Source of the DNA: Lentisphaerota bacterium
GTDB lineage: Bacteria; Verrucomicrobiota; Lentisphaeria; Victivallales; Victivallaceae
Assembly: GCA_015061495.1 (NCBI GenBank)
Contig: SUWL01000006.1
Location: 1 to 61,108, forward strand
Direction of reading: 5' to 3'
Length of the DNA stretch: 61,108 bases
Part shown: piece after piece, positions 1-61,108 of the stretch
Position numbering within the stretch: the stretch's first letter is position 1
Layout: each line of letters starts with the position of its first letter
Notes under the pieces: generated by a model
The model's input: the letters and a program-made list of their open reading frames with translations, nothing else
Told to the model about the DNA's origin: nothing
Database searches by the model: none
Position numbers and translations under genes: made by a program

Positions 1-1
1 C

Positions 2-53
2 GGGGGAAAGGGAAAACTTTTTTTCCCGTGAAAAAAAGTTTTCCTTGTCCCCC
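2..53. repeat. Long inverted repeat (hairpin) overlapping the pseudopilin leader
   Basis: GGAAAACTTTTTTT at 11-24 is perfectly complementary to AAAAAAAGTTTTCC at 31-44 around the loop CCCGTG. The stem extends imperfectly outward to GGGGG (2-6) and CCCCC (49-53). It lies in frame just upstream of the prepilin signal and has no T-run placed like a terminator. Confidence 0.8.
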
Positions 54-788
54 GCACACTCCCATTTCACTTTAATAGAATTGCTGGTAGTCATTGCGAT
101 CATAGCGATATTGGCGGCGATTTTGCTTCCGGCACTCAATTCGGCGCGTGAGCGCGGTTATGCAGCCAACTGCATCAGCAATCAGAAACAGGTTTTCATG
201 CACTTCAACTCCTATGCTGAAGCGTATGACGGTCTGATGCCGATGACTCTTTACAATGAAACTTACCGTCAGCAGATCTACGGCCCCTGGGCGGAAGCGC
301 TGCGGGTTGCCGGGATCGCGGTGAGCAACTCCGCTGAATTGCGCTGTCCGTCCTGGGGTTCACAGGGGCCGACCAAATTCGTGGATGACACCGGTGCGAC
401 GATCACTCCCGCCAAGACGACTTACGGTTTCCATGACTGGGGTTCGCACCCGGGCAACAAAGCCGGGGATACCGTATGGGCAGAGCATTCAAGAGATGAA
501 TACATCGTATTTCACAGGCTGAAATCCCCCTCGACCATGATCATGGTGATGGATTCCATCCGGACATCGGCTACCAGTGACGGCAACGGTCACAATGCCC
601 AGACGTGGACAGCGCGTGCCGGGATGCACTTCCGCCACAATAAGTTGGCGAACTATCTTTTCTCTGACGGTCACAGTCAGGCGATGACTCCGGAAGCATA
701 CGCCGAGATCCGTAAAAAAATCCAGGCGAACAATTCCGTTTGCTATATGGGCAGAGAATTGACCCCCTACGCCATCCCGGAATCCTGA
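3..788 (+). CDS. Type II prepilin-like (H-x9-DG) secreted protein, 5' end possibly outside the window
   Basis: The protein has a class III prepilin signal: HFTLIELLVVIAII, with Glu at +5 after the Phe, then a hydrophobic helix ending AILLPAL, and a globular domain. Near the C-terminus HFRHNKLANYLFSDGH matches the H-x9-DG ending common in Lentisphaerota and Planctomycetota pseudopilin-like proteins. A TTG at 45 could start it (about 247 aa), but the frame stays open through codon 3-5 at the window edge. The upstream codons encode a basic leader (ENFFSREKKFSLSP) spanning a long DNA hairpin, so the true start may lie outside. It would be processed by a PilD-type peptidase and held in the inner membrane or a pseudopilus. 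The secreted GH123-like gene follows after 30 bp, so they are probably cotranscribed. The family is clear; the individual role is unknown. Confidence 0.85.
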   Translation, partial: GERENFFSREKKFSLSPAHSHFTLIELLVVIAIIAILAAILLPALNSARERGYAANCISNQKQVFMHFNSYAEAYDGLMPMTLYNETYRQQIYGPWAEALRVAGIAVSNSAELRCPSWGSQGPTKFVDDTGATITPAKTTYGFHDWGSHPGNKAGDTVWAEHSRDEYIVFHRLKSPSTMIMVMDSIRTSATSDGNGHNAQTWTARAGMHFRHNKLANYLFSDGHSQAMTPEAYAEIRKKIQANNSVCYMGRELTPYAIPES

Positions 789-818
789 TATCCACCAGAC
801 AAAGGAGTTTGAAATATT

Positions 819-3800
819 ATGAAACGTGAAATTTTTTGTGCTTTTTTACTTGGTTGTTCCGTACTTTCAGCGGCAGAACCCCAGTACATCTGGGACTTTG
901 AGAAAAAAGACAGCAAATACACCTGGTCACAGGGCGCAGCCAAAAAAGTCCGGTTGAATATGCTGCCGACCGCCGGAAAGGGCTTCAACAACACCGCCGG
1001 AGGTGTTTTCAGCGGTAAATTCAACTATGTCGCCGGAACCGTGCTGGATTACGACAACTACACCATCGAATTCAAATTCAAACTGGATCAGCCCTTTGTC
1101 CGGGGAAAGAGCCGGGGACTTTTCAACTATGAATTCTGGAGTTGGAGCCGCCGCACATTCCGCATACGCATCGACAAAAACGGCAGGATCGAGTGTCTGG
1201 TACAGAAAACCGCCGATACCGATGCGCCTTTCAAATTCCTGCTGACCGGCGAAGTTCTCAAATGGGAAACCGGCAAATGGTACACGCTGCGCCTTGCTGC
1301 CAGAAAAGGCGGGATCATGAATATCTATCTGGATGGCAAATTGATCGCCGCCAAAGATGGCGCTCCGGGGTTGAAAGATATCAATGACGGCAAAAAACGG
1401 GAATATCCCGGCATCATCCGTCCCGGATGGGATACCGCTACTCCGCAGGTCGGTCACGGTTCTCTGGAAGGTGTCATGGATGATATCAAAATCTGGAACA
1501 CCTTTGAAACCCCATCCGCCGCAGATCAGGCGGATGCCGATGAAAACAGCGGCAAATATATCCTTTTCGCCGGGAGTGACAAAGAGAATCTTTCCGGTAA
1601 ATTTGAAGTCCCCGACAAAGCCGGTTATGCTTACGGTTCATACACCAAAGCAGACAATAAATTCATCAAAGCCGCCGCCCAGGCTTCCATTACTTCAGGC
1701 AAAGATGCTTTGACCGTCCGTTTCTACTGCCCCGTTCCCGAAGGAATGAAAGTGAAAAAAGACGGCAGATCCGTCTGGCACAGCGACTATATCGAACTTT
1801 TCCTGCGGCCCGATCCTGCCAAACCGGAATATTTCCAGTATTGTGCCGGAACCAACGGAAAAACCGCCGCATACCGCTATCCCCGCTCTCTGCAGAATGA
1901 TCCGGATTTCGTCAGCAAAGCCAAATTTGATATCAATACTGCTGATCCCGGCAAATTCATCATCACCATCACCATCCCCAAAGCGGAACTGGGCATGCAG
2001 AATATTCAGGATGGGATGATTTTCACCGGCAACTTCTGCCGCGGCGGTGCTACCGCCGGAGGCTTGACCAGCTGGAGTCCGGCACGGGGCAACTTCCATG
2101 CGCTGGACAACTTCGGTACGATCATCACCGGTTCAGCACAGGCGTACTTTGCCAGAGAAGCCGCCATGCTGCAATCCGATGCGGACAAAATCAGCGGCAG
2201 AGCCGATATCCGTGCCGAATTCGACAAAGCGATGGACTCCTTTGTCACCGCCAATAAAACCCGGGGCAATGATCCGGCGTACTTCAACAGCATGAATTTT
2301 GCGCTGGGAAATCTCAAACAACTTCTGGTGTCCGTGCGCCTGTCCGGCAAACCTTACTTCGTCTGGGAAAATGACGTCTGGGAAAACCGTATGGAACCGA
2401 CCATCCTCTCCAAACCGGTGGAAAAGATCTCCCTGCGCGCTGCCCAAAATTCCAAAGTGCTGTACGGCATGACCTTCAGCAATCTGTCAGACAAACCCTT
2501 CCTCGGTCTGCTCAAGTGTCTGGACAAGTGGCCGCTGCAGAGCGGTGCAAAAATTTTCGGCAATGAGCCGTGGAATGATTTCCTCCGGAACATCACCTTT
2601 TACGAAGGCGCCATGCTCGAAAATTCCGGCGGTCAGCCCTTCTACGATCCCATGCTCCCGCTGCCGGGGAAATGCGTTCTGCGCGTACCGCCGCACACCA
2701 GTATCCCGCTGTGGATGACCATCTCCACCAAAGGACTCAAACCGGGGAAATATGAAGGTACAATCGTTTTCAAATCCTCCTACAAAAGTATGCCGGTGGA
2801 AACCGTCAAACTGGAACTCGAAGTGCTGCCCATTGATCTTGGCACAGTGAAACTGGACAGTTTCCACTACGCATTTTTCACGGAACGAGCCGTGGATACT
2901 CCCCACTTCACCAATATCGGCAATGTTTACAAATATCTCGCCGATCAGGAAGCCAATGTGATGTTTGCAGGACACTTCACCGATGTCTATCCGGAACAGA
3001 ATCCCGACGGCACACTCCACCCCATCGACTTCAGCAGACTGGATAAAAAGGTGGCAACTTACATTCAGTCCGGTATCCCGGCGGACCGGCTGAAATTGAT
3101 GTTCAATCTTCACACATTCATCTTCATCCGCAATGTCGTGGAAAACGGCAGATCCCGGAACATCCTCCCGACACTCAAATTCGGCACACCGGAATTTGAA
3201 AAGGGCTTCACGGAATTCATCCGTCAGGTCTACGCTCATCTGGGGAAAAAATTCGGACTTACCCCCGATCGCATCATCATCTATACCGGTGATGAACCCG
3301 AGGGCGACATCAATGACCCCAAATCCCGTTTGTACCGGGTCAATTATCTGGGAAAACTGGTAAAAAAAGCTGTTCCCGATGCCGCGACCGTCACCAATCC
3401 TTTCCCCAGACACGGCGTTGACGACAAGTACAAAGAAGCGCTCAAGGTACTTGCCGAAACCCATACCCATGTGATCATGGTCACCAAAGGCAAAACTCCG
3501 GAAGTTACTGAACTGCTCAAAAAACACAACTTCGTATTGTGGACTTATGCGGTGCTTTCCAACGGGGTAAGTCCGGAAAAATACCGGCAGCTTTTCTACG
3601 ACAGTTTCCGTGCCGGTTACGGTTCGGCAAATGCTTACTGGGCGATCGACAGCTACTCCGGAGAGGGATTCGATGCCAACGACTTTGCCGGGAACTACAA
3701 CGGCGGTTACACCAGCGGCAGAACCGATTACGGTTCAGCATACGTGGACTGCAACCTCGGCACGGTCATCACCGGACGGCGCGCCGAAGCACACTATCAG

Positions 3801-3998
3801 GGGTTGCTGGACTATAAAGCGATGACCATGTGCCGGGAACTGATCAAAAAAAGCCCCGATCCCGCCGCTTACAATAAGAAACTCGATGCCATCGTGGAAC
3901 GCGGCAGCAAAGGTTCAATCGCCGATCAGGATGCGTGCCGTCAGGAGATCTATGACCTGATAATGGAGCTGCAAAAAAACACCCCCGCACGCCGCTGA
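819..3998 (+). CDS. Secreted LamG / CBM9-like / GH123-type (DUF4091) glycosidase-like protein
   Basis: This 1059-aa exported protein starts with a Sec signal peptide (MKREIFCAFLLGCSVLSA). Residues about 25-225 look like a LamG/concanavalin-type lectin domain. Residues about 245-440 resemble a CBM9-type binding domain (DYIELFLRPD). Residues about 500-680 form a beta-rich domain, and about 690-1040 a DUF4091/GH123-type barrel. YTGDEPEGD puts an Asp-Glu pair at D825-E826, where GH123 beta-N-acetylgalactosaminidases carry their substrate-assisted dyad. A strong ribosome site (AAAGGAG at 801) sets the start. It likely removes sugars from host or plant glycans outside the inner membrane. The substrate cannot be read from sequence, and DUF4091 proteins are mostly uncharacterised. 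Confidence 0.85.
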   Translation: MKREIFCAFLLGCSVLSAAEPQYIWDFEKKDSKYTWSQGAAKKVRLNMLPTAGKGFNNTAGGVFSGKFNYVAGTVLDYDNYTIEFKFKLDQPFVRGKSRGLFNYEFWSWSRRTFRIRIDKNGRIECLVQKTADTDAPFKFLLTGEVLKWETGKWYTLRLAARKGGIMNIYLDGKLIAAKDGAPGLKDINDGKKREYPGIIRPGWDTATPQVGHGSLEGVMDDIKIWNTFETPSAADQADADENSGKYILFAGSDKENLSGKFEVPDKAGYAYGSYTKADNKFIKAAAQASITSGKDALTVRFYCPVPEGMKVKKDGRSVWHSDYIELFLRPDPAKPEYFQYCAGTNGKTAAYRYPRSLQNDPDFVSKAKFDINTADPGKFIITITIPKAELGMQNIQDGMIFTGNFCRGGATAGGLTSWSPARGNFHALDNFGTIITGSAQAYFAREAAMLQSDADKISGRADIRAEFDKAMDSFVTANKTRGNDPAYFNSMNFALGNLKQLLVSVRLSGKPYFVWENDVWENRMEPTILSKPVEKISLRAAQNSKVLYGMTFSNLSDKPFLGLLKCLDKWPLQSGAKIFGNEPWNDFLRNITFYEGAMLENSGGQPFYDPMLPLPGKCVLRVPPHTSIPLWMTISTKGLKPGKYEGTIVFKSSYKSMPVETVKLELEVLPIDLGTVKLDSFHYAFFTERAVDTPHFTNIGNVYKYLADQEANVMFAGHFTDVYPEQNPDGTLHPIDFSRLDKKVATYIQSGIPADRLKLMFNLHTFIFIRNVVENGRSRNILPTLKFGTPEFEKGFTEFIRQVYAHLGKKFGLTPDRIIIYTGDEPEGDINDPKSRLYRVNYLGKLVKKAVPDAATVTNPFPRHGVDDKYKEALKVLAETHTHVIMVTKGKTPEVTELLKKHNFVLWTYAVLSNGVSPEKYRQLFYDSFRAGYGSANAYWAIDSYSGEGFDANDFAGNYNGGYTSGRTDYGSAYVDCNLGTVITGRRAEAHYQGLLDYKAMTMCRELIKKSPDPAAYNKKLDAIVERGSKGSIADQDACRQEIYDLIMELQKNTPARR

Positions 3999-4007
3999 CG
4001 TGCTTTT
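3987..4007 (+). terminator. Weak candidate terminator after the GH123-like gene
   Basis: GCACG (3987-3991) pairs with CGTGC (3999-4003), followed by TTTT. The stop codon sits in the loop. The stem is only 5 bp, so this is tentative. Confidence 0.3.
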
Positions 4008-4057
4008 ACCGGCAAAAATATCCGCTTGCCTTTATTAATTAGACTGCTGTCCCACCT

Positions 4058-4304
4058 CAAATGGTCTGCGGTATACCGTATGCATACAAACGGTTGCAGG
4101 ACAAATGAGAGGTGGCGAGGAGTTATCCCGCCACAAGGGGGTTCCGGGGGAACTTTCCCCCGGGGGCGGCAACCGCGTTCACAATCCAGGATCCCGGCTG
4201 CCGATATAAAAATCGGCAGCGGGTCTGATTGTGAACGCATGATTGAGCCGGAAGCCAGCCACGCCGGGAAACGCGCTAACCACCCGAATAAGTCCCGCCT
4301 TGGC
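4058..4304. repeat. Interspersed repeat A, copy 1
   Basis: This approx. 247-bp block is about 85-90% identical to 4372-4617. It contains two foldable elements. CCGGGGGAA (4144-4152) pairs with TTCCCCCGG (4155-4163). A longer hairpin at 4177-4236 has nested arms GTTCACAATC/GATTGTGAAC and CTGCCGAT/ATCGGCAG around an ATAAAA loop. No credible gene is inside; open frames across it have no recognisable product. It fits a non-autonomous intergenic element or a structured RNA. Confidence 0.8.
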
Positions 4305-4371
4305 TTGCATGCCCCACTGCAAAGAAGCGCCAGTGCGCGTATAAAACGTTTGCAAACTGCGGTGCCAGCAT

Positions 4372-4617
4372 CCAATGGTTTGCATCATACTGTATGCAAA
4401 CAAACGGTTGCAGGACAAATGAGAGGTGGCGAGGATTTATCGAGCCACAAGGGGGCACGGGGGAACTTTCCCCCGGGTGCGGCAACCGCGTTCACAATCC
4501 AGGATCCCGACTGCCGATATAAAAATCGGCAGCGGGTCTGATTGTGAACGCATGATTGAGCCGTAAGCCAGCCCCGCCGGGAAACGCGCTAACCACCAGA
4601 ATAAATCCCGCCTTGGC
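4372..4617. repeat. Interspersed repeat A, copy 2
   Basis: This is the second direct copy of the 4058-4304 block. The long hairpin (4490-4549) is preserved with its arms and loop intact, while differences from copy 1 fall mostly outside the stems. Copy 1 is followed by a degraded repeat-B-like stretch (4311-4332), suggesting that A and B travelled as a composite unit. Confidence 0.8.
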
Positions 4618-4644
4618 GGGCGCTTGGGGGGTGCAGGGGGGGCG

Positions 4645-4739
4645 GCGTGAGCGCCCCCCTGCAAAAGAAACGCCGGGAATGCATGCAAAGGCAGCGTGAG
4701 CGCCCCCCTGCAAAAGAAACGCCGGGAATGCATACAAAG
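4645..4739 (+). repeat. Repeat B, two tandem 46-bp copies
   Basis: Two copies (4645-4690 and 4694-4739, period 49) both begin GCGTGAGCGCCCCCCTGC and continue with AAAAGAAACGCC and a GGGAATGCAT segment. A third, diverged copy is on the other strand at 48748-48788. The pair ends 28 bp beyond the stop codon of the convergent SGNH gene. Confidence 0.85.
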
Positions 4740-4767
4740 GCGTAAGCTGCCGAGAGCCCAAAGACTG

Positions 4768-5400
4768 TCAGCGAATATCGGAAGTAAGTTTGAGCCACTC
4801 GTCGGAAATAAGTTTATGACCGGCGTAAGTGGGATGTACTCCGTCGCCCAACCAATAGTTCGCCGGAGCGTGTTTTACAGCTTCGTCGAAAAGGGATTGG
4901 GTAGCCATAAAGAGGGTGTTATATTCCCGGGCGATTTCTCTGACGGCCTGACGGCGGGCGTTGATCTCGTCGAGCCATGATTCGTCAACGGCGCCGGTAA
5001 CGAGGACGAATGGTTCCATCAGCAGGATCTTGCATTCGGGCAGTTCCTGTTTGGTCCAATCCATAAGCATCCGGAGGAACTGGGCGTAGCGGGGTACTTC
5101 CACACCGTTTTTGCTGCCGATTTCGTGCCAGGTATCATTGACACCGATCAGGATGCTCAAGATATCGGGACGGAGGTTGAGGGCATCAACTTTCCAACGG
5201 GCGTAGAGATCGACCACGCGATTGCCGGAAATACCGCGGTTATAGATCTGCCATGCTTTTTCGGGTTCACCGGCAAGCAGCGCGGCGGCGGTAAGGCAGG
5301 GGTATCCGAATCCGAGGTCTTTATTGGGCGGCAGGCCGGCTTCTTTGCTGCGGCCGGCATCGGTGATGGAATCACCCTGAAAAACGATAACTTTTGACAT
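4768..5400 (-). CDS. SGNH/GDSL hydrolase (lipase/esterase family)
   Basis: This is a 210-aa cytoplasmic-type SGNH hydrolase with no signal peptide. Block I (FQGDSITD) supplies the nucleophile S11. Block II (RGISGNRV) gives G56 and N60, block III (IGVNDTW) gives N88, and block V (GDGVHPT) gives D186 and H189. The order and spacing are those of the acylhydrolase/acetylesterase branch, so deacetylation of sugars is plausible. AAAGGAA before the ATG sets the start. It lies downstream of nifJ on the same strand, but a strong terminator separates them, so it needs its own promoter. I see only a weak candidate (TTGAAC near 5441). Confidence 0.9.
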   Translation of the reverse strand: MSKVIVFQGDSITDAGRSKEAGLPPNKDLGFGYPCLTAAALLAGEPEKAWQIYNRGISGNRVVDLYARWKVDALNLRPDILSILIGVNDTWHEIGSKNGVEVPRYAQFLRMLMDWTKQELPECKILLMEPFVLVTGAVDESWLDEINARRQAVREIAREYNTLFMATQSLFDEAVKHAPANYWLGDGVHPTYAGHKLISDEWLKLTSDIR

Positions 5401-5452
5401 GATAATTTCCTTTATTTACTGTCTCATTGGTTGCGATGTGTTCAAATTCCGG

Positions 5453-5483
5453 AAAAAAGGCGCATCCGGGATCCGGATGCGCC
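5453..5483 (-). terminator. Rho-independent terminator of nifJ
   Basis: A perfect 10-bp stem GGCGCATCCG/CGGATGCGCC (5459-5483) is followed, read on the minus strand, by TTTTTT. It lies about 30 bp beyond the nifJ stop codon. Confidence 0.92.
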
Positions 5484-5514
5484 TTTGAATTCACTCATAC
5501 ATCACGGTATGTGA

Positions 5515-9048
<3,534 letters not shown>

Positions 9049-9110
9049 TGTTGCTCCTTTTTTCTATTTATTCCTTAATATTATAAGGAGGTTAAAGTTG
9101 CGTATCTCTT

Positions 9111-9139
9111 AATATACACCTTTTTTATTATTTTTTCAA
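9111..9139 (-). promoter_or_regulatory. nifJ promoter
   Basis: On the minus strand TTGAAA (9134-9139) is 17 bp from TATATT (9111-9116). The expected start point leaves a leader of about 55 nt. Confidence 0.75.
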
Positions 9140-9171
9140 GCGATAAAGAAACTCCGGGCAGATTCCCGGAG
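9140..9171 (-). terminator. Terminator of the 9184-9861 pseudopilin gene
   Basis: Stem CTCCGGG/CCCGGAG (9152-9171) is followed on the minus strand by TTTCTTT, directly after the stop codon and just upstream of the nifJ promoter. Confidence 0.7.
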
Positions 9172-9183
9172 CGGTCAGTTTGA

Positions 9184-9861
9184 TTACGGAACCAGCAGTT
9201 TGCTGCTGTCAACCTCTTGTGCGCCGGAATTATCGGCTTTGGGAGAGAAGAACTTTTTGGCTTTGAATTCCTTGTCATTGAGCGATGAAACACTGCCGTC
9301 AAAGAAAAAGACATTGACCGTTTTGCCGGTGTGTACAGCGATCAGTTTGCCGGTGCTGAAGTCCAGATTTGCCGTTGCCGGAGCCGGATCGGTATTTTTG
9401 GCGGTGCATCCGCCGATCAGCAGCGAAGCCGGAGGGATGTCCACCGTGTTGTCAAATTTGCGCAGTTTGTTGCTCTTGAAATTGAATTTGCCGTTGGAAG
9501 CACTGTCGGCAGTCACCACGCCGTAGGCTTCGGCAAGGGCAGCATCGTCATCCGTTTTATCCGGAGTTTTCCCGTAGGACAGATCGGTACAGCGCACGGG
9601 GGTGAGCGATTGCAGCAAACCTTTGTCTTTCAGCCACTTGGTATAACGGGTGTCATCGGTGTTCCCGGCGGTGATCCTGCTGTCACTGCTTCCCATGGCA
9701 GAGATGATCATTTTCATGGTCTGCCCCTGATTGCTGGCGCATGAAGCAAGGCGCGCCTTGGCTCGGGAGTTGATCAAAACTGCTCCGCCCAGAGCGGCGA
9801 GGATCAGGATGACGGCGATGACGGCGAGCAATTCGGTGGCGGTGAAATAGTAACGTTTCAT
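9184..9861 (-). CDS. Type II pseudopilin-like protein
   Basis: This 225-aa protein has a short basic leader (MKRYY), then a class III prepilin motif FTATELLAVIAVILILAAL with Glu at +5, giving one N-terminal membrane helix and an exported domain. The C-terminal half contains VFFFDGS, resembling the DG motif of Lentisphaerota prepilin-like proteins, but the full H-x9-DG ending is absent. It has its own candidate promoter and terminator and is divergent from the 10060 pseudopilin. It is probably a minor pseudopilin or an anchored surface protein. The family assignment is firm; function is not deducible. Confidence 0.85.
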   Translation of the reverse strand: MKRYYFTATELLAVIAVILILAALGGAVLINSRAKARLASCASNQGQTMKMIISAMGSSDSRITAGNTDDTRYTKWLKDKGLLQSLTPVRCTDLSYGKTPDKTDDDAALAEAYGVVTADSASNGKFNFKSNKLRKFDNTVDIPPASLLIGGCTAKNTDPAPATANLDFSTGKLIAVHTGKTVNVFFFDGSVSSLNDKEFKAKKFFSPKADNSGAQEVDSSKLLVP

Positions 9862-9914
9862 AAAGCGGAAAACCCCCGGTTATTGATGTGGATATAAAAA
9901 TACGTTTCGCTTGT

Positions 9915-9943
9915 AAAATAACCGCATATCCGGTGTTTATCAA
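9915..9943 (-). promoter_or_regulatory. Promoter for the 9184-9861 gene
   Basis: TTGATA (9938-9943) lies 17 bp from TATTTT (9915-9920) on the minus strand. Confidence 0.55.
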
Positions 9944-9983
9944 GGTTTTTTTTGTTTTTTTTGCAAAATTTTATGATAATCAG

Positions 9984-10012
9984 TTGAAAAAAGCCGGTTG
10001 CGGCGGTATTTT
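9984..10012 (+). promoter_or_regulatory. Promoter for the 10060 pseudopilin operon
   Basis: TTGAAA (9984-9989) lies 17 bp from TATTTT (10007-10012), about 40 nt ahead of a GGAAAGGA ribosome site and the ATG. Confidence 0.55.
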
Positions 10013-10059
10013 CTCTTTTGAATCATCACCGTTGAACAACAGGAAAGGATAGCAAAGTT

Positions 10060-10692
10060 ATGAAAAAACGTCATTATAAATTCACGCTGGTCGAAATGCT
10101 CACCGTTATCGCCATTATCGGTATTCTGGCGGCGATCGTCACTCCGGTGGTGATCATTTCCCGCAACCGCGGTCAGAGATCCCGCGCGGAAAGCGACGTC
10201 ACCAGCATCATGGCGGCACTCAAACAATTGGATGCCGATTACAACAAGGTTTTGAGCAAAGATAACAAGATCGGCGGAGTCGAAGTGGCTTCCGAAAAAA
10301 TATCCAATGAAATCGCCACCGTTGACGGCGAGGCCTACGATGCCCTTATCACGGAACTTACCGCGCCGAAAAACAGCGGATTGGCAGCAGCAAGTGTCAA
10401 CAAGCGCAAAAAAGTCTACCTCGATCCCCGCAAAGATTTCGACCCGACCAAAGATTATAAAGATCAGAAAGAACTGCTCTACCGCGACCCGTGGGGCAAT
10501 CCTTATAAAGTTCTGGTAAAAGTCAAACATGATGACAAACTGCAGATCAACGGCAATAAGACCATCGTCGGCAACTTTGCGGTCTATTCTTTCGGACCGG
10601 ACAAGACCGACGATGACGGCTGCAATGCTGATAAACCGATCTGCGGAAGTGCTGACTGCAAACACGACGATATTTCCAGCTGGGCGCTGTAA
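10060..10692 (+). CDS. GspG-like major pseudopilin
   Basis: This 210-aa protein begins MKKRHYKFTLVEMLTVIAIIGILAAIVTP, a class III prepilin signal with Glu at +5. The C-terminal part has the GspG layout: DPWGNPY near residue 145, then SFGPDK, an acidic DDDGCNADKP stretch and a closing DDISSW. In type II secretion the equivalent acidic loop binds calcium and stabilises the pseudopilus. Four closely spaced cysteines could form disulphides. It is probably cotranscribed with the thioredoxin-like gene 26 bp downstream, which would suit a protein needing disulphide handling. No gspD/E/F genes are nearby. Confidence 0.85.
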   Translation: MKKRHYKFTLVEMLTVIAIIGILAAIVTPVVIISRNRGQRSRAESDVTSIMAALKQLDADYNKVLSKDNKIGGVEVASEKISNEIATVDGEAYDALITELTAPKNSGLAAASVNKRKKVYLDPRKDFDPTKDYKDQKELLYRDPWGNPYKVLVKVKHDDKLQINGNKTIVGNFAVYSFGPDKTDDDGCNADKPICGSADCKHDDISSWAL

Positions 10693-10718
10693 GAAAAAAT
10701 CAACAGGAGAGTGTAAAA

Positions 10719-11291
10719 ATGAAAAAGATGTTGTTGATTTCCGCCGTTGTTTTCGCATTGGGTTGTCAACTTTTTGCGGCGCCTCCGGCGGCGTGGTTCA
10801 AGGGCAAAGTATCTCCGCAGCTGATCACTTCCGGCGGCAAAAAAGTCCCGGCATCGGTACTGCAGGGCAAGATGGTGGCGTTTTACTTTTCGGCGCACTG
10901 GTGTCCGCCCTGCCGGTCATTCACTCCGCAGCTTGCCAAATTCTACCGCAAAGTCAGCAGGAAACACAACCTTGAAATCGTTTTTGTTTCATCCGACCGC
11001 GATGCCAAGGCAATGGCGGAATATATGAAACAGATGCCGTGGCTTGCCATTCCGCACAACTCTCCGCAAGCTGCCGCGCTGCGGAAAGAATTCAAAATCA
11101 ACGGTATCCCGACGCTGGTCGTTGTGGACAGCAAAGGCAGAACAGTTACCACCAACGGCAGAACGGATGTGATGAAACAAGGCACCAAAGCCGTTGACAG
11201 CTGGAAAAAAGGTTCTGGTAAAAAACCCTCCGTCAAAGGCAAAAAGAGTTCTTCAAAAAGCAAGAATATCAAAGTGAAAAAGGGTAAATGA
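10719..11291 (+). CDS. Exported tryparedoxin/nucleoredoxin-like thioredoxin with a Lys-rich tail
   Basis: This 190-aa protein has a signal peptide (MKKMLLISAVVFALGCQLFA) containing a Cys that could also be read as a weak lipobox. A thioredoxin fold follows, with the active site WCPPC (C62 and C65) and the pattern FYFSAHWCPPCRSFTP typical of tryparedoxin-type proteins. IPTLVVVD supplies the cis-proline. The last 30 residues are almost all Lys, Ser and Gly, a basic tail that might bind nucleic acid, peptidoglycan or acidic glycans. It sits 26 bp after the GspG-like gene and ahead of a strong terminator. A periplasmic disulphide reductase or isomerase role is inferred. Confidence 0.88.
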   Translation: MKKMLLISAVVFALGCQLFAAPPAAWFKGKVSPQLITSGGKKVPASVLQGKMVAFYFSAHWCPPCRSFTPQLAKFYRKVSRKHNLEIVFVSSDRDAKAMAEYMKQMPWLAIPHNSPQAAALRKEFKINGIPTLVVVDSKGRTVTTNGRTDVMKQGTKAVDSWKKGSGKKPSVKGKKSSSKSKNIKVKKGK

Positions 11292-11349
11292 AACTGAAAC
11301 GCCGTTCTGCCTGAAGCAAGCGGAAAGGCATTCAAATTCAGATGAGTAC

Positions 11350-11382
11350 AAAAAACGCCCTGAATGCATCAGGGCGTTTTTT
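11350..11382. terminator. Bidirectional terminator between convergent genes
   Basis: A 14-bp stem AAAAAACGCCCTGA/TCAGGGCGTTTTTT with loop ATGCA works on both strands, serving the thioredoxin gene and the 3750-aa giant gene. Confidence 0.93.
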
Positions 11383-11404
11383 CTGCTTTGCGCTGCGGGC
11401 AATC

Positions 11405-14400
11405 TCACACCAGCATGCCGCTGTTTTTATCTTCAAAGATCTTTTCGCTGGAGGCATCGAGAAAAACTCCATCCAAAGGAGCATCTCCGCCGAATTTGAG
11501 AGAAACTTCGGCTACACCTCTGACAGTTACGCTGTTGGTGCCGTCGGTGTAAGTAAGCGTATCTGCATCCCAGTTGTTTTCTGAACCGGATTCAAACCAG
11601 AGGGTGATTTCTCCGCCGTCAAGCTGTTCAACGGTATCATTGCCCCAGTTTTTACCGAAGCAGAAGATGTCACTTCCGCCGCCGCCGTGCATGGAATCAT
11701 TACCGATGCCGCCTGCGATCACATCGTTATTATCCCCACCAACAATGCGGTCGTTCCCGGCATCACCGAAGAGGGTATTATTGCCATTATTTGCCCAGAT
11801 GGTGTCATTACCGAGGCCGCCATAGATTTTGACTCCATCACCGACGTAAGCAAACTGCTGACTGGTCATATCCACAATATCATCGCCGAATCCGGCGCGG
11901 ATCTCATCAATTTGCGAAATCCGTGCGGCATCACTGCCGAAAGAAGTGTAAATATCATCCACAAACAGCGCATCGCCGTTGGCAGCATCGGTCAAAACCA
12001 GAATATTGGCATCACTTGAACCCTCAAATATATCGGAAAGTTTATTTTTACCGGCAAGGATCACCTGTTCTTCCGTGCCGGTCCAGCCGTTGATAACACC
12101 TTGATGTTCAGCGGCATAACCTGCTTCCCAAACTTCGCTGCCATTGGCAAAGAAGATATCCGGATTCCCATCCGCATCGGAAATATATTTCTGCGGGACA
12201 GCTGCATTGGCAGAAACGATATCGCTGCCGGAGGTAAATGATCCGCCGTCGGCTTTGACCTGCCACTGATAAGTTCCGGCAGGCAGGGAGAAAAAGTCTA
12301 TTCCGGCTGAATCAGTTTTCAAACTCAAAGTTCCGCCGTCGGAAATGACTTCGACCCGGTACCCGCCCACTCCGGCAATACTCTGCCACTTCAAACCGTC
12401 GGCACTGCCCTGCAGTTCTGTGACAACACCGGGAACTACTTCAAAGGTCTGAAGCGACGACCACTGCGAAATATTTCCGGCATTATCGACCGTCTGCACC
12501 TGATAACTGTATTTGCCGACCGCAAGAGCATTCAAAACGAATTCACTGGAGGAAATAAAACTGCCTTCTCCGGTCAGATTCCCGTCTGTTCCGTAACGGA
12601 TATAATAGCCTTTTACTCCGGCAACGCCGCTGTCAGCGGCATCTGCCCAATCCAGTTTGACATCGTAATTGGAAACTGCGGCGCTGAAGTTCCCGGGAAC
12701 TTCAGGCGCGATTTTGTCAATATTATCAACAACCATCTCACTGGTACTGCAGTTGCCCGCAGCATCAAATGCCCGGAAATAAACTGCGGTGTTTTCCGTA
12801 ACGGTGAATGCGCCGATGTACTTCTGCCATTCGCCGTCATCGAGCCGGTACTCTTTTACGATGCTGTCACTGCTGAATTCCGCCGTCACAATCACATCTT
12901 CCCCGGTCAATCCGGAAGTACTTGCCACAGCAGTTGGTGCTGTCGGAGCGACCTTGTCGATCATATCGACCGTAACCGATTTCTCCGTCACGTTGCCTGC
13001 CGCATCGGTGACGCGGAACAGGTAAGTTCCATTTTTACTGACGGTTAAACTTGAACCGGCGACCCATGCTGAACCGTTATAATATTCCACCGTACCGTCA
13101 CTGGCGGTTGCAGTCAAGACTACATCCTGATTTGTGGGTTTGGTCGCGTTGCCAGAAATCTCCAAAGTCGGCGCAACTTTATCTATCATATCGACTGTGA
13201 CAGATTTCTCGGTAATATTGCCAGCCGCATCTGTAACACGGAACTTGAAAGTTCCGTTTTCTGTTGCGATAATGGAGTTGCCTTTATTCCACTTACCATC
13301 GGCAAAATATTCAACTGTACCGTCACTGGCGGTGGCAGTCAACACTACATCCTGATTGGTCGGCACAGTTGCGTTACCTGAAATCTCAAGAGTCGGCGCG
13401 ACTTTATCTATCATATCGACTGTGACAGATTTCTCGGTAATATTGCCAGCCGCATCTGTAACACGGAATTTGAATGTTCCGTTTTCAGTTGCGATAATGG
13501 AGTTGCCTTTATTCCACTTGCCATCGGCAAAATATTCAACTGTACCATCACTGACCGTGGCGGTCAAAACCACATCCTGATTGGTTGGAGAGTCAACATT
13601 ACCGCTGATTTCCAACGTCGGAGCGATTTTGTCGATCATATCGACCGTAACCGATTTCTCCGTCACGTTGCCTGCCGCATCGGTCACGCGGAACTTATAA
13701 ATGCCGTTGGCTCTTGCGGTAATCGTATCTCCGGTAATCCATTTTTCACCGTCATAATACTCTACAGTTCCGTCACTGGCGGTGGCAGTCAAGATAACAT
13801 CCTTATTAGTCGGTGCTGTCGCATTACCGGAAATCTCCAAAGTCGGCGCAACTTTGTCGATCATGTCAACGGTGACGGATTCCTCGGTAACATTACCTGC
13901 CGCATCGGTCACGCGGAACTTATAAATGCCGTTGGCTCTTGCGGTAATCGTATCTCCGGTAATCCATTTTTCACCGTCATAATACTCTACAGTTCCGTCA
14001 CTGGCAGTGGCAGTCAAGACTACATCCTGATTTGTGGGTTTGGTCGCGTTGCCGGAAATCTCCAAAGTCGGCGCGACTTTATCTATCATATCGACTGTGA
14101 CAGATTTCTCGGTAATATTGCCAGCCGCATCAATAACACGGAATTTGAATGTTCCGTTTTCAGTTGCGATAATGGAGTTGCCTTTATTCCACTTGCCATC
14201 TGCAAAATATTCAATCGTACCCTCACTGGCGGTAGCAGTCAATACTACATCCTGATTGGTAGGTTCTGTTGCGTTACCAGAAATAGAAAGTGTCGGAGCT
14301 ACTTTGTCGATCATATCGACAACAACGGATTCTTCCGTAACATTACCCGCCGCATCAGCTACACGGAATTTGAATGTTCCGTTTTCAGTTGCGGTAATGG

Positions 14401-17400
14401 AATTACCTTTATTCCATTTGCCATTGGCAAAATATTCAATCGTACCATCACTGGCGGTAGCGGTCAAGACTACATCCTGATTGGTTGGAGAGTCAACATT
14501 GCCGCTGATTTCCAAAGTTGGAGCGACTTTGTCGATCATATCGACTGTGACAGATTTCTCGGTAATATTACCCGCCGCATCTGTAACACGGAATTTGAAT
14601 GTTCCGTTTTCAGTTGCGGTGATAGAATTACCTTCAATCCATTTTTCACCGTCATAATACTCTACAGTGCCGTCACTGGCGGTGGCTGTCAAGATAACAT
14701 CCTTATTAGTCGGTGCAGTCGCATTACCAGAAATCTCCAAAGTCGGCGCGACTTTATCTATCATATCGACTGTGACAGATTTCTCGGTAATATTACCTGC
14801 CGCATCAGTCACGCGGAACTTGTAAGTGCCGTTGGCAGTAACCGTCAAACTGCTGCCGGTATTCCACTTGCCGTTGGCGAAGTATTCCACCGTGCCGTCA
14901 CTGGCGGCGGCTGTCAAGATAACATCCTTATTAGTCGGTGCAGTCGCATTACCGGAAATTTCCAACGTCGGAGCAATTTTGTCGATATTATTGACCGCAA
15001 ACTCCGCAACTTCAGAAATATTGCCGGCTTTATCCACCGCGCGGAAATACAGTACGCCATTGTTTGCCATAACGATGGCAGCGGTATAAGTCAGCCAGGT
15101 ACTGCCGTCCAAACTGTACTGTTTGAGTTCGCTGTCCACCGGAAATTGTGCCGTAACCGTCACTTTGCCGGTCGTGGGCGCAAGGATATCGGCACTGACA
15201 GACGGCTTGGCAGGAGGTTCACGGTCGATCGAAGTTACATTGACCGAGGTATATTTACTTTCCAGACCGCTTTCCGGATCGACCGCCTTGAAGTAGTATA
15301 TGCCGTTGGCACTTGCGGTATAAGTGCCTTCAAAAAGTGTCCATTTCTGCAAATCTGCAGAACAATAGGTTTTCATACCCTCGCCGCTTTCAGCGGTCAA
15401 CGTGACCTCCTGTGCCGGAGTATCGGATACCGCAGAAATTTTCACTTGCGGCAAACTGCCGATACCGCCAACCGGAGCAAGATAGGTATGCGCCACATCA
15501 CTGATTTTCAAACTGTAGGAATTGACCTTACCGGAAGCAATATCTGCATTGCCCTGCACATAAAGATAATTGCCGTTGGCAATGGTAATTGTGTAACTGC
15601 CGTTATTTTCTGCGGCATGACGGACAACTTTGCCCTGCCGGTCATATTCACAGACACTCAAACCGCTGCCGCTGATGACCACATCGATCTCGTTGGAATA
15701 GACCGTATTGAGCTGATAGTAATCCGCATCTCCCTGATAAGTCACCAATCCGCCGTAATTTCCGGCACCGAGAACCGTTGCCTTATCCAGCGAACCATTG
15801 CCCTGCACACCAAGTTTGTTTCCGGAACGGCTGTAATCAAAATAATCACTGCCGCTGGTCCAATCTGCTTCAAAGGAAAGATCAAGCGTGGTCTCTGCAG
15901 TGGTGGAAACGATCAGGAAGTACTCATTAAGCACTCCGGCATTGCTGTGATCGATCCCGGCAAGCGACAGAATGCCATTTTCCGAAATCCGCCGGGTGAT
16001 CAATTCAACGCCTCCCAAAACCGGACGCTGCTGAACCAGAGTAAGAGAAACTTCCGCATCGGGATTGTCCGCAACTGCCCGGATCTGATCTCCGGCTGCC
16101 CCCTGACCGTCCAGAGTAATGGTGAAATACAATTCATCATCCAGATAGAGACCGTTGAAATCCACTCCATCCCCGTAAAATGTACCCAAATTGCAGTTCA
16201 CCTGAACTTCACCGTCGGCAAAACTGTAACTGAAATCAGTAAATGTCAACTGCGTACTGCCGTCAACAAAATATTCAGTACAATCCTCGGCAAGCTGTCC
16301 GACCGTGTAGAGGAATTGCCCCCATTCGCCCGAACCGATCTCCGTGCCGTAATAATCCAGATTCGCACCGGGACCGTAACTGTAGAAACTCATCAGATCA
16401 TTGGATAAAACCGGATTGAATACCGCAAATCCGGTGCCGTAACTGGCCGGTACGATCATCGTACTGTCAATGACCTGCTCAAGAACGACCGTGTAAAGTT
16501 TTTCAGCGGCATTAAGCAGCGCAGCGGAAATGCTTTCAGAATGCTGAATCGCATTGAGCAGAAATCCGAGGTCACTGCTGGCACAGATGCTGTCGCCGTA
16601 ATTGTATGCCAGCGCAAAACTTTTGCAGATTTCCACCCAGTCGGCCCGGGTAAATCCGGATGCCGCCCGGGCAAATTCATTAAGCGCACCGCTCAACGTT
16701 TTATCCGCCACATGGAACGAAGCCGAAGTCAGATCAACTCTGCCGGAACAGTTGCACGCTTTGACGATCTTTTGCGCCAATTCCTGCGCTGACATATCCG
16801 CTTCAAGAGAGTTGAAAAGCACCTTGTACATCACCAGCAAATTGGGCGTCCAGCCGATCGCTTCAGAAGCAACCACATAATCGATATTGCCCTCAAGGCT
16901 GGAAATCACCACATCATTACCCATTAAACACTGGTCAAATGCGACAACTTTCAACGCATCGTATTTGGCATCTGACAACAATTCGGCAATATCCTGCACC
17001 CGCATGATCGAACCGCTGGTCTCATCAGAACTGTTGAAACCCAGATTGGTACCGTGATCTTTCATTATCAGAGCATAATTATCGGCTTTACCGACTTTCA
17101 TACCCCAGTCAAGGAAGGCTCCCAAAGTGGCAGCATCACCGGTATCCCACTCCTTTTTATGTTCCAGATTGGAAGTATTCACGAAAATATCGCTATCCTC
17201 CCCGTCAAAGTAGAGCCACTGGACGGCAACTGCACTGCCGGGACTGTGAACGATTTTTCCGACTCTGGTATCGCTCCAGTTGCGTTCATCAACAGAATAG
17301 TCTCCGGAACGGTCCATCAGTACATACACTTCCACACCCTCGGGGATGATCGCCTGCTGCATCCAGAGAAGTTCCTGCAGATAAGAACCTTCCAGATTGT

Positions 17401-20400
17401 TATCACCAGCCAGATAGACAAAAATGCTCCAATTGTTTTTCTCAACCGCCACCGGGCTGTCCGGCAGATCGCTGGCAATGAGAGAATATTTGCTGAACTG
17501 GTTGTCTTCCGGAGCATCGACCGTCAGATAGTAAGTGCCTTTCCGGTAACCTGCCAGAGAAATTTCGCTGCCCTTGCCGGAAGCCAGCACATTTTTACCA
17601 TCAGGATCACTGGAAATTGTCCACTTCATCCCCTCTTGCCAATCCGCACGGAAATCGGTCAGAATGATTCTGGATGACTTCCACGCGTCATATTCCAGTT
17701 GAATGGCAAATACATCGGCGCGGGTCTCATCCTCTTTCAGCGGCATGGCGATGGTCAGACCGGAAATGGTCTGATCCTGATTGATACGGATCGGATCTCC
17801 GCCTTCATAACTGTCCGAAGGAATCAAGCCGGAATTGGTGATGTTCCAGCTCATATCGTAGTTATTGACTGCTCCGTTGTAACCGGTTACCCGGATGTAA
17901 TAATTTCCGGCGGCAAGCCCTTCCAGAGATGCGGTATCATTATTTTCGGCGGTGCGTGACCAGGCGACCACTTTGCCGCTGTCATTGAGGATCTCGATAT
18001 CCAGATCCCCGAAAACAGCCTCATAATCAATGGCTATCCAATCATCGGCAGAACCGGTTTCCTTGAGTTTGAATTTGAAATAATCCACATCATCGGCGCT
18101 GTGTACGGAGAGATTCTTATTCTTATCTCTGCCGTTGAGTGCGTAAAGATTTTTGGCTTTTTTAAGCGTATTGTTGTTTTCGTATTTATCCGGAGCGATC
18201 TCTTTGGCGGCGCGGATCGAGAAATCGAGTTTATAATCGGCGACATCCTGACCGTTTTTGGCGGTGACTTTTACCATGTAGCACCCGGCGGCAAGTCCTT
18301 TGAAAGATATCGATTCACTGCCGGATGAAACTGAAACCGATTTCCCCAGTACCCGGGTGCCGGAAGCATCGTAAAGGTAAATATCCAGATCTCCGTAAGC
18401 CTCATCAAAGGTCAACGTCACGCCGTCTGCCGCAGTGCCGGTACGGTTGAGTACAAAGGAATAAAAATCCTGATCCCCGGCGGCGGTAATGGCAGCGGCA
18501 AGCGTTTTTTCTCCGGCAAGTTCCCCCAGATGATAACATTTTTCAGAGCTGTCACCTTTTTCATAATCATCTTTGAACTGCGGTTTGACCGGCAGATCGG
18601 CATTGATGGTGTAGCCGTTGGTTTCACCATCGTAACCGTAAACTTTAAGGTAATAATCTCCTGCCGCCATGCCCTGCAATGAAATGGTTTCATCATCAGT
18701 GACACTGGAGGCATAAGCTATGCGTTTGCCGGAAGCATCCAGCAGTTCCATATCCAGATCGCCAGCCCACTGCTTAAAAGAGATGGAAATGCAGCTGCCG
18801 GAGGTTCCGGAGCGGTCAAGCGTGAATTTGAAAAAGTCCACGTCATTTTTATCGTGAATGGTCAGACCGCCGAGGGAAATTTTGCCCGTTCCATCCAGCC
18901 GCGTCGCCGTCTGCAGGGAATTATTATCGTAAACATCGGCGGCAAAGGTGATATCCTCTTTATTGTTCCAGCCGATGCGCAACTGCAGAACATCCTTTTC
19001 ATCAGTATATACCCGGTAATTGTATCTGCCGAAGTATTCGGTATCTCCGTTGACAGTACAACGGGCAAGTTCGATCCCTTCGCTGCTGCGGATGGTGATG
19101 ACACCGTCCAGATCGCCCTCGACGGCGTTTTTATAAAGCCAGGTATTGGTGTCGATATCCCAGAAGCCTTCGCCGTCGCCTTTGCCGAAGTTTCCGGCTT
19201 TGGTACCGATGGCATAAGTGCCGAGGGTCTGATCGGCAAAGACGGTGATGGTCAGATCGGCATTGTATACCCGGTCGAGATTGATCAGCGCATCGGATAT
19301 CGGCGAACGTGCCGTCAGATCGAGCGCAACCTCGTAACCGTTGGCATCGATGGCACCGTTGACGGAATAGCTGGAAACACATTCGACGGTATTGGCGATG
19401 ACCAGTTTTCCGTCAAGGGCTGCCCTGCCGCGGATGGAAGCTCCTCCGGCAAGGGTGACTTCGTTGAAAGTCCCTCCGGCGAGGGTGGCATTGCCGGAAA
19501 CGGTGACATTCTCAAAGTATCCTCCGGAAATAACAGCTCCGGCGAAAACGGTATCTGCCGCGCTGCTGTTACCGGAAATTCTGGCAGTACCGGTGACATT
19601 AGCGGCGGAAAATGCGGCATTTTCAAATGAACCGCTGCCGTAAAAATTGCCGGTCACGGTAATGCCATTACCGGCAAATGAACCGCCGGAATGGTATTCC
19701 TGCAAAGTAACTTCCCCGGAAACGGTGACATTTTCGCCGGAAACATTGATCAATTTATCATTCTGGACGAAGAATGTCCCGTATTGGTTCACTCCGGAAA
19801 TAAGGGTGTTATCCCCGGCGGAATAGTCGAAACGCAGTTTACCGGATGCCGATTGTTCCAGACCGGTGATGACCGCACCTTTACGGACGGTCAGAATACC
19901 GTTGTTGAGTTTGGTATCGGCGAGCCACCCGCCGTTGCGGACGGTAACTTTGGCGCAGGCGGTACCGTCGATGACCATGCCGGTCATCTCTTTGGCATAA
20001 GAGAGGACATCATCGGCGGTATAACAGAGGACGTTGTATTTTTCATCGGCGTTTTCGGAAATATCAATAGTCAGGGTGATATTCTGGGAGATATTGTCCC
20101 ATCCCATGGAATAGGAGAAGTTGCCGTATTCAAAAGAGGTGTTTCCGTTATTGAGCGTCCCGATGATATCTCCGGCAACGGAGATGTTGAATGTATCAAT
20201 GAAACTTCCTGCCCCGGAGAGAATGGTGTAAGTCCCCACCGCCTGATCATCGAGCAGATTGAGCTGGAACACCACATCTTCGGAAACGCGGTTGGCGGCG
20301 AGCATGGCAGAACTTGACACGGTGCGTTTGGTCAGGTCGAGGATGATGGTATTGCCGTTGGCGTTGATAACGCCGCCGTAAGTATTGATATTGCCGGTGA

Positions 20401-22657
20401 CAGTGAGGGTGCCGGCAAGAGCGACTGCTCCGAAGAGATTACCCTGCTGCCAGACTGAATCACTGAAAGTCCCGCCGTAGAAGTAGGAGTAAGATCCGTT
20501 GACGGTCACGTTGCTGTAAGTGCCATTGCGGAAATATGTAAAAGTCCCGCCGATGGTGGAATTGCTCACTGTGACATTGTAAAAGGTCTTTTTATAACCG
20601 GAAACTGCCGCATCGGAGATGGTGACAGCGGCAAGTTTGCCATCTTTATCGCCGAATACCGCTTCTTGGCTGCCGGTGTCGATAACTCCGGTGAAAGCGA
20701 CTCCGCCGGAAGCGGTAAGATTTCCGGAAACGCGGAGATCCTGCACGGAAATTTCTCCGGAGAGGTTGACGGTTTCAGCAGCGACATTTAAAAGCAGGTC
20801 GTTGGCAACGAAAAAAGTCCCGTACTGATTCACGCCGGAAATTACCGTCGTATCGCCTTTGGAGTAGTTGAAACGCAGAGCGCCGTTATTTTTCTGATTG
20901 ACCCCGACGGCGGTACCGCCCTTTTGGACGTCCAGCAATCCTCCGGTATCAAGGGTGATATCACCGGCGATACCGTTGCGGCGGACGATGATCTGCTGAT
21001 ATTTATCTTTGGCGGTTGCGGCGGTGAACAATTCAGCGGCATGTCCCACCGTGCCGTCGGCGCGCCAGTAAAGCACGTTGAAAGAGGCATCGGCATTTTC
21101 CGAAACGTCAATGATCAATTCTTTGCCGGAAGTAATGGTATAGGAGTAATTTCCGTATTCAAAAGAGGTATTGTCATGGGTGATCGTACCGATGACCCGG
21201 TTTCCGGCAGAGATGGTGAATGAATATTTATTGCGCCCGGCACCGATAAGCTGATAAGTTCCGATTCCCTGATCGGCGAGCAGATTGATCCGGAAAAGGG
21301 CATCTTCAGAAACGTAATTGCCGTCAATGATAGATGAATCATTGATCGTGCGGGAGGTGTAATCCAGAATAATGGTATTTCCGGCGGCATCGATGTAGCC
21401 GGTGCCGGAAACATAACGGTTGAAATCATCCTTGATGGTCAAAGTACCGTTAAGCGTGATATTGGCGTAGTAAACTCCGCCGTTATTCAACGTGACATTG
21501 CCGTAAGTACCGCCGTAAAAGCAGTTATTGCTGCCGGAAATGGTGACATTTTCGTAAGTACCGCCGCGGAAATAACGGTTGCTGCCGCTGGCAATTTCAC
21601 TGTTTTTGACGGTGATACCGGCTTCAAAGCTGAAGTTGTTTCCGGAGATGACGGCATTGGAAATGGTGACACCTTTTTTGAAAGTGGTATTGCTGCCGCC
21701 GGTGAAAGTCCCGGAAATTTCCACGCCGTCCGAAGCGGTGAATACTCCGCCGGAGTGATAATCGACGACGGTAAGTGCGCCGGTAAGGTTGACATTTTCG
21801 CCGTGGACATTGTAAAGTTTGTTATTTTGAACCAGAAAAGTTCCGTACTGATTCACGCCGGAAATAAGGGTTTTGTCCCCGGCGGAGTAGTCGAAACGCA
21901 GTTTACCGTCAGCGGCTTGTTCGATACCGGCGGCGAAAGCTCCCTGATAGACGGTGACCACACCGCCGGAGAGGATTTTGATATTACCGGCGACGCCGTT
22001 TTCGATGATGACCAGATGGTCGAATTCCCCGGCGGCGGAGAGTTCCAGAGCGAAACCCTCTTTGCGGTGGGAAACCAGGTGATTGTCTTTGTAGAGAAAG
22101 ACGAAACTGGAATCATCAGCGATATTGGAAGATACCGTGACTGTCAGAATTCCGGATTCATTGAGCGCCAGAGTGTATCTGGTGACGTCGAAGTCGAGGA
22201 CATTGGCAGCCAGTGACAAAGTTCCCAATTCCGTTCCGGCGGAGTTGCGCACGGTGATGACTCCGGCAAAATCTGCGGCATTACCGGCAAGCAGATAGGT
22301 TCCCTTATTCTGATTGGCATTGACCGTCAGGGAGTAGGACTTGGCGGCGGCGGCGGCAATATCGCTCCACAAAAGGGGATCTTCCTCATAGCGGTGGGAG
22401 ATATTCAGGACGATATCGGCATCGGCGGCATTGATCGTGCCGTTGACCGTTACGGAAGAACCGACCGTCAGAGTGCCTTTGACAGTGGAACCGGCTTCCA
22501 GGGTGAGCGAATCGCCGCGAAAGGTCATTTCGGCGCCGTCGAGGGTTGCTCCGGCGGCAACTGTGACCGATTCTCCGGCATCCCATACCGCGCCGGAGAG
22601 GGTTTCTCCGGTACCGATGGTGATGATGGTATTTTCAGAATAGTATTCCTGTTCCAT
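11405..22657 (-). CDS. Giant clostripain-type (C11) protease / RTX surface protein
   Basis: This 3750-aa protein has a modular layout. Residues 1-1200 are strand-rich repeats in three units of about 345 aa. Four PPC-type domains follow (about 1245-1710). A C11 clostripain-like protease lies at about 1730-2080, with H1868 (KDHG) and C1910 (FDQCLMG), a clan CD dyad. A beta region follows, then nine near-identical 75-aa Ig-like repeats (about 2557-3232), FN3-like domains, and a C-terminal RTX module (GLGNDTIW, GNDRIVGG) ending at 3750. No Sec signal is visible, so type I-like secretion via RTX is inferred; no exporter genes are present. The start has AAGGA about 10 nt upstream. It follows the C13 gene by 14 bp, so it is in one operon. 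Likely roles are adhesion and calcium-dependent proteolysis. Confidence 0.88.
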   Translation of the reverse strand: MEQEYYSENTIITIGTGETLSGAVWDAGESVTVAAGATLDGAEMTFRGDSLTLEAGSTVKGTLTVGSSVTVNGTINAADADIVLNISHRYEEDPLLWSDIAAAAAKSYSLTVNANQNKGTYLLAGNAADFAGVITVRNSAGTELGTLSLAANVLDFDVTRYTLALNESGILTVTVSSNIADDSSFVFLYKDNHLVSHRKEGFALELSAAGEFDHLVIIENGVAGNIKILSGGVVTVYQGAFAAGIEQAADGKLRFDYSAGDKTLISGVNQYGTFLVQNNKLYNVHGENVNLTGALTVVDYHSGGVFTASDGVEISGTFTGGSNTTFKKGVTISNAVISGNNFSFEAGITVKNSEIASGSNRYFRGGTYENVTISGSNNCFYGGTYGNVTLNNGGVYYANITLNGTLTIKDDFNRYVSGTGYIDAAGNTIILDYTSRTINDSSIIDGNYVSEDALFRINLLADQGIGTYQLIGAGRNKYSFTISAGNRVIGTITHDNTSFEYGNYSYTITSGKELIIDVSENADASFNVLYWRADGTVGHAAELFTAATAKDKYQQIIVRRNGIAGDITLDTGGLLDVQKGGTAVGVNQKNNGALRFNYSKGDTTVISGVNQYGTFFVANDLLLNVAAETVNLSGEISVQDLRVSGNLTASGGVAFTGVIDTGSQEAVFGDKDGKLAAVTISDAAVSGYKKTFYNVTVSNSTIGGTFTYFRNGTYSNVTVNGSYSYFYGGTFSDSVWQQGNLFGAVALAGTLTVTGNINTYGGVINANGNTIILDLTKRTVSSSAMLAANRVSEDVVFQLNLLDDQAVGTYTILSGAGSFIDTFNISVAGDIIGTLNNGNTSFEYGNFSYSMGWDNISQNITLTIDISENADEKYNVLCYTADDVLSYAKEMTGMVIDGTACAKVTVRNGGWLADTKLNNGILTVRKGAVITGLEQSASGKLRFDYSAGDNTLISGVNQYGTFFVQNDKLINVSGENVTVSGEVTLQEYHSGGSFAGNGITVTGNFYGSGSFENAAFSAANVTGTARISGNSSAADTVFAGAVISGGYFENVTVSGNATLAGGTFNEVTLAGGASIRGRAALDGKLVIANTVECVSSYSVNGAIDANGYEVALDLTARSPISDALINLDRVYNADLTITVFADQTLGTYAIGTKAGNFGKGDGEGFWDIDTNTWLYKNAVEGDLDGVITIRSSEGIELARCTVNGDTEYFGRYNYRVYTDEKDVLQLRIGWNNKEDITFAADVYDNNSLQTATRLDGTGKISLGGLTIHDKNDVDFFKFTLDRSGTSGSCISISFKQWAGDLDMELLDASGKRIAYASSVTDDETISLQGMAAGDYYLKVYGYDGETNGYTINADLPVKPQFKDDYEKGDSSEKCYHLGELAGEKTLAAAITAAGDQDFYSFVLNRTGTAADGVTLTFDEAYGDLDIYLYDASGTRVLGKSVSVSSGSESISFKGLAAGCYMVKVTAKNGQDVADYKLDFSIRAAKEIAPDKYENNNTLKKAKNLYALNGRDKNKNLSVHSADDVDYFKFKLKETGSADDWIAIDYEAVFGDLDIEILNDSGKVVAWSRTAENNDTASLEGLAAGNYYIRVTGYNGAVNNYDMSWNITNSGLIPSDSYEGGDPIRINQDQTISGLTIAMPLKEDETRADVFAIQLEYDAWKSSRIILTDFRADWQEGMKWTISSDPDGKNVLASGKGSEISLAGYRKGTYYLTVDAPEDNQFSKYSLIASDLPDSPVAVEKNNWSIFVYLAGDNNLEGSYLQELLWMQQAIIPEGVEVYVLMDRSGDYSVDERNWSDTRVGKIVHSPGSAVAVQWLYFDGEDSDIFVNTSNLEHKKEWDTGDAATLGAFLDWGMKVGKADNYALIMKDHGTNLGFNSSDETSGSIMRVQDIAELLSDAKYDALKVVAFDQCLMGNDVVISSLEGNIDYVVASEAIGWTPNLLVMYKVLFNSLEADMSAQELAQKIVKACNCSGRVDLTSASFHVADKTLSGALNEFARAASGFTRADWVEICKSFALAYNYGDSICASSDLGFLLNAIQHSESISAALLNAAEKLYTVVLEQVIDSTMIVPASYGTGFAVFNPVLSNDLMSFYSYGPGANLDYYGTEIGSGEWGQFLYTVGQLAEDCTEYFVDGSTQLTFTDFSYSFADGEVQVNCNLGTFYGDGVDFNGLYLDDELYFTITLDGQGAAGDQIRAVADNPDAEVSLTLVQQRPVLGGVELITRRISENGILSLAGIDHSNAGVLNEYFLIVSTTAETTLDLSFEADWTSGSDYFDYSRSGNKLGVQGNGSLDKATVLGAGNYGGLVTYQGDADYYQLNTVYSNEIDVVISGSGLSVCEYDRQGKVVRHAAENNGSYTITIANGNYLYVQGNADIASGKVNSYSLKISDVAHTYLAPVGGIGSLPQVKISAVSDTPAQEVTLTAESGEGMKTYCSADLQKWTLFEGTYTASANGIYYFKAVDPESGLESKYTSVNVTSIDREPPAKPSVSADILAPTTGKVTVTAQFPVDSELKQYSLDGSTWLTYTAAIVMANNGVLYFRAVDKAGNISEVAEFAVNNIDKIAPTLEISGNATAPTNKDVILTAAASDGTVEYFANGKWNTGSSLTVTANGTYKFRVTDAAGNITEKSVTVDMIDKVAPTLEISGNATAPTNKDVILTATASDGTVEYYDGEKWIEGNSITATENGTFKFRVTDAAGNITEKSVTVDMIDKVAPTLEISGNVDSPTNQDVVLTATASDGTIEYFANGKWNKGNSITATENGTFKFRVADAAGNVTEESVVVDMIDKVAPTLSISGNATEPTNQDVVLTATASEGTIEYFADGKWNKGNSIIATENGTFKFRVIDAAGNITEKSVTVDMIDKVAPTLEISGNATKPTNQDVVLTATASDGTVEYYDGEKWITGDTITARANGIYKFRVTDAAGNVTEESVTVDMIDKVAPTLEISGNATAPTNKDVILTATASDGTVEYYDGEKWITGDTITARANGIYKFRVTDAAGNVTEKSVTVDMIDKIAPTLEISGNVDSPTNQDVVLTATVSDGTVEYFADGKWNKGNSIIATENGTFKFRVTDAAGNITEKSVTVDMIDKVAPTLEISGNATVPTNQDVVLTATASDGTVEYFADGKWNKGNSIIATENGTFKFRVTDAAGNITEKSVTVDMIDKVAPTLEISGNATKPTNQDVVLTATASDGTVEYYNGSAWVAGSSLTVSKNGTYLFRVTDAAGNVTEKSVTVDMIDKVAPTAPTAVASTSGLTGEDVIVTAEFSSDSIVKEYRLDDGEWQKYIGAFTVTENTAVYFRAFDAAGNCSTSEMVVDNIDKIAPEVPGNFSAAVSNYDVKLDWADAADSGVAGVKGYYIRYGTDGNLTGEGSFISSSEFVLNALAVGKYSYQVQTVDNAGNISQWSSLQTFEVVPGVVTELQGSADGLKWQSIAGVGGYRVEVISDGGTLSLKTDSAGIDFFSLPAGTYQWQVKADGGSFTSGSDIVSANAAVPQKYISDADGNPDIFFANGSEVWEAGYAAEHQGVINGWTGTEEQVILAGKNKLSDIFEGSSDANILVLTDAANGDALFVDDIYTSFGSDAARISQIDEIRAGFGDDIVDMTSQQFAYVGDGVKIYGGLGNDTIWANNGNNTLFGDAGNDRIVGGDNNDVIAGGIGNDSMHGGGGSDIFCFGKNWGNDTVEQLDGGEITLWFESGSENNWDADTLTYTDGTNSVTVRGVAEVSLKFGGDAPLDGVFLDASSEKIFEDKNSGMLV
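11430..12180 (-). repeat. RTX-bearing module, copy 1 (C-terminus of the C11 protein)
   Basis: This approx. 250-residue unit starts EVWEAGYAAEHQG, passes FEGSSDANILVLTD and ends in calcium-binding nonapeptides (GGLGND, GDAGND, GGIGND) plus a WGNDTV segment. It is clearly homologous to 26170-26895 in the neighbouring gene. Confidence 0.88.
12960..14985 (-). repeat. Nine tandem 225-bp Ig-like repeats
   Basis: Each unit encodes 75 residues beginning IDKVAPTLEISGN and ending EKSVTVDM. Nine copies are highly similar in protein and DNA, differing mainly in two alternating segments (YYDGEKWI versus YFADGKWN). Divergent related domains flank both ends. Confidence 0.9.
19250..22120 (-). repeat. Three long (about 1.03 kb) repeats in the N-terminal region
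   Basis: The segments starting near 22120, 21095 and 20055 share landmarks in the same order: NVLY near the start, GDKTLISGVNQYGTFLVQN, strand-rich turns, NTIILD, and TSFEYGN. The third unit is shorter. Periods are about 1025 and 1040 bp. Confidence 0.75.
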
Positions 22658-22671
22658 AATGCGCCGTTTCC

Positions 22672-23676
22672 TTAAGCGAGCAGACCGTTTTTAAAGGAGT
22701 CACCGTCAAATTCACTCAACATGTCACCGGCGGCGGATGTTTCCGGGGCAGCGGCAAAAGCTTCGATGCCTGCCAGCAGATATTCATCCTCAATAAGGGG
22801 AACTGCCGGAGAGACTTCGAGCAGCAAAGAACCATCCTGCAGATCCAGAGCGATAACGGTGCCGTCACTGCCGGTGACAGTTTCGCCGACGTTGAATCCT
22901 TCAAAAACTTCGCCGTCCCATTCGAGCCGGACATCGTGGGCGAATGAATCGACCTTATCAGCCAGACGGTAAGTGCCTGCAGCTTGACCGGCACCGGCGG
23001 TAATGGTATATGCGAGGTTGCCTTTGATCAGCGAGAAGTCATTGATCAGAGCCGCGTTACCTGCGGCAAGAGAATCGATGGAAAAGTTGAAAGTACTGCC
23101 GGTAAAGGCGAGGACAGTCGCTCCGGCAGAGATGGTGAGAGTGCCGGAAACTTCCGCTCCGCTGCCGATATAGCAGTGACCGCCGGATTTGACGGTAAGA
23201 TCCGAAGCAATTGTACCGGAACAAAGCTGCATGATGCCCAGATTTTCCACGGAACCGCCGCTGACCATGCCGCCGCTGACGTAGGCGGCGCCTCGCTCTC
23301 TGACCGCAAGACCGGAAATCAGTGTTTCCGAAGTGGTCAGGAAAGCATTGGAGTTGACATAGACAGTTTCCAATACACCGTTATTCAAGGTTGCTTTGGC
23401 ACCGCTGACAAATTCCGTATTCCGGGCGATACCACCGGCAAAAATCATCAAACCGCCGGAGTGAAGCACCGTATTTTCTGCCACGCCGCCGCTGGAGATA
23501 GTCATACTGCCGAGAAAATTAACCGTAGTGCTGTTTGCCACACCGCCGCTGGAGATAGTCATTCTGCCGTGGGAATTGACCGTGGTGCGGTTTGCCACAC
23601 CGCCACTGACGATGGTCATTCCGCCGTTGACATTGACCGTAGTGCTGTTTGCCACACCGCCGCTGAAGATGGTCAT
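22672..23676 (-). CDS. C-terminal part of the C13/RTX/strand-loop-strand protein, separated by a stop codon
   Basis: This 334-codon frame begins with an ATG immediately after the TAA that ends the upstream frame, in the same reading phase. Its first residues (MTIFSGGVANSTTVNVNG) continue the 19-residue repeats without any break. The remainder is a strand-rich cap domain (about 150-300) and an acidic C-terminus ending FDGDSFKNGLLA. No ribosome site precedes the ATG. The simplest reading is that it is the C-terminal third of one protein split by a nonsense change; reinitiation at the TAA-ATG junction is possible but unproven. The next gene (C11 giant) starts 14 bp downstream. Confidence 0.75.
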   Translation of the reverse strand: MTIFSGGVANSTTVNVNGGMTIVSGGVANRTTVNSHGRMTISSGGVANSTTVNFLGSMTISSGGVAENTVLHSGGLMIFAGGIARNTEFVSGAKATLNNGVLETVYVNSNAFLTTSETLISGLAVRERGAAYVSGGMVSGGSVENLGIMQLCSGTIASDLTVKSGGHCYIGSGAEVSGTLTISAGATVLAFTGSTFNFSIDSLAAGNAALINDFSLIKGNLAYTITAGAGQAAGTYRLADKVDSFAHDVRLEWDGEVFEGFNVGETVTGSDGTVIALDLQDGSLLLEVSPAVPLIEDEYLLAGIEAFAAAPETSAAGDMLSEFDGDSFKNGLLA

Positions 23677-26000
23677 TTAGCCGTAGGAATTGACCGTGGT
23701 GCGGTTTGCCACACCGCCATTGGAAATACTCATACCGCCGCCGCCATTGACCGTGGTGCTGTTTGCCACACCGCCATTGGAGATGTACATGTTGCCGCCA
23801 TTGACCGTAGTGCTGTTTGCCACACCGCCGCTGGAGATAGTCATTCTGCCGGCGCTATTGACCGTGGTGCTGTCGGCAATGGTATTGGAGTGTACCGTCA
23901 TTGATGTGTCAATTGTCAATCCGCTGATAGTATTGGAAGCAAAGGTGACATTTGCACCATCGTTGATCTCAACATATCCGCCGTTTTCAACAATTTCGGT
24001 CGCCGTACCGCCGCTGGAGATGTGCATGTAGCCGCTGGAATTGACCGTGGTGCTGTTTGCCACACCGCCGCTGAAGATGGTCATACTGCCGCCGCGATTG
24101 ACCGTGGTGCTGTTTGCCACACCGCCGCTGGAGATGTGCATGTAGCCGCTGAAATTGACCGTAGTGCTGTTTGCCACACCGCCGGAGGAGATGGTCATAC
24201 TGCCGTGGGAATTGACCGTGGTGCTGTTTGCCACGCCGCCGCTGGAGATATCCATTCTGCCGAAGGAACTGACCGTGGTGCTGTCGGCAATGGTATTGGA
24301 GTGTACCGTCATTGATGTGTTAATTGTCAATCCGCTGATAGTATTGGAAGCAAAGGTGACATTTGCACCATCGTTGATCTCAACATATCCGCCGTTTTCA
24401 ACAATTTCGGTCGCCGTACCGCCGGAGGAGATGGTCATACTGCCGCCGCGATTGACCGTGGTGCTGTTTGCCACACCGCCATTGGAAATACGCATACCGC
24501 CGTAGAAATTGACCGTGGTGCTGTTTGCCACACCGCCATTGGAAATGTACATTTTGCCATCGCGATTGACCGTGGTGCTGTTTGCCACACCGCCATTGGA
24601 GATAGTCATACTGCCGCGGGAATTGACCGTGGTGCTGTTTGCCACACCGCCGCTGGAGATAGTCATTCCGCCGTTGACATTGACCGTAGTGCTGTTTGCC
24701 ACACCGCCACTGGAGATATCCATTCTGCCGGCGCTATTGACCGTAGTGCTGTCGGCAATGGTATTGGAGTGTACCGTCATTAAACGGTAAATTGTCAATC
24801 CGCTGATAGTATTGGAAGCAAAGGTGACATTTGCACCATCGTTGATCTCAACATATCCGCCGTTTTCAACAATTTCGGTCGCCGTACCGCCATTGTAGAT
24901 GTACATGGCGCAGCCGCTATTGACCGTGGTGCTGTTTGCCACGCCGCCATTGTAGATGTACATAAAGCCGCTATTGAACGTAGTGCTGTTTACCACACCG
25001 CCATTGGAGATGTGCATAAGGCCGCTATTGACCGTAGTGCTGTTTGCCACACCGCCATTGTAGATGTACATATTGCCGCCGCTATTGACCGTAGTGCTGT
25101 TTGCCACGCCGCCGCTGGAGATAGTCATACTGCCGCGGGAATTGACCGTGGTGCTGTTTGCCACACCGCCATTGAAGATGTACATATTGCCGCCGCCATT
25201 GACCGTAGTGCTGTTTGCAACACCGCCATTGGAAATGTACATAACGCCGATATTATTAACCGTGGTGCTGTTTGCAACACCGCCATTGGAAATGTACATA
25301 ACGCCGCTGTAATTAACCGTGGTGCTGTTTGCAATGGTATTGGAGTGTACCGTCATTGCTGTGTTAATTGTCAATCCGCTGATAGTATTGGAAGCAAAGG
25401 TGACATTTGCACCATCGTTGATCTCAACATATCCGCCGTTTTCAACAATTTCGGTTGCCGTACCGCCGGAGGCGATGGTCATTCTGCCGCCGTAATTAAC
25501 CGTGGTGCTGTTTGCCACACCGTCATTGCGGATGTACATTTTGCCGTCGCGATTGACCGTGGTGCTGTTTGCCACACCGCCATTGGAGATGTTCATATTG
25601 CCGTAGGTATTGACCGTGGTGCTGTTTGCCACACCGCCATTGGAGATGTGCATAAGACCGCCGCTATTGAACGTAGTGCTGTTTGCCACGCCGCCGCTGG
25701 AGATGTACATAAAGCCGTGGGAATTGAACGTAGTGCTGTTTGCCACACCGCCGCTGGAGATGATCATGTCGCCGCCGCCATTGAACGTAGTGCTGTTTGC
25801 CACGCCGCCACTGACGATGGTCATTCTGCCGCCGCTATTGACCGTGGTGCTGTTTGCCACGCCGCCGCTGGAGATAGTCATACTGCCGTAGGAATTGACC
25901 GTGGTGCTGTTTGCCACGCCGCCGCTGGAGATAGTCATACTGCCGTTGGAATTGACCGTGGTGCTGTTTGCCACACCGCCGCTGGAAACATTCATGATGC
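23470..26000 (-). repeat. 57-bp strand-loop-strand (AIDA-type) repeats, about 40-50 units
   Basis: The 19-residue unit GGVANSTTVNSxGxMxISS is repeated across 2.5 kb. It is interrupted by four copies of a longer block (GGTATEIVENGGYVEIND, then NVTFASNTISGLTI and MTVHSNTIADSTTV), so the repeats are hierarchical. The pattern matches autotransporter passenger strand-loop-strand repeats. It is coding, not a CRISPR array. Confidence 0.92.
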
Positions 26001-27897
26001 CATTGGCTTCAAGGGTCACTCCGGTGGCAGTTTCACCGTTGTTGATGTAAACGGTGCTGTCCGTGATCACCGTCCCGGCGAGAATCTCATTGGTGTAGAT
26101 CGATTCCGAGGGGACTTCGGCAAAAATTTCATTCTGAAGCTCCGGAGCAAAGGCATTGAGTTCCGCCAGTTCCCGGTATTTCTCCGAACCGTCATTGCCG
26201 AATTTCAACGTGACTTTGTCGGCACTGACCCCTTCGACTTTTACCGTGTTGCCGTTGGCGGTAAAGGTCAGAGTTTCCGCATCCCAACTGCCGGTAATGC
26301 CCGCCGCAAACCACAGCGTCACACTACCGTTGGCAAGCTGTCTGACCGTGTCACTGCCCCAGTTGCTGCCGAATACAAATATATCATCCCCGCCGCCGCC
26401 GTGCAGTACATCGTTGCCAGATCCTCCGGAAAGCACCTCTGCGTCACATCCTCCGGTGATCCGGTCATCTCCGCTGCCGCCGAAAAGACGGTTTGCCCCC
26501 TTATTCGCCCAGATGACATCATTCCCGCCGCCGCCGTATATCCGGATACCTTCTCCGGTATAACTCAATCTTTCACTGGTCAGGTCGATGATATCATCTC
26601 CCGCACCTGCCCGGATCTCCCGGATCCGGCTCAAACGCGCCTTTTCCACCTCTCCGGTAAAAAGATCATCCACAAACAGTGCATCGCCGTTGGCATCATC
26701 GGTCAACAGCAGAATATTGGCATCTGATGAACCTTCAAAAACTTCCGATATCCGGTTTTTGCCGGTCAGTTCCACCTGTTCACCGGTACCTTGCCAAATC
26801 CCGGCGATCCCCTGATGTTCAGCAGCGTATCCCGCTTCCCAAACCGCCGATTTGCGCACAAAAAAGAGGTCGGGCGTGCCATTGGCTGCCGATACGAAAT
26901 ATCCCGTATCCTCATTTCCCGCCGTCGAAATCACCGGTTCGTCAAACGTCCCGTTGCTGTAACAGATCCTCATTTCACAGCCCGATGCCGTGAAGTTGTA
27001 AAGATCCAGACCATTGACCGAACTTCTGACGATCAGACTGCTTTTGAATCCGTCTGCAGAAAATTCCAGCGTGCATTTGCTCTCATCTTTTGCCGGCTGA
27101 TTGCCGAATACGGCAAAATCGCCGCCTGCCATGCGCTGACCGTCAACCACCGCATAACGGTTGTTTTCAAGCGTGTACGCATAAAGATCATGCGTGGAAA
27201 CTATCCCGGATGACATGCCCTTTTCCAGTGCCGCAGCAAATCCGGCAGTCAATTCGCCGGTACTGTCATGCGCCGCCATGTGGGATTGGAGATCTTCCGC
27301 AGAAGAGCCGCCGAGAAAGATCTTTTCCCCGGGATCCAAATGCTCAAGCATCCCCCACGCATAGCACTGACTCATCAGATAGGTCTGATACCCGGCAGTG
27401 ATCGTCCCCGCATAAGCAGCAAAATCGGTATCCCTGATCGTACACTCCCAGCCGCACAGATAATCCGTGCCGTCCGATGCTTCCATACCGTGGTCAAAGG
27501 AGTAAAAGAGAAAATGATCGTTACTGTCCGCTTTTACCGAAATTTCTGCAAATACATCCTGCAGATTTTTCTCCGTCGCCGCCAGCACTTTGGACGAGGC
27601 GGCAAAACTCATATCGGAATTCTCTCCCAGCGAGTTATCCGCTCCGTCATCTTTGCCGTCCGCATAGAGAATGTAGATATTCGCCGGAGCTATGCTGTAT
27701 TGCGCGATGAGCAATTCGTACATTTTACGGATGTTCCAGTAATAGTAGGGGCGGTTGGCTCCGGAATTGTAGCCCCCTGCGAAAAGCACTGCGTAATTCT
27801 CTTCACTGTCCACCGTAAGAGTGTTTTCCGTTTCAAAAACACTCACCGCCGTATAACCTGTTGAAGCATCGTATACTTCATACCGTTCGTCAGACAT
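23677..27897 (-). CDS. C13 (legumain-like) protease / RTX / strand-loop-strand surface protein, interrupted
   Basis: The start is placed at 27897 (MSDERYEV), with GGAGG 7 nt upstream and a strong promoter just beyond. A longer frame from 27987 would run through that promoter. The product is 1406 aa to the TAA. Residues 30-300 resemble peptidase C13: YAVLFAGGYNSG near the start, H136 in YSFDHG, and C178 in LMSQCYAWG, a clan CD dyad 42 residues apart. Residues about 336-576 are the RTX module shared with the C11 giant, and about 635-1406 are 19-residue strand-loop-strand repeats. No signal peptide is visible. The frame stops inside a repeat (VNSYG then TAA) and continues directly in 22672-23676. 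Inferred role: exported adhesin with a calcium-dependent protease head. Confidence 0.82.
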   Translation of the reverse strand: MSDERYEVYDASTGYTAVSVFETENTLTVDSEENYAVLFAGGYNSGANRPYYYWNIRKMYELLIAQYSIAPANIYILYADGKDDGADNSLGENSDMSFAASSKVLAATEKNLQDVFAEISVKADSNDHFLFYSFDHGMEASDGTDYLCGWECTIRDTDFAAYAGTITAGYQTYLMSQCYAWGMLEHLDPGEKIFLGGSSAEDLQSHMAAHDSTGELTAGFAAALEKGMSSGIVSTHDLYAYTLENNRYAVVDGQRMAGGDFAVFGNQPAKDESKCTLEFSADGFKSSLIVRSSVNGLDLYNFTASGCEMRICYSNGTFDEPVISTAGNEDTGYFVSAANGTPDLFFVRKSAVWEAGYAAEHQGIAGIWQGTGEQVELTGKNRISEVFEGSSDANILLLTDDANGDALFVDDLFTGEVEKARLSRIREIRAGAGDDIIDLTSERLSYTGEGIRIYGGGGNDVIWANKGANRLFGGSGDDRITGGCDAEVLSGGSGNDVLHGGGGDDIFVFGSNWGSDTVRQLANGSVTLWFAAGITGSWDAETLTFTANGNTVKVEGVSADKVTLKFGNDGSEKYRELAELNAFAPELQNEIFAEVPSESIYTNEILAGTVITDSTVYINNGETATGVTLEANGIMNVSSGGVANSTTVNSNGSMTISSGGVANSTTVNSYGSMTISSGGVANSTTVNSGGRMTIVSGGVANSTTFNGGGDMIISSGGVANSTTFNSHGFMYISSGGVANSTTFNSGGLMHISNGGVANSTTVNTYGNMNISNGGVANSTTVNRDGKMYIRNDGVANSTTVNYGGRMTIASGGTATEIVENGGYVEINDGANVTFASNTISGLTINTAMTVHSNTIANSTTVNYSGVMYISNGGVANSTTVNNIGVMYISNGGVANSTTVNGGGNMYIFNGGVANSTTVNSRGSMTISSGGVANSTTVNSGGNMYIYNGGVANSTTVNSGLMHISNGGVVNSTTFNSGFMYIYNGGVANSTTVNSGCAMYIYNGGTATEIVENGGYVEINDGANVTFASNTISGLTIYRLMTVHSNTIADSTTVNSAGRMDISSGGVANSTTVNVNGGMTISSGGVANSTTVNSRGSMTISNGGVANSTTVNRDGKMYISNGGVANSTTVNFYGGMRISNGGVANSTTVNRGGSMTISSGGTATEIVENGGYVEINDGANVTFASNTISGLTINTSMTVHSNTIADSTTVSSFGRMDISSGGVANSTTVNSHGSMTISSGGVANSTTVNFSGYMHISSGGVANSTTVNRGGSMTIFSGGVANSTTVNSSGYMHISSGGTATEIVENGGYVEINDGANVTFASNTISGLTIDTSMTVHSNTIADSTTVNSAGRMTISSGGVANSTTVNGGNMYISNGGVANSTTVNGGGGMSISNGGVANRTTVNSYG
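26170..26895 (-). repeat. RTX-bearing module, copy 2 (middle of the C13 protein)
   Basis: Its order matches 11430-12180: AVWEAGYAAEHQG, FEGSSDANILLLTDD, ALFVDD, then RTX turns (GGGGND, GGSGDD, GGSGND, GGGGDD) and WGSDTV. Here it sits between the protease and the repeats, whereas in the C11 protein it is C-terminal. Confidence 0.88.
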
Positions 27898-27945
27898 TTT
27901 TTGACCTCCGTCATCAATTTTATTAATAAATATATAATCGTGATT

Positions 27946-27974
27946 AATATAACTCCTGAAATTGCCGATGTCAA
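27946..27974 (-). promoter_or_regulatory. Promoter of the protease/RTX operon
   Basis: TTGACA (27969-27974) is 17 bp from TATATT (27946-27951) on the minus strand. It gives a leader of about 42 nt before the GGAGG site. The rest of 27898-28300 is AT-rich divergent intergenic sequence with the dat promoter and no gene I can support. Confidence 0.82.
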
Positions 27975-28162
27975 TGATTTTCAACAAAATATTCCGTTTT
28001 TTTCATTCCCGGCACCTTGCTCCGCTCCGGCACGGCGGATGCAGCCGGGAAAAATGCTTGCGGTTTTTCCGTCAACCGCCGCCGATGAACCGGAAAATTG
28101 GCAAAAACTGACAAAAATCGGCTTTTATCCGGATTTTTTCGGATTTTTTATCCATATTCGGC

Positions 28163-28191
28163 TTGCAATAACATTTGCGCTATGCTATTTT
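28163..28191 (+). promoter_or_regulatory. Promoter of dat-ddc
   Basis: TTGCAA (28163-28168) is 17 bp from TATTTT (28186-28191). A second, weaker option is TTGTTG with TGTAAT about 50 bp further on. Confidence 0.5.
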
Positions 28192-28300
28192 AGGTTTCCG
28201 CACCGGTTATTGTGTTGTTGTGAAACCGGCTGTCAAATTGTAATGTTAACAAAAAAACGGAAGCGAGGTTCAATTCCGCAAAAAATGAAGGGCCCCGGTA

Positions 28301-29695
28301 ATGGCACTTAAAAATGATCTTCAGGTAAGCAACTGCAGCTGCAGCGGAAATCCGGTAACTAATGCCGAATATATGAGCCGTCAGGAAGAGACGGAGTCCA
28401 ACGCCAGAAGTTACCCCAGAAAATTTCCCTGTTCTTTGGTAAAAGCCCGGGGCTCATGGGTGGAAGATGTTGAGGGCAACCGCTATCTCGACTTTCTTTG
28501 CGGAGCCGGAACTCTCGCACTGGGTCACAACGATCCGGAAATCAACCAGGCGATGATCAATATGATCTCCTCTGAAGCACCGCTTCACGCTCTGGATATG
28601 ATGACCCCTGCAAAAGACCGTTTTGTTCATAAACTTCTCTCTTTGCTCCCGCAGAAAATGCAGGGCAATGTCAAAATCCAATTCTGCAGTCCTTCCGGTA
28701 CCGATGCCACGGATGCGGCAATCAAACTTTGCAAAACCGCTACCGGCAGAAGTTCGGTGATCGCCTTTTCCGGCGGTTATCACGGCATGGGACACGGCGC
28801 ACTGGCTCTGACCGGTAATATCGGCGCCAAAGAAAAAGTCCGCGCCCTGATGCCGGATGTGCAGTTTTTCCCCTATCCGTACAGTTACCGCTGTCCTTTC
28901 GGTCTCGGCGGTGATGCCGGTACCAGAGCATGCTGCGAATTTTTTGAACGCACCCTCAAAGATCCCGAGAGCGGCATCACCAAACCGGCTGCCGTCATCC
29001 TCGAACCGATCCAGGGCGAAGGCGGCGTGATCCCCGCTCCCGTGGAATTCCTGCAGACCGTCCGCCGGGTCACTGAAGAACTGGGTATCCCCATGATCGT
29101 CGATGAGATCCAGTGCGGCGTGGGCCGTTCCGGTAAATTTTTCGCCTTTGAATACGCTGATATCGTGCCGGATGTGATCCTGGTTTCCAAAGCTATCGGC
29201 GGCACCCAGCCCATGTCGGTGGTCATTTACAACAAGGCTCTCGATCAGTGGCAGCCCGGCGCCCATGCCGGAACTTTCCGCGGCAACCAGCTTGCCATGT
29301 GTGCCGGTACCGTGGTCATGGAGCGGGTCGCGCAGGAGGAATTCCTCGCCGAAGTCCGCAAAAAAGGTGACTACCTGCGGGAAAAGATGATCGCCCTCAA
29401 AGAAAAAGTTTCCATCATCGGTGATATCCGCGGCAAAGGTTTGATGTCCGGCTGCGAATTCGTTGATCCCAAAGGGTGTGCCGATTCCCTCGGTTCGCTC
29501 CCCGCCAGCGGCGAAATCGCCGCATTGGTGCAGAAACGCTGTTTTGAAAATAAACTCATCATGGAAAAAGGCGGCCGTCACGGTTCGGTCATGCGCTGCC
29601 TTTGCGCTCTGAATGTCTCCTGGGACGAATTGGAGACCATGATCGGAATTTTTGAAAAAGTCGTGATCGGGGTCAACGATGAATTCACCCGCTGA
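28301..29695 (+). CDS. dat: L-2,4-diaminobutyrate:2-oxoglutarate 4-aminotransferase
   Basis: This 464-aa class III PLP aminotransferase converts aspartate semialdehyde plus glutamate into L-2,4-diaminobutyrate. Seen in sequence: the Dat/EctB-type N-terminus (FPCSLVKARGSWVEDVEGNRYLD is split here as FPCSLVKARG and WVEDVEGN), the cofactor region PSGTDATDAAIKL, the Asp motif VDEIQCGVGRSG, and the Schiff-base lysine K297 in VSKAIGG. The length matches Acinetobacter-type Dat rather than shorter EctB. The ddc start lies 17 bp inside its end, so the two are translationally coupled. No ectA or ectC is present, which argues against ectoine synthesis. Enzyme specificity is inferred mainly from the pairing with ddc. 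Confidence 0.88.
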   Translation: MALKNDLQVSNCSCSGNPVTNAEYMSRQEETESNARSYPRKFPCSLVKARGSWVEDVEGNRYLDFLCGAGTLALGHNDPEINQAMINMISSEAPLHALDMMTPAKDRFVHKLLSLLPQKMQGNVKIQFCSPSGTDATDAAIKLCKTATGRSSVIAFSGGYHGMGHGALALTGNIGAKEKVRALMPDVQFFPYPYSYRCPFGLGGDAGTRACCEFFERTLKDPESGITKPAAVILEPIQGEGGVIPAPVEFLQTVRRVTEELGIPMIVDEIQCGVGRSGKFFAFEYADIVPDVILVSKAIGGTQPMSVVIYNKALDQWQPGAHAGTFRGNQLAMCAGTVVMERVAQEEFLAEVRKKGDYLREKMIALKEKVSIIGDIRGKGLMSGCEFVDPKGCADSLGSLPASGEIAALVQKRCFENKLIMEKGGRHGSVMRCLCALNVSWDELETMIGIFEKVVIGVNDEFTR

Positions 29696-31136
29696 AAAGA
29701 TCTTTCTTACTGACAGTCAAGCCGATAAAGAAGCCTATATCCGGATGATGTCCGAGGCGGTCCGGGCGGCAGTCGATGCCATGAGCCATTCACAGGCGTA
29801 TGCCGGGATGCCGCCGTATGAATTGCGGGACGTGATCCGGAAAAGTGAGATCCTGCCGGTAAACGGCATCGGTTTTGAAGCGGTGATGCAGGAGGTCAGA
29901 GAAAAGATCCTCCCCAATCTCGTGCGCCCCATGTCCAACAGTTATATGGCGCACCTGCATGGACCGGCATTGCTGGAATCCATCGCTGCAGAAATATTCA
30001 TCGCCACATTCAATCAATCCATGGACTCCTGGGATCAGGCTCCTGCCGCTACGGAAGTGGAGGTCGAGGTGATCCGGGAATTGTGCAGGCTTTACGGCTA
30101 CGGAAGCGCTGCTGACGGGGTATTCACCTCCGGCGGTTCCCAATCCAATTTGTCCGGTCTGCTTCTGGCACGGGATTGGTTCTGCAATGAAAAGCTCCAC
30201 TGGGATGTGAAAAAGTACGGTCTGCCGGAGAATTTCCGCAAATTGCGGATGTACTCTTCCGAAGTTTCCCACTTTTCCATGGAAAAGAGCTGTCACCTCA
30301 TGGGTATGGGCTACGATGCCGTGGTCAAGGTGCCGGTGGATCAAGCTATGAAAATGGATACCGCCAAACTGGAAAAACTCATTCAGGCGGATCTCGCCGC
30401 CGGAAATCTGCCTTTCTGCGTGGCGGCAACGGTCGGTACGACGGACTTCGGCAGTATTGATCCGCTGATTGAATTGCGGGAAATCTGCGACCGTTACGGC
30501 TTGTGGCTGCACGCTGATGCCGCTTACGGCAGCGGAATGATCCTTTCCCGGAAATATGCCGGCAGGATCAGCGGGATCTCCGGATGCGACTCCATTACGG
30601 TGGATTTCCATAAAATGTTTCTGCTGCCCATCAGCTGCAGTGCTTCGCTGATCAAAGACGGCAGATATTTCGAGGCTCTCACGCTTCACGCCGACTACCT
30701 CAACCGTGAAGAGGACGAGGAGGACGGCTATATCAACCTCGTCAATAAATCCATGCAGACCACCCGCCGGTTTGACGCGCTTAAAGTGTGGATGTCATTC
30801 AAAATGCGCGGCGCAGACGGCTGGTCGGAACTTATCACCCGCTGTGTGGACAATGCCGCATACTTCTACTCCATTCTGGATAAAAACCGTGAAACGGAAG
30901 TCGTCACCATGCCGGAAATCAGTTCGGTGGTCTTCCGGGTGCTGCCAAAAAATGCCGCAGAAGATGCCGATACGGTCAATAAACGCATCCGCCGTGAATT
31001 GCTCCACCGGCACGGTGTGGTCATCGGACAGACGGTCTGTTACGGTAAGGTATTTTTGAAATTCACCTTGCTCAATCCGCTGCATACGCCGGAGAAACTT
31101 GATTCCCTGCTGCAGTTGATCCTGTCACTTCGCTGA
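29679..31136 (+). CDS. ddc: L-2,4-diaminobutyrate decarboxylase
   Basis: This 485-aa group II PLP decarboxylase is predicted to turn diaminobutyrate into 1,3-diaminopropane. GVFTSGGSQSNL binds the cofactor phosphate, LHADAAYGSG carries the PLP-contacting Asp, and DFHKMFLLP supplies the Schiff-base lysine K312. The fold is shared with aromatic amino acid and glutamate decarboxylases, so substrate is assigned from the overlap with dat, an arrangement known from Acinetobacter and relatives. The 3' end overlaps the convergent dinB by 12 bp, leaving no room for a terminator. The product could be a polyamine or a precursor of norspermidine; the other norspermidine genes are not in the window. Confidence 0.87.
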   Translation: MNSPAEKIFLTDSQADKEAYIRMMSEAVRAAVDAMSHSQAYAGMPPYELRDVIRKSEILPVNGIGFEAVMQEVREKILPNLVRPMSNSYMAHLHGPALLESIAAEIFIATFNQSMDSWDQAPAATEVEVEVIRELCRLYGYGSAADGVFTSGGSQSNLSGLLLARDWFCNEKLHWDVKKYGLPENFRKLRMYSSEVSHFSMEKSCHLMGMGYDAVVKVPVDQAMKMDTAKLEKLIQADLAAGNLPFCVAATVGTTDFGSIDPLIELREICDRYGLWLHADAAYGSGMILSRKYAGRISGISGCDSITVDFHKMFLLPISCSASLIKDGRYFEALTLHADYLNREEDEEDGYINLVNKSMQTTRRFDALKVWMSFKMRGADGWSELITRCVDNAAYFYSILDKNRETEVVTMPEISSVVFRVLPKNAAEDADTVNKRIRRELLHRHGVVIGQTVCYGKVFLKFTLLNPLHTPEKLDSLLQLILSLR

Positions 31137-32210
31137 AAAACCGCTGTTAAAGGGCAGCATAAGCTGTTCGGAAACATGTTCACATACCGGAGCAAGCTGC
31201 GTGATCCCGGTTCCTGCCAGCCGGATGGGACGCGGATCGCTGATCCGGTTGAACAGTTCAGCGGCGGCATTGCCGATCTCCACCCCGTCGGAAGTCGGTC
31301 TGCCCAGTGTCATCGACCGGGTGACGGTCTGGAAATCGGCATACTTCAATTTGATGGTCACTGTCGATCCGGCAAGTCCTTTAGCCTGGGCGCGGCGGGC
31401 GACCTTTCTGCCCAGCATCCGCAGCAGTATCCGGATTTCCCGGGCGGAAGTGCTGTCTTTATAGAGGGTGATTTCCCGGCTGATGGATTTGGGATCGCCC
31501 TCAAGTTCCACCTGCCGGTCATCCACGCCCCGGACGATACCGTAATAGAAGATCCCCGCCTTGCCGAAAAGCGATTTGAGGATGCTCAAGGAGAGTTTTT
31601 TCATATCTGCACCGGTTTTGACATTGATGGAGTGGAGTTTTTTCACACTGACCCTGCCGATGCCGTAAAATTTTTCCACGGGCAGACGGTCGAGGAAATC
31701 CGGAGCATCTTCCGGAGAAATCAGGGTCAATCCGGCAGGTTTCCGGTAATCAGAAGCGGTTTTCGCCAGAAATTTATTGTAGGACACCCCCGCCGAAGCG
31801 GTCAACCCGGTTGTTTCAAAGATCCGCTGCTGCAGCTGACAGGCAACATTTACGGCATCGGACAATTCCGGACATGATGCGGTCACATCCAGATACGCTT
31901 CATCAATGGACATCGGCTCGACCAGATCGGTCAAACGGAAAAATTCCTGCCGGATCACTTTGGATATCTGCTGGTAACGGCGGTGATCCGGTTCAATAAA
32001 GACCGCATGCGGACAAAGCCGCAATGCCGTGGCACTGGGCATGGCGGAGTGTACGCCGTATTTGCGCGCTTCGTATGAACAGGTGGAAACCACCCCGCGC
32101 CGTTGGGGAGCGCCGCCAACAATGACCGGTCTGCCGCGCAATTCCGGGCGGTCACGCTGCTCTACAGAAGCAAAAAACGCATCCATGTCAATGTGGATTA
32201 TCTTTCGCAT
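31125..32210 (-). CDS. dinB: DNA polymerase IV (Y family)
   Basis: This 361-aa translesion polymerase opens with IIHIDMDAFFASVEQ, which supplies the metal ligand D8. SIDEAYLDVT gives D103 and E104, completing the catalytic triad. The helix-hairpin-helix region (FYGIGRVSVKKLHSI) and little-finger domain follow. The C-terminus ends LMLPFNSGF, resembling a clamp-binding peptide. The start overlaps the end of cca by 13 bp, so the two are coupled at the end of the long minus-strand run. It would bypass damaged bases with low fidelity. Confidence 0.95.
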   Translation of the reverse strand: MRKIIHIDMDAFFASVEQRDRPELRGRPVIVGGAPQRRGVVSTCSYEARKYGVHSAMPSATALRLCPHAVFIEPDHRRYQQISKVIRQEFFRLTDLVEPMSIDEAYLDVTASCPELSDAVNVACQLQQRIFETTGLTASAGVSYNKFLAKTASDYRKPAGLTLISPEDAPDFLDRLPVEKFYGIGRVSVKKLHSINVKTGADMKKLSLSILKSLFGKAGIFYYGIVRGVDDRQVELEGDPKSISREITLYKDSTSAREIRILLRMLGRKVARRAQAKGLAGSTVTIKLKYADFQTVTRSMTLGRPTSDGVEIGNAAAELFNRISDPRPIRLAGTGITQLAPVCEHVSEQLMLPFNSGFSAK

Positions 32211-33556
32211 AACAGCTCATCCAGAAATTCCAACGCCCCGGTTCTGGTGGTGAAAACCCCTTCCAACTGGGCTTCAAAACACTTGTCCAGCAGCGGTTTG
32301 AATTCTTTGCCCGGAGTCATGCCCCGGGCGATAAGATCCCTGCCCAACACCAGCGGTACCGGAACTTGACCGGCAATTTCCAATTCCCGGCAGCGGCGGC
32401 GGAAACGATCGACCGCCGCCAGACGCTGACTCATTGCCGCATCGCTCATGCAGATGCCCCGGATGTCGGCTTCCGCCAGATCGGCAAGCAGATCGGTGCG
32501 GCGGACGAAAAGTGCCAGCTTGCGGAACGCCTTGTCCGAAGCATTGCTCTCCGCCAGCTGCCACGGGTGCATGTGCCGGGAAATCAGCGGGATCACCCGT
32601 TCCGGCAGATCGGTGCGGTGCCAGATGGAAGTAATGAAGTTCAATGCCGGAGCGGTCAGGGTGTCGTGACCGGCACTGGTGATCCTGCCGTCATCACCGG
32701 TCACGGTACAACCGGGCTTGCCGAAGTCGTGACAGAGGGCGGCAAGCATGAATATCAGGTCATCCGGTGAGTTTTTACGCATTTCAGCAGCGGCTTGAGT
32801 AACCAGCAGCGTGTGATTCCAGACGTCGCCTTCCGGATGCCAGAGGGGGTTTTGCGGACAATTTATCAGTGCTTCAAGTTCCGGATAGAATCTGACCCAG
32901 CGGCAGTCGCGCAAAAAGTTGAGGGCTTTAACGATGAATGTGCCTTTGAGCAGGAGTTTTTCCCATTCGGCGGCGATCCTTTCTCCGGCAAGTTCATGCT
33001 GGGAGAGCTGGGAAGCCAGTTTGACCGTATCCGGGTGGATATCAAAACCCAGTCTGCCGATGAACTGCATTCCGCGCAGTACCCGCAGGGGGTCTTCGGA
33101 AAAAGCCGGGGAAACGTGGCGCAAGATCTTGTTTTTCAAATCCCGGCACCCCTGATGCGGATCGATGATCTCCCCGGTCAGCAGATCCCGCATAATGGCA
33201 TTTACGGTGAAGTCCCGCCGGGCGGCGGCAGAAGCGAAATCCAGTTCCGGATCGGTGTCGATGATAAAGCCTTTGTGACCTTTACCGCTTTTGTTTTCCC
33301 GGCGGGGAATGGCAATGTCGATATCGCAGTGCCGGACTTTCATCACTCCGAAACTCATGCCGACCTGATCGACTTCGCAGACCTGCGTGACCGCTGAAAA
33401 CAGTTTGTCTGCCGCAAGACCGTAAACTTCAAGGTCAAAATCTTTGACCTCCATTCCCAGCAGCATATCCCGCACACATCCGCCGACCATAAATGTCCTG
33501 CCGCCGGCACGGGCTACGGCATTGGCGATCTGCATTACTGTTGTCAACTCGTCCAT
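32198..33556 (-). CDS. cca: CCA tRNA nucleotidyltransferase / poly(A) polymerase family, with HD domain
   Basis: This approx. 452-aa nucleotidyltransferase has a class II head: FMVGGCVRDMLLG and the metal pair D39/D41 in KDFDLEVYG. RDFTVNAIM and LRVLRGMQFIGRLGFD follow. An HD domain (LAALCHDFGKP) lies near residue 280, as in E. coli-type Cca. It adds or repairs the tRNA 3' CCA, though some members add poly(A). The tRNA-Gln in this window encodes its own CCA, so a repair role fits. I chose the ATG at 33556 over an adjacent TTG because AAAGGG lies upstream. Confidence 0.9.
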   Translation of the reverse strand: MDELTTVMQIANAVARAGGRTFMVGGCVRDMLLGMEVKDFDLEVYGLAADKLFSAVTQVCEVDQVGMSFGVMKVRHCDIDIAIPRRENKSGKGHKGFIIDTDPELDFASAAARRDFTVNAIMRDLLTGEIIDPHQGCRDLKNKILRHVSPAFSEDPLRVLRGMQFIGRLGFDIHPDTVKLASQLSQHELAGERIAAEWEKLLLKGTFIVKALNFLRDCRWVRFYPELEALINCPQNPLWHPEGDVWNHTLLVTQAAAEMRKNSPDDLIFMLAALCHDFGKPGCTVTGDDGRITSAGHDTLTAPALNFITSIWHRTDLPERVIPLISRHMHPWQLAESNASDKAFRKLALFVRRTDLLADLAEADIRGICMSDAAMSQRLAAVDRFRRRCRELEIAGQVPVPLVLGRDLIARGMTPGKEFKPLLDKCFEAQLEGVFTTRTGALEFLDELLCER

Positions 33557-33590
33557 CAAATCATCCCTTTTACGGTTTGCTTATGCCCGA

Positions 33591-35816
33591 TCACATCAAA
33601 TGCTGTGCATCGACATCCACTGCCACGGTCACGCCATTGGGCGGATTGCTGTGCAGGGCCAGTATCCGGATCGCTTCGCGGATGGTTTTCAACCCCGTAC
33701 CCCGCACGATCATCATGTAGCGGTACTGATTTTTGATCTTCTCCACCGGAGCGGGAGCCGGCGGGGTGATCCGGATCCTGTCATGCCGGTAACACTCCAG
33801 TTTTTCAGCGAAAGAAGCGGCAAAATCCGCCACTGCAGATTCGTTTTCACCCTTGAAAAATATGGCGATCAGCCGGGAAAACGGCGGATAGTTGAGCATC
33901 TCCCGGAATTCAAGGTCAAATTGCGAAAAACCATCGAAGTCCAAATCGGCGGCGAAACGGATCACTTCACTGTCCCGCGTGGTCTGGAAGATCACTTCGC
34001 CGCGCTTCTCCCCCCTGCCGGCTCTGCCGGCAACCTGGGTGAGCATCTGAAATGTCCGCTCCTGCGCCCGGAAATCCGGCATCGACAGCCCCAGATCCGC
34101 ATTGATCACCCCCACCAGCGTCACCCCGGGGAAGTGCAATCCTTTGGCGATCATCTGGGTACCGACCAGAATATCCAGTTTGCCCCGGCGGAATTTGTCC
34201 AGCACCACTTCGTAATCTTCCGCCGAACGCATCATATCTGAATCCATCCTGCCGATACGCGCACCGGGAAAGATGCCCCGGGCGCAGCTTTCAAGTTTTT
34301 CCGTGCCGCTGCCGAAGTAGCGGATCTCCTGAAATCCGCAATCCGGACACACCTGCGGTGCCGGTGCGATCCCTCCGCAGAGATGACAGCTTAAAAGTTC
34401 CCGGCTGCGGCTGTAGGTGTAATTGTAGTTGATCGAACACTCCGGACAGCGTGCTTCATAGCCGCATTGGGGACAGCACAGCGTGCGGGCATACCCCCGG
34501 CGGTTGAGAAAGAGTATCGCCTGTTCGGCTCTTTCCAGCCGTTCTTCGACGGCATGGATGAGGATCGGTGAAAGCAGATTGCTCATTCCCGGTTCCGGCG
34601 GCGGATCCAGCCGCCGGTCAACGATCCGGATCACCGGTGCCGGTTTATTGTCCACCTGATCTGCCATGCGGGCGAGGAGAAACTTCCCCTGCCGGGCATT
34701 GTGAAGTGACTCGGCTGACGGTGTTGCCGAACCGAGGATCACCAGGGCATTTTCCAGTTTTCCTCTGACCACTGCCACATCCCGGGCGTGGTAACGGGGG
34801 GATTCGGATTGTTTGTAACTGCTGTCATGCTCCTCATCGACCACGATCAATCCCAGATTGTTGAATGGCGCAAAGAGTGCGGAGCGCGCCCCGATGGCGA
34901 TCTGGACTTTACCGGAATTTATGCGGTTCCACTCATCGAATCGTTCCCGGTCGGACAACCGGCTGTGCAGTACGCTTAATTTACTGCCGAATCTGGCACG
35001 GAAACGGCGCACGGTCTGGGGAGTAAGCGAAATTTCCGGCACCAGTACGATGGCGGATCGTCCGGCGGCAAGCACCTTGCTGATCGCCTGCAGATAGACT
35101 TCGGTTTTGCCGCTGTTGGTCGTTCCGTAGAGCAACTGTACATGGGAAGCGGCTTTACCCTCAAGCATGGTGGAGATCTGTTCCAGAGCCTTTTGCTGTC
35201 CCGGGGTCGGTGCCAGCGGGGTATCCGGGAGGGCATCGACCTGTTCAAATTCATCCGGGGGAAGCTCTTCGCGCATGGAGATCATACCGGATTTGACCAG
35301 CGCATCGAATGCGGAAACGGAGAAATCGGTTTCGGTGGCTAACTCCGCTTTGACCGCTTCGCCCTTGCGGAGGAGCAGCTGCAGCACCTTGACGCGCTTT
35401 GCCAGACGGGAATTTTCCCGGTTTTCCAGAATATATTTATCAGCCGCCGCCGGATCGGCAACGGAGTAAAGTTTCAACTTTTTTTCCCGTACTCTGCCGC
35501 TGCGCACGGCGGCAGGCAGTAAGGTGCGGATGGCATGCTCCTGGGTGGCACAGTAATATTCGGCGATCCATTTGCCCAGTTTGATGAGATTTTCGCTGAT
35601 GGCGGGGCGGTCGGGAGAAATTCCGGCGAGCGCTTTGAGTTTGGCGGCATCGTATGAACTGTTTTCCGCCAGGGCCAGAACATATCCGGAACGGGTGCTT
35701 CTGCCGAACGGCACTGTCACCGCACTGCCGATACGCACCGAATCAGACAATTCCGGCGGAACCAGATAATCAAACTCCCGGTCAAGAGAAATATCGGTGA
35801 TGACCTTGGCGATCAT
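33591..35816 (-). CDS. priA: Primosomal protein N' (PriA helicase)
   Basis: This 741-aa superfamily II helicase reloads the replisome at stalled forks. The N-terminal 3'-DNA-binding domain starts MIAKVITDISLDREFDYLVP. Walker A (GTTNSGKTE) lies near residue 235 and the Walker B DEEH box further on. A zinc-binding cluster has CPQCGYEARCPEC followed by CHLCGG and CPDCGF, eight cysteines binding two zincs. The length matches the family. It ends only 31 bp before cca and starts a few bases after the 82-aa small gene, so it is within the same transcription unit. Confidence 0.96.
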   Translation of the reverse strand: MIAKVITDISLDREFDYLVPPELSDSVRIGSAVTVPFGRSTRSGYVLALAENSSYDAAKLKALAGISPDRPAISENLIKLGKWIAEYYCATQEHAIRTLLPAAVRSGRVREKKLKLYSVADPAAADKYILENRENSRLAKRVKVLQLLLRKGEAVKAELATETDFSVSAFDALVKSGMISMREELPPDEFEQVDALPDTPLAPTPGQQKALEQISTMLEGKAASHVQLLYGTTNSGKTEVYLQAISKVLAAGRSAIVLVPEISLTPQTVRRFRARFGSKLSVLHSRLSDRERFDEWNRINSGKVQIAIGARSALFAPFNNLGLIVVDEEHDSSYKQSESPRYHARDVAVVRGKLENALVILGSATPSAESLHNARQGKFLLARMADQVDNKPAPVIRIVDRRLDPPPEPGMSNLLSPILIHAVEERLERAEQAILFLNRRGYARTLCCPQCGYEARCPECSINYNYTYSRSRELLSCHLCGGIAPAPQVCPDCGFQEIRYFGSGTEKLESCARGIFPGARIGRMDSDMMRSAEDYEVVLDKFRRGKLDILVGTQMIAKGLHFPGVTLVGVINADLGLSMPDFRAQERTFQMLTQVAGRAGRGEKRGEVIFQTTRDSEVIRFAADLDFDGFSQFDLEFREMLNYPPFSRLIAIFFKGENESAVADFAASFAEKLECYRHDRIRITPPAPAPVEKIKNQYRYMMIVRGTGLKTIREAIRILALHSNPPNGVTVAVDVDAQHLM

Positions 35817-35823
35817 AAGAGGG

Positions 35824-36072
35824 TCACTTCCCTTCGGCTTCGCGCATCATATCCCGGAACTCCTCCCGGGAAAGTTCCTGCAGATGTTTGCCGCGCCGGG
35901 CAAGTTTTTCATTGAATTTGATCACCGTTTCGGTCATACGCTCGTGAGTTTCCTCCGAGCCGCCGGCAAGGTAAAAGTTATCCCCCCGGGTAATACGTTT
36001 GTGGCCGTCGGTATTATCCAGCCCCACCCCCAGAAGCACAGCCTGTTTTGCCGCATCATCATTATTCATCAT
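35824..36072 (-). CDS. Small conserved-looking protein of unknown function
   Basis: About 82 aa, starting MMNNDDAAKQAVLLGVGLDN. I chose the ATG at 36072 over an upstream GTG because GGAGG sits exactly 7 nt before it. The protein is charged and helical in its second half (THERMTETVIKFNEKLARR) and has no signal peptide or membrane segment. It is packed between ruvA (21 bp) and priA (7 bp), both acting on forks and junctions. I do not recognise a family. The good ribosome site and tight spacing argue that it is a real gene. Confidence 0.7.
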   Translation of the reverse strand: MMNNDDAAKQAVLLGVGLDNTDGHKRITRGDNFYLAGGSEETHERMTETVIKFNEKLARRGKHLQELSREEFRDMMREAEGK

Positions 36073-36093
36073 AAGCACACCTCCGTGACCCGG

Positions 36094-36684
36094 TCAGAAG
36101 TTGAGCCGCAGCAACGCAGCCCGGATGAGATTCTCGACATCACGTTCATTTTCCGGAAGTTCGGTCAACAGCGCATTGATGGTCTTATTGACCAGATCCT
36201 TGCGGTATCCCAACTGTTCCAGAGCCATAGCGGCATCGGCACCGGCACTGCCGGCATCCGGAGAAGCGGCATCCGGGTCGATACCGGCAAGTTTGCCTTT
36301 GAGTTCCACGATCAATCTTTCTGCGGTGCGTTTGCCGACTCCGTTGATCCGGGAGAGCGACTTGACATCGCCGGATGCCACTGCAGCACAGAAATTTCCT
36401 GCCGGCATGGCACTTAATACATTGAGTGCCAGTTTGCCGCCTACCCCGGAAACCGCGATCAGCTGACGGAAAAGTTCCCGTTCTTTGCGGTCGGCAAAAC
36501 CGAACAGCGTGATCGCATCCTCCCGCACCTGGGTGTGGATAAAAAGCGTCACTTTTTCCTCATTCAGCGGCAGTTTGTCAAAGGTTGACAGCGGTATGGC
36601 AACCTCATATCCCACGCCGTTGACATCCAGCAGACAGCCGGAAAATTCTTTGTCTATCAGTTTGCCCGTAAGCATCCCGATCAT
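36094..36684 (-). CDS. ruvA: Holliday junction branch migration protein RuvA
   Basis: This 196-aa protein has the N-terminal OB-fold (MIGMLTGKLIDKEFSGCLLD), then two helix-hairpin-helix motifs (IAVSGVGGKLALNVL and INGVGKRTAERLIVELKGK) that bind junction DNA, and a C-terminal domain that contacts RuvB. The length is typical. Its start overlaps the nadC stop (ATGA-type, 4 bp). ruvB and ruvC are not in the window, so the usual ruvCAB cluster is broken. Confidence 0.95.
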   Translation of the reverse strand: MIGMLTGKLIDKEFSGCLLDVNGVGYEVAIPLSTFDKLPLNEEKVTLFIHTQVREDAITLFGFADRKERELFRQLIAVSGVGGKLALNVLSAMPAGNFCAAVASGDVKSLSRINGVGKRTAERLIVELKGKLAGIDPDAASPDAGSAGADAAMALEQLGYRKDLVNKTINALLTELPENERDVENLIRAALLRLNF

Positions 36685-37556
36685 TTCAGCACCTCGATAT
36701 CCAGCGAAATATCCATGGAACGCACCGAATGGGTCAACGCTCCGGAAGAGACGAAATCCACTCCGATTTGACCGATGGATGCCAGACGTTTGAGGGTGAT
36801 GCCGCCGGATGCTTCCAATTTGGCACGTCCGGCATTGATCGCCACGGCTTTTTTCATTTCGTCATTGGACATATTGTCCAGCATGATGTGTTCCACCCCG
36901 CAGTCGGCAGCCTGGGCGACCTCGTCCAGTGTGTCGGCTTCCACCTCGATTTCCAGATCAGGATAGGCGGCACGGGCGCGGCTGACCGCCCGGGCGATGG
37001 CACCGTCACCCTCGATGGCGGCAAGTTCCCGGTGGTTGTCTTTGATCATGATCCGGTCATAAAGTCCGATCCGGTGATTTCCGGCACCGCCGACGGCGAC
37101 GGCGTACTTTTCCAGATTGCGGTAACCGGGGGTGGTTTTGCGGGTATCCAGCACGATGCAGGAGCTGTTTTCCAGTTCCCGGGCGTAGATGCGGGACATC
37201 GTGGCGACCCCGCAAAGGCGCTGGATGAAATTCAATGCGGTTCTTTCGGCGGTGAGGATCGACCGTGCCGAACCGCTGATCACGGCAAGTTTTTCGCCCC
37301 GTACACAGAGGTCGCCATCCTGCTTCAAGGCGGTAAATTCCAGATCTTTGCCGATGCGCTTGAATACCCGTTCTGCCACATTGATACCGGCAAGCACCAT
37401 TTCATCTTCCTTGCAGATCAGCACCGCCCGGCTCCGGGCGTTTTCCGGAACACATGCCAAAGTGGTGGTATCTCCGCGGTCACCGAGGTCTTCGCTGACT
37501 GCCAGATCGATCAGAATATCCACCCGCTGCCAATCAATTTCAGGAATATTGCTCAT
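36681..37556 (-). CDS. nadC: Nicotinate-nucleotide pyrophosphorylase (carboxylating)
   Basis: About 291 aa. It makes nicotinate mononucleotide from quinolinate and PRPP in NAD synthesis. Seen: LAVSEDLGDRGDTTT, the conserved TAERTALNFIQRLCGVAT, DTRKTTPGYR for the phosphoribosyl site, KYAVAVGGAGNHR, and IMIKDNH. The ATG at 37556 is preceded by GGAGG and 5 nt, better than the ATG four codons upstream. The leader is about 150 nt from a strong promoter flanked by inverted repeats (37671-37745), which suggests regulation. nadA and nadB are absent here. Confidence 0.95.
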   Translation of the reverse strand: MSNIPEIDWQRVDILIDLAVSEDLGDRGDTTTLACVPENARSRAVLICKEDEMVLAGINVAERVFKRIGKDLEFTALKQDGDLCVRGEKLAVISGSARSILTAERTALNFIQRLCGVATMSRIYARELENSSCIVLDTRKTTPGYRNLEKYAVAVGGAGNHRIGLYDRIMIKDNHRELAAIEGDGAIARAVSRARAAYPDLEIEVEADTLDEVAQAADCGVEHIMLDNMSNDEMKKAVAINAGRAKLEASGGITLKRLASIGQIGVDFVSSGALTHSVRSMDISLDIEVLK

Positions 37557-37670
37557 AAAATCCTCCAATTTTATATTAATTTGTTTTTATTTCATTTGTT
37601 GTGATGCATTACCTCGCACTGCATCCATCCGTCTTCGTTTCACTGCGATGTGGATCAAACCGTTATGGCG

Positions 37671-37745
37671 CGGTTGACAAATCAGCATGTCTGTGATTTA
37701 TCGCAAGCACCAGAATATATCACACGAATCACGATTTGTCAACCG
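37671..37745. promoter_or_regulatory. 13-bp inverted repeats bracketing the nadC promoter
   Basis: CGGTTGACAAATC (37671-37683) and its exact reverse complement GATTTGTCAACCG (37733-37745) are 49 bp apart. The second arm contains the nadC -35 box, so the arms look like paired DNA operators rather than an RNA hairpin. Confidence 0.65.
37714..37742 (-). promoter_or_regulatory. nadC operon promoter
   Basis: TTGACA (37737-37742) is 17 bp from TATATT (37714-37719) on the minus strand, just beyond the 37750 gene's stop codon. Confidence 0.8.
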
Positions 37746-37749
37746 CAGA

Positions 37750-38556
37750 TCACCTGCCCGGTTTACTGCCGAATGGATAGGGAAACGAATTCAAAACCTT
37801 TTCGCTCTCATCCCCGGTAAGCACCTGCGTTATACTCATCACATAACGGTAACTGTCACTGTTCACCGCACACGACAGCAGCGTTGTCCCGAAGTAACGC
37901 ATCAACTGCGGCACGGAAATCATTTCTCCATTGCCGTCATACTTCATCAACCGCCAACCGCCGCTGCCGGTAAGCACCATGCCGTTATTGTCGATCAATC
38001 CGTAATTGCCCTGCAGCCGTACCAGCTGGAAGTTGCCTTTGGGCAGCAGCCCGTAAAGCACCATCATCCACAGCGATGCTGCCGCACACTTCTGAAACAG
38101 TGCCGTACCGATGCAGTAACATTCCGGACGGATGGTGGTCTCATTTTCCGGCAGAAAGGTACTTTTACGCATGAAAAATTCCCCGTCTTCCAGAGAATCA
38201 AGCGGATATTTCGCCGCCCGCTGCCGGAATTTATCCACCTCTTTGCAAATATCACTTTTCTGATCCCGGTCATACCAGAGCAGATGCAGACCGGTCAGGG
38301 CATCAAAAATTTCCTCATCCCGGGGGCAGTTGATCATTCTGGCAAGTTCCCGGCGTCCGGCGCGCATGCTGATGGCATTCTGCAGCATGTGCGCCCGGCG
38401 GCGCACCAGCGGATCGGAACTTTCCTGAAGCAATCCGGGCAGGTCGCCAAGTTCATCTTCCCTCGCCAGCAGTTGAGCCAGCGCATTGACTGCCACAGTT
38501 TCATCCCGGTCGTCAAGCAGTGAAGCCAGCTGCAGCGTCCCGTAAGAGAAATTCAT
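37750..38556 (-). CDS. HEAT-like N-terminal / possible SirB1-like protein, unknown function
   Basis: 268 aa. Residues about 5-60 look like two alpha-helical HEAT-type repeats (TVAVNALAQLLARED, PLVRRRAHMLQN). The middle and C-terminal parts recall the layout of SirB1/transglutaminase-like proteins (ECYCIGTALFQKCA, then YGLIDNNGMVLTGSGGWRLM), but a convincing Cys-His-Asp triad is not evident. There is no signal peptide or membrane helix. It is translationally coupled (ATGA overlap) to the upstream DEDDh exonuclease gene. I cannot assign a function. Confidence 0.75.
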   Translation of the reverse strand: MNFSYGTLQLASLLDDRDETVAVNALAQLLAREDELGDLPGLLQESSDPLVRRRAHMLQNAISMRAGRRELARMINCPRDEEIFDALTGLHLLWYDRDQKSDICKEVDKFRQRAAKYPLDSLEDGEFFMRKSTFLPENETTIRPECYCIGTALFQKCAAASLWMMVLYGLLPKGNFQLVRLQGNYGLIDNNGMVLTGSGGWRLMKYDGNGEMISVPQLMRYFGTTLLSCAVNSDSYRYVMSITQVLTGDESEKVLNSFPYPFGSKPGR

Positions 38557-39341
38557 TGCTGTTTACGCTCCGGGAAAATACCCACCAGCGCCTTTTCCGC
38601 AATCGCCCGCACATCATCCGGGAAGTCGCTTTTGATGATCCACCGGAGGAAACCGGGTTCATTTTCCGCGATATCCCGCAGCGAACGTCCGGCGTATTTG
38701 CCGAAATTGACCATCACTTCATCGCCGTTCCACTTGAACCGGCGGTTGCGGTCTACTGCATCCGGATCGGTCATATCCGAATAGGCGGCAAGTTCATCGA
38801 CGTTACGCGGCAATTCAGCATGTTTTGCCAGCTGTCCCATCAGCACTTCAAAGGTCGCCGCCGTATCTGCCGCAGCTCCATGTGCGCCTTCCAGATCCTT
38901 GCCGCAGAAAAATTTATATGCCGCCGTCAGCGTGCGCGGATAGAGTTTGCAAAACAGATTGTACGCATCCACGATCTTGCGGTTTGCCGTGTTGAAATCC
39001 AGCCCGACCCTTTTGAATTCGTTTTCCAGCAGCGGCACGTCGAATCCCTGAATGTTGTAACCGGCAAGGTCACAGCCGTCCAGGTAGGCAAGCAATTTAT
39101 CGGCAATGTCGGCAAACTGCGGGCAATCCGCCACATCCGCATCGGAAATACCGTGGATCGCCGTTGCTCCCGGCGGAATGGGCATTCCCGGATTGAGGCG
39201 GCGGGTCGTCGTCCGGCTGCTGCCGTCGGGCATGACTTTCATCACTGAAATTTCCACGATCCGGTCTCTCTGGGGGACGACACCGGTACTCTCGATATCA
39301 AAAAATGCCAGCGGCCGGGTAAGTTGCAAATCTCCGATCAT
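38553..39341 (-). CDS. DEDDh 3'-5' exonuclease (DNA polymerase III epsilon-like)
   Basis: This 262-aa protein has the exonuclease I motif AFFDIESTG (D15, E17), motif II in GYNIQGFDVPLL, and motif III GAHGAAADTAAT containing the His-Asp pair. The C-terminal 65 residues (VNFGKYAGRSLRDIAENEPGFLRWII) match the small domain often fused to such exonucleases that binds near a zinc-less fold of the ExoX C-terminal type. It is likely a proofreading or repair nuclease and not the replicative dnaQ itself, which cannot be excluded. It is coupled to the downstream HEAT-like gene and lies 6 bp after murC. Confidence 0.88.
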   Translation of the reverse strand: MIGDLQLTRPLAFFDIESTGVVPQRDRIVEISVMKVMPDGSSRTTTRRLNPGMPIPPGATAIHGISDADVADCPQFADIADKLLAYLDGCDLAGYNIQGFDVPLLENEFKRVGLDFNTANRKIVDAYNLFCKLYPRTLTAAYKFFCGKDLEGAHGAAADTAATFEVLMGQLAKHAELPRNVDELAAYSDMTDPDAVDRNRRFKWNGDEVMVNFGKYAGRSLRDIAENEPGFLRWIIKSDFPDDVRAIAEKALVGIFPERKQQ

Positions 39342-39347
39342 AATATT

Positions 39348-40604
39348 TTATCTCCTGTTGTTGAGGGTATCAGCCTGTTCAATCAAAAATTTCAAAGTCT
39401 GGTCGATATCGCCCGCCCCTAAAACTGCGATCAGACATTTCGGCGGCAATCCGGACATGACGGTGCGGCTCCAGTTTTCAAACGAACCGGTCACTGCCGT
39501 GCCGTTGACCTCCTTTGCCAGAGCGCCGGAATCCACCGGTCCGGATTCGCTCCAGGCGGCGAAAACCGGAGCAACGAATATTGAATCCGCCGCTTTAAGC
39601 ACTCCGGCAAATTCCCGGAAATACTTTGCCAGCCGCGCGAAACGGTGCGGCTGAAACAGCACGCGCAAATGGTGTTCCGGATAGCGGCAGCGCATCCAAT
39701 GCAAGGCGGCGGCAACTTCGGTCGGATGGTGGGCGTAATCCTCGATAATGGTAAGGGTTTCACTTTGCCAAACCACATTCATCCGGCGGGAAACCTGCGG
39801 ATAATTTCCGGCGGCGGCAAGTGCGTTTTGCCGGCTGCAGCCGAGAATTTCCGCGGCAGCAGCGGCGATATTGGCGTTGACCGCCTGAAATCCGTAAAGT
39901 CCGGCAAATTCCCGGGGCAGCTGTGTCAACCGCACGGCATCCGGATGACCGGCAAACAATTCATCGCACTTTTCCGAAGCATAATAGAGCAGTTTCTGCG
40001 AATTTTCCGCTACGGCACGGAAGTTGTTGTCCAGTGCTTCTCTGCCGCCGAGACTCCATTCGTGGTCGTCTTCCACATTGGGAATGACGGCAAGGAAATT
40101 TTTTATCAGCGTGTGCGTGCCGTCAGATTCGTCGGCTTCGGTGACAAAAATATCCCCGTCACCGGCTGAACAACTGGGCAGACCGGCAACTTCCGCACCG
40201 ATCATAAAACCCGGATCCTGACCGCACTGCCGCAAAATCGACACCAGCGCCGAAGTTATGGAACTTTTACCGTGCGTGCCGGTCACTGAAACACAACGGC
40301 GGTATCCGGAGGCAAATTCCGCCAGAAACTCCCCCCGGCGCACCTCGCGGATACCCAGACGGCGCGCTTTGACCCTTTCGCAGTTTTCTTCAGGAACGGC
40401 ACTGGAATAGACCAGCAGTTCCGCATCATCCGGCAGGTTGTTTTCCTTATGACCGATGGCGACATTTGCCCCGATTGCCGTCAGATGGCGGCATTTGGGA
40501 TTGTCACTGCTGTCACTGCCGCTGACCTGCCAGCGGCGTGCCAGTGCCAGTTCAGCCAGCGGAGCCATTCCCGCTCCGCCGATGCCGGTAAAGTGGATCT
40601 TCAT
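39348..40604 (-). CDS. murC: UDP-N-acetylmuramate--L-alanine ligase
   Basis: About 418 aa. It adds L-alanine to UDP-MurNAc in peptidoglycan synthesis. The N-terminal Rossmann motif MKIHFTGIGGAGMAPLAEL is diagnostic of MurC rather than Mpl. The ATP loop GTHGKSS lies at 109-115, TEADESD and EDYAHHPTEV follow, and the C-terminal LFQPHRFAR is typical. The start at 40604 has GAGGCGGGA upstream; a longer frame from 40727 would run 100 bp into the ABC gene. The protein is somewhat shorter than common MurC (460-490 aa) without losing motifs. It lies 7 bp after the MsbA-like gene. Confidence 0.93.
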   Translation of the reverse strand: MKIHFTGIGGAGMAPLAELALARRWQVSGSDSSDNPKCRHLTAIGANVAIGHKENNLPDDAELLVYSSAVPEENCERVKARRLGIREVRRGEFLAEFASGYRRCVSVTGTHGKSSITSALVSILRQCGQDPGFMIGAEVAGLPSCSAGDGDIFVTEADESDGTHTLIKNFLAVIPNVEDDHEWSLGGREALDNNFRAVAENSQKLLYYASEKCDELFAGHPDAVRLTQLPREFAGLYGFQAVNANIAAAAAEILGCSRQNALAAAGNYPQVSRRMNVVWQSETLTIIEDYAHHPTEVAAALHWMRCRYPEHHLRVLFQPHRFARLAKYFREFAGVLKAADSIFVAPVFAAWSESGPVDSGALAKEVNGTAVTGSFENWSRTVMSGLPPKCLIAVLGAGDIDQTLKFLIEQADTLNNRR

Positions 40605-40611
40605 TCCCGCC

Positions 40612-42594
40612 TCACTTGAATTGGGTTTGATGCAGACGGCTGTAAATGCCGCCGAGTGCGAGCAATTCATCATGCGTACCGGCTTCAGCGATGCGGCCCT
40701 CTTTAAGCACGATGATCCTGTTGGCATGCTGAATGGTACTCAAACGGTGGGCGATCACAAATACAGTACGATCTTTCATCGCCTGGTTGAGTGCATCCTG
40801 CACCAGTTTTTCCGTGACATTGTCCAGTGCGCTGGTCGCTTCATCCAAAATCAGCACCGGCGGATTGCGGAGGATCGCCCGGGCAATGGTAATGCGCTGT
40901 TTCTCGCCTCCGGAAAGTTTGAATCCACCGTCTCCGGCATCGGAATTGTAACCTTTTTCGTGGACTCCGTTGACGATGAATTCATGGGCATTGGCAAGTT
41001 TTGCCGCCTGAATGATCTCTTCATCCGTGGCTTCAGGTGAACCGTAAGCGATATTGGCACGGATGGTGTCATTGAATATCACCGGGTCCTGATTGACCAC
41101 TCCGATAAGTTTGCGCAGCGAATCGATCGAACAATCCCGCACATCATGACCGTCAATAATGACCGATCCGGACGTTACATCGTAAAACCGGGCGATCAGA
41201 TTGGCGATCGTACTTTTGCCGCTGCCGGTCTCTCCGACCACTGCCACCACGTGACCTTTGGGGATCTCGAAACTCACATCGTTGATCACTGTTCGGTCTT
41301 CATAACGGAACGAAACATTTTTCAGTGTGATCCCCTGTTCAACTTTGGTCAGATGGTAAGCATCGGGCTTTTCCGGAAGCGACTGATCCGTGTCCAGCAA
41401 TTCAAAGACCCGATCCGCCGCCGCCATGGATTGCTGGATCCCGGCAATGACCTTGGAAAAGTCCTTCAACGGCCGGTAGATCATCAGTATCGGTGCCAGC
41501 AGCGCCGTCAACTGGGTGATGGTCACCCCCTGACGGTAACTGTAGATGAGGAAAAACACTGTGGCGATCACCACGACCAGTTCGGTCAATGGCGAGATCA
41601 TGATGCGCAATTTGATGGCATCGATCACTTTGCGGTAGTATTTCCGGTTGGCAGCATGGAAGCGTCCATTCTCGTAAGTTTCAGTATGATAAGCCTTTAC
41701 CGCCCGGATCCCGGTGAATGTCTCATGCATTCTGGCGACCACATCGGCAATGAATCCGTAACTTTTTTTGTACCGTTTGCGGATCCGGCTGCCGAGGATG
41801 TTGATGGGGATCAATACCAGCGGAAAGAGCGTCCCTAAAATCACGATCAGCATGTAGTTGTCATACTCCCGGCAGGCGACGAAAATCGCCGCGATACAGC
41901 CGAGGATCTGCAGCGGTGCATTGGTCAAATCTTCCACAAAGTTGGAAACGGAATACTCCAGTGCGGCAGTATCATTGTTGCACCGGCTGATAAGTCTGCC
42001 GGTATCCACCGCGCCGTAATATCCCAGAGATTGACCGGTAAGTTTGCAGAAGATCTGTTCCCGCAAGTCCGCTACGACTCTGGTCCCCACCCACCGGGTA
42101 CAGTAGTTGTTGATGTAATGGGCGATATTTTTCAACGTCCACACCAGCACAAAGAGTATGGCGTAGATGCAGAATAACTGCCACGCCACCTGACCTGCGG
42201 CATTGACCGCTTCAAAGGTGAATTCATCCGGCCAGGAAACGTGGACGGTGGTGCCTTCCACGCGAAACGGCAGATGGAATTTATCAGCGGCATCGCCTGC
42301 CTGCCGGAGCATTTTTGCCAGTTCCGGGTCCTGGAGCGCCACGGAATCCGGGACGCGCTCAACCGCAGAAACATGCACCGCAGGCGCATTGGAATCTTTG
42401 ACCACCCCGACCAGCTGCGGCAGCATCAGCAGGGTCACAAAAAGTGAACTGCCAACCAGCAGACCGCTGATGATGCCGATGGTCAGACGGAACCAGTATT
42501 TGCGGGTGTATCCCAGCAAACGCCAGAGATTGCGGGAGATATTGATCTTCTTTTCTTCAGCCATTGTTATTGTCTCATTTGTGTTGTGATGCAT
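40612..42594 (-). CDS. MsbA-like ABC exporter with an extended first periplasmic loop
   Basis: A 660-aa fused half-transporter. Six membrane helices come first, with about 90 extra residues between helices 1 and 2 (KDSNAPAVHVS to EFTFEAVN). The nucleotide-binding domain follows: Walker A GETGSGKST at about 451-459, signature LSGGEKQ near 557, and Walker B LILDEATSALD near 580. It probably flips lipid A or another lipid; the neighbouring murC and degT genes fit an envelope cluster. The start may be the ATG at 42564 (MAEEKKINI), because the stretch before it resembles a shared leader motif; neither start has a good ribosome site. Confidence 0.9.
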   Translation of the reverse strand: MHHNTNETITMAEEKKINISRNLWRLLGYTRKYWFRLTIGIISGLLVGSSLFVTLLMLPQLVGVVKDSNAPAVHVSAVERVPDSVALQDPELAKMLRQAGDAADKFHLPFRVEGTTVHVSWPDEFTFEAVNAAGQVAWQLFCIYAILFVLVWTLKNIAHYINNYCTRWVGTRVVADLREQIFCKLTGQSLGYYGAVDTGRLISRCNNDTAALEYSVSNFVEDLTNAPLQILGCIAAIFVACREYDNYMLIVILGTLFPLVLIPINILGSRIRKRYKKSYGFIADVVARMHETFTGIRAVKAYHTETYENGRFHAANRKYYRKVIDAIKLRIMISPLTELVVVIATVFFLIYSYRQGVTITQLTALLAPILMIYRPLKDFSKVIAGIQQSMAAADRVFELLDTDQSLPEKPDAYHLTKVEQGITLKNVSFRYEDRTVINDVSFEIPKGHVVAVVGETGSGKSTIANLIARFYDVTSGSVIIDGHDVRDCSIDSLRKLIGVVNQDPVIFNDTIRANIAYGSPEATDEEIIQAAKLANAHEFIVNGVHEKGYNSDAGDGGFKLSGGEKQRITIARAILRNPPVLILDEATSALDNVTEKLVQDALNQAMKDRTVFVIAHRLSTIQHANRIIVLKEGRIAEAGTHDELLALGGIYSRLHQTQFK

Positions 42595-42669
42595 TCATCC
42601 CGGCGGTGATCCATTGCGGGCAGCGACTGCTGAATGCAAGTTTCACAAAATTCAGGACATTACCAGCCA

Positions 42670-43794
42670 TTATTTACCGTAGAATTTTGCGATGGAATCC
42701 ACGACATACGCCAGCTGATCGGCGGTCAATTCACCGAAAACCGGCAGTGCGAGGATCTCACCGGAAGTTTTTTCACTCACCGGATAGTCGCCGGGTTTGC
42801 CGCCGAGTTCCTTGAAACACTCCTGCAAGTGCAGTGACAGCGGATAGTAGACCGCGCAGCCGATACCGGAATCCAGCAGATGCTGTTTCAGCGCATCACG
42901 TTTGCCGTCTTTGACCAGGACGCAGAACTGGTTGTAGATATGGCGCACGCTGTAGGATGCGGTCTGCGGCAGAGTGATCTGATCGCCGAGATTGGCAGCG
43001 GCAAAGAGTTCGCGGTAGATCGCGGCATTTTTCTGACGGGCAGCCGACCAGTTGTCCAGAGAACGCAGTTTGATCGAGAGGATCGCGGCCTGCAGGGCAT
43101 CGATACGGAAGTTACCGCCGACATATTCGTGGATATAGGTTTTGCTCTGACCGTGGTTGCGGTAGATTTTCAGGAGCTGGGCGCGTTCGGCGCTGTCGCA
43201 GGAAACGGCACCGCCGTCACCGAAACAGCCGAGGTTTTTGCTGGGGAAAAAGCTGAATGCGCCGTATTCCGCAAAAGAACCGACCCGTTTGCCTTTGTAT
43301 TCAGCACCGATCGCCTGACAGGCATCTTCAATGATAAAGAGGTTGTGTTCTTTGGCAATGGCGACGATGGGATCCATATCCGCCGCCTGACCGAAAAGGT
43401 GAACGGGGATGATGGCACGGGTTTTCGGAGTGATTTTTTCCGCGATTTTCGCCGGGTCGATATTAAAGGTCGCCGGGTCGATATCCGCAAAGACCGGTTT
43501 TGCTCCGGCGCGGACGATTGCACCGACAGTGGCAAAAAAGGTGAATGGCGAAGTGATGACTTCATCGCCCGGACGGATCTTTTCCGCCATCAGAGCGATA
43601 AGCAGAGCATCAGAACCGCTGGAAACACCCACAGCACCGCCGGACTGACAGTAAGCAGCAAGTTCTTTTTCCAGAGTTTCGACCTTATCACCGAGGATAA
43701 AGCGCTGGGAATCGCAGATTTCGGAAACAGCGGCGAGGATCTCCTCTTTCATGGGGGCGTACTGGGCACGCAGATCGAGCAACGGGACTTGCAT
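42670..43794 (-). CDS. DegT/DnrJ/EryC1/StrS sugar aminotransferase
   Basis: This 374-aa PLP enzyme transfers an amino group to a nucleotide-linked keto-sugar. It opens VPLLDLRAQYAPMKEEI, has the cofactor region SSGSDALLIALMA, the Asp in IIEDACQAIGAEYKG, and the catalytic lysine K186 in FPSKNLGCFGDGG. The sequence is closest in style to WbpE/ArnB-type enzymes that make 3- or 4-amino sugars for surface polysaccharide. It begins 5 bp after the EF-hand membrane protein, so the two are cotranscribed. Which sugar it uses cannot be told. Confidence 0.92.
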   Translation of the reverse strand: MQVPLLDLRAQYAPMKEEILAAVSEICDSQRFILGDKVETLEKELAAYCQSGGAVGVSSGSDALLIALMAEKIRPGDEVITSPFTFFATVGAIVRAGAKPVFADIDPATFNIDPAKIAEKITPKTRAIIPVHLFGQAADMDPIVAIAKEHNLFIIEDACQAIGAEYKGKRVGSFAEYGAFSFFPSKNLGCFGDGGAVSCDSAERAQLLKIYRNHGQSKTYIHEYVGGNFRIDALQAAILSIKLRSLDNWSAARQKNAAIYRELFAAANLGDQITLPQTASYSVRHIYNQFCVLVKDGKRDALKQHLLDSGIGCAVYYPLSLHLQECFKELGGKPGDYPVSEKTSGEILALPVFGELTADQLAYVVDSIAKFYGK

Positions 43795-43799
43795 TTTAA

Positions 43800-46094
43800 T
43801 TAATTCTCCTTTTGATTTTTTGCGGCAGGACTCTTTGCCTGCGGCACAGATTGGTTGTTTTTAATGGTTTGGACCCTGTTTTTTTCTGAATCGAGCTGTT
43901 TTTGAGCATAATTCATGTGCCAACAGGACAGCACGACTCCGCACACGGCACCGGCAATCAGGACTATCAATGTCCAGATGATGCGCCGGGCGGTAAATTT
44001 TTTCACCGGATTGAATAGATCAACCGGGTCAAGCATGGAAATCTTGCCCGCCGGACGTTTGGGGGCAAAGGTGAAAATCGCTCCCATCCGGCAATTCATC
44101 CGCATGGGACGGTTGACTGCGCAGCCGCAGCTCTCCAGAAAACGGGAAAGATTCCGCCGGAAGATCCGGATCAGTGCGATCACCACTGACGGCCCGCCGA
44201 AAATCACCACGACACCCGCCAATACCGCCAGGATCGTGCCGAAAGAAACATTTTGCAGTGATTTGGCGATAAACGCCACTGAACTGCCCAGAGCGGCAAT
44301 ACCGATGCCTCCGCCCATCAGCAGCATGGACAGATTGCTGCCGGTGGATTGCGGCGGCGGCGGCGGAACTGCCGGTGCAGCTTTTCCGGCGGCGACGGGC
44401 AGTTTCGGGGCGTTCGCCAGCTGCGATTTATTCAATTCGCCGGTTATGGATTTCTGCATTTCCGCGTTGCGGGTATTGAAGATCCTTTCGGTCTGTTTGG
44501 CAAGGAAATCTGCGAAGTTGTAAAAAGGTGCCTTGAATGCTTCCCCGATGGAAACCGGCTGTTCGGCAATGTCGGTGATCACGGCATCATAAATCCGGTT
44601 TTCCGTATCAAAAAATACTCCCCGTTTGCCGATGAAAAGCGAGCGCATCGTCCCTGAAGTCACGGCGACTGCCAGTTGACCGGCAAGGTTTTCCTTGCCG
44701 TTTTTCCGGGAAATTTCCACATAGATCACGCAAATATTGCTGCTTTTGATGATCCGTTTGTGTTCGGCGGGATTTTTCACCCGCACCGCCAGCGTGAAGT
44801 GGCGGCCGTCCATGATCAGTTTGCCCATCTGCAGCCGGGACGGGTGCGCCGGATTGAAAAGATCCGGCAACGCAACGAAGTTATTGAGCAATTCCACCAG
44901 AAATTGCTGATAAAGTGCCATTTTGATCAGAGTTTCTCCGGCACTGATCACCGGAGCAAAACTTAAATCCGCTTCGATAAGCCGTTTCAGCTCGGCGAAG
45001 TTCTCCGGAGCAAAACGGCGCAATTCAGCAATGGAAAAGTTCGCCAGTCCATCCGGCGCGGAAACTTTTTCCCGATAGCTGTCAAACGGGGCAAGCATCG
45101 CTTTGGCACGCTGAAACGCACTGCGGGTCAAAATCGTACCGTCAAGCAGATCCCGCAATGCCGGAGACACGATCAACTGCTGCAGTTTATCCCGGTAAAG
45201 CGGATTGAGCGGCACCGAAAAATCCAGTGCATCCTGATCGCCCGGCGCGGCAAGCGCAGCACTTGCCAGTGCCTTGCGGACATTTTCCGGAACCATCAGG
45301 TCGGCGGCAAACTCCTTTTTCACCGCCCGTTCCGGATCGTCAAATAGAAATGCTCCGGCGGCAGAATTGAGGAAATAGCCGTCGATCAGCGGTTCACACT
45401 CTTTGAATAAGGCATGGATTTCTCCGGTCTTTTCACCGTAAACCATGATAGCCGGATCATTTCTGACCGCTTCATCCAGCGCCAGACGGTTGGCAAGTGC
45501 CGCTTCAAACGCGGTCACATCCGCCATACTGACACCGTCATTGCCGTTAAGATCGGTACTTTTTCTGCCGGATGCGATCACCGCTTTTATCAATGCCGTG
45601 ATCTCTTCCGGCAATTCCCCGGCGCAGCTGATGATCCCGTCGCCGTTGCGCAATGTGAAGCCGGTGAAACTTTTGCTCTCCCGGATATCTGCGGCAGTAA
45701 GCACATCATTTTCATTGCGCCCGAGATCCTTGAGCAGAACTTTTGCACAACTGATGATCTCCGCCGCACCCGGCGCTGCCGGAGAAATGGCAGAAATCCG
45801 CAGCTGACCGCTGCCGGAAACAACTCCGTCAAGATCACAGAAATACTTCAGCGTGAATTCCACTGCTTCTTTGATCTCATCCGTCCGGATCTTGCCGTCA
45901 TGGTCGCTGTCAACAAATTCCAGAAAACGGCGGTCAAAACGCAGTGAATCAATATCCACACCGGTCATCGCCCACAGTGCTTCGTCCAGTTTCAGCACAT
46001 TCGCCAAACCGGCTTCATCACTGATACGCAACTGCAGACCGCCGCCGATCATCCGGAAATGAAAATCGCCTGCCGGTGGTTTCGCTGGAATCAT
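43800..46094 (-). CDS. EF-hand membrane protein of unknown function
   Basis: 764 aa. A canonical EF-hand loop lies at 62-73: D62, D64, D66, G67, I69, E73 (DSDHDGKIRTDE). A weaker calcium-loop-like stretch DLNGNDGVSMAD lies near 192. The large middle part is alpha/beta with no known domain. A proline-rich linker (VPPPPPQ) near 585 leads to a pair of hydrophobic helices, then a segment with several cysteines and a third helix near 715 (WTLIVLIAGAVCGVVLSCW), then a basic tail. There is no N-terminal signal, so the calcium-binding part is probably cytoplasmic. It is first in the operon with degT. I do not recognise a named family. Confidence 0.85.
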   Translation of the reverse strand: MIPAKPPAGDFHFRMIGGGLQLRISDEAGLANVLKLDEALWAMTGVDIDSLRFDRRFLEFVDSDHDGKIRTDEIKEAVEFTLKYFCDLDGVVSGSGQLRISAISPAAPGAAEIISCAKVLLKDLGRNENDVLTAADIRESKSFTGFTLRNGDGIISCAGELPEEITALIKAVIASGRKSTDLNGNDGVSMADVTAFEAALANRLALDEAVRNDPAIMVYGEKTGEIHALFKECEPLIDGYFLNSAAGAFLFDDPERAVKKEFAADLMVPENVRKALASAALAAPGDQDALDFSVPLNPLYRDKLQQLIVSPALRDLLDGTILTRSAFQRAKAMLAPFDSYREKVSAPDGLANFSIAELRRFAPENFAELKRLIEADLSFAPVISAGETLIKMALYQQFLVELLNNFVALPDLFNPAHPSRLQMGKLIMDGRHFTLAVRVKNPAEHKRIIKSSNICVIYVEISRKNGKENLAGQLAVAVTSGTMRSLFIGKRGVFFDTENRIYDAVITDIAEQPVSIGEAFKAPFYNFADFLAKQTERIFNTRNAEMQKSITGELNKSQLANAPKLPVAAGKAAPAVPPPPPQSTGSNLSMLLMGGGIGIAALGSSVAFIAKSLQNVSFGTILAVLAGVVVIFGGPSVVIALIRIFRRNLSRFLESCGCAVNRPMRMNCRMGAIFTFAPKRPAGKISMLDPVDLFNPVKKFTARRIIWTLIVLIAGAVCGVVLSCWHMNYAQKQLDSEKNRVQTIKNNQSVPQAKSPAAKNQKEN

Positions 46095-46135
46095 TTTTCT
46101 GCCCTTACTTATTGTTTCATTTCCTCATTTTGTAT

Positions 46136-46164
46136 AATATAACATCGGTATTGTGCTTTTACAA
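46136..46164 (-). promoter_or_regulatory. Promoter of the EF-hand/degT operon
   Basis: TTGTAA (46159-46164) is 17 bp from TATATT (46136-46141) on the minus strand. A second possible promoter lies upstream: TTGACA (46191-46196) with TGTAAA (46168-46173), again 17 bp apart. Confidence 0.65.
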
Positions 46165-46253
46165 CTTTTTACAACGTAAAAAAACCTTTATGTCAACAGC
46201 GTGCGCGGAATACCGGGTGATTTGTGCCGCGATGTACCGGCTCATTCCGGTTC

Positions 46254-47342
46254 TCATGCAAATTCCCGGCGCAGCTCCTCAAAAGTTCCTTCTTCCAAAG
46301 CACAGCGGATGCGCCGCGCCAGATTCAGGTAGTAATGCAGGTTGTGCAGCGTCAACAGCCGCATACCGAGAATTTCCCCGACATTGAGCAGATGACGGAT
46401 ATAGGCTTTGGTGAAGTTGCAACAGGCATAGCATTGACAATTTTCCTCGATCGGCGAGAAGTCTTTGGCAAATTTTGCCGCTTTCAGCGAAATCGTCTGA
46501 CCATTGCCGACATACGCTCCGCCGTGACGTCCCAATCTGGTCGGCAGTACGCAGTCAAACATATCCACTCCGCGCGCTACACTTTCCACGATCTGCCGGG
46601 GTGTCCCCACGCCCATAAGATAACGCGGTGCATTTTCCGGAAGTTCCGGAGCTGCGGCATCCACCGCCAGCATCATCTCCTTTTCCGATTCACCAACCGA
46701 AACCCCGCCGATTGCGTAACCGTCAAAACCGATATCAACAATGCTTTTCGCTGAACGCTTGCGCAGATCTTCAAAGGTCGATCCCTGAACGATGCCGAAG
46801 CGCAGCTGCCCGTCATTGAGCGGCTGTTCCCGGGACATCCTTTCCCAGCGGCTGGTGATCTCCAGCGAACGCAGTGCCTGTTCATAGGTCGCCGGATATG
46901 GCGTGCATTCGTCAAATGCCATGACGATATCCGAATCCAGTGTCCGCTGGATGAGCATGGATTCCACCGGACCGAGGAAAAAACGGCTTCCGTCGATGTG
47001 CGAAGCAAATTTCACCCCGTCCGGAGTGATTTTGCGCAAATTCGCCAGACTGAAAACCTGAAATCCGCCGGAATCGGTCAGTATCGGCTTGTCATAGGCA
47101 ATGAATTTGTGCAGCCCCCCGGCAAGATTGATGATCTCCAGCCCCGGCCGCAGAAAAAGGTGGTAGGTGTTGCCCAGAATGATCTGCGCACCCAATTCGT
47201 CCAGTTCCGCAGGAGAAACCGCTTTGACACTGCCCCGGGTGCCGACCGGCATGAATATCGGAGTTTGTATGTCGCCGCGGCGGGTGTGAAGCACCCCGCG
47301 GCGCGCTCTGCCGCAACTTTTTATTACTTCGAAACATCCCAT
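46254..47342 (-). CDS. tgt: Queuine tRNA-guanine transglycosylase
   Basis: About 362 aa. It swaps guanine-34 for preQ1 in GUN-anticodon tRNAs. Seen: TPIFMPVGTRGSVKAV, the catalytic Asp D90 in LTDSGGFQVFS, DECTPYP, the GIVQGS loop, GYAIGGVSVGE, and the zinc site CQCYACC with a downstream His. The true start is the ATG at 47342, overlapping the TAA of the DJ-1-like gene by one base; the longer frame runs into that gene. tRNA-Gln next door is not a Q-modified tRNA, so their closeness is probably incidental. Confidence 0.95.
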   Translation of the reverse strand: MGCFEVIKSCGRARRGVLHTRRGDIQTPIFMPVGTRGSVKAVSPAELDELGAQIILGNTYHLFLRPGLEIINLAGGLHKFIAYDKPILTDSGGFQVFSLANLRKITPDGVKFASHIDGSRFFLGPVESMLIQRTLDSDIVMAFDECTPYPATYEQALRSLEITSRWERMSREQPLNDGQLRFGIVQGSTFEDLRKRSAKSIVDIGFDGYAIGGVSVGESEKEMMLAVDAAAPELPENAPRYLMGVGTPRQIVESVARGVDMFDCVLPTRLGRHGGAYVGNGQTISLKAAKFAKDFSPIEENCQCYACCNFTKAYIRHLLNVGEILGMRLLTLHNLHYYLNLARRIRCALEEGTFEELRREFA

Positions 47343-47887
47343 TATTCTATAAACATCCCTTTGTAAAGTTCTGCACATTCACTTCCCAGACCGAGTTTTT
47401 CCGCAACCGCCCGGGCAAAGGCAAATACCGCTCCGGGACCCTTGCCGGTAACGGTGTTGCCGCTGACTTCGGCAGGGTTTGAGGTGTACCGCAAACCGCC
47501 GAGTTCATGGTCAAATCCGGGGTACATCGTGAATACTTTGCCATCGAGCAGCCCCCTTTTGGCAAGCACAAACGGCGCCGCACAGATCGCCGCGATCAAT
47601 TTGTTTTCTAACGCAAATTGCTTGAGGAGCCGGTCAACATCCGGATCTTTGTCCAGATTCGCCGATCCGGGCATCCCGCCGGGAAGAATTACCGCATCAA
47701 AGTCATCTCCGGTAACTTGCGCCAACGGCACATCCACCGCAATCTTCATCGCATGCGCACCCGCGGCAAATTCTCCGCCAAGACCCGCTAAAACCACTTC
47801 CACTCCCAGACGGCGAAGCACATCCGCCGTACCAAGCGCTTCGATCTCTTCAAATCCGTCCGCCAGGATCAATAATACTTTTTTCAT
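47342..47887 (-). CDS. DJ-1/PfpI family protein (glyoxalase III/deglycase-like)
   Basis: 181 aa from the ATG at 47887, starting MKKVLLILADGFEEIEALG. A longer frame to 47971 would read through a promoter and is rejected. The nucleophile elbow is AAICAAPFVLA with C102, and the supporting Glu is in GFEEIEA, as in YajL/DJ-1 (Cys106/Glu18). PGGMPGSANL and a closing TGKGPGAVFAFARA are family features. Members handle methylglyoxal damage, and some are chaperones; biochemical role is uncertain. It is translationally coupled to tgt. Confidence 0.9.
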   Translation of the reverse strand: MKKVLLILADGFEEIEALGTADVLRRLGVEVVLAGLGGEFAAGAHAMKIAVDVPLAQVTGDDFDAVILPGGMPGSANLDKDPDVDRLLKQFALENKLIAAICAAPFVLAKRGLLDGKVFTMYPGFDHELGGLRYTSNPAEVSGNTVTGKGPGAVFAFARAVAEKLGLGSECAELYKGMFIE

Positions 47888-47929
47888 GTTTTTTGCCCCA
47901 ATATTACGGTAACATTGTTCGTTTTTCAT

Positions 47930-47958
47930 ACTATAATGGTCGATCTTTGATGATTCAA
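47930..47958 (-). promoter_or_regulatory. Promoter of the DJ-1/tgt operon
   Basis: TTGAAT (47953-47958) is 17 bp from TATAGT (47930-47935) on the minus strand, inside what would be the N-terminal extension of the gene, which supports the shorter start. Confidence 0.62.
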
Positions 47959-47991
47959 GCGGAAATTTCATAAAAGTTTTTCATTTTCTAT

Positions 47992-48020
47992 TTGAAATTC
48001 CGCAAAACCGCGTATATATT
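47992..48020 (+). promoter_or_regulatory. tRNA-Gln promoter
   Basis: TTGAAA (47992-47997) is 17 bp from TATATT (48015-48020), 13 nt ahead of the mature tRNA 5' end. Confidence 0.82.
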
Positions 48021-48033
48021 ATATGCACAACGC

Positions 48034-48107
48034 AGACCTGTGGTGTAACGGTAGCACAAGTGATTCTGGTTCACTTTGTTGAGGTTCGAATCCTTACAGG
48101 TCTGCCA
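48034..48107 (+). tRNA. trnQ: tRNA-Gln (anticodon CUG), CCA encoded
   Basis: The acceptor stem AGACCTG pairs with CAGGTCT, followed by G73 and an encoded CCA. The D stem is GTGT/GCAC with loop AACGGTA. The anticodon stem is AGTGA/TCACT with the 7-nt loop TTCTGGT, giving anticodon CTG. The T arm is TGAGG/CCTTA with loop TTCGAAT. All parts have standard sizes. The anticodon reads CAG, hence glutamine. A TTTTCTTTTT stretch follows directly. Its 3' portion recurs four times downstream. Confidence 0.95.
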
Positions 48108-48217
48108 TTTTCTTTTTAAACCTCTGTTGCCTGCCCTCCGGATAATCCTGAATAATATTTCCGTCGTCATTTCCGAAAACAAGTTTTCTCCATGACTCCG
48201 GCAAATATTATTCTTCA

Positions 48218-48237
48218 ACAACGTTTGTCAACGTTGT
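48218..48237. repeat. Short palindrome before the tRNA-derived array
   Basis: ACAACGTT and AACGTTGT are perfect inverted arms around TGTC, 18 bp upstream of the first array unit. Confidence 0.6.
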
Positions 48238-48254
48238 CAGGATTCTCCGGTGGA

Positions 48255-48684
48255 GAGGTTGCCTTCGCTACGCTCAGGCTCGTTCGGGCTGCGCCCTCCG
48301 TCGAATCCTTACAGCTCTGCCATTTTTTTACCATGTCACGTGAGTAATCGCTATTTAGAGGTTGCCTTCACTTACGTTCAGGCTCGTTCGGGCTGCGCCC
48401 TCCGTCGAATCCTTGACTGTCTGCCATTTTTTTACTTTTTGCTTTGTTCATTTTTGCGCTCGCAAAAATGGGATTACTCACTTTTCCGAGGTTGCCGTCG
48501 CTTACGCTCCGGCTCGTCGGGCTGCGCCCTCCGTCGAATCCTTACAGGTCTGCCATTTTTTTACTTTTTGCTTTGTTCATTTTTGCGTTTGCAAAAACGG
48601 GATTACTCACTATTCAGAGGTTGCCTTCACTTACGTTCAGGCTCGTCGGGCTGCGCCATCCGTCGAATCCTTGACTGTCTGCCA
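48255..48684 (+). repeat. Array of four tRNA-Gln 3'-end copies, each with a T-loop insertion
   Basis: Units lie at 48255-48322, 48358-48426, 48488-48555 and 48617-48684. Each starts GAGGTT, as in the tRNA T arm, then has a GC-rich insert of 40-42 nt (contains GGGCTGCGCCC), then resumes CGAATCCTT and ends TCTGCCATTTTTTT. Units 1 and 3 end like the tRNA (ACAGGTCTGCCA, with one change in unit 1), whereas units 2 and 4 end GACTGTCTGCCA. Spacers after units 2 and 3 are nearly identical and carry a hairpin (CATTTTTGCG/CGCAAAAATG). No complete second tRNA is present. Open frames across it show no recognisable protein. Confidence 0.85.
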
Positions 48685-48747
48685 TTTTTTTGCCTCTTCG
48701 ACGGTTTATGACAGAAATTCATAATGATTTTCATCTGCCCCGTCCGC

Positions 48748-48788
48748 TTGCATTTACGGCGTCTCTTTTGCAGGGGGACGCTCACGCC
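48748..48788 (-). repeat. Repeat B, third copy
   Basis: On the minus strand it reads GGCGTGAGCGTCCCCCTGC, then AAAAGAGACGCC and a TAAATGCAA ending, matching 4645-4739 with a few changes. It lies just beyond the terminator of the glutamate dehydrogenase gene. Confidence 0.8.
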
Positions 48789-48797
48789 GTCCCCATG

Positions 48798-48834
48798 CAA
48801 AAAAACAGGCTGCTGCAAAAATTTTGCAGCAGCC
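48798..48834 (-). terminator. Terminator of the glutamate dehydrogenase gene
   Basis: A 13-bp stem GGCTGCTGCAAAA/TTTTGCAGCAGCC (48808-48834) is followed on the minus strand by TGTTTTTTT. Confidence 0.92.
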
Positions 48835-48861
48835 CGGTTTTGATCGTTTTTGTTTACTTTA

Positions 48862-51183
48862 TCAGAGAGCTTTGATGATCTCTGCAACTGCCGGATCTTC
48901 CGGAGTGTAAACGATTCTGCCGGCGGCTTCGGCGGCGCCGATCGCTTTGCGGTAGAGATCCGGAATCCTGGCGACACGATCCGCAAATTTGTTGCGGAAA
49001 ATCGGCAGCAGGTGATCCAGGATCAGCTGATCAGAGAGCAGTTCCGGTTTGGCGGTGAAAAGATCGAAGAGTTTGGCTTTCAGCTCATTGACCTTGTTGC
49101 CAAGTTCATTGCTCAAGTTGGTCATCGGTTCACTCTTGCGGGCGATGAATTCCTTGTAGAGCCACTCGGCTTCCCTGTTGGCGCAAGCGGCAAGTTTATC
49201 CATCAGGTCAGCAACCAGCTCTTCCTTATTGGCGATAAATTCATCTTTTTCCAGCAGGATACCGCTCAAAATTTCGTAACTTGAGGTGATCACTCCGCAC
49301 TTGTTGGATGAGGAATCCAGCACGTTGACGACACCGGCAGCCTGCAATTTCAACCGCGCGGAAGGCGTGGTGAATGAGTTCGCACCCTCAACGATCGCTT
49401 TGACCAGCGGTTTGCCGTTGGGAACATAGTTCGTCCAGTTGCCGTCGTGGATGGTCTGGGGACGGCCGCCGCCGGGGATGAAAACATCTGCTTCGCGGAA
49501 AATATTGTTGCTGAAAAGCTGCATGAATTCGTTGTGGCTGATGCTCATTTCCTCCGGTTTGCCGTTGACCACTTTGACCATGCGGTGTTTGCCGTCGGCA
49601 TCAGCGGCGCTGAAGATCATATAGGCACCTTCTCCGGCAAGTTTTGCCGGATCGAAACCGTCCAGAGCTGCCTTATGGATCAGCCGGTTGATCTCTTCAC
49701 GGTCGATACCGGCAGGATCGTAAACTGCCGCCGGACCATCGGTGATGGCGATGATGCGGAGCTTGGCAAGTTTCCATGAACCGTCAGCATTTTTCTCGTT
49801 GAGCAGTTTCATCATATTTCCGGCGACGTCACCGAACGGTCCGCCGGAGAGGATCACTGAATAATCATCGGTTTCCGGCTGGATGTTGAGGTGTTTGAGC
49901 GTGCGGATGAAGTACTGATAGACACCGAAACTGGTCACTCCGTAGTGTTTGTGGTTGATGCCGGTATCCTCTTTACCGGAAATGATCCCGGATTTAAGCA
50001 CATAACCGTCAGCTTCGCCGCGTTCGCCCATGTAGGTGATCATCTCATCGAACATATTTTCATCCGGACCGATTTCGATGATATCGCTGCTGTCCTGCAG
50101 CAGCAATGCAAGAAACGCCTCAAAAATGGCTCTCTGCGCCGCCCAGAGCGTCGGTTTGAAGTCCGCACCGTCCAGATTCTCAAGGATGGTCACCATTTTG
50201 GAACCGCCCTCGTAGATGTCTTTATTCTTTTTATGCTGGGTGTTGGCAAGCACGAAGTTTTCGCGGAAAAGTTCGCAGTGCGCCTGGTTGTAGGCATCGA
50301 ATTTATCCAGCGGACTGTTGCCCGGACGGGGCACCACGGTACGCCAGCCGCCGCGGGCGATCGGCGCGAAACGGATCTGGAAACCGTTGATTTTGCTGCG
50401 GTAGAAGAAGAATACACCAAAAGGACGTTCCGGCGGGAACGCATTGACATATTTCTCGTCCAGACCGCCGAAAAAGCTCATGAATGCGGGATCGAGTTTG
50501 AATGCCGCGGCAGTTTTGTTCGGCAGTGCATAGTTGCTGCGGATGATGCAGCGGAAAAATTCCGCCGCTGAATTCAGCACGGTTTTGACTTTCACATCCT
50601 TGTCGGCGATGCCGCTGTTGATTTTGGCGATTTCGGCACGGACATCCTCAACTTCCCGGCAGCCTGCCAGAAATTTATCCATCAGTTTGCGGAGGACTTC
50701 AGGATAAAGCCCCATCAGACGGCGGATCTCACCGATGGTATAGGCATTGCGGTCGATGAATGAGAGCTGGCTGTGGATGAATTCAGCCGCCGCCGCCAGC
50801 ACGTTGGATTCTGCTGCGGCAAAACCGCCGTAGAGGGTGAAAAAGTCATCTCCGCCGGCGATGAAAAGTTCCGCGATCTCACGGGCAGGGTCGGCGGGAA
50901 CTTTGCCGTTTTCAACAATAAAAGTAAAGGTATTGACCGATTTGTTCCAGAAATCATCGGCTTTGGCATCAGCATTGATCACATCACTTTTGATTTCGAG
51001 CAGATTGCCGCCGTCTTTTTTTACCAATTCGGTAACTTTAAGCATAATGTCACTGTTCTGCTGTACAGAAGCAACGGCAATATGCCAATAAGCAGTTCCG
51101 TTCTCAACAGCAACTTTTACCACCGGGTAATCAACTTTTGCCGCCAACTTGGCGGCATCCACAGGAAACACTTTTGCGTTCAT
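48862..51183 (-). CDS. NAD-dependent glutamate dehydrogenase (large, GDH2-like branch)
   Basis: This 773-aa protein is predicted to interconvert glutamate with 2-oxoglutarate and ammonia. Diagnostic stretches are APIARGGWRTVVPRP, QHKKNKDIYEGGSKMV, MGERGEADGYVLKSG, the nucleotide-binding GGPFGDVAGNMM, FIPGGGRPQTI, and VEGANSFTTPSARLKLQ. These belong to the large NAD-GDH class, not the 450-aa hexameric type. It is shorter than classical 1000-1600 aa members, lacking most of their N-terminal regulatory part, as in some PVC bacteria. It stands alone with its own promoter and terminator. Fermentation of amino acids is a likely use. Confidence 0.88.
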   Translation of the reverse strand: MNAKVFPVDAAKLAAKVDYPVVKVAVENGTAYWHIAVASVQQNSDIMLKVTELVKKDGGNLLEIKSDVINADAKADDFWNKSVNTFTFIVENGKVPADPAREIAELFIAGGDDFFTLYGGFAAAESNVLAAAAEFIHSQLSFIDRNAYTIGEIRRLMGLYPEVLRKLMDKFLAGCREVEDVRAEIAKINSGIADKDVKVKTVLNSAAEFFRCIIRSNYALPNKTAAAFKLDPAFMSFFGGLDEKYVNAFPPERPFGVFFFYRSKINGFQIRFAPIARGGWRTVVPRPGNSPLDKFDAYNQAHCELFRENFVLANTQHKKNKDIYEGGSKMVTILENLDGADFKPTLWAAQRAIFEAFLALLLQDSSDIIEIGPDENMFDEMITYMGERGEADGYVLKSGIISGKEDTGINHKHYGVTSFGVYQYFIRTLKHLNIQPETDDYSVILSGGPFGDVAGNMMKLLNEKNADGSWKLAKLRIIAITDGPAAVYDPAGIDREEINRLIHKAALDGFDPAKLAGEGAYMIFSAADADGKHRMVKVVNGKPEEMSISHNEFMQLFSNNIFREADVFIPGGGRPQTIHDGNWTNYVPNGKPLVKAIVEGANSFTTPSARLKLQAAGVVNVLDSSSNKCGVITSSYEILSGILLEKDEFIANKEELVADLMDKLAACANREAEWLYKEFIARKSEPMTNLSNELGNKVNELKAKLFDLFTAKPELLSDQLILDHLLPIFRNKFADRVARIPDLYRKAIGAAEAAGRIVYTPEDPAVAEIIKAL

Positions 51184-51234
51184 CGATGTCTCTCTTTCTA
51201 TATTGTTGGTTTTATTGTGGATTGAACTGGAGAA

Positions 51235-51263
51235 AATATAGCACTCAAAAAATATTTTTTCAA
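51235..51263 (-). promoter_or_regulatory. Promoter of the glutamate dehydrogenase gene
   Basis: TTGAAA (51258-51263) is 17 bp from TATATT (51235-51240) on the minus strand. The 316-bp gap 51184-51499 holds this and the divergent promoter at 51428; otherwise only AT-rich sequence is visible. Confidence 0.78.
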
Positions 51264-51427
51264 GTTAATTCCGGACTTTTAGCAAAACTTTTTTCGCTTA
51301 AACTGCGATTCTGGCACGGTTTTTTGGTTTTGAAAAAATACGAAAAAATATTTTTTTATTTTCAGGAATTTTTCTTTATTTCCATCTGCCGTTTCCGGAA
51401 ACTGCAGTTCACCGCGCAGATGCAAAC

Positions 51428-51456
51428 TTGAAAAAAGCGGTATTTGGCAATATATT
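51428..51456 (+). promoter_or_regulatory. Promoter of the LysM-accA gene run
   Basis: TTGAAA (51428-51433) is 17 bp from TATATT (51451-51456), giving a leader of about 37 nt. Confidence 0.75.
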
Positions 51457-51499
51457 ATAAAAAGGTCGTATTTGTTAATATTGAAATGGGATATAATCT

Positions 51500-52534
51500 A
51501 TGCAGCACTTTGATTTTACTGTTACCCGTGAAGAAAAACGTCCCGACGGCAACCGGGGAAAAAATCTCCGTTTGCTTCTGCTTTTTTGCGTGGTCGCCGC
51601 CGTTACCGCCCTGGTGATCTGGCTGCTTCTGCCCCAAAGCAGTGAAGAAAAAGATGCCGGCGGCAAAGCTGATACCCCCGTCGAAACCGCAGCAAAAGAC
51701 CCGGCAAATGATGCGGGATCTGCTTCCGATGCCGATCCCGGCAAAAAAGATGATAAACCGGCAGATTCCGGCACGACCGCTGATCCCGGCAAACCGGCGG
51801 ATTCCGGCACGACCGCTGATCCCGGCAAAAAAAATGATAAACCGGTTGCTTCCGGCACGACCGCCGCCGGCAAAAATGGTTCTGCCAAATACGATCCTGC
51901 CATCCGGGAACTGATCAAACAGACCGGCAAATTCCGGCAGGCTTTGACCGGCGGCTCCTGGAAAAGTGCCAAATATGCCGTTGTCCACAACGTCGTCAAC
52001 GGCGACAACCTCTCCAATCTCTGTTTCAAATACCATAACACCCGGGCTTTTGTCCAGCAATTCAACGGCATTGCCAATGCCAACAACATCTCTCTGGGGC
52101 AGAAGATCGCCTTTATCCGCGCCGACGACTGGCGGATCACCATTTCCCGTACCGGCGGTCATCTGCTGGTCGAACGACGCATTGGAAAAGAATTCATTCC
52201 TTTCGCCGCCTTTGATTGTCTGGTCAGTGAAAAAGGCACTCTCCGGGATGATCTGGTGGTATCCCGCCGGGTGCAGAAGCCGAATTTCATCGACCGTCAC
52301 GGCGGCAGACTGGCATCCGGCACCGCCGGAAATCCTTACGGGGAATTTCTGATTTCCATCGCCAGAGCTTCCCGTCCCGACAGTCCCTATATGCCGCTTT
52401 CAATTCACGGCAGAGGCGATCAGCAGGCGGTGGAAACTTCCGTCAAAAACGGCGCAACTTCCATGAAACCTGAAGATATTTTACTGCTTTACTATCTCGT
52501 CCCGGAAGGTTCTCCGGTCAGGATCGTTAAGTAA
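51500..52534 (+). CDS. LysM protein with an L,D-transpeptidase-like domain lacking the catalytic Cys
   Basis: 344 aa. An N-terminal membrane anchor (LLLLFCVVAAVTALVIWLLL, about 24-43) is followed by a low-complexity linker with DPGKK and DSGTTADPGK repeats (about 50-125). A LysM-type motif lies at about 158-205 (VVNGDNLSNLCFKYH to NNISLGQKIAFI). The C-terminal part follows YkuD order: GNPYGEFLISIA, then IHGRGD with H303, then NGATSMKPEDILLLYYLV and GSPVRIV. Where active enzymes have S-x-G-C-x-R, this has N-G-A-T-S-M, so the nucleophile Cys is A319. It is probably a peptidoglycan-binding protein or pseudoenzyme in the periplasm. accA follows after 23 bp. Confidence 0.82.
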   Translation: MQHFDFTVTREEKRPDGNRGKNLRLLLLFCVVAAVTALVIWLLLPQSSEEKDAGGKADTPVETAAKDPANDAGSASDADPGKKDDKPADSGTTADPGKPADSGTTADPGKKNDKPVASGTTAAGKNGSAKYDPAIRELIKQTGKFRQALTGGSWKSAKYAVVHNVVNGDNLSNLCFKYHNTRAFVQQFNGIANANNISLGQKIAFIRADDWRITISRTGGHLLVERRIGKEFIPFAAFDCLVSEKGTLRDDLVVSRRVQKPNFIDRHGGRLASGTAGNPYGEFLISIARASRPDSPYMPLSIHGRGDQQAVETSVKNGATSMKPEDILLLYYLVPEGSPVRIVK

Positions 52535-52557
52535 AACCCATAAAATGAGGCTTTTAT

Positions 52558-53541
52558 ATGTCTGAAATCATGCTCGATTTTGAAGCTCCGATCGTGGAAC
52601 TCCGGAAAAAAATTGAGGAATTGCAGAAGTTTTCCGTAACCAGCGGCATCGATGTCACTTCCGAAGTTGAAGCATTGAAGTCCAAACTGGAAACCACTGT
52701 CCACGACATCTATTCGGATCTTTCCCCCTGGCAGAAAGTGCAGATCTCACGCCACCCAGCACGCCCGTATACGATGGATTACATCAACCGCCTCTGTCCG
52801 GATTTCATGGAACTTTCCGGAGACCGCCGCTACAGCGACGATAAAGCGATCATCGGCGGCCCCGCCACTTTTAACGGCAGAAAAGTGATGATCATCGGCA
52901 CCCAGAAAGGGCGGGACATGAAAGAAAATGTCTTCCGCAACTTCGGGTGGCCCCAGCCGGAAGGATACCGCAAGGCCCTGCGGCTGATGCGCCTCGCCAA
53001 TCAGGCCCGCATCCCCATTATCACCTTTATCGATACTCCGGGAGCCTACCCCGGTGTCGGCAGCGAAGAACGCCATATCGCTGAAGCTATCGCTGTCAAT
53101 CTGCGGGAAATGTTCAATCTGACCGTCCCGGTGATCTGCGTCATCATCGGTGAAGGCGGTTCCGGCGGCGCCATCGGTATCGGTGTCGGCAACCGGATAC
53201 TCATCATGGAAAACGCCTACTACTCCGTCATCACCCCGGAAGGATGCGCCGCAATTTTGTGGAAGGACCGCAAATATGCTCCGCAGGCCGCCGATGCTTT
53301 GCAGCTCACCGCTGCCAAACTGCAGGAACTCGGTATCGCAGATGGCATCATCCCCGAACCCGAGGGCGGTGCCCACCGGGATCACGATCTTGCCGCCGAA
53401 TTGCTCGGCAAAGAGTTGGCAAAGCATCTGGACGAACTTTGCAAACTTGATGAAAACACCCTTAAAGCCGGACGGTATGAGAAGTTCCGGGCTTTCGGAT
53501 GTTTCGCAGAAAATGCCGCCGATCTTACCGGAGAAGTTTGA
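52558..53541 (+). CDS. accA: Acetyl-CoA carboxylase carboxyltransferase subunit alpha
   Basis: This 327-aa subunit transfers CO2 from carboxybiotin to acetyl-CoA in the first step of fatty acid synthesis. The N-terminal helical region (FEAPIVELRKKIEELQKF) and the crotonase-like core RPYTMDYI, ELSGDRRYSDDKAI, TFIDTPGAYPG, GEGGSGGAIGIGVG and ENAYYSVITPEGCAAILWKD are all intact. The length matches E. coli AccA (319 aa). It is the second gene of a plus-strand run. accD, accB and accC are elsewhere. GNAT begins 2 bp after the stop. Confidence 0.97.
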   Translation: MSEIMLDFEAPIVELRKKIEELQKFSVTSGIDVTSEVEALKSKLETTVHDIYSDLSPWQKVQISRHPARPYTMDYINRLCPDFMELSGDRRYSDDKAIIGGPATFNGRKVMIIGTQKGRDMKENVFRNFGWPQPEGYRKALRLMRLANQARIPIITFIDTPGAYPGVGSEERHIAEAIAVNLREMFNLTVPVICVIIGEGGSGGAIGIGVGNRILIMENAYYSVITPEGCAAILWKDRKYAPQAADALQLTAAKLQELGIADGIIPEPEGGAHRDHDLAAELLGKELAKHLDELCKLDENTLKAGRYEKFRAFGCFAENAADLTGEV

Positions 53542-53543
53542 AC

Positions 53544-54020
53544 GTGAAACCGATCCTGACTGTCCGAAAAGCTGAACTTACCGATGTTGAAAGCATCTTT
53601 GAACTGCTGGAATTGTACACCGCAAGCGGCATCGTATTATCCCGGTCACAAGAGGATATCGCTCTTTTTATCAGCAACTTTATGGTCGCTGAAGTTGACG
53701 GCACCGTCCGGGGATGTGTCGCATTGCGGGACTTCGGCAAAGATTTGCTGGAAGTCCGTTCGCTGGTCGTCGCCCCGGATTTTCAGGGCAAAGGCATCGG
53801 CAAAGCGCTGATCCTCGCCATTATCAGCAATTTGAAATACTCCCGTCCGGAGTGGCGGCTTTTTACGTTGACTTTGCAAACGGAGTTTTTCCGTTCGCTG
53901 GGCTTCCGGGAAGTTCCCAAAAGCCTCTTCCCCGAAAAAATCTGGAGCGACTGTTCCAAATGCGCCAAACGCCACTGTTGTGATGAAACAGCTTTGCTCA
54001 TCGAATCGGAAAATTTGTGA
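53544..54020 (+). CDS. GNAT N-acetyltransferase, short ArgA (N-acetylglutamate synthase)-like
   Basis: About 158 aa from a GTG at 53544 (GGAG 10 nt upstream); a longer frame from 53499 sits inside accA. The acetyl-CoA site is VRSLVVAPDFQGKGIGKAL. The C-terminal region WSDCSKCAKRHCCDETALL is cysteine-rich, as in short stand-alone N-acetylglutamate synthases. It likely acetylates glutamate to start arginine synthesis, but other small-molecule acetylation cannot be excluded. It lies between accA and the CYTH gene with almost no spacing. Confidence 0.8.
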   Translation: MKPILTVRKAELTDVESIFELLELYTASGIVLSRSQEDIALFISNFMVAEVDGTVRGCVALRDFGKDLLEVRSLVVAPDFQGKGIGKALILAIISNLKYSRPEWRLFTLTLQTEFFRSLGFREVPKSLFPEKIWSDCSKCAKRHCCDETALLIESENL

Positions 54021-54021
54021 A

Positions 54022-54504
54022 ATGGCTCTGGAAATAGAACGTAAATTTTTAGTGCTTAACGACCTCTGGAAAAAAGATGTCATATCTTCCAGCCGGATCA
54101 TCCAGGGGTATCTGACCGCCGCCGCCACAACCGTGCGGGTGCGTTTGCGCGACGGGGCGGCATTTCTCACGATCAAAGGTAAAACTTCCGGGGTCAGCCG
54201 CAGCGAATTTGAGTATCCCATTCCCGTGGCGGATGCCGAAGAGATGCTCAACACCCTCTCGCTGGATCCCCCGGTGGAAAAGATCCGCTATATCATCCCC
54301 GCCGGCAATGATCTGGTATGGGAAGTTGACGAATACCTCGGAGTCAATGCTCCGCTTTTCACCGCCGAATTGGAACTGCCCGCCGAAGACACCCACTTTG
54401 AAAAACCCCTCTGGCTGGGCAGGGAAATTTCCGGTGACAGCCGTTATTCCAACCGGGCATTGAGCCGGAGACCGTATTCGCTCTGGAGCAGTGACGAATT
54501 ATGA
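54022..54504 (+). CDS. CYTH-domain phosphohydrolase / putative triphosphatase
   Basis: 161 aa from the ATG at 54022 (MALEIERKFL), which carries the CYTH signature E4-x-E6-x-K8. Further metal or phosphate ligands are in TVRVRLRDGAAFLTIKGK, EFEYPIP and LFTAELELP. Bacterial members of this length are usually inorganic triphosphatases and more rarely class IV adenylate cyclases. The natural substrate cannot be predicted. It starts one base after the GNAT stop codon and overlaps rarA by 4 bp. Confidence 0.88.
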   Translation: MALEIERKFLVLNDLWKKDVISSSRIIQGYLTAAATTVRVRLRDGAAFLTIKGKTSGVSRSEFEYPIPVADAEEMLNTLSLDPPVEKIRYIIPAGNDLVWEVDEYLGVNAPLFTAELELPAEDTHFEKPLWLGREISGDSRYSNRALSRRPYSLWSSDEL

Positions 54505-55799
54505 GTCAACAGTCGCTTTTCGGTGAAAATCTTTCCCGGCCGCTTGCCGACCGGATGCGCCCGTCTGCCATTGCCGAAATCGTCGGGCAGGACGATCTGC
54601 TCGGCGAAGGCGCACCTTTGCGCCGGATGATCGACTCCGGCAAACTCTCCAGTTTCATCCTATGGGGGCCGCCGGGATGCGGCAAAACCACTCTGGCACG
54701 GATACTGGCAACTGCCACCAGCATGCGTTTCGTGGCGCTGTCGGCGGTTTTTTCCGGGGTGGCGGATCTGCGCAAGGCCTTTGAAGAAGCCGAAAAATAC
54801 CGGGCTTACGGCGAAGGGACTTTGCTCTTTATCGACGAGATCCACCGGTTCAACCGCGCCCAGCAGGACGGATTTCTGCCCTATGTGGAAAACGGTACCG
54901 TCACGCTGGTCGGCGCCACCACCGAAAACCCCTCTTTTGAGTTGAACAGCGCACTGTTGAGCCGCTGCAAGGTATTCACCCTCAAACCTCTTGCCCCGGA
55001 AGCTCTGGAAAAACTAATCACCCGTGCCGAAAATCTCCAGCACCGTACTTTGCCGGTGGATGACGACGCCAGAAAACTGCTCATTTCGCTTGCCGACGGG
55101 GACGGAAGATACTTTATCAACCTTTTGGAAACCGTCTACGATCTGACCGGGATGCATGAAACGCTCAACTGCGAAACTTTGCTGAAAGTCGTGCAGAAAC
55201 GCTCCCCCGTATACGACAAGGACCGGGAAGGTCACTACAATCTGATCAGCGCCCTCCACAAATCTCTGCGCGGTTCAGACACCGATGCGGCACTCTACTG
55301 GGCGGCGAGGATGATCGAGGGCGGAGAAGATCCCAAATATCTGCTCCGCCGCCTGACCCGTTTCGCTTCAGAAGATGTCGGACTTGCCGATCCGCAGGCT
55401 CTCCAGCTGGCGATCGCCGCCTGGGAGAGTTACGACCGCCTCGGCTCTCCGGAAGGAGAACTGGCGATCGCCGAATTGATCGTCTACCTCGGCACTGCTC
55501 CCAAATCCAATTCCATGGAAACCGCCTGGATCGCCGCCAGAAAATGCGCCAGAGAATTCTCTTCTCTGACCCCGCCCGCGCATATCCTCAATGCTCCTAC
55601 CGCGTTGATGAAAGAGCTGGGCTACGGCAAAGATTACATCTACGACCACGACACTCCGGAGGGATTTTCCGGTCAGAACTACTTCCCGGAAACCATGGGC
55701 AGAAAAAAGTTCTACCACCCCGTTGAACGCGGTTTTGAGCGGGAAATCAAACGCCGCCTCGACTACTGGGATCAGCTGCGCCGCCAGAAAAACCGGTGA
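54501..55799 (+). CDS. rarA: Replication-associated recombination protein A (AAA ATPase)
   Basis: This 432-aa MgsA/RarA/WRNIP1-family clamp-loader-like ATPase acts at stalled forks. It begins SLFGENLSRPLADRMRP, with Walker A GPPGCGKT at 56-63, Walker B LFIDEIHRFN near 110, sensor GATTENPSFELN, and the C-terminal tetramerisation domain (SALHKSLRGSDTDAALYWAARM). The ending YHPVERGFEREIKRRLDYW is typical of the family. ATGA overlap with the CYTH gene implies coupled translation. Confidence 0.95.
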   Translation: MSQQSLFGENLSRPLADRMRPSAIAEIVGQDDLLGEGAPLRRMIDSGKLSSFILWGPPGCGKTTLARILATATSMRFVALSAVFSGVADLRKAFEEAEKYRAYGEGTLLFIDEIHRFNRAQQDGFLPYVENGTVTLVGATTENPSFELNSALLSRCKVFTLKPLAPEALEKLITRAENLQHRTLPVDDDARKLLISLADGDGRYFINLLETVYDLTGMHETLNCETLLKVVQKRSPVYDKDREGHYNLISALHKSLRGSDTDAALYWAARMIEGGEDPKYLLRRLTRFASEDVGLADPQALQLAIAAWESYDRLGSPEGELAIAELIVYLGTAPKSNSMETAWIAARKCAREFSSLTPPAHILNAPTALMKELGYGKDYIYDHDTPEGFSGQNYFPETMGRKKFYHPVERGFEREIKRRLDYWDQLRRQKNR

Positions 55800-55846
55800 T
55801 TTCCCGGATTCCGGAAGGAAAAGTTTGCAACAGGGATCAAGAATAT

Positions 55847-56587
55847 ATGGAACTGATAAAATATCTTGCTGACGCGTTATTGAATGTGGTTTTGCTCTTA
55901 TCCGCCGGTATACTGCCGTGGCTGATTACGGCATTGGTGATGCAGGTGTTATCGACGGCGGTGCGCAGCAGCGTTGCGGATCTGATGGGGATCAAACCGT
56001 ATATCTTCCTGACTGCTCCCGGGGTGATGATCCACGAATTGAGTCATGCGCTTTTCTGCCTGATTTTTGGTCATGAAATTACGGACATGGTGTTATTTTC
56101 TCCGAAAAATGACGGCACGCTGGGATATGTCAACCACCGTTACAACCCGGACAGTATCTATCAGCGGATCGGCAACTTTTTCATCGGCACCGGTCCGGTC
56201 TGGGGCGGCATACTGGTTCTGCATCTGCTTACCAGAGTGCTGCTGCCGCAATTTGAATACACTTTTGCTTCGTTTGCCGCCATGGCTGTCAGCCTTGAAT
56301 TCTGGGGTTCGTGGAAATCATGGCTCTGGCTTTATCTGGCGTTTTCGATCATTTCGCACATCACATTGAGCCGCGAAGACCTGCAAGGTGCCGCCAACGG
56401 CTTTGCGGTGATCCTCGGCATGGTGCTGGTGTTGTGTATATTTTTCGGCTGGATGGGCAACTGGGAAGCGTGGTGCATTGATGGTTTGTGGCGTATTTTC
56501 ACCGGCTTTCTGCCGCTGCTGCTGTCGGTGATCGGTTTTACGCTGATACTTACAGTTCTATTCCGTTCGCTGGGCAAAAGGCGGTGA
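55847..56587 (+). CDS. Multipass membrane protein with HExxH motif (M50-like putative metalloprotease)
   Basis: About 246 aa from the ATG at 55847 (MELIKYLADALLNVV). A GTG at 55796 overlapping rarA is less likely. There are about five hydrophobic segments. The motif H63-E64-L-S-H67 (MIHELSHALF) lies at the start of a membrane segment, as in site-2 protease-like and related zinc proteins. A second conserved element could be the IGTGPVWGG stretch. The typical M50 C-terminal NPDG motif is not seen, so enzymatic activity is uncertain. It is probably the last gene in the LysM-accA run. Confidence 0.75.
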   Translation: MELIKYLADALLNVVLLLSAGILPWLITALVMQVLSTAVRSSVADLMGIKPYIFLTAPGVMIHELSHALFCLIFGHEITDMVLFSPKNDGTLGYVNHRYNPDSIYQRIGNFFIGTGPVWGGILVLHLLTRVLLPQFEYTFASFAAMAVSLEFWGSWKSWLWLYLAFSIISHITLSREDLQGAANGFAVILGMVLVLCIFFGWMGNWEAWCIDGLWRIFTGFLPLLLSVIGFTLILTVLFRSLGKRR

Positions 56588-56603
56588 AAATCCGTTTTGC
56601 AAC

Positions 56604-56632
56604 TTGTAAATACGTCTTATCAATGGTATATT
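56604..56632 (+). promoter_or_regulatory. Promoter of the GtrA-like/SGNH pair
   Basis: TTGTAA (56604-56609) is 17 bp from TATATT (56627-56632), about 30 nt before the ATG. Confidence 0.65.
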
Positions 56633-56662
56633 ATCGGACATATTTATACTTTTTGACATGGT

Positions 56663-57628
56663 ATGACAGCAATTATGGATCGAAATAAAGCAGATATGGC
56701 AGTTACCCTGGTTGCGGCCAAAGCAGATGCCGGGAACTTCCGGGAACTTCTTGAAGAGCGTTTTCCCGGTTGTGAAATCGTCTGCCCCGGAGATATTGCC
56801 CGGATCGGGACGGCGAAGAGCGTGATCTTCTCCTCCTGCACTCCGGAAACCGTTGATTTACTGCCTGCCATGCTGGAAAAATCCGCTTCTCTGCCGTGCG
56901 ATGTACTGGTGCTTACCGGAAAAAAACCGGCGGCAGTCAGCTTTGTGGATCTATTCTACCGGTTGTTTCTGCGAATATTCTGCGGAATAAAAAACGGCAG
57001 TTCCGCCGCGGCAGTGCAGATCTGGAAAACCCCGGTACTGCAGAAAATCACCCCGCCGGAAACCTCCGCGGATTTCCCGGCAAATCTCCTGTATCTGAAA
57101 AAAGTCCACCCCCGGCCGGATATCGCCCTGTTTCCGTGTGACAGCAAGGTATTGCCGCCGCCGGGGAATTCTCCGGTATACATTTTCAAATCAGTTCTGG
57201 CACTTTACCGTCTGGGCTGTATCCGCTTCACCTGGCTGCACCAGCTGGTGCTTTACGGGATCATCGGACTGCTGGCGGCAGCGGTGGATTACGGGATCTT
57301 TGCGCTGTTGACCTTTTTCAAAGTACTGCCGCCGGAGTTTGCCAGTCTGTCAGGGAATATCGCCGGTTTTCTTTTCACCTTTTCCGGGAATACTTTTTAC
57401 AACTTCAAAAAGTCCGATCACGTACTTTTCCGTTTTGTTTCGTACCTGACGATCGCAGCGTGCGGCATGGCGTTTTCCACGCTGCTGATCAGTTTTGCCC
57501 AAAAACACTTCAACGTGTATCTGATCAAAGCGGTGCTGACACTGATCATCATCCCGCTGGTGCAGTTTATTCTCAATAAAAAGATAACTTACCGTCAATT
57601 CAGACATAAAAAGGAGGAAGGAAAATGA
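56663..57628 (+). CDS. GtrA-like membrane protein with a degenerate glycosyltransferase-like N-terminus
   Basis: 321 aa. Residues about 195-315 form a GtrA-type four-helix domain: LYGIIGLLAAAVDYGIFALL, SGNIAGFLFTFSGNTFYNF, RFVSYLTIAACGMAF, and LIKAVLTLIIIPLVQFILNK. Such domains flip or carry polyprenyl-linked sugars. Residues 1-190 vaguely follow GT2 dolichyl-phosphate-sugar synthases (VDLFYRLFLRIFCGIKN) but lack the nucleotide-sugar DxD core, so a decayed or diverged transferase is suspected. No ribosome site is evident; M5 is an alternative start. It overlaps the SGNH gene by 4 bp. Confidence 0.75.
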   Translation: MTAIMDRNKADMAVTLVAAKADAGNFRELLEERFPGCEIVCPGDIARIGTAKSVIFSSCTPETVDLLPAMLEKSASLPCDVLVLTGKKPAAVSFVDLFYRLFLRIFCGIKNGSSAAAVQIWKTPVLQKITPPETSADFPANLLYLKKVHPRPDIALFPCDSKVLPPPGNSPVYIFKSVLALYRLGCIRFTWLHQLVLYGIIGLLAAAVDYGIFALLTFFKVLPPEFASLSGNIAGFLFTFSGNTFYNFKKSDHVLFRFVSYLTIAACGMAFSTLLISFAQKHFNVYLIKAVLTLIIIPLVQFILNKKITYRQFRHKKEEGK

Positions 57629-59163
57629 AAAAATTATTCACCCTGTTGATCAGTGCGGCGGCACTTATGCTCGCCGGTGCGGAAAAAAAGATCGTCTTTG
57701 TCGGAGACAGCATCTCCTGCGGAGTGGGAGCTTCTCCCCGGGAAATGCGTTTTTCCACGGTGGCAGTGAAACTGCTTGCGGAAAATTCCGGGAAGTATAT
57801 CGAACACAATATCGCCATATCCGGTTCGACGATGAGCAATCAGGCGTGGCCCGGGCGCACTACTTCCGGTTATCCCTACCGCCTCAAAGATGTGATCGCT
57901 GCCAAACCGGATATCGTGGTCGTCCAGCATGGCGTAAATGACAATGGTACACGTTGTTCACTGGCGGAGTACTTCTGGAGCTACCGGCAGTTCATCCGCG
58001 AAGTCAAAGCCGCTTTGCCCAATGCCGGAATCGTCTGCATGACCATCACCCCCGTCTGGCGCAGTCCGGAAAATATGCACTATATGGCAACCGTGAATAC
58101 CGGTATCCAGGAGATCGCTGCCAAAGAAAACTGTATCGTCGTCCATATCGAACAGGCATTGAACGGTCAGAGAAAATATTTCCCCGATGCTCTGCACCCC
58201 AATAACGACGGTCATAAGATCATGGCGGAAACCCTCGCCGCTGCCATCCGGGAAAACCGGGTGCAGAAAGAAGATGATTTCGATTTCGTCATCCGTAAAG
58301 CCGGCAGTTACAACATCTGCAACTGGACGTTTGAGGTCTCCGCTGAAGCGGCGAAGGGCGGATTCACCGTTTTCCGCAATATCGGCAAAAACGGTTTCAC
58401 CTACTCATCCCACGGTCCGGTCAAAGTCATCAGCCCGATGAATTACTACGGTACTGAAGTGCTGTGCAAAACTTCCGACCTCCCGGCAGCTCCGGAATTT
58501 TTCTGGCACCACTACACCAAATGCGGCACCTGGAAGCTGCTTTCCACCGGCGGCAAAGAGGTGAAAATCACCGTTGCAGAACCGCCGCCGATTACCGGCA
58601 GCAAAACCGCAGACCTCTCTTCCCTTAATGCCATGCAAAAAGATTGGCTGGTACTCCGGGGTAATGCTGCCAATCCGGTAAGCTGCAGCGACGGAGTATT
58701 CTCCGGTACGGTCAAAGCTCCGGGCAGCGAATTTCGGTTGCTTTCACGGCAGAAATTCCAGAATGTCCGTCTGGAAGCGGAAATCAAACTGGACGATCTC
58801 AATACCGGATGCCGCGCCTATTTCGGTCTGGTCACCACTGTCCCGTGGCACTATGATTCGGCATGGGTGATGCTTACCGGCAGCAAAGACGGCGGCCGCG
58901 GAACTTTTTACGTTCACACCAAAGGCAAAAGCAATAAAAATTCCTCGCTTGTCCGCAGCAGTTTCACCTCCGGGAAGTGGCACAACATCGTGATCGAAAA
59001 CAGCAAAAACGGTGCTTCGCTGACGGTTGACGGCGTACTTAAAGGCAAAGTCACCGATCCGGAGATCCTGCCGGCAGTCGCCATGCCGGCGATTTTCACC
59101 ATCAGCTCCTCCAAAGCTCCATTCACCATCCAGCTGCGCAACCTGAAAATCACCGCTCTCTGA
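57625..59163 (+). CDS. Secreted SGNH hydrolase fused to a LamG/DUF1080-like domain
   Basis: 512 aa with a signal peptide (MKKLFTLLISAAALMLAGA). The SGNH hydrolase spans about 21-215: S29 in FVGDSIS, a block II Gly in AISGST, N105 in HGVND, and D188/H191 in DALHPNNDGH. Residues about 340-512 form a concanavalin-like lectin or DUF1080-type domain (RLEAEIKLDDLNTGCRAYFGLV, GKWHNIVIENSKNGASLTVDG). It is probably an exported esterase acting on acylated glycans, with the second domain binding sugar. AGGAGG precedes the ATG, which overlaps the GtrA-like stop. Confidence 0.9.
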   Translation: MKKLFTLLISAAALMLAGAEKKIVFVGDSISCGVGASPREMRFSTVAVKLLAENSGKYIEHNIAISGSTMSNQAWPGRTTSGYPYRLKDVIAAKPDIVVVQHGVNDNGTRCSLAEYFWSYRQFIREVKAALPNAGIVCMTITPVWRSPENMHYMATVNTGIQEIAAKENCIVVHIEQALNGQRKYFPDALHPNNDGHKIMAETLAAAIRENRVQKEDDFDFVIRKAGSYNICNWTFEVSAEAAKGGFTVFRNIGKNGFTYSSHGPVKVISPMNYYGTEVLCKTSDLPAAPEFFWHHYTKCGTWKLLSTGGKEVKITVAEPPPITGSKTADLSSLNAMQKDWLVLRGNAANPVSCSDGVFSGTVKAPGSEFRLLSRQKFQNVRLEAEIKLDDLNTGCRAYFGLVTTVPWHYDSAWVMLTGSKDGGRGTFYVHTKGKSNKNSSLVRSSFTSGKWHNIVIENSKNGASLTVDGVLKGKVTDPEILPAVAMPAIFTISSSKAPFTIQLRNLKITAL

Positions 59164-59222
59164 AAAAGCATACATCCCAAACGTTTGCAGACTGCGGTAT
59201 TCAGGTGAAAAAAAGCGGTGAA

Positions 59223-59819
59223 CTAATTGTTTTTGCCGCCTTTACCATTGGTGCCTTTAAAGCGGACAACCATAAACAATTCACTTGACTGCGGTGAGAG
59301 ATTTTCAATGCAGTGTTCGATATCAGATTGGACAATAATAAAATCCCCCGGCGCAAGGATCGCGCTGTTTTCCCCGGCGGTCACTTTGATTTCTCCGGAA
59401 AGCAGATTCAGAAACTCTTCTGTCCCGCAGGTATGAGGTTGTGAAATGTGTTTACAGCCCGGTTTGAGAATCATCCGGTAAAGTTCAAGATCCTCTGCCA
59501 TTGTCGGCGGGGTAAGCACTTGAAATGCTGTGCCGCAATGATCGGTCGCAAACGTGATGATATTTTCCTGGCGGATCACCTCGAAACGTTTTTTATTCGG
59601 CTTTTCTCCGGAAATAAGCGATTCGATATCAATATGCAATGCCTGGGCAATTTTCCAGAGGGTGGCAACGGTCGGATTGACTTTGTTCGATTCGATCTGG
59701 GAGAGCATCGCTTTGGATATCCCGCTTGCCGCTGCAAGATCGGTCATAGAGAGCTGCTGCCGTTTGCGTTCCCGGTACAAATTTTTGCCAATGGCGGATA
59801 ATTCAGGTATATCGTTCAT
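59223..59819 (-). CDS. XRE-family transcriptional regulator with cupin sensor domain
   Basis: 198 aa. Residues about 10-65 form a helix-turn-helix (QQLSMTDLAAASGISKAMLSQ is seen here as LSMTDLAAASGISKAML and QIESNK). Residues about 115-190 form a cupin barrel (HTCGTEEFLNLLSGEIKV and LAPGDFIIVQSDIEHCIEN). This layout is that of PuuR/SutR-type regulators that sense a small metabolite. AAAGGG precedes the ATG. It is divergent from the marC-family gene, with a palindrome in the shared intergenic region, so it may control that gene and itself. The ligand is unknown. Confidence 0.9.
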   Translation of the reverse strand: MNDIPELSAIGKNLYRERKRQQLSMTDLAAASGISKAMLSQIESNKVNPTVATLWKIAQALHIDIESLISGEKPNKKRFEVIRQENIITFATDHCGTAFQVLTPPTMAEDLELYRMILKPGCKHISQPHTCGTEEFLNLLSGEIKVTAGENSAILAPGDFIIVQSDIEHCIENLSPQSSELFMVVRFKGTNGKGGKNN

Positions 59820-59856
59820 TATATTACCCTTTTGTTAAATATATTCAATATTATGC

Positions 59857-59885
59857 TTGACTTTTCGCTTTTCTTGCAGTATAAT
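59857..59885 (+). promoter_or_regulatory. Promoter of the marC-family gene
   Basis: TTGACT (59857-59862) is 17 bp from TATAAT (59880-59885), the best classical match in the window. Confidence 0.85.
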
Positions 59886-59888
59886 ATA

Positions 59889-59903
59889 ATAAACATCGTT
59901 TAT
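59889..59903. promoter_or_regulatory. Candidate operator at the marC-family start site
   Basis: ATAAAC and GTTTAT are exact inverted arms around ATC, placed where transcription should begin. It is a plausible binding site for the adjacent XRE-cupin regulator. Confidence 0.45.
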
Positions 59904-59952
59904 AATATCAAACGGGAAAGTAAAAAAATACGCAAAAAGAGGAAAATAAATC

Positions 59953-60561
59953 ATGGAACAGTTTTTTATGACGACGGTAAAAATTTTAATATTGCTCAAT
60001 CCATTTGCGGTGCTGTCCACCTTTCTGCCGCTGACATCAGAACACACTGCGCAGGAGCGGTTGTGGATCAGTATCAAAAGCGGGATCGCAGTTATGGCGG
60101 CAGGGACGCTGCTTTTTTTCTGCGGGCAAGCAGTGTTTTCATTGCTTGGGATCGACGTTTATCTTTTCAAGGTCGGTGGTGGAGTAATCCTGATGATCTG
60201 CGCGGTGATGCTGGTTTGGGGCGGTAATAACCGGAAAAAACAACGTCCGGCATACAGCCGTGACAGCGCGATTGCCGTTGTCCCCATTGCCATACCGATG
60301 GCTGTCGGGCCGGGAACAGCCGCCGGTTTGATCGTGATCGGTTTGGAAAGAGGCGATATTTTAACGACCTGTATCCAGTTGCTTGCTTTGCTGACGGCGG
60401 CCGTGCTGCTGACCGCACTGCTGGCATTAAGCACGCAAGCGGAAAGAATTTTCAAGCAGGAATGGATCATGGTCATCACCAAATTAAGCGGATTGTTTCT
60501 TTCAGCGATTGCCGCCAAAATGATCATTGAGGGGGTGCGTTATTCCCTGATTGCAGAGTGA
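59953..60561 (+). CDS. MarC-family integral membrane protein
   Basis: 202 aa with six predicted membrane helices. The pattern KILILLNPFAVLSTFLPLT at the start and VVPIAIPMAVGPGTAAGLIV in the middle are the two NP/GP-containing repeats typical of the MarC family. GAGGAAAA precedes the ATG. Despite the name, MarC is not an established drug efflux pump, and its function remains unclear; a transport role for small metabolites is possible. The divergent cupin regulator suggests metabolite-dependent expression. Confidence 0.92.
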   Translation: MEQFFMTTVKILILLNPFAVLSTFLPLTSEHTAQERLWISIKSGIAVMAAGTLLFFCGQAVFSLLGIDVYLFKVGGGVILMICAVMLVWGGNNRKKQRPAYSRDSAIAVVPIAIPMAVGPGTAAGLIVIGLERGDILTTCIQLLALLTAAVLLTALLALSTQAERIFKQEWIMVITKLSGLFLSAIAAKMIIEGVRYSLIAE

Positions 60562-60592
60562 ACAGCAAAGATGCAATGAGCGTTTCCGGTTC

Positions 60593-60745
60593 TTATCTTT
60601 CCAGAAACGCCAATGCCTCCGGCAGTTCCCGGAAGTTGTAAATCACCTAATCCGCTCTGGTATCCCGGTACTCCTGATCGCCCTGATTGGAACGGAAAAA
60701 CACCGTTTTCATCCCTGCCTGACAGGCGCCATGAAGGTACAGTGG
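60593..60745 (-). pseudogene. Remnant of a HAD-family hydrolase C-terminus
   Basis: Translated on the minus strand, the region gives HGACQAGMKTVFFRSNQGDQ, then EYRDTRAD, an in-frame TAG (60647-60649), then VIYNFRELPEALAFLER and a TAA. This is the C-terminal end of a HAD phosphatase (GACQAGMKT phosphate-binding region; the TAG replaces the usual Tyr before VIYNF). The N-terminal two thirds, including the DxDxT motif, are absent. It is a decayed fragment between the marC-family gene and panD. The rest of 60562-60880 shows only the panD promoter. Confidence 0.7.
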
Positions 60746-60809
60746 AGCTGCGCGAGCGCCGGATACCAAAAATGCCCGGGTGCAAGGGAACAAATTTTTG
60801 GGAGAACAG

Positions 60810-60838
60810 TTGTTTTTTTCACCTTGCGGTGTTATATT
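60810..60838 (+). promoter_or_regulatory. panD promoter
   Basis: TTGTTT (60810-60815) is 17 bp from TATATT (60833-60838), about 42 nt ahead of the ATG. Confidence 0.65.
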
Positions 60839-60880
60839 AAGCGCGTTGATCAACCTAATTATACAGAAGGATCAGATATT

Positions 60881-61108
60881 ATGCTGTTGGAAATGCTCAA
60901 AGGTAAAATTCACCGTGCCAGAATCACTCAATGCGATATTGACTATGAAGGAAGTTTGGAAATCGACATCGACATCCTCGAAAAAGCCGGTATCCTGCCG
61001 TATGAAAAGATCCTGGTGGTCAATGCCACCAACGGCAAACGTCTGGAAACTTATGCGATCCCCGGTGCTGCCGGCAGCGGTACATTCAGACAGAATGTAC
61101 CGCTGCCG
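60881..61108 (+). CDS. panD: Aspartate 1-decarboxylase, 3' part outside the window
   Basis: 76 codons are present up to the window end. PanD makes beta-alanine for pantothenate and CoA. The start MLLEMLKGKIHRARITQCD, the self-cleavage site DYEGSLEIDID (G24-S25, where Ser becomes the pyruvoyl cofactor), KAGILPYEKILVVNATNG and RLETYAIPGAAGSGTF all match PanD closely. AGAAGGA lies about 10 nt before the ATG. The full protein is usually 115-130 aa, so about 40-50 residues lie beyond the edge. No stop or frameshift is seen in the visible part. Confidence 0.95.
   Translation, partial: MLLEMLKGKIHRARITQCDIDYEGSLEIDIDILEKAGILPYEKILVVNATNGKRLETYAIPGAAGSGTFRQNVPLP

Follow-up and report, generated by a model that had tools for sequence, protein, structure and literature searches.

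The locus described here raises the question of why a tRNA gene should be followed by four tandem copies of its own 3' end, each interrupted at the same place in the T loop. It lies in a window of 61,108 nucleotides (the whole stretch of DNA that was analysed) from the genome of a Lentisphaerota bacterium, referred to below as the source genome. A single tRNA gene, tRNA-Gln(CTG), was identified in the whole window, with ARAGORN and Rfam in agreement. On its 3' side four units follow, each composed of GAGGTT, a GC-rich hairpin insert, the stretch CGAATCC...CCA and a T-run (Table 1). A sequence-only reading of this DNA had described a tRNA-Gln with four copies of its tail, inserts placed exactly between TT and CGAAT, and tails alternating between units 1/3 and units 2/4. 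All of this was borne out: besides the tRNA call, the 21-nt tail recurs at the four sites with 1, 4, 0 and 4 mismatches, respectively, GAGGTT directly precedes every insert, and the inserts measure 41, 42, 41 and 41 nt. Outside the units, only three sites on either strand of the window (34937, 40212 and 49653) come within six mismatches of the tail, with five or six each.

Counted from the tail of the tRNA itself, the tail-to-tail spacing is 215, 104, 129 and 129 nt. The tails of units 1 and 3 are characterized by ACAGSTCTGCCA and those of units 2 and 4 by GACTGTCTGCCA; the latter variant is not the tail of the other glutamine tRNA gene seen in the source genome. It had also been proposed that a block of two units was duplicated. 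Such alternation holds for tails and inserts but not for spacers. The only complete spacer is that of unit 1; those of units 3 and 4 are near-identical to each other, truncated to 61 nt and of another type, and unit 2 retains only 35 nt. The shortened spacers of units 2-4 differ in sequence type from that of unit 1, and two unrelated spacer types are found within one array.

Table 1. Features of the tRNA-Gln array (window coordinates) and integrase genes near other tRNAs and arrays
Feature	Position	Strand	Basis or remark
Intact tRNA-Gln(CTG), host of the array	48034..48107	+	ARAGORN, Rfam
Unit 1, complete, 215 nt	48108..48322	+	
Unit 1, P1 5' strand (11 pairs with one mismatch)	48138..48149	+	Fold of 48108-48254; partner 48239-48250
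Unit 1 spacer, long hairpin P2	48150..48213	+	Fold of 48108-48254
Unit 1 spacer, hairpin P3	48218..48237	+	Fold of 48108-48254
Unit 1, P1 3' strand	48239..48250	+	Fold of 48108-48254
Unit 1, GAGGTT, copy of tRNA positions ~50-55, P4 5' strand	48255..48260	+	
Unit 1 insert, 41 nt, hairpins P5 and P6 inside the T loop	48261..48301	+	Structure taken from relatives
Unit 1 tail, copy of tRNA positions 56-76 to CCA	48302..48322	+	1 mismatch
Unit 2, spacer only 35 nt	48323..48426	+	GAGGTT 48358-48363, insert 48364-48405, tail 48406-48426
Unit 3, 61-nt spacer reduced to a P3-like hairpin and the 3' strand of P1	48427..48555	+	
Unit 3, parts	GAGGTT 48488-48493; insert 48494-48534; tail 48535-48555	+	Tail identical to the tRNA
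Unit 4, spacer as in unit 3	48556..48684	+	GAGGTT 48617-48622, insert 48623-48663, tail 48664-48684
T-run, then the beginning of the 3' flank (a further dispersed genomic repeat, CGACGGTTTATGACAG...)	48685..48732	+	
Phage-type tyrosine integrase genes behind source tRNA-Ser-gct and tRNA-Glu-ctc and behind relatives' arrays	L296:832-2157; L295:1346-2527; L033		

The flank behind the array holds repeats of its own. At 48699-48732 the dispersed repeat CGACGGTTTRTGACAG...ATAATGATTTTC is present, which occurs at 13 places in the source genome at up to three mismatches as compared to none for the reversed pattern. By eye, similar flank starts are seen after the Gly and Cys arrays, and a 49-nt tandem repeat at 4641-4741 looks like the reverse complement of about 48745-48798 after the array. 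Long tandem repeats are found elsewhere in the window, with repeat lengths of 225 nt (13081-14986) and 57 nt (23479-25986).

Rfam models detected nothing but tRNA above the cut-off, neither in the window at gathering score nor in the array and nine relatives at relaxed E-values. The distribution of the units was followed with searches of three kinds. A DNA search of 60 genomes including the source genome gave matches in 23, all of them of the same genus. Scanning a collection of genome contigs with a pattern for the first hairpin of the insert returned 57 stretches; 15 came from other bacteria and 42 from Lentisphaeria, several of the latter from assemblies whose titles name the gut of sheep, yak or roe deer. 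Of the 60 matches in the Lentisphaeria stretches, 52 had a tRNA gene no more than 700 nt upstream, against none of the 15 matches in the other bacteria. The eight exceptions comprise four matches in L086, where the array runs off the contig end, two in L119 at most 2.1 kb from a contig end, and two in L093, which are the distal part of a Gln array read in L094. Finally, the covariance model R1, built from 27 units of other loci and used with a match cut-off of E 0.01, scored the four units of the window at 66.7-82.4 bits and matched 30 of 34 genomes of the genus and 47 of 137 genomes of the order. Of these 47, 15 are members of the family but not of the genus, and most of them show one or two weak matches; two lie outside the family with weak single matches (G068, from another family of the order, E 2.2e-5; G040, E 0.005). 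The four genomes of the genus that gave no R1 match are 71-87% complete. In a draw of 387 genomes from the phylum, 22 matched at 1e-4, all from one family and three genera.

The tRNAs serving as hosts are those for Gln, Thr, Leu, Glu, Tyr, Arg, Ser, Pro, Asp, Gly and Cys as well as, in a changed form, His. At least 15 anticodon kinds are represented, and nearly every copy whose context was examined adjoins a tRNA 3' end. About 6 of the 37 tRNA genes of the source genome carry clear units: Gln (4), Leu-taa (4), Gly (3), Arg (3), Glu-ttc (1) and Cys (1 and a degraded one). Degraded units are present at Phe and His, and some tRNAs stand at contig ends where their flanks are unreadable. The array in the window thus belongs to a genus-wide, family-reaching set of structured, tRNA-linked repeats that is larger than one locus. 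A literature search, whose reach stopped short of the original papers on the E. coli RtT repeats and of most subscription papers, returned no description of these repeats.

The anatomy of the units was analyzed in a de-duplicated, match-enriched set of 99 tRNA loci, each with 250 nt or more of sequence behind it. Units were found at 52 of these loci, 93 in all (89 unique), behind tRNAs of 15 anticodon kinds. A looser census flagged 57 of 90 tRNA loci, at least three of which were judged spurious (Lys-ctt L167, Thr-tgt L030, Gln-ctg L132); neither ratio is a prevalence, since the loci were fetched largely because they matched. A full unit spans about 190-230 nt, with 67 of the 89 unique units being 187-231 nt long. 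Its parts follow in a constant order, namely a spacer folding into a three-way junction (closing stem P1, long hairpin P2 and hairpin P3), tRNA positions ~50-55, the insert with hairpins P5 and P6, and tRNA positions 56-76. The first GGTT lies 126-157 nt from the end of the tRNA in 45 of 52 arrays. Position 51 is identical to the host tRNA in 83 of the 89 units, position 50 in 64 and position 49 in only 12. Identity thus falls off between 51 and 49, which places the beginning of the tRNA copy at about position 50; after the insert it resumes at 56 and continues to the CCA.

Both halves of the unit were examined by folding and for covariation. P1-P3 is far more stable than its shuffles (mean z -6.7 for 41 non-redundant units, with P1 closing in 36 of them). 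In 19 aligned spacers, P1-P3 covariation amounts to 0.353 as compared to 0.146 after shuffling and at most 0.096 in slid controls, 89.1% of the pair cells are standard, and 25 of 43 pairs show double changes. For P4-P6, covariation is 0.412 versus 0.127 in the control, the variation in P4 being inherited from the tRNAs. Because both structures were derived from these same sequences, comparison with the slid controls favours them to some extent. P5, an irregular hairpin (GCCK...MGGC), follows GGTT immediately. In the 60 of 89 units with its regular form the fourth pair is TA (31), GC (24), TC (4) or CA (1), and another pair is GC (38) or AT (22). GGTT is invariant in 27 aligned units, which had themselves been collected by GGTTG. 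In contrast to P1-P3, the region from P4 to the tail is no more stable than its shuffles (mean z +0.16). Two weak matches to a P1-P3 model were also noted in the window. One (33.6 bits, 48339-48480), which also corresponds to an inverted repeat, joins the P1 5' strand before unit 2 to the P1 3' strand before unit 3, with the insert and tail of unit 2 in the place expected of P2. The other (51318-51434, 23.8 bits, E 0.004) lies away from any tRNA.

These folds bear on the possibility that the units are parts of a conserved tRNA trailer RNA. They would then be transcribed together with the tRNA, P1-P3 and P4-P6 would control termination or 3' processing, the tails would act as spare CCA ends or decoys, and the repeats would expand by slippage. 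The stability of P1-P3 and the covariation of both structures are as such a role would have it, a T-run follows the preceding CCA in 54 of 71 units, and the RtT repeats of E. coli are annotated as RNA (RttR). The lack of excess stability from P4 to the tail speaks against it, as do terminator-like hairpins that are only modestly enriched (9 of 71 units versus 1-2 in shuffles) and an acceptor copy for which no partner is visible inside most units. As to P2 as an intrinsic terminator, crude scans found no site inside the array of the window and sites at chance level over the region. Selection for pairing in P4 as the cause of the T-stem copy is likewise unsupported, since bases that differ from the host tRNA pair at about the chance rate at positions 49 (30/77) and 50 (9/25), arguing that this segment was copied and not kept for pairing. 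Moreover, the small share of source tRNA genes with clear units and the four genomes of the genus that lack an R1 match mark the units as dispensable for tRNA making in general. We therefore consider a trailer RNA rather unlikely, while treating it as a live rival.

The tails follow their hosts closely. Acceptor positions 66-73 are identical to the host tRNA at all eight positions in 58 of the 89 unique units, and the tail is closer to the host than to the tRNA of any other amino acid in the set in 69 units, with the reverse in 12 and ties in 8. The earlier idea of a tRNA-targeting repeat element held up as far as tRNA linkage and the match between tail and host are concerned. A decayed tandem tRNA array, which had been offered as another possibility, is not supported as the general case, because the copy starts repeatedly at about position 50. 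At tRNA-Pro(CGG), and partly at tRNA-His, the copy is nevertheless that of nearly the whole tRNA. At tRNA-Pro(CGG) of G028, G004 and G032 the second copy spans positions ~2-76, and the insert follows the 5' acceptor strand after position ~7. Thus, the general rule is a few tRNA bases, an insert and the rest of the tRNA, with the split usually, not always, in the T loop. A separate scan of the 99-loci set yielded a single uninterrupted T-arm copy, at tRNA-His, with its hairpin elsewhere. Other departures include tRNA-Gly(gcc) of G029, where one full unit is followed by six more copies of P4-P6, mostly with an 82-nt period, and P1-P3-like spacers without a recognisable tail in L283, L289 and L292 (by eye). 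Of 20 stretches fetched for their P1-P3 matches, 18 hold a tRNA gene and two do not. In L119 (1-2200, near the contig end, with tails of the tRNA-Arg(CCG) type), a 560-amino-acid frame lies between the end of one unit and a second, partial unit, as if it were cargo caught between unit copies.

Orthologous sites differ in the presence and in the number of units. Behind the source tRNA-Thr(CGT), neither unit nor tail copy is present within 1,497 nt. From base 2 onwards, the sequence behind this tRNA can be aligned (89% over 191 nt) with that following the last tail in L091, a locus that also contains a degraded first unit. Similarly, no unit follows the source tRNA-Pro(TGG). Here alignment starts at base 1 of the flank, its counterpart in L128 being the sequence behind the first of two tails (86.6% over 179 nt). 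About 0.5 kb downstream of this tRNA lie 26 nt that open with its final 11 bases and are shared with the second tail of L128; with this remnant, the site has a history and is not a virgin one. Leu-taa is followed by three units in G020 and by one on a 3-kb contig of G127, with flanks that are similar by eye. Additional information comes from tRNA-Pro(TGG) of G007, which has TTCAAAT, found otherwise only in G002 among the genomes compared. Its two downstream tails keep CGACT, as do 10 other genomes of the genus. This is as expected of a displaced original end, in one case. A general rule that the last tail is the best kept was unsupported when tested (edit distance of at most 1 in 14 of 25 last tails versus 28 of 41 others).

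For each of 77 spacers, the closest relative was sought beyond the array to which the spacer itself belongs. It lies at the same tRNA of another genome in 48 cases, at a tRNA of another amino acid in another genome in 17, in the same genome in 7 and in another genome at a tRNA of the same amino acid in 3, with none found for 2. Six of the seven same-genome pairs join isoacceptors (Ser-cga/gga; Glu-ttc/ctc in two genomes). These counts argue for lineages that generally stay with one tRNA; where they jump, it is mainly between similar tails and more rarely to new ones. The 48 relatives at the same tRNA indicate that much of the pattern is old and vertical.

Much of this could also result from tandem duplication only, that is, a structured trailer and part of a tRNA that were duplicated long ago and then spread by unequal crossing-over and gene conversion, with no site-specific recombinase involved. 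The predominance of relatives at the same tRNA, the difference in copy number at Leu-taa, the repeats of mostly 82 nt at the Gly-gcc locus of G029 and foreign DNA that was co-duplicated in the Thr array of L129 are all what duplication would produce. It accounts less well for alignable spacers behind tRNAs of other amino acids, as in the 17 cases above, or for the two unrelated spacer types in one Gln array, and homologous recombination alone does not move a unit to a new tRNA and re-tail it. Duplication as the whole explanation, the second live rival, thus appears unlikely.

We lean, tentatively and with somewhat less than even confidence, towards a different explanation, in which the units are miniature integrative elements, non-coding and specific for a tRNA, or attachment-site repeats left by such elements. 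It is favoured because the duplicated block, from the T-stem 5' strand to the CCA (positions ~50-76), resembles the kind of attachment core used by tyrosine integrases of the T-loop class and is split in that very loop. Such a core copy would let a unit sit behind the tRNA while the complete tRNA is kept. The insert with P5 and P6 would occupy the presumed crossover loop, and the three-way junction P1-P3 would form the body. From this coincidence of cores we infer an integrase mechanism, in which some recombinase moved the units. The mover may have been a T-loop integrase acting in trans, and P4-P6 may represent its site, perhaps folded as a single strand. Recombination among the repeated tails would subsequently lengthen or shorten the arrays. 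The tRNA linkage, the match of the tails, the start at about position 50, the presence or absence of units at orthologous sites, the spread between isoacceptors of the same genome, the Pro tails of G007 and integrase genes adjoining arrays argue for miniature elements.

As to these genes, tyrosine recombinases are encoded in 33 of the 34 genomes of the genus, with or without arrays, so that their presence points to no particular enzyme. In the source genome, integrase genes start about 110 nt 3' of the intact tRNA-Ser-gct and tRNA-Glu-ctc. Among relatives, a phage-type integrase gene of G007 starts behind the tail of a unit at tRNA-Glu-ttc, the last tail of its array; in G011 an integrase gene starts behind the last tail of the Ser-tga array (first 19 codons before the contig end), and in G033 behind an array whose tRNA is off the contig (first 56 residues). 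Four recombinases were scanned, three of the four of the source genome and one of G007. Two of the source genome are Xer-like, while its third and that of G007 are phage-type. With regard to a possible integron cassette array, no integron integrase was identified among these four, none of which reaches the cut-off of TIGR02249 or NF011946. Both Xer-like proteins pass NF040815 (XerA; described as tyrosine recombinase/integron integrase), and one passes XerD. No integrase gene was found inside any unit, and the 67 units of 187-231 nt are too short for one.

Several observations count against miniature elements. Since the insert interrupts the supposed crossover loop, it should disable an ordinary attachment site. 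One architecture at 15 or more kinds of tRNA needs repeated change of the core, and the insert after position ~7 of tRNA-Pro(CGG) lies outside a T-loop core. Presence and absence could also arise by deletion between tails, the last tails are not better kept, contrary to a simple rule that the original end is the last, and the predominance of nearest relatives at the same tRNA leaves much of the pattern old and vertical.

The position of the split and the neighbouring integrase genes also allow the roles to be reversed. The units could be decoy attachment sites kept by the host, whose split T-arm cores would draw off or block the T-loop integrases of phages and islands. The arrays of G007 and G011 stand between a tRNA and an integrase gene, the split falls at the presumed crossover loop, and the copies are graded in their likeness to the real tRNA end. 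Nothing shows, however, that an island integrated at a unit rather than the units arising after the island, and the units are patchy by tRNA and by genome. Of all the explanations considered, we give decoys the least credence and regard them as most improbable.

P5 recalls yet another system. The REP/BIME sequences with their RAYT transposases combine an irregular, covarying hairpin with a fixed tetranucleotide, GTAG, beside it, in dispersed non-coding copies. By analogy, a Y1 transposase (RAYT/IS200-type) might have inserted a pair of small hairpins behind the GGTT of partial tRNA copies. P5 is irregular and follows GGTT directly, little or no target duplication is seen by eye, and its fourth pair varies as described above. 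The Lentisphaeria units differ from REP sequences in being seen behind tRNAs only, where the motif was found in the scanned Lentisphaeria stretches, and in having GGTT and not GTAG. Y1 genes are present in 9 of the 34 genomes, one each and several of them fragmentary. Their occurrence does not follow that of the arrays, and genomes rich in arrays, for example G011, G014, G020 and G021, have none. The precursors that such insertion would leave, insert-free partial tRNA copies, are nearly absent, the one at tRNA-His excepted. An origin of this kind is therefore highly improbable.

Islands and CIMEs of T-loop (class II) tyrosine integrases are closer in layout. When an island integrates at a tRNA gene, the tRNA is restored and a displaced fragment stays behind (PMC4383910, PMC9897764), and decayed elements of this kind accrete in tandem (PMC5704250). 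The Lentisphaeria units share with them, as described in these sources and in PMC1762012, the complete tRNA with a displaced 3' fragment, a core reaching from the T stem towards the CCA, and the tandem accretion. An intact tRNA with a displaced 3' fragment was found in the arrays collected, and empty sites were found at Thr and Pro, the latter keeping its short distal remnant. An uninterrupted attachment core was not: the insert splits the core in all units collected, which had been collected by that feature, and the separate scan added the one copy at tRNA-His. Unlike islands and CIMEs, the Lentisphaeria units measure about 0.2 kb, are non-coding, lack an integrase and occur in up to seven copies per array, and they possess a hairpin insert in the core as well as a fixed structured body.

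The sequence-only reading knew of no named element built in this way, which does not quite hold. For comparison, the RtT repeats (RttR, Rfam RF00391) around tyrT and tyrV of E. coli, for which a processed RNA product is known, were examined by Rfam model, annotation and sequence. Rfam gave four RtT matches around tyrV and tyrT, the E. coli copies scoring 132.9-137.5 bits. At tyrV, three 178-nt units each have as their last part 19 nt of the tRNA 3' end to the CCA. They contain the T-arm stretch AAGGTTCGA (two units) or AAGGTTCG (one unit), followed by about 67 nt that are rich in hairpins and then by AATCC...CCA. A 9-nt match to the T-arm stretch of tRNA-Tyr was reached in 0.475% of composition shuffles of RtT unit 1, in a post hoc test. 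RtT of E. coli tyrT/tyrV has the same split-T-arm design, with the T arm split in the T loop. This trait is our own observation and not part of the published definition of RtT; no statement of it was found in a literature search that did not extend to the original RtT papers. In Salmonella Paratyphi A the rtT copy number is described as varying, with a 175-bp VNTR (PMC2658671).

RtT repeats and the Lentisphaeria units are alike in being tandem, in standing directly behind a tRNA, in ending in the tRNA 3' end and in having the 5' part of the T arm parted from that end by a hairpin stretch. The two sets differ in that RtT is confined to one tRNA locus, contains the small ORF tpr and lacks a P1-P3 spacer, whereas the Lentisphaeria units occupy many tRNAs and have P1-P3. 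The RtT split also falls about three bases later, and insert size and sequence differ. The models do not bridge the two sets: the RtT model had no match in the array of the window (E up to 10) or in nine array loci (E up to 5), and neither R1 nor R2 matched within RtT units better than E 1, the two weak matches of R1 being tRNA-Tyr ends.

It is tempting to see both as independent members of a general bacterial class of tRNA-borne mini-elements that would copy the host's T-loop integrase core, carry a hairpin pair in the crossover loop, use P4 and P5/P6 as a folded single-strand recombination site and be re-tailed for each tRNA. We regard so wide a class as doubtful. What had been one old curiosity behind tyrT of E. 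coli is nevertheless extended to a genus-wide system colonising many tRNA genes, in which natural replicates number in the dozens and unit-bearing orthologous sites can be compared with unit-free ones. It becomes testable whether split T-arm repeats move, regulate or protect, and in what way DNA elements that have no gene of their own may live on tRNA ends. Programs that find tRNAs and islands should be used with some caution at such loci, since unit tails may be read as tRNA fragments or island ends. Among the repeats known to be made from tRNA ends, those of the RtT type are the ones that the Lentisphaeria set joins, as a distinct form.
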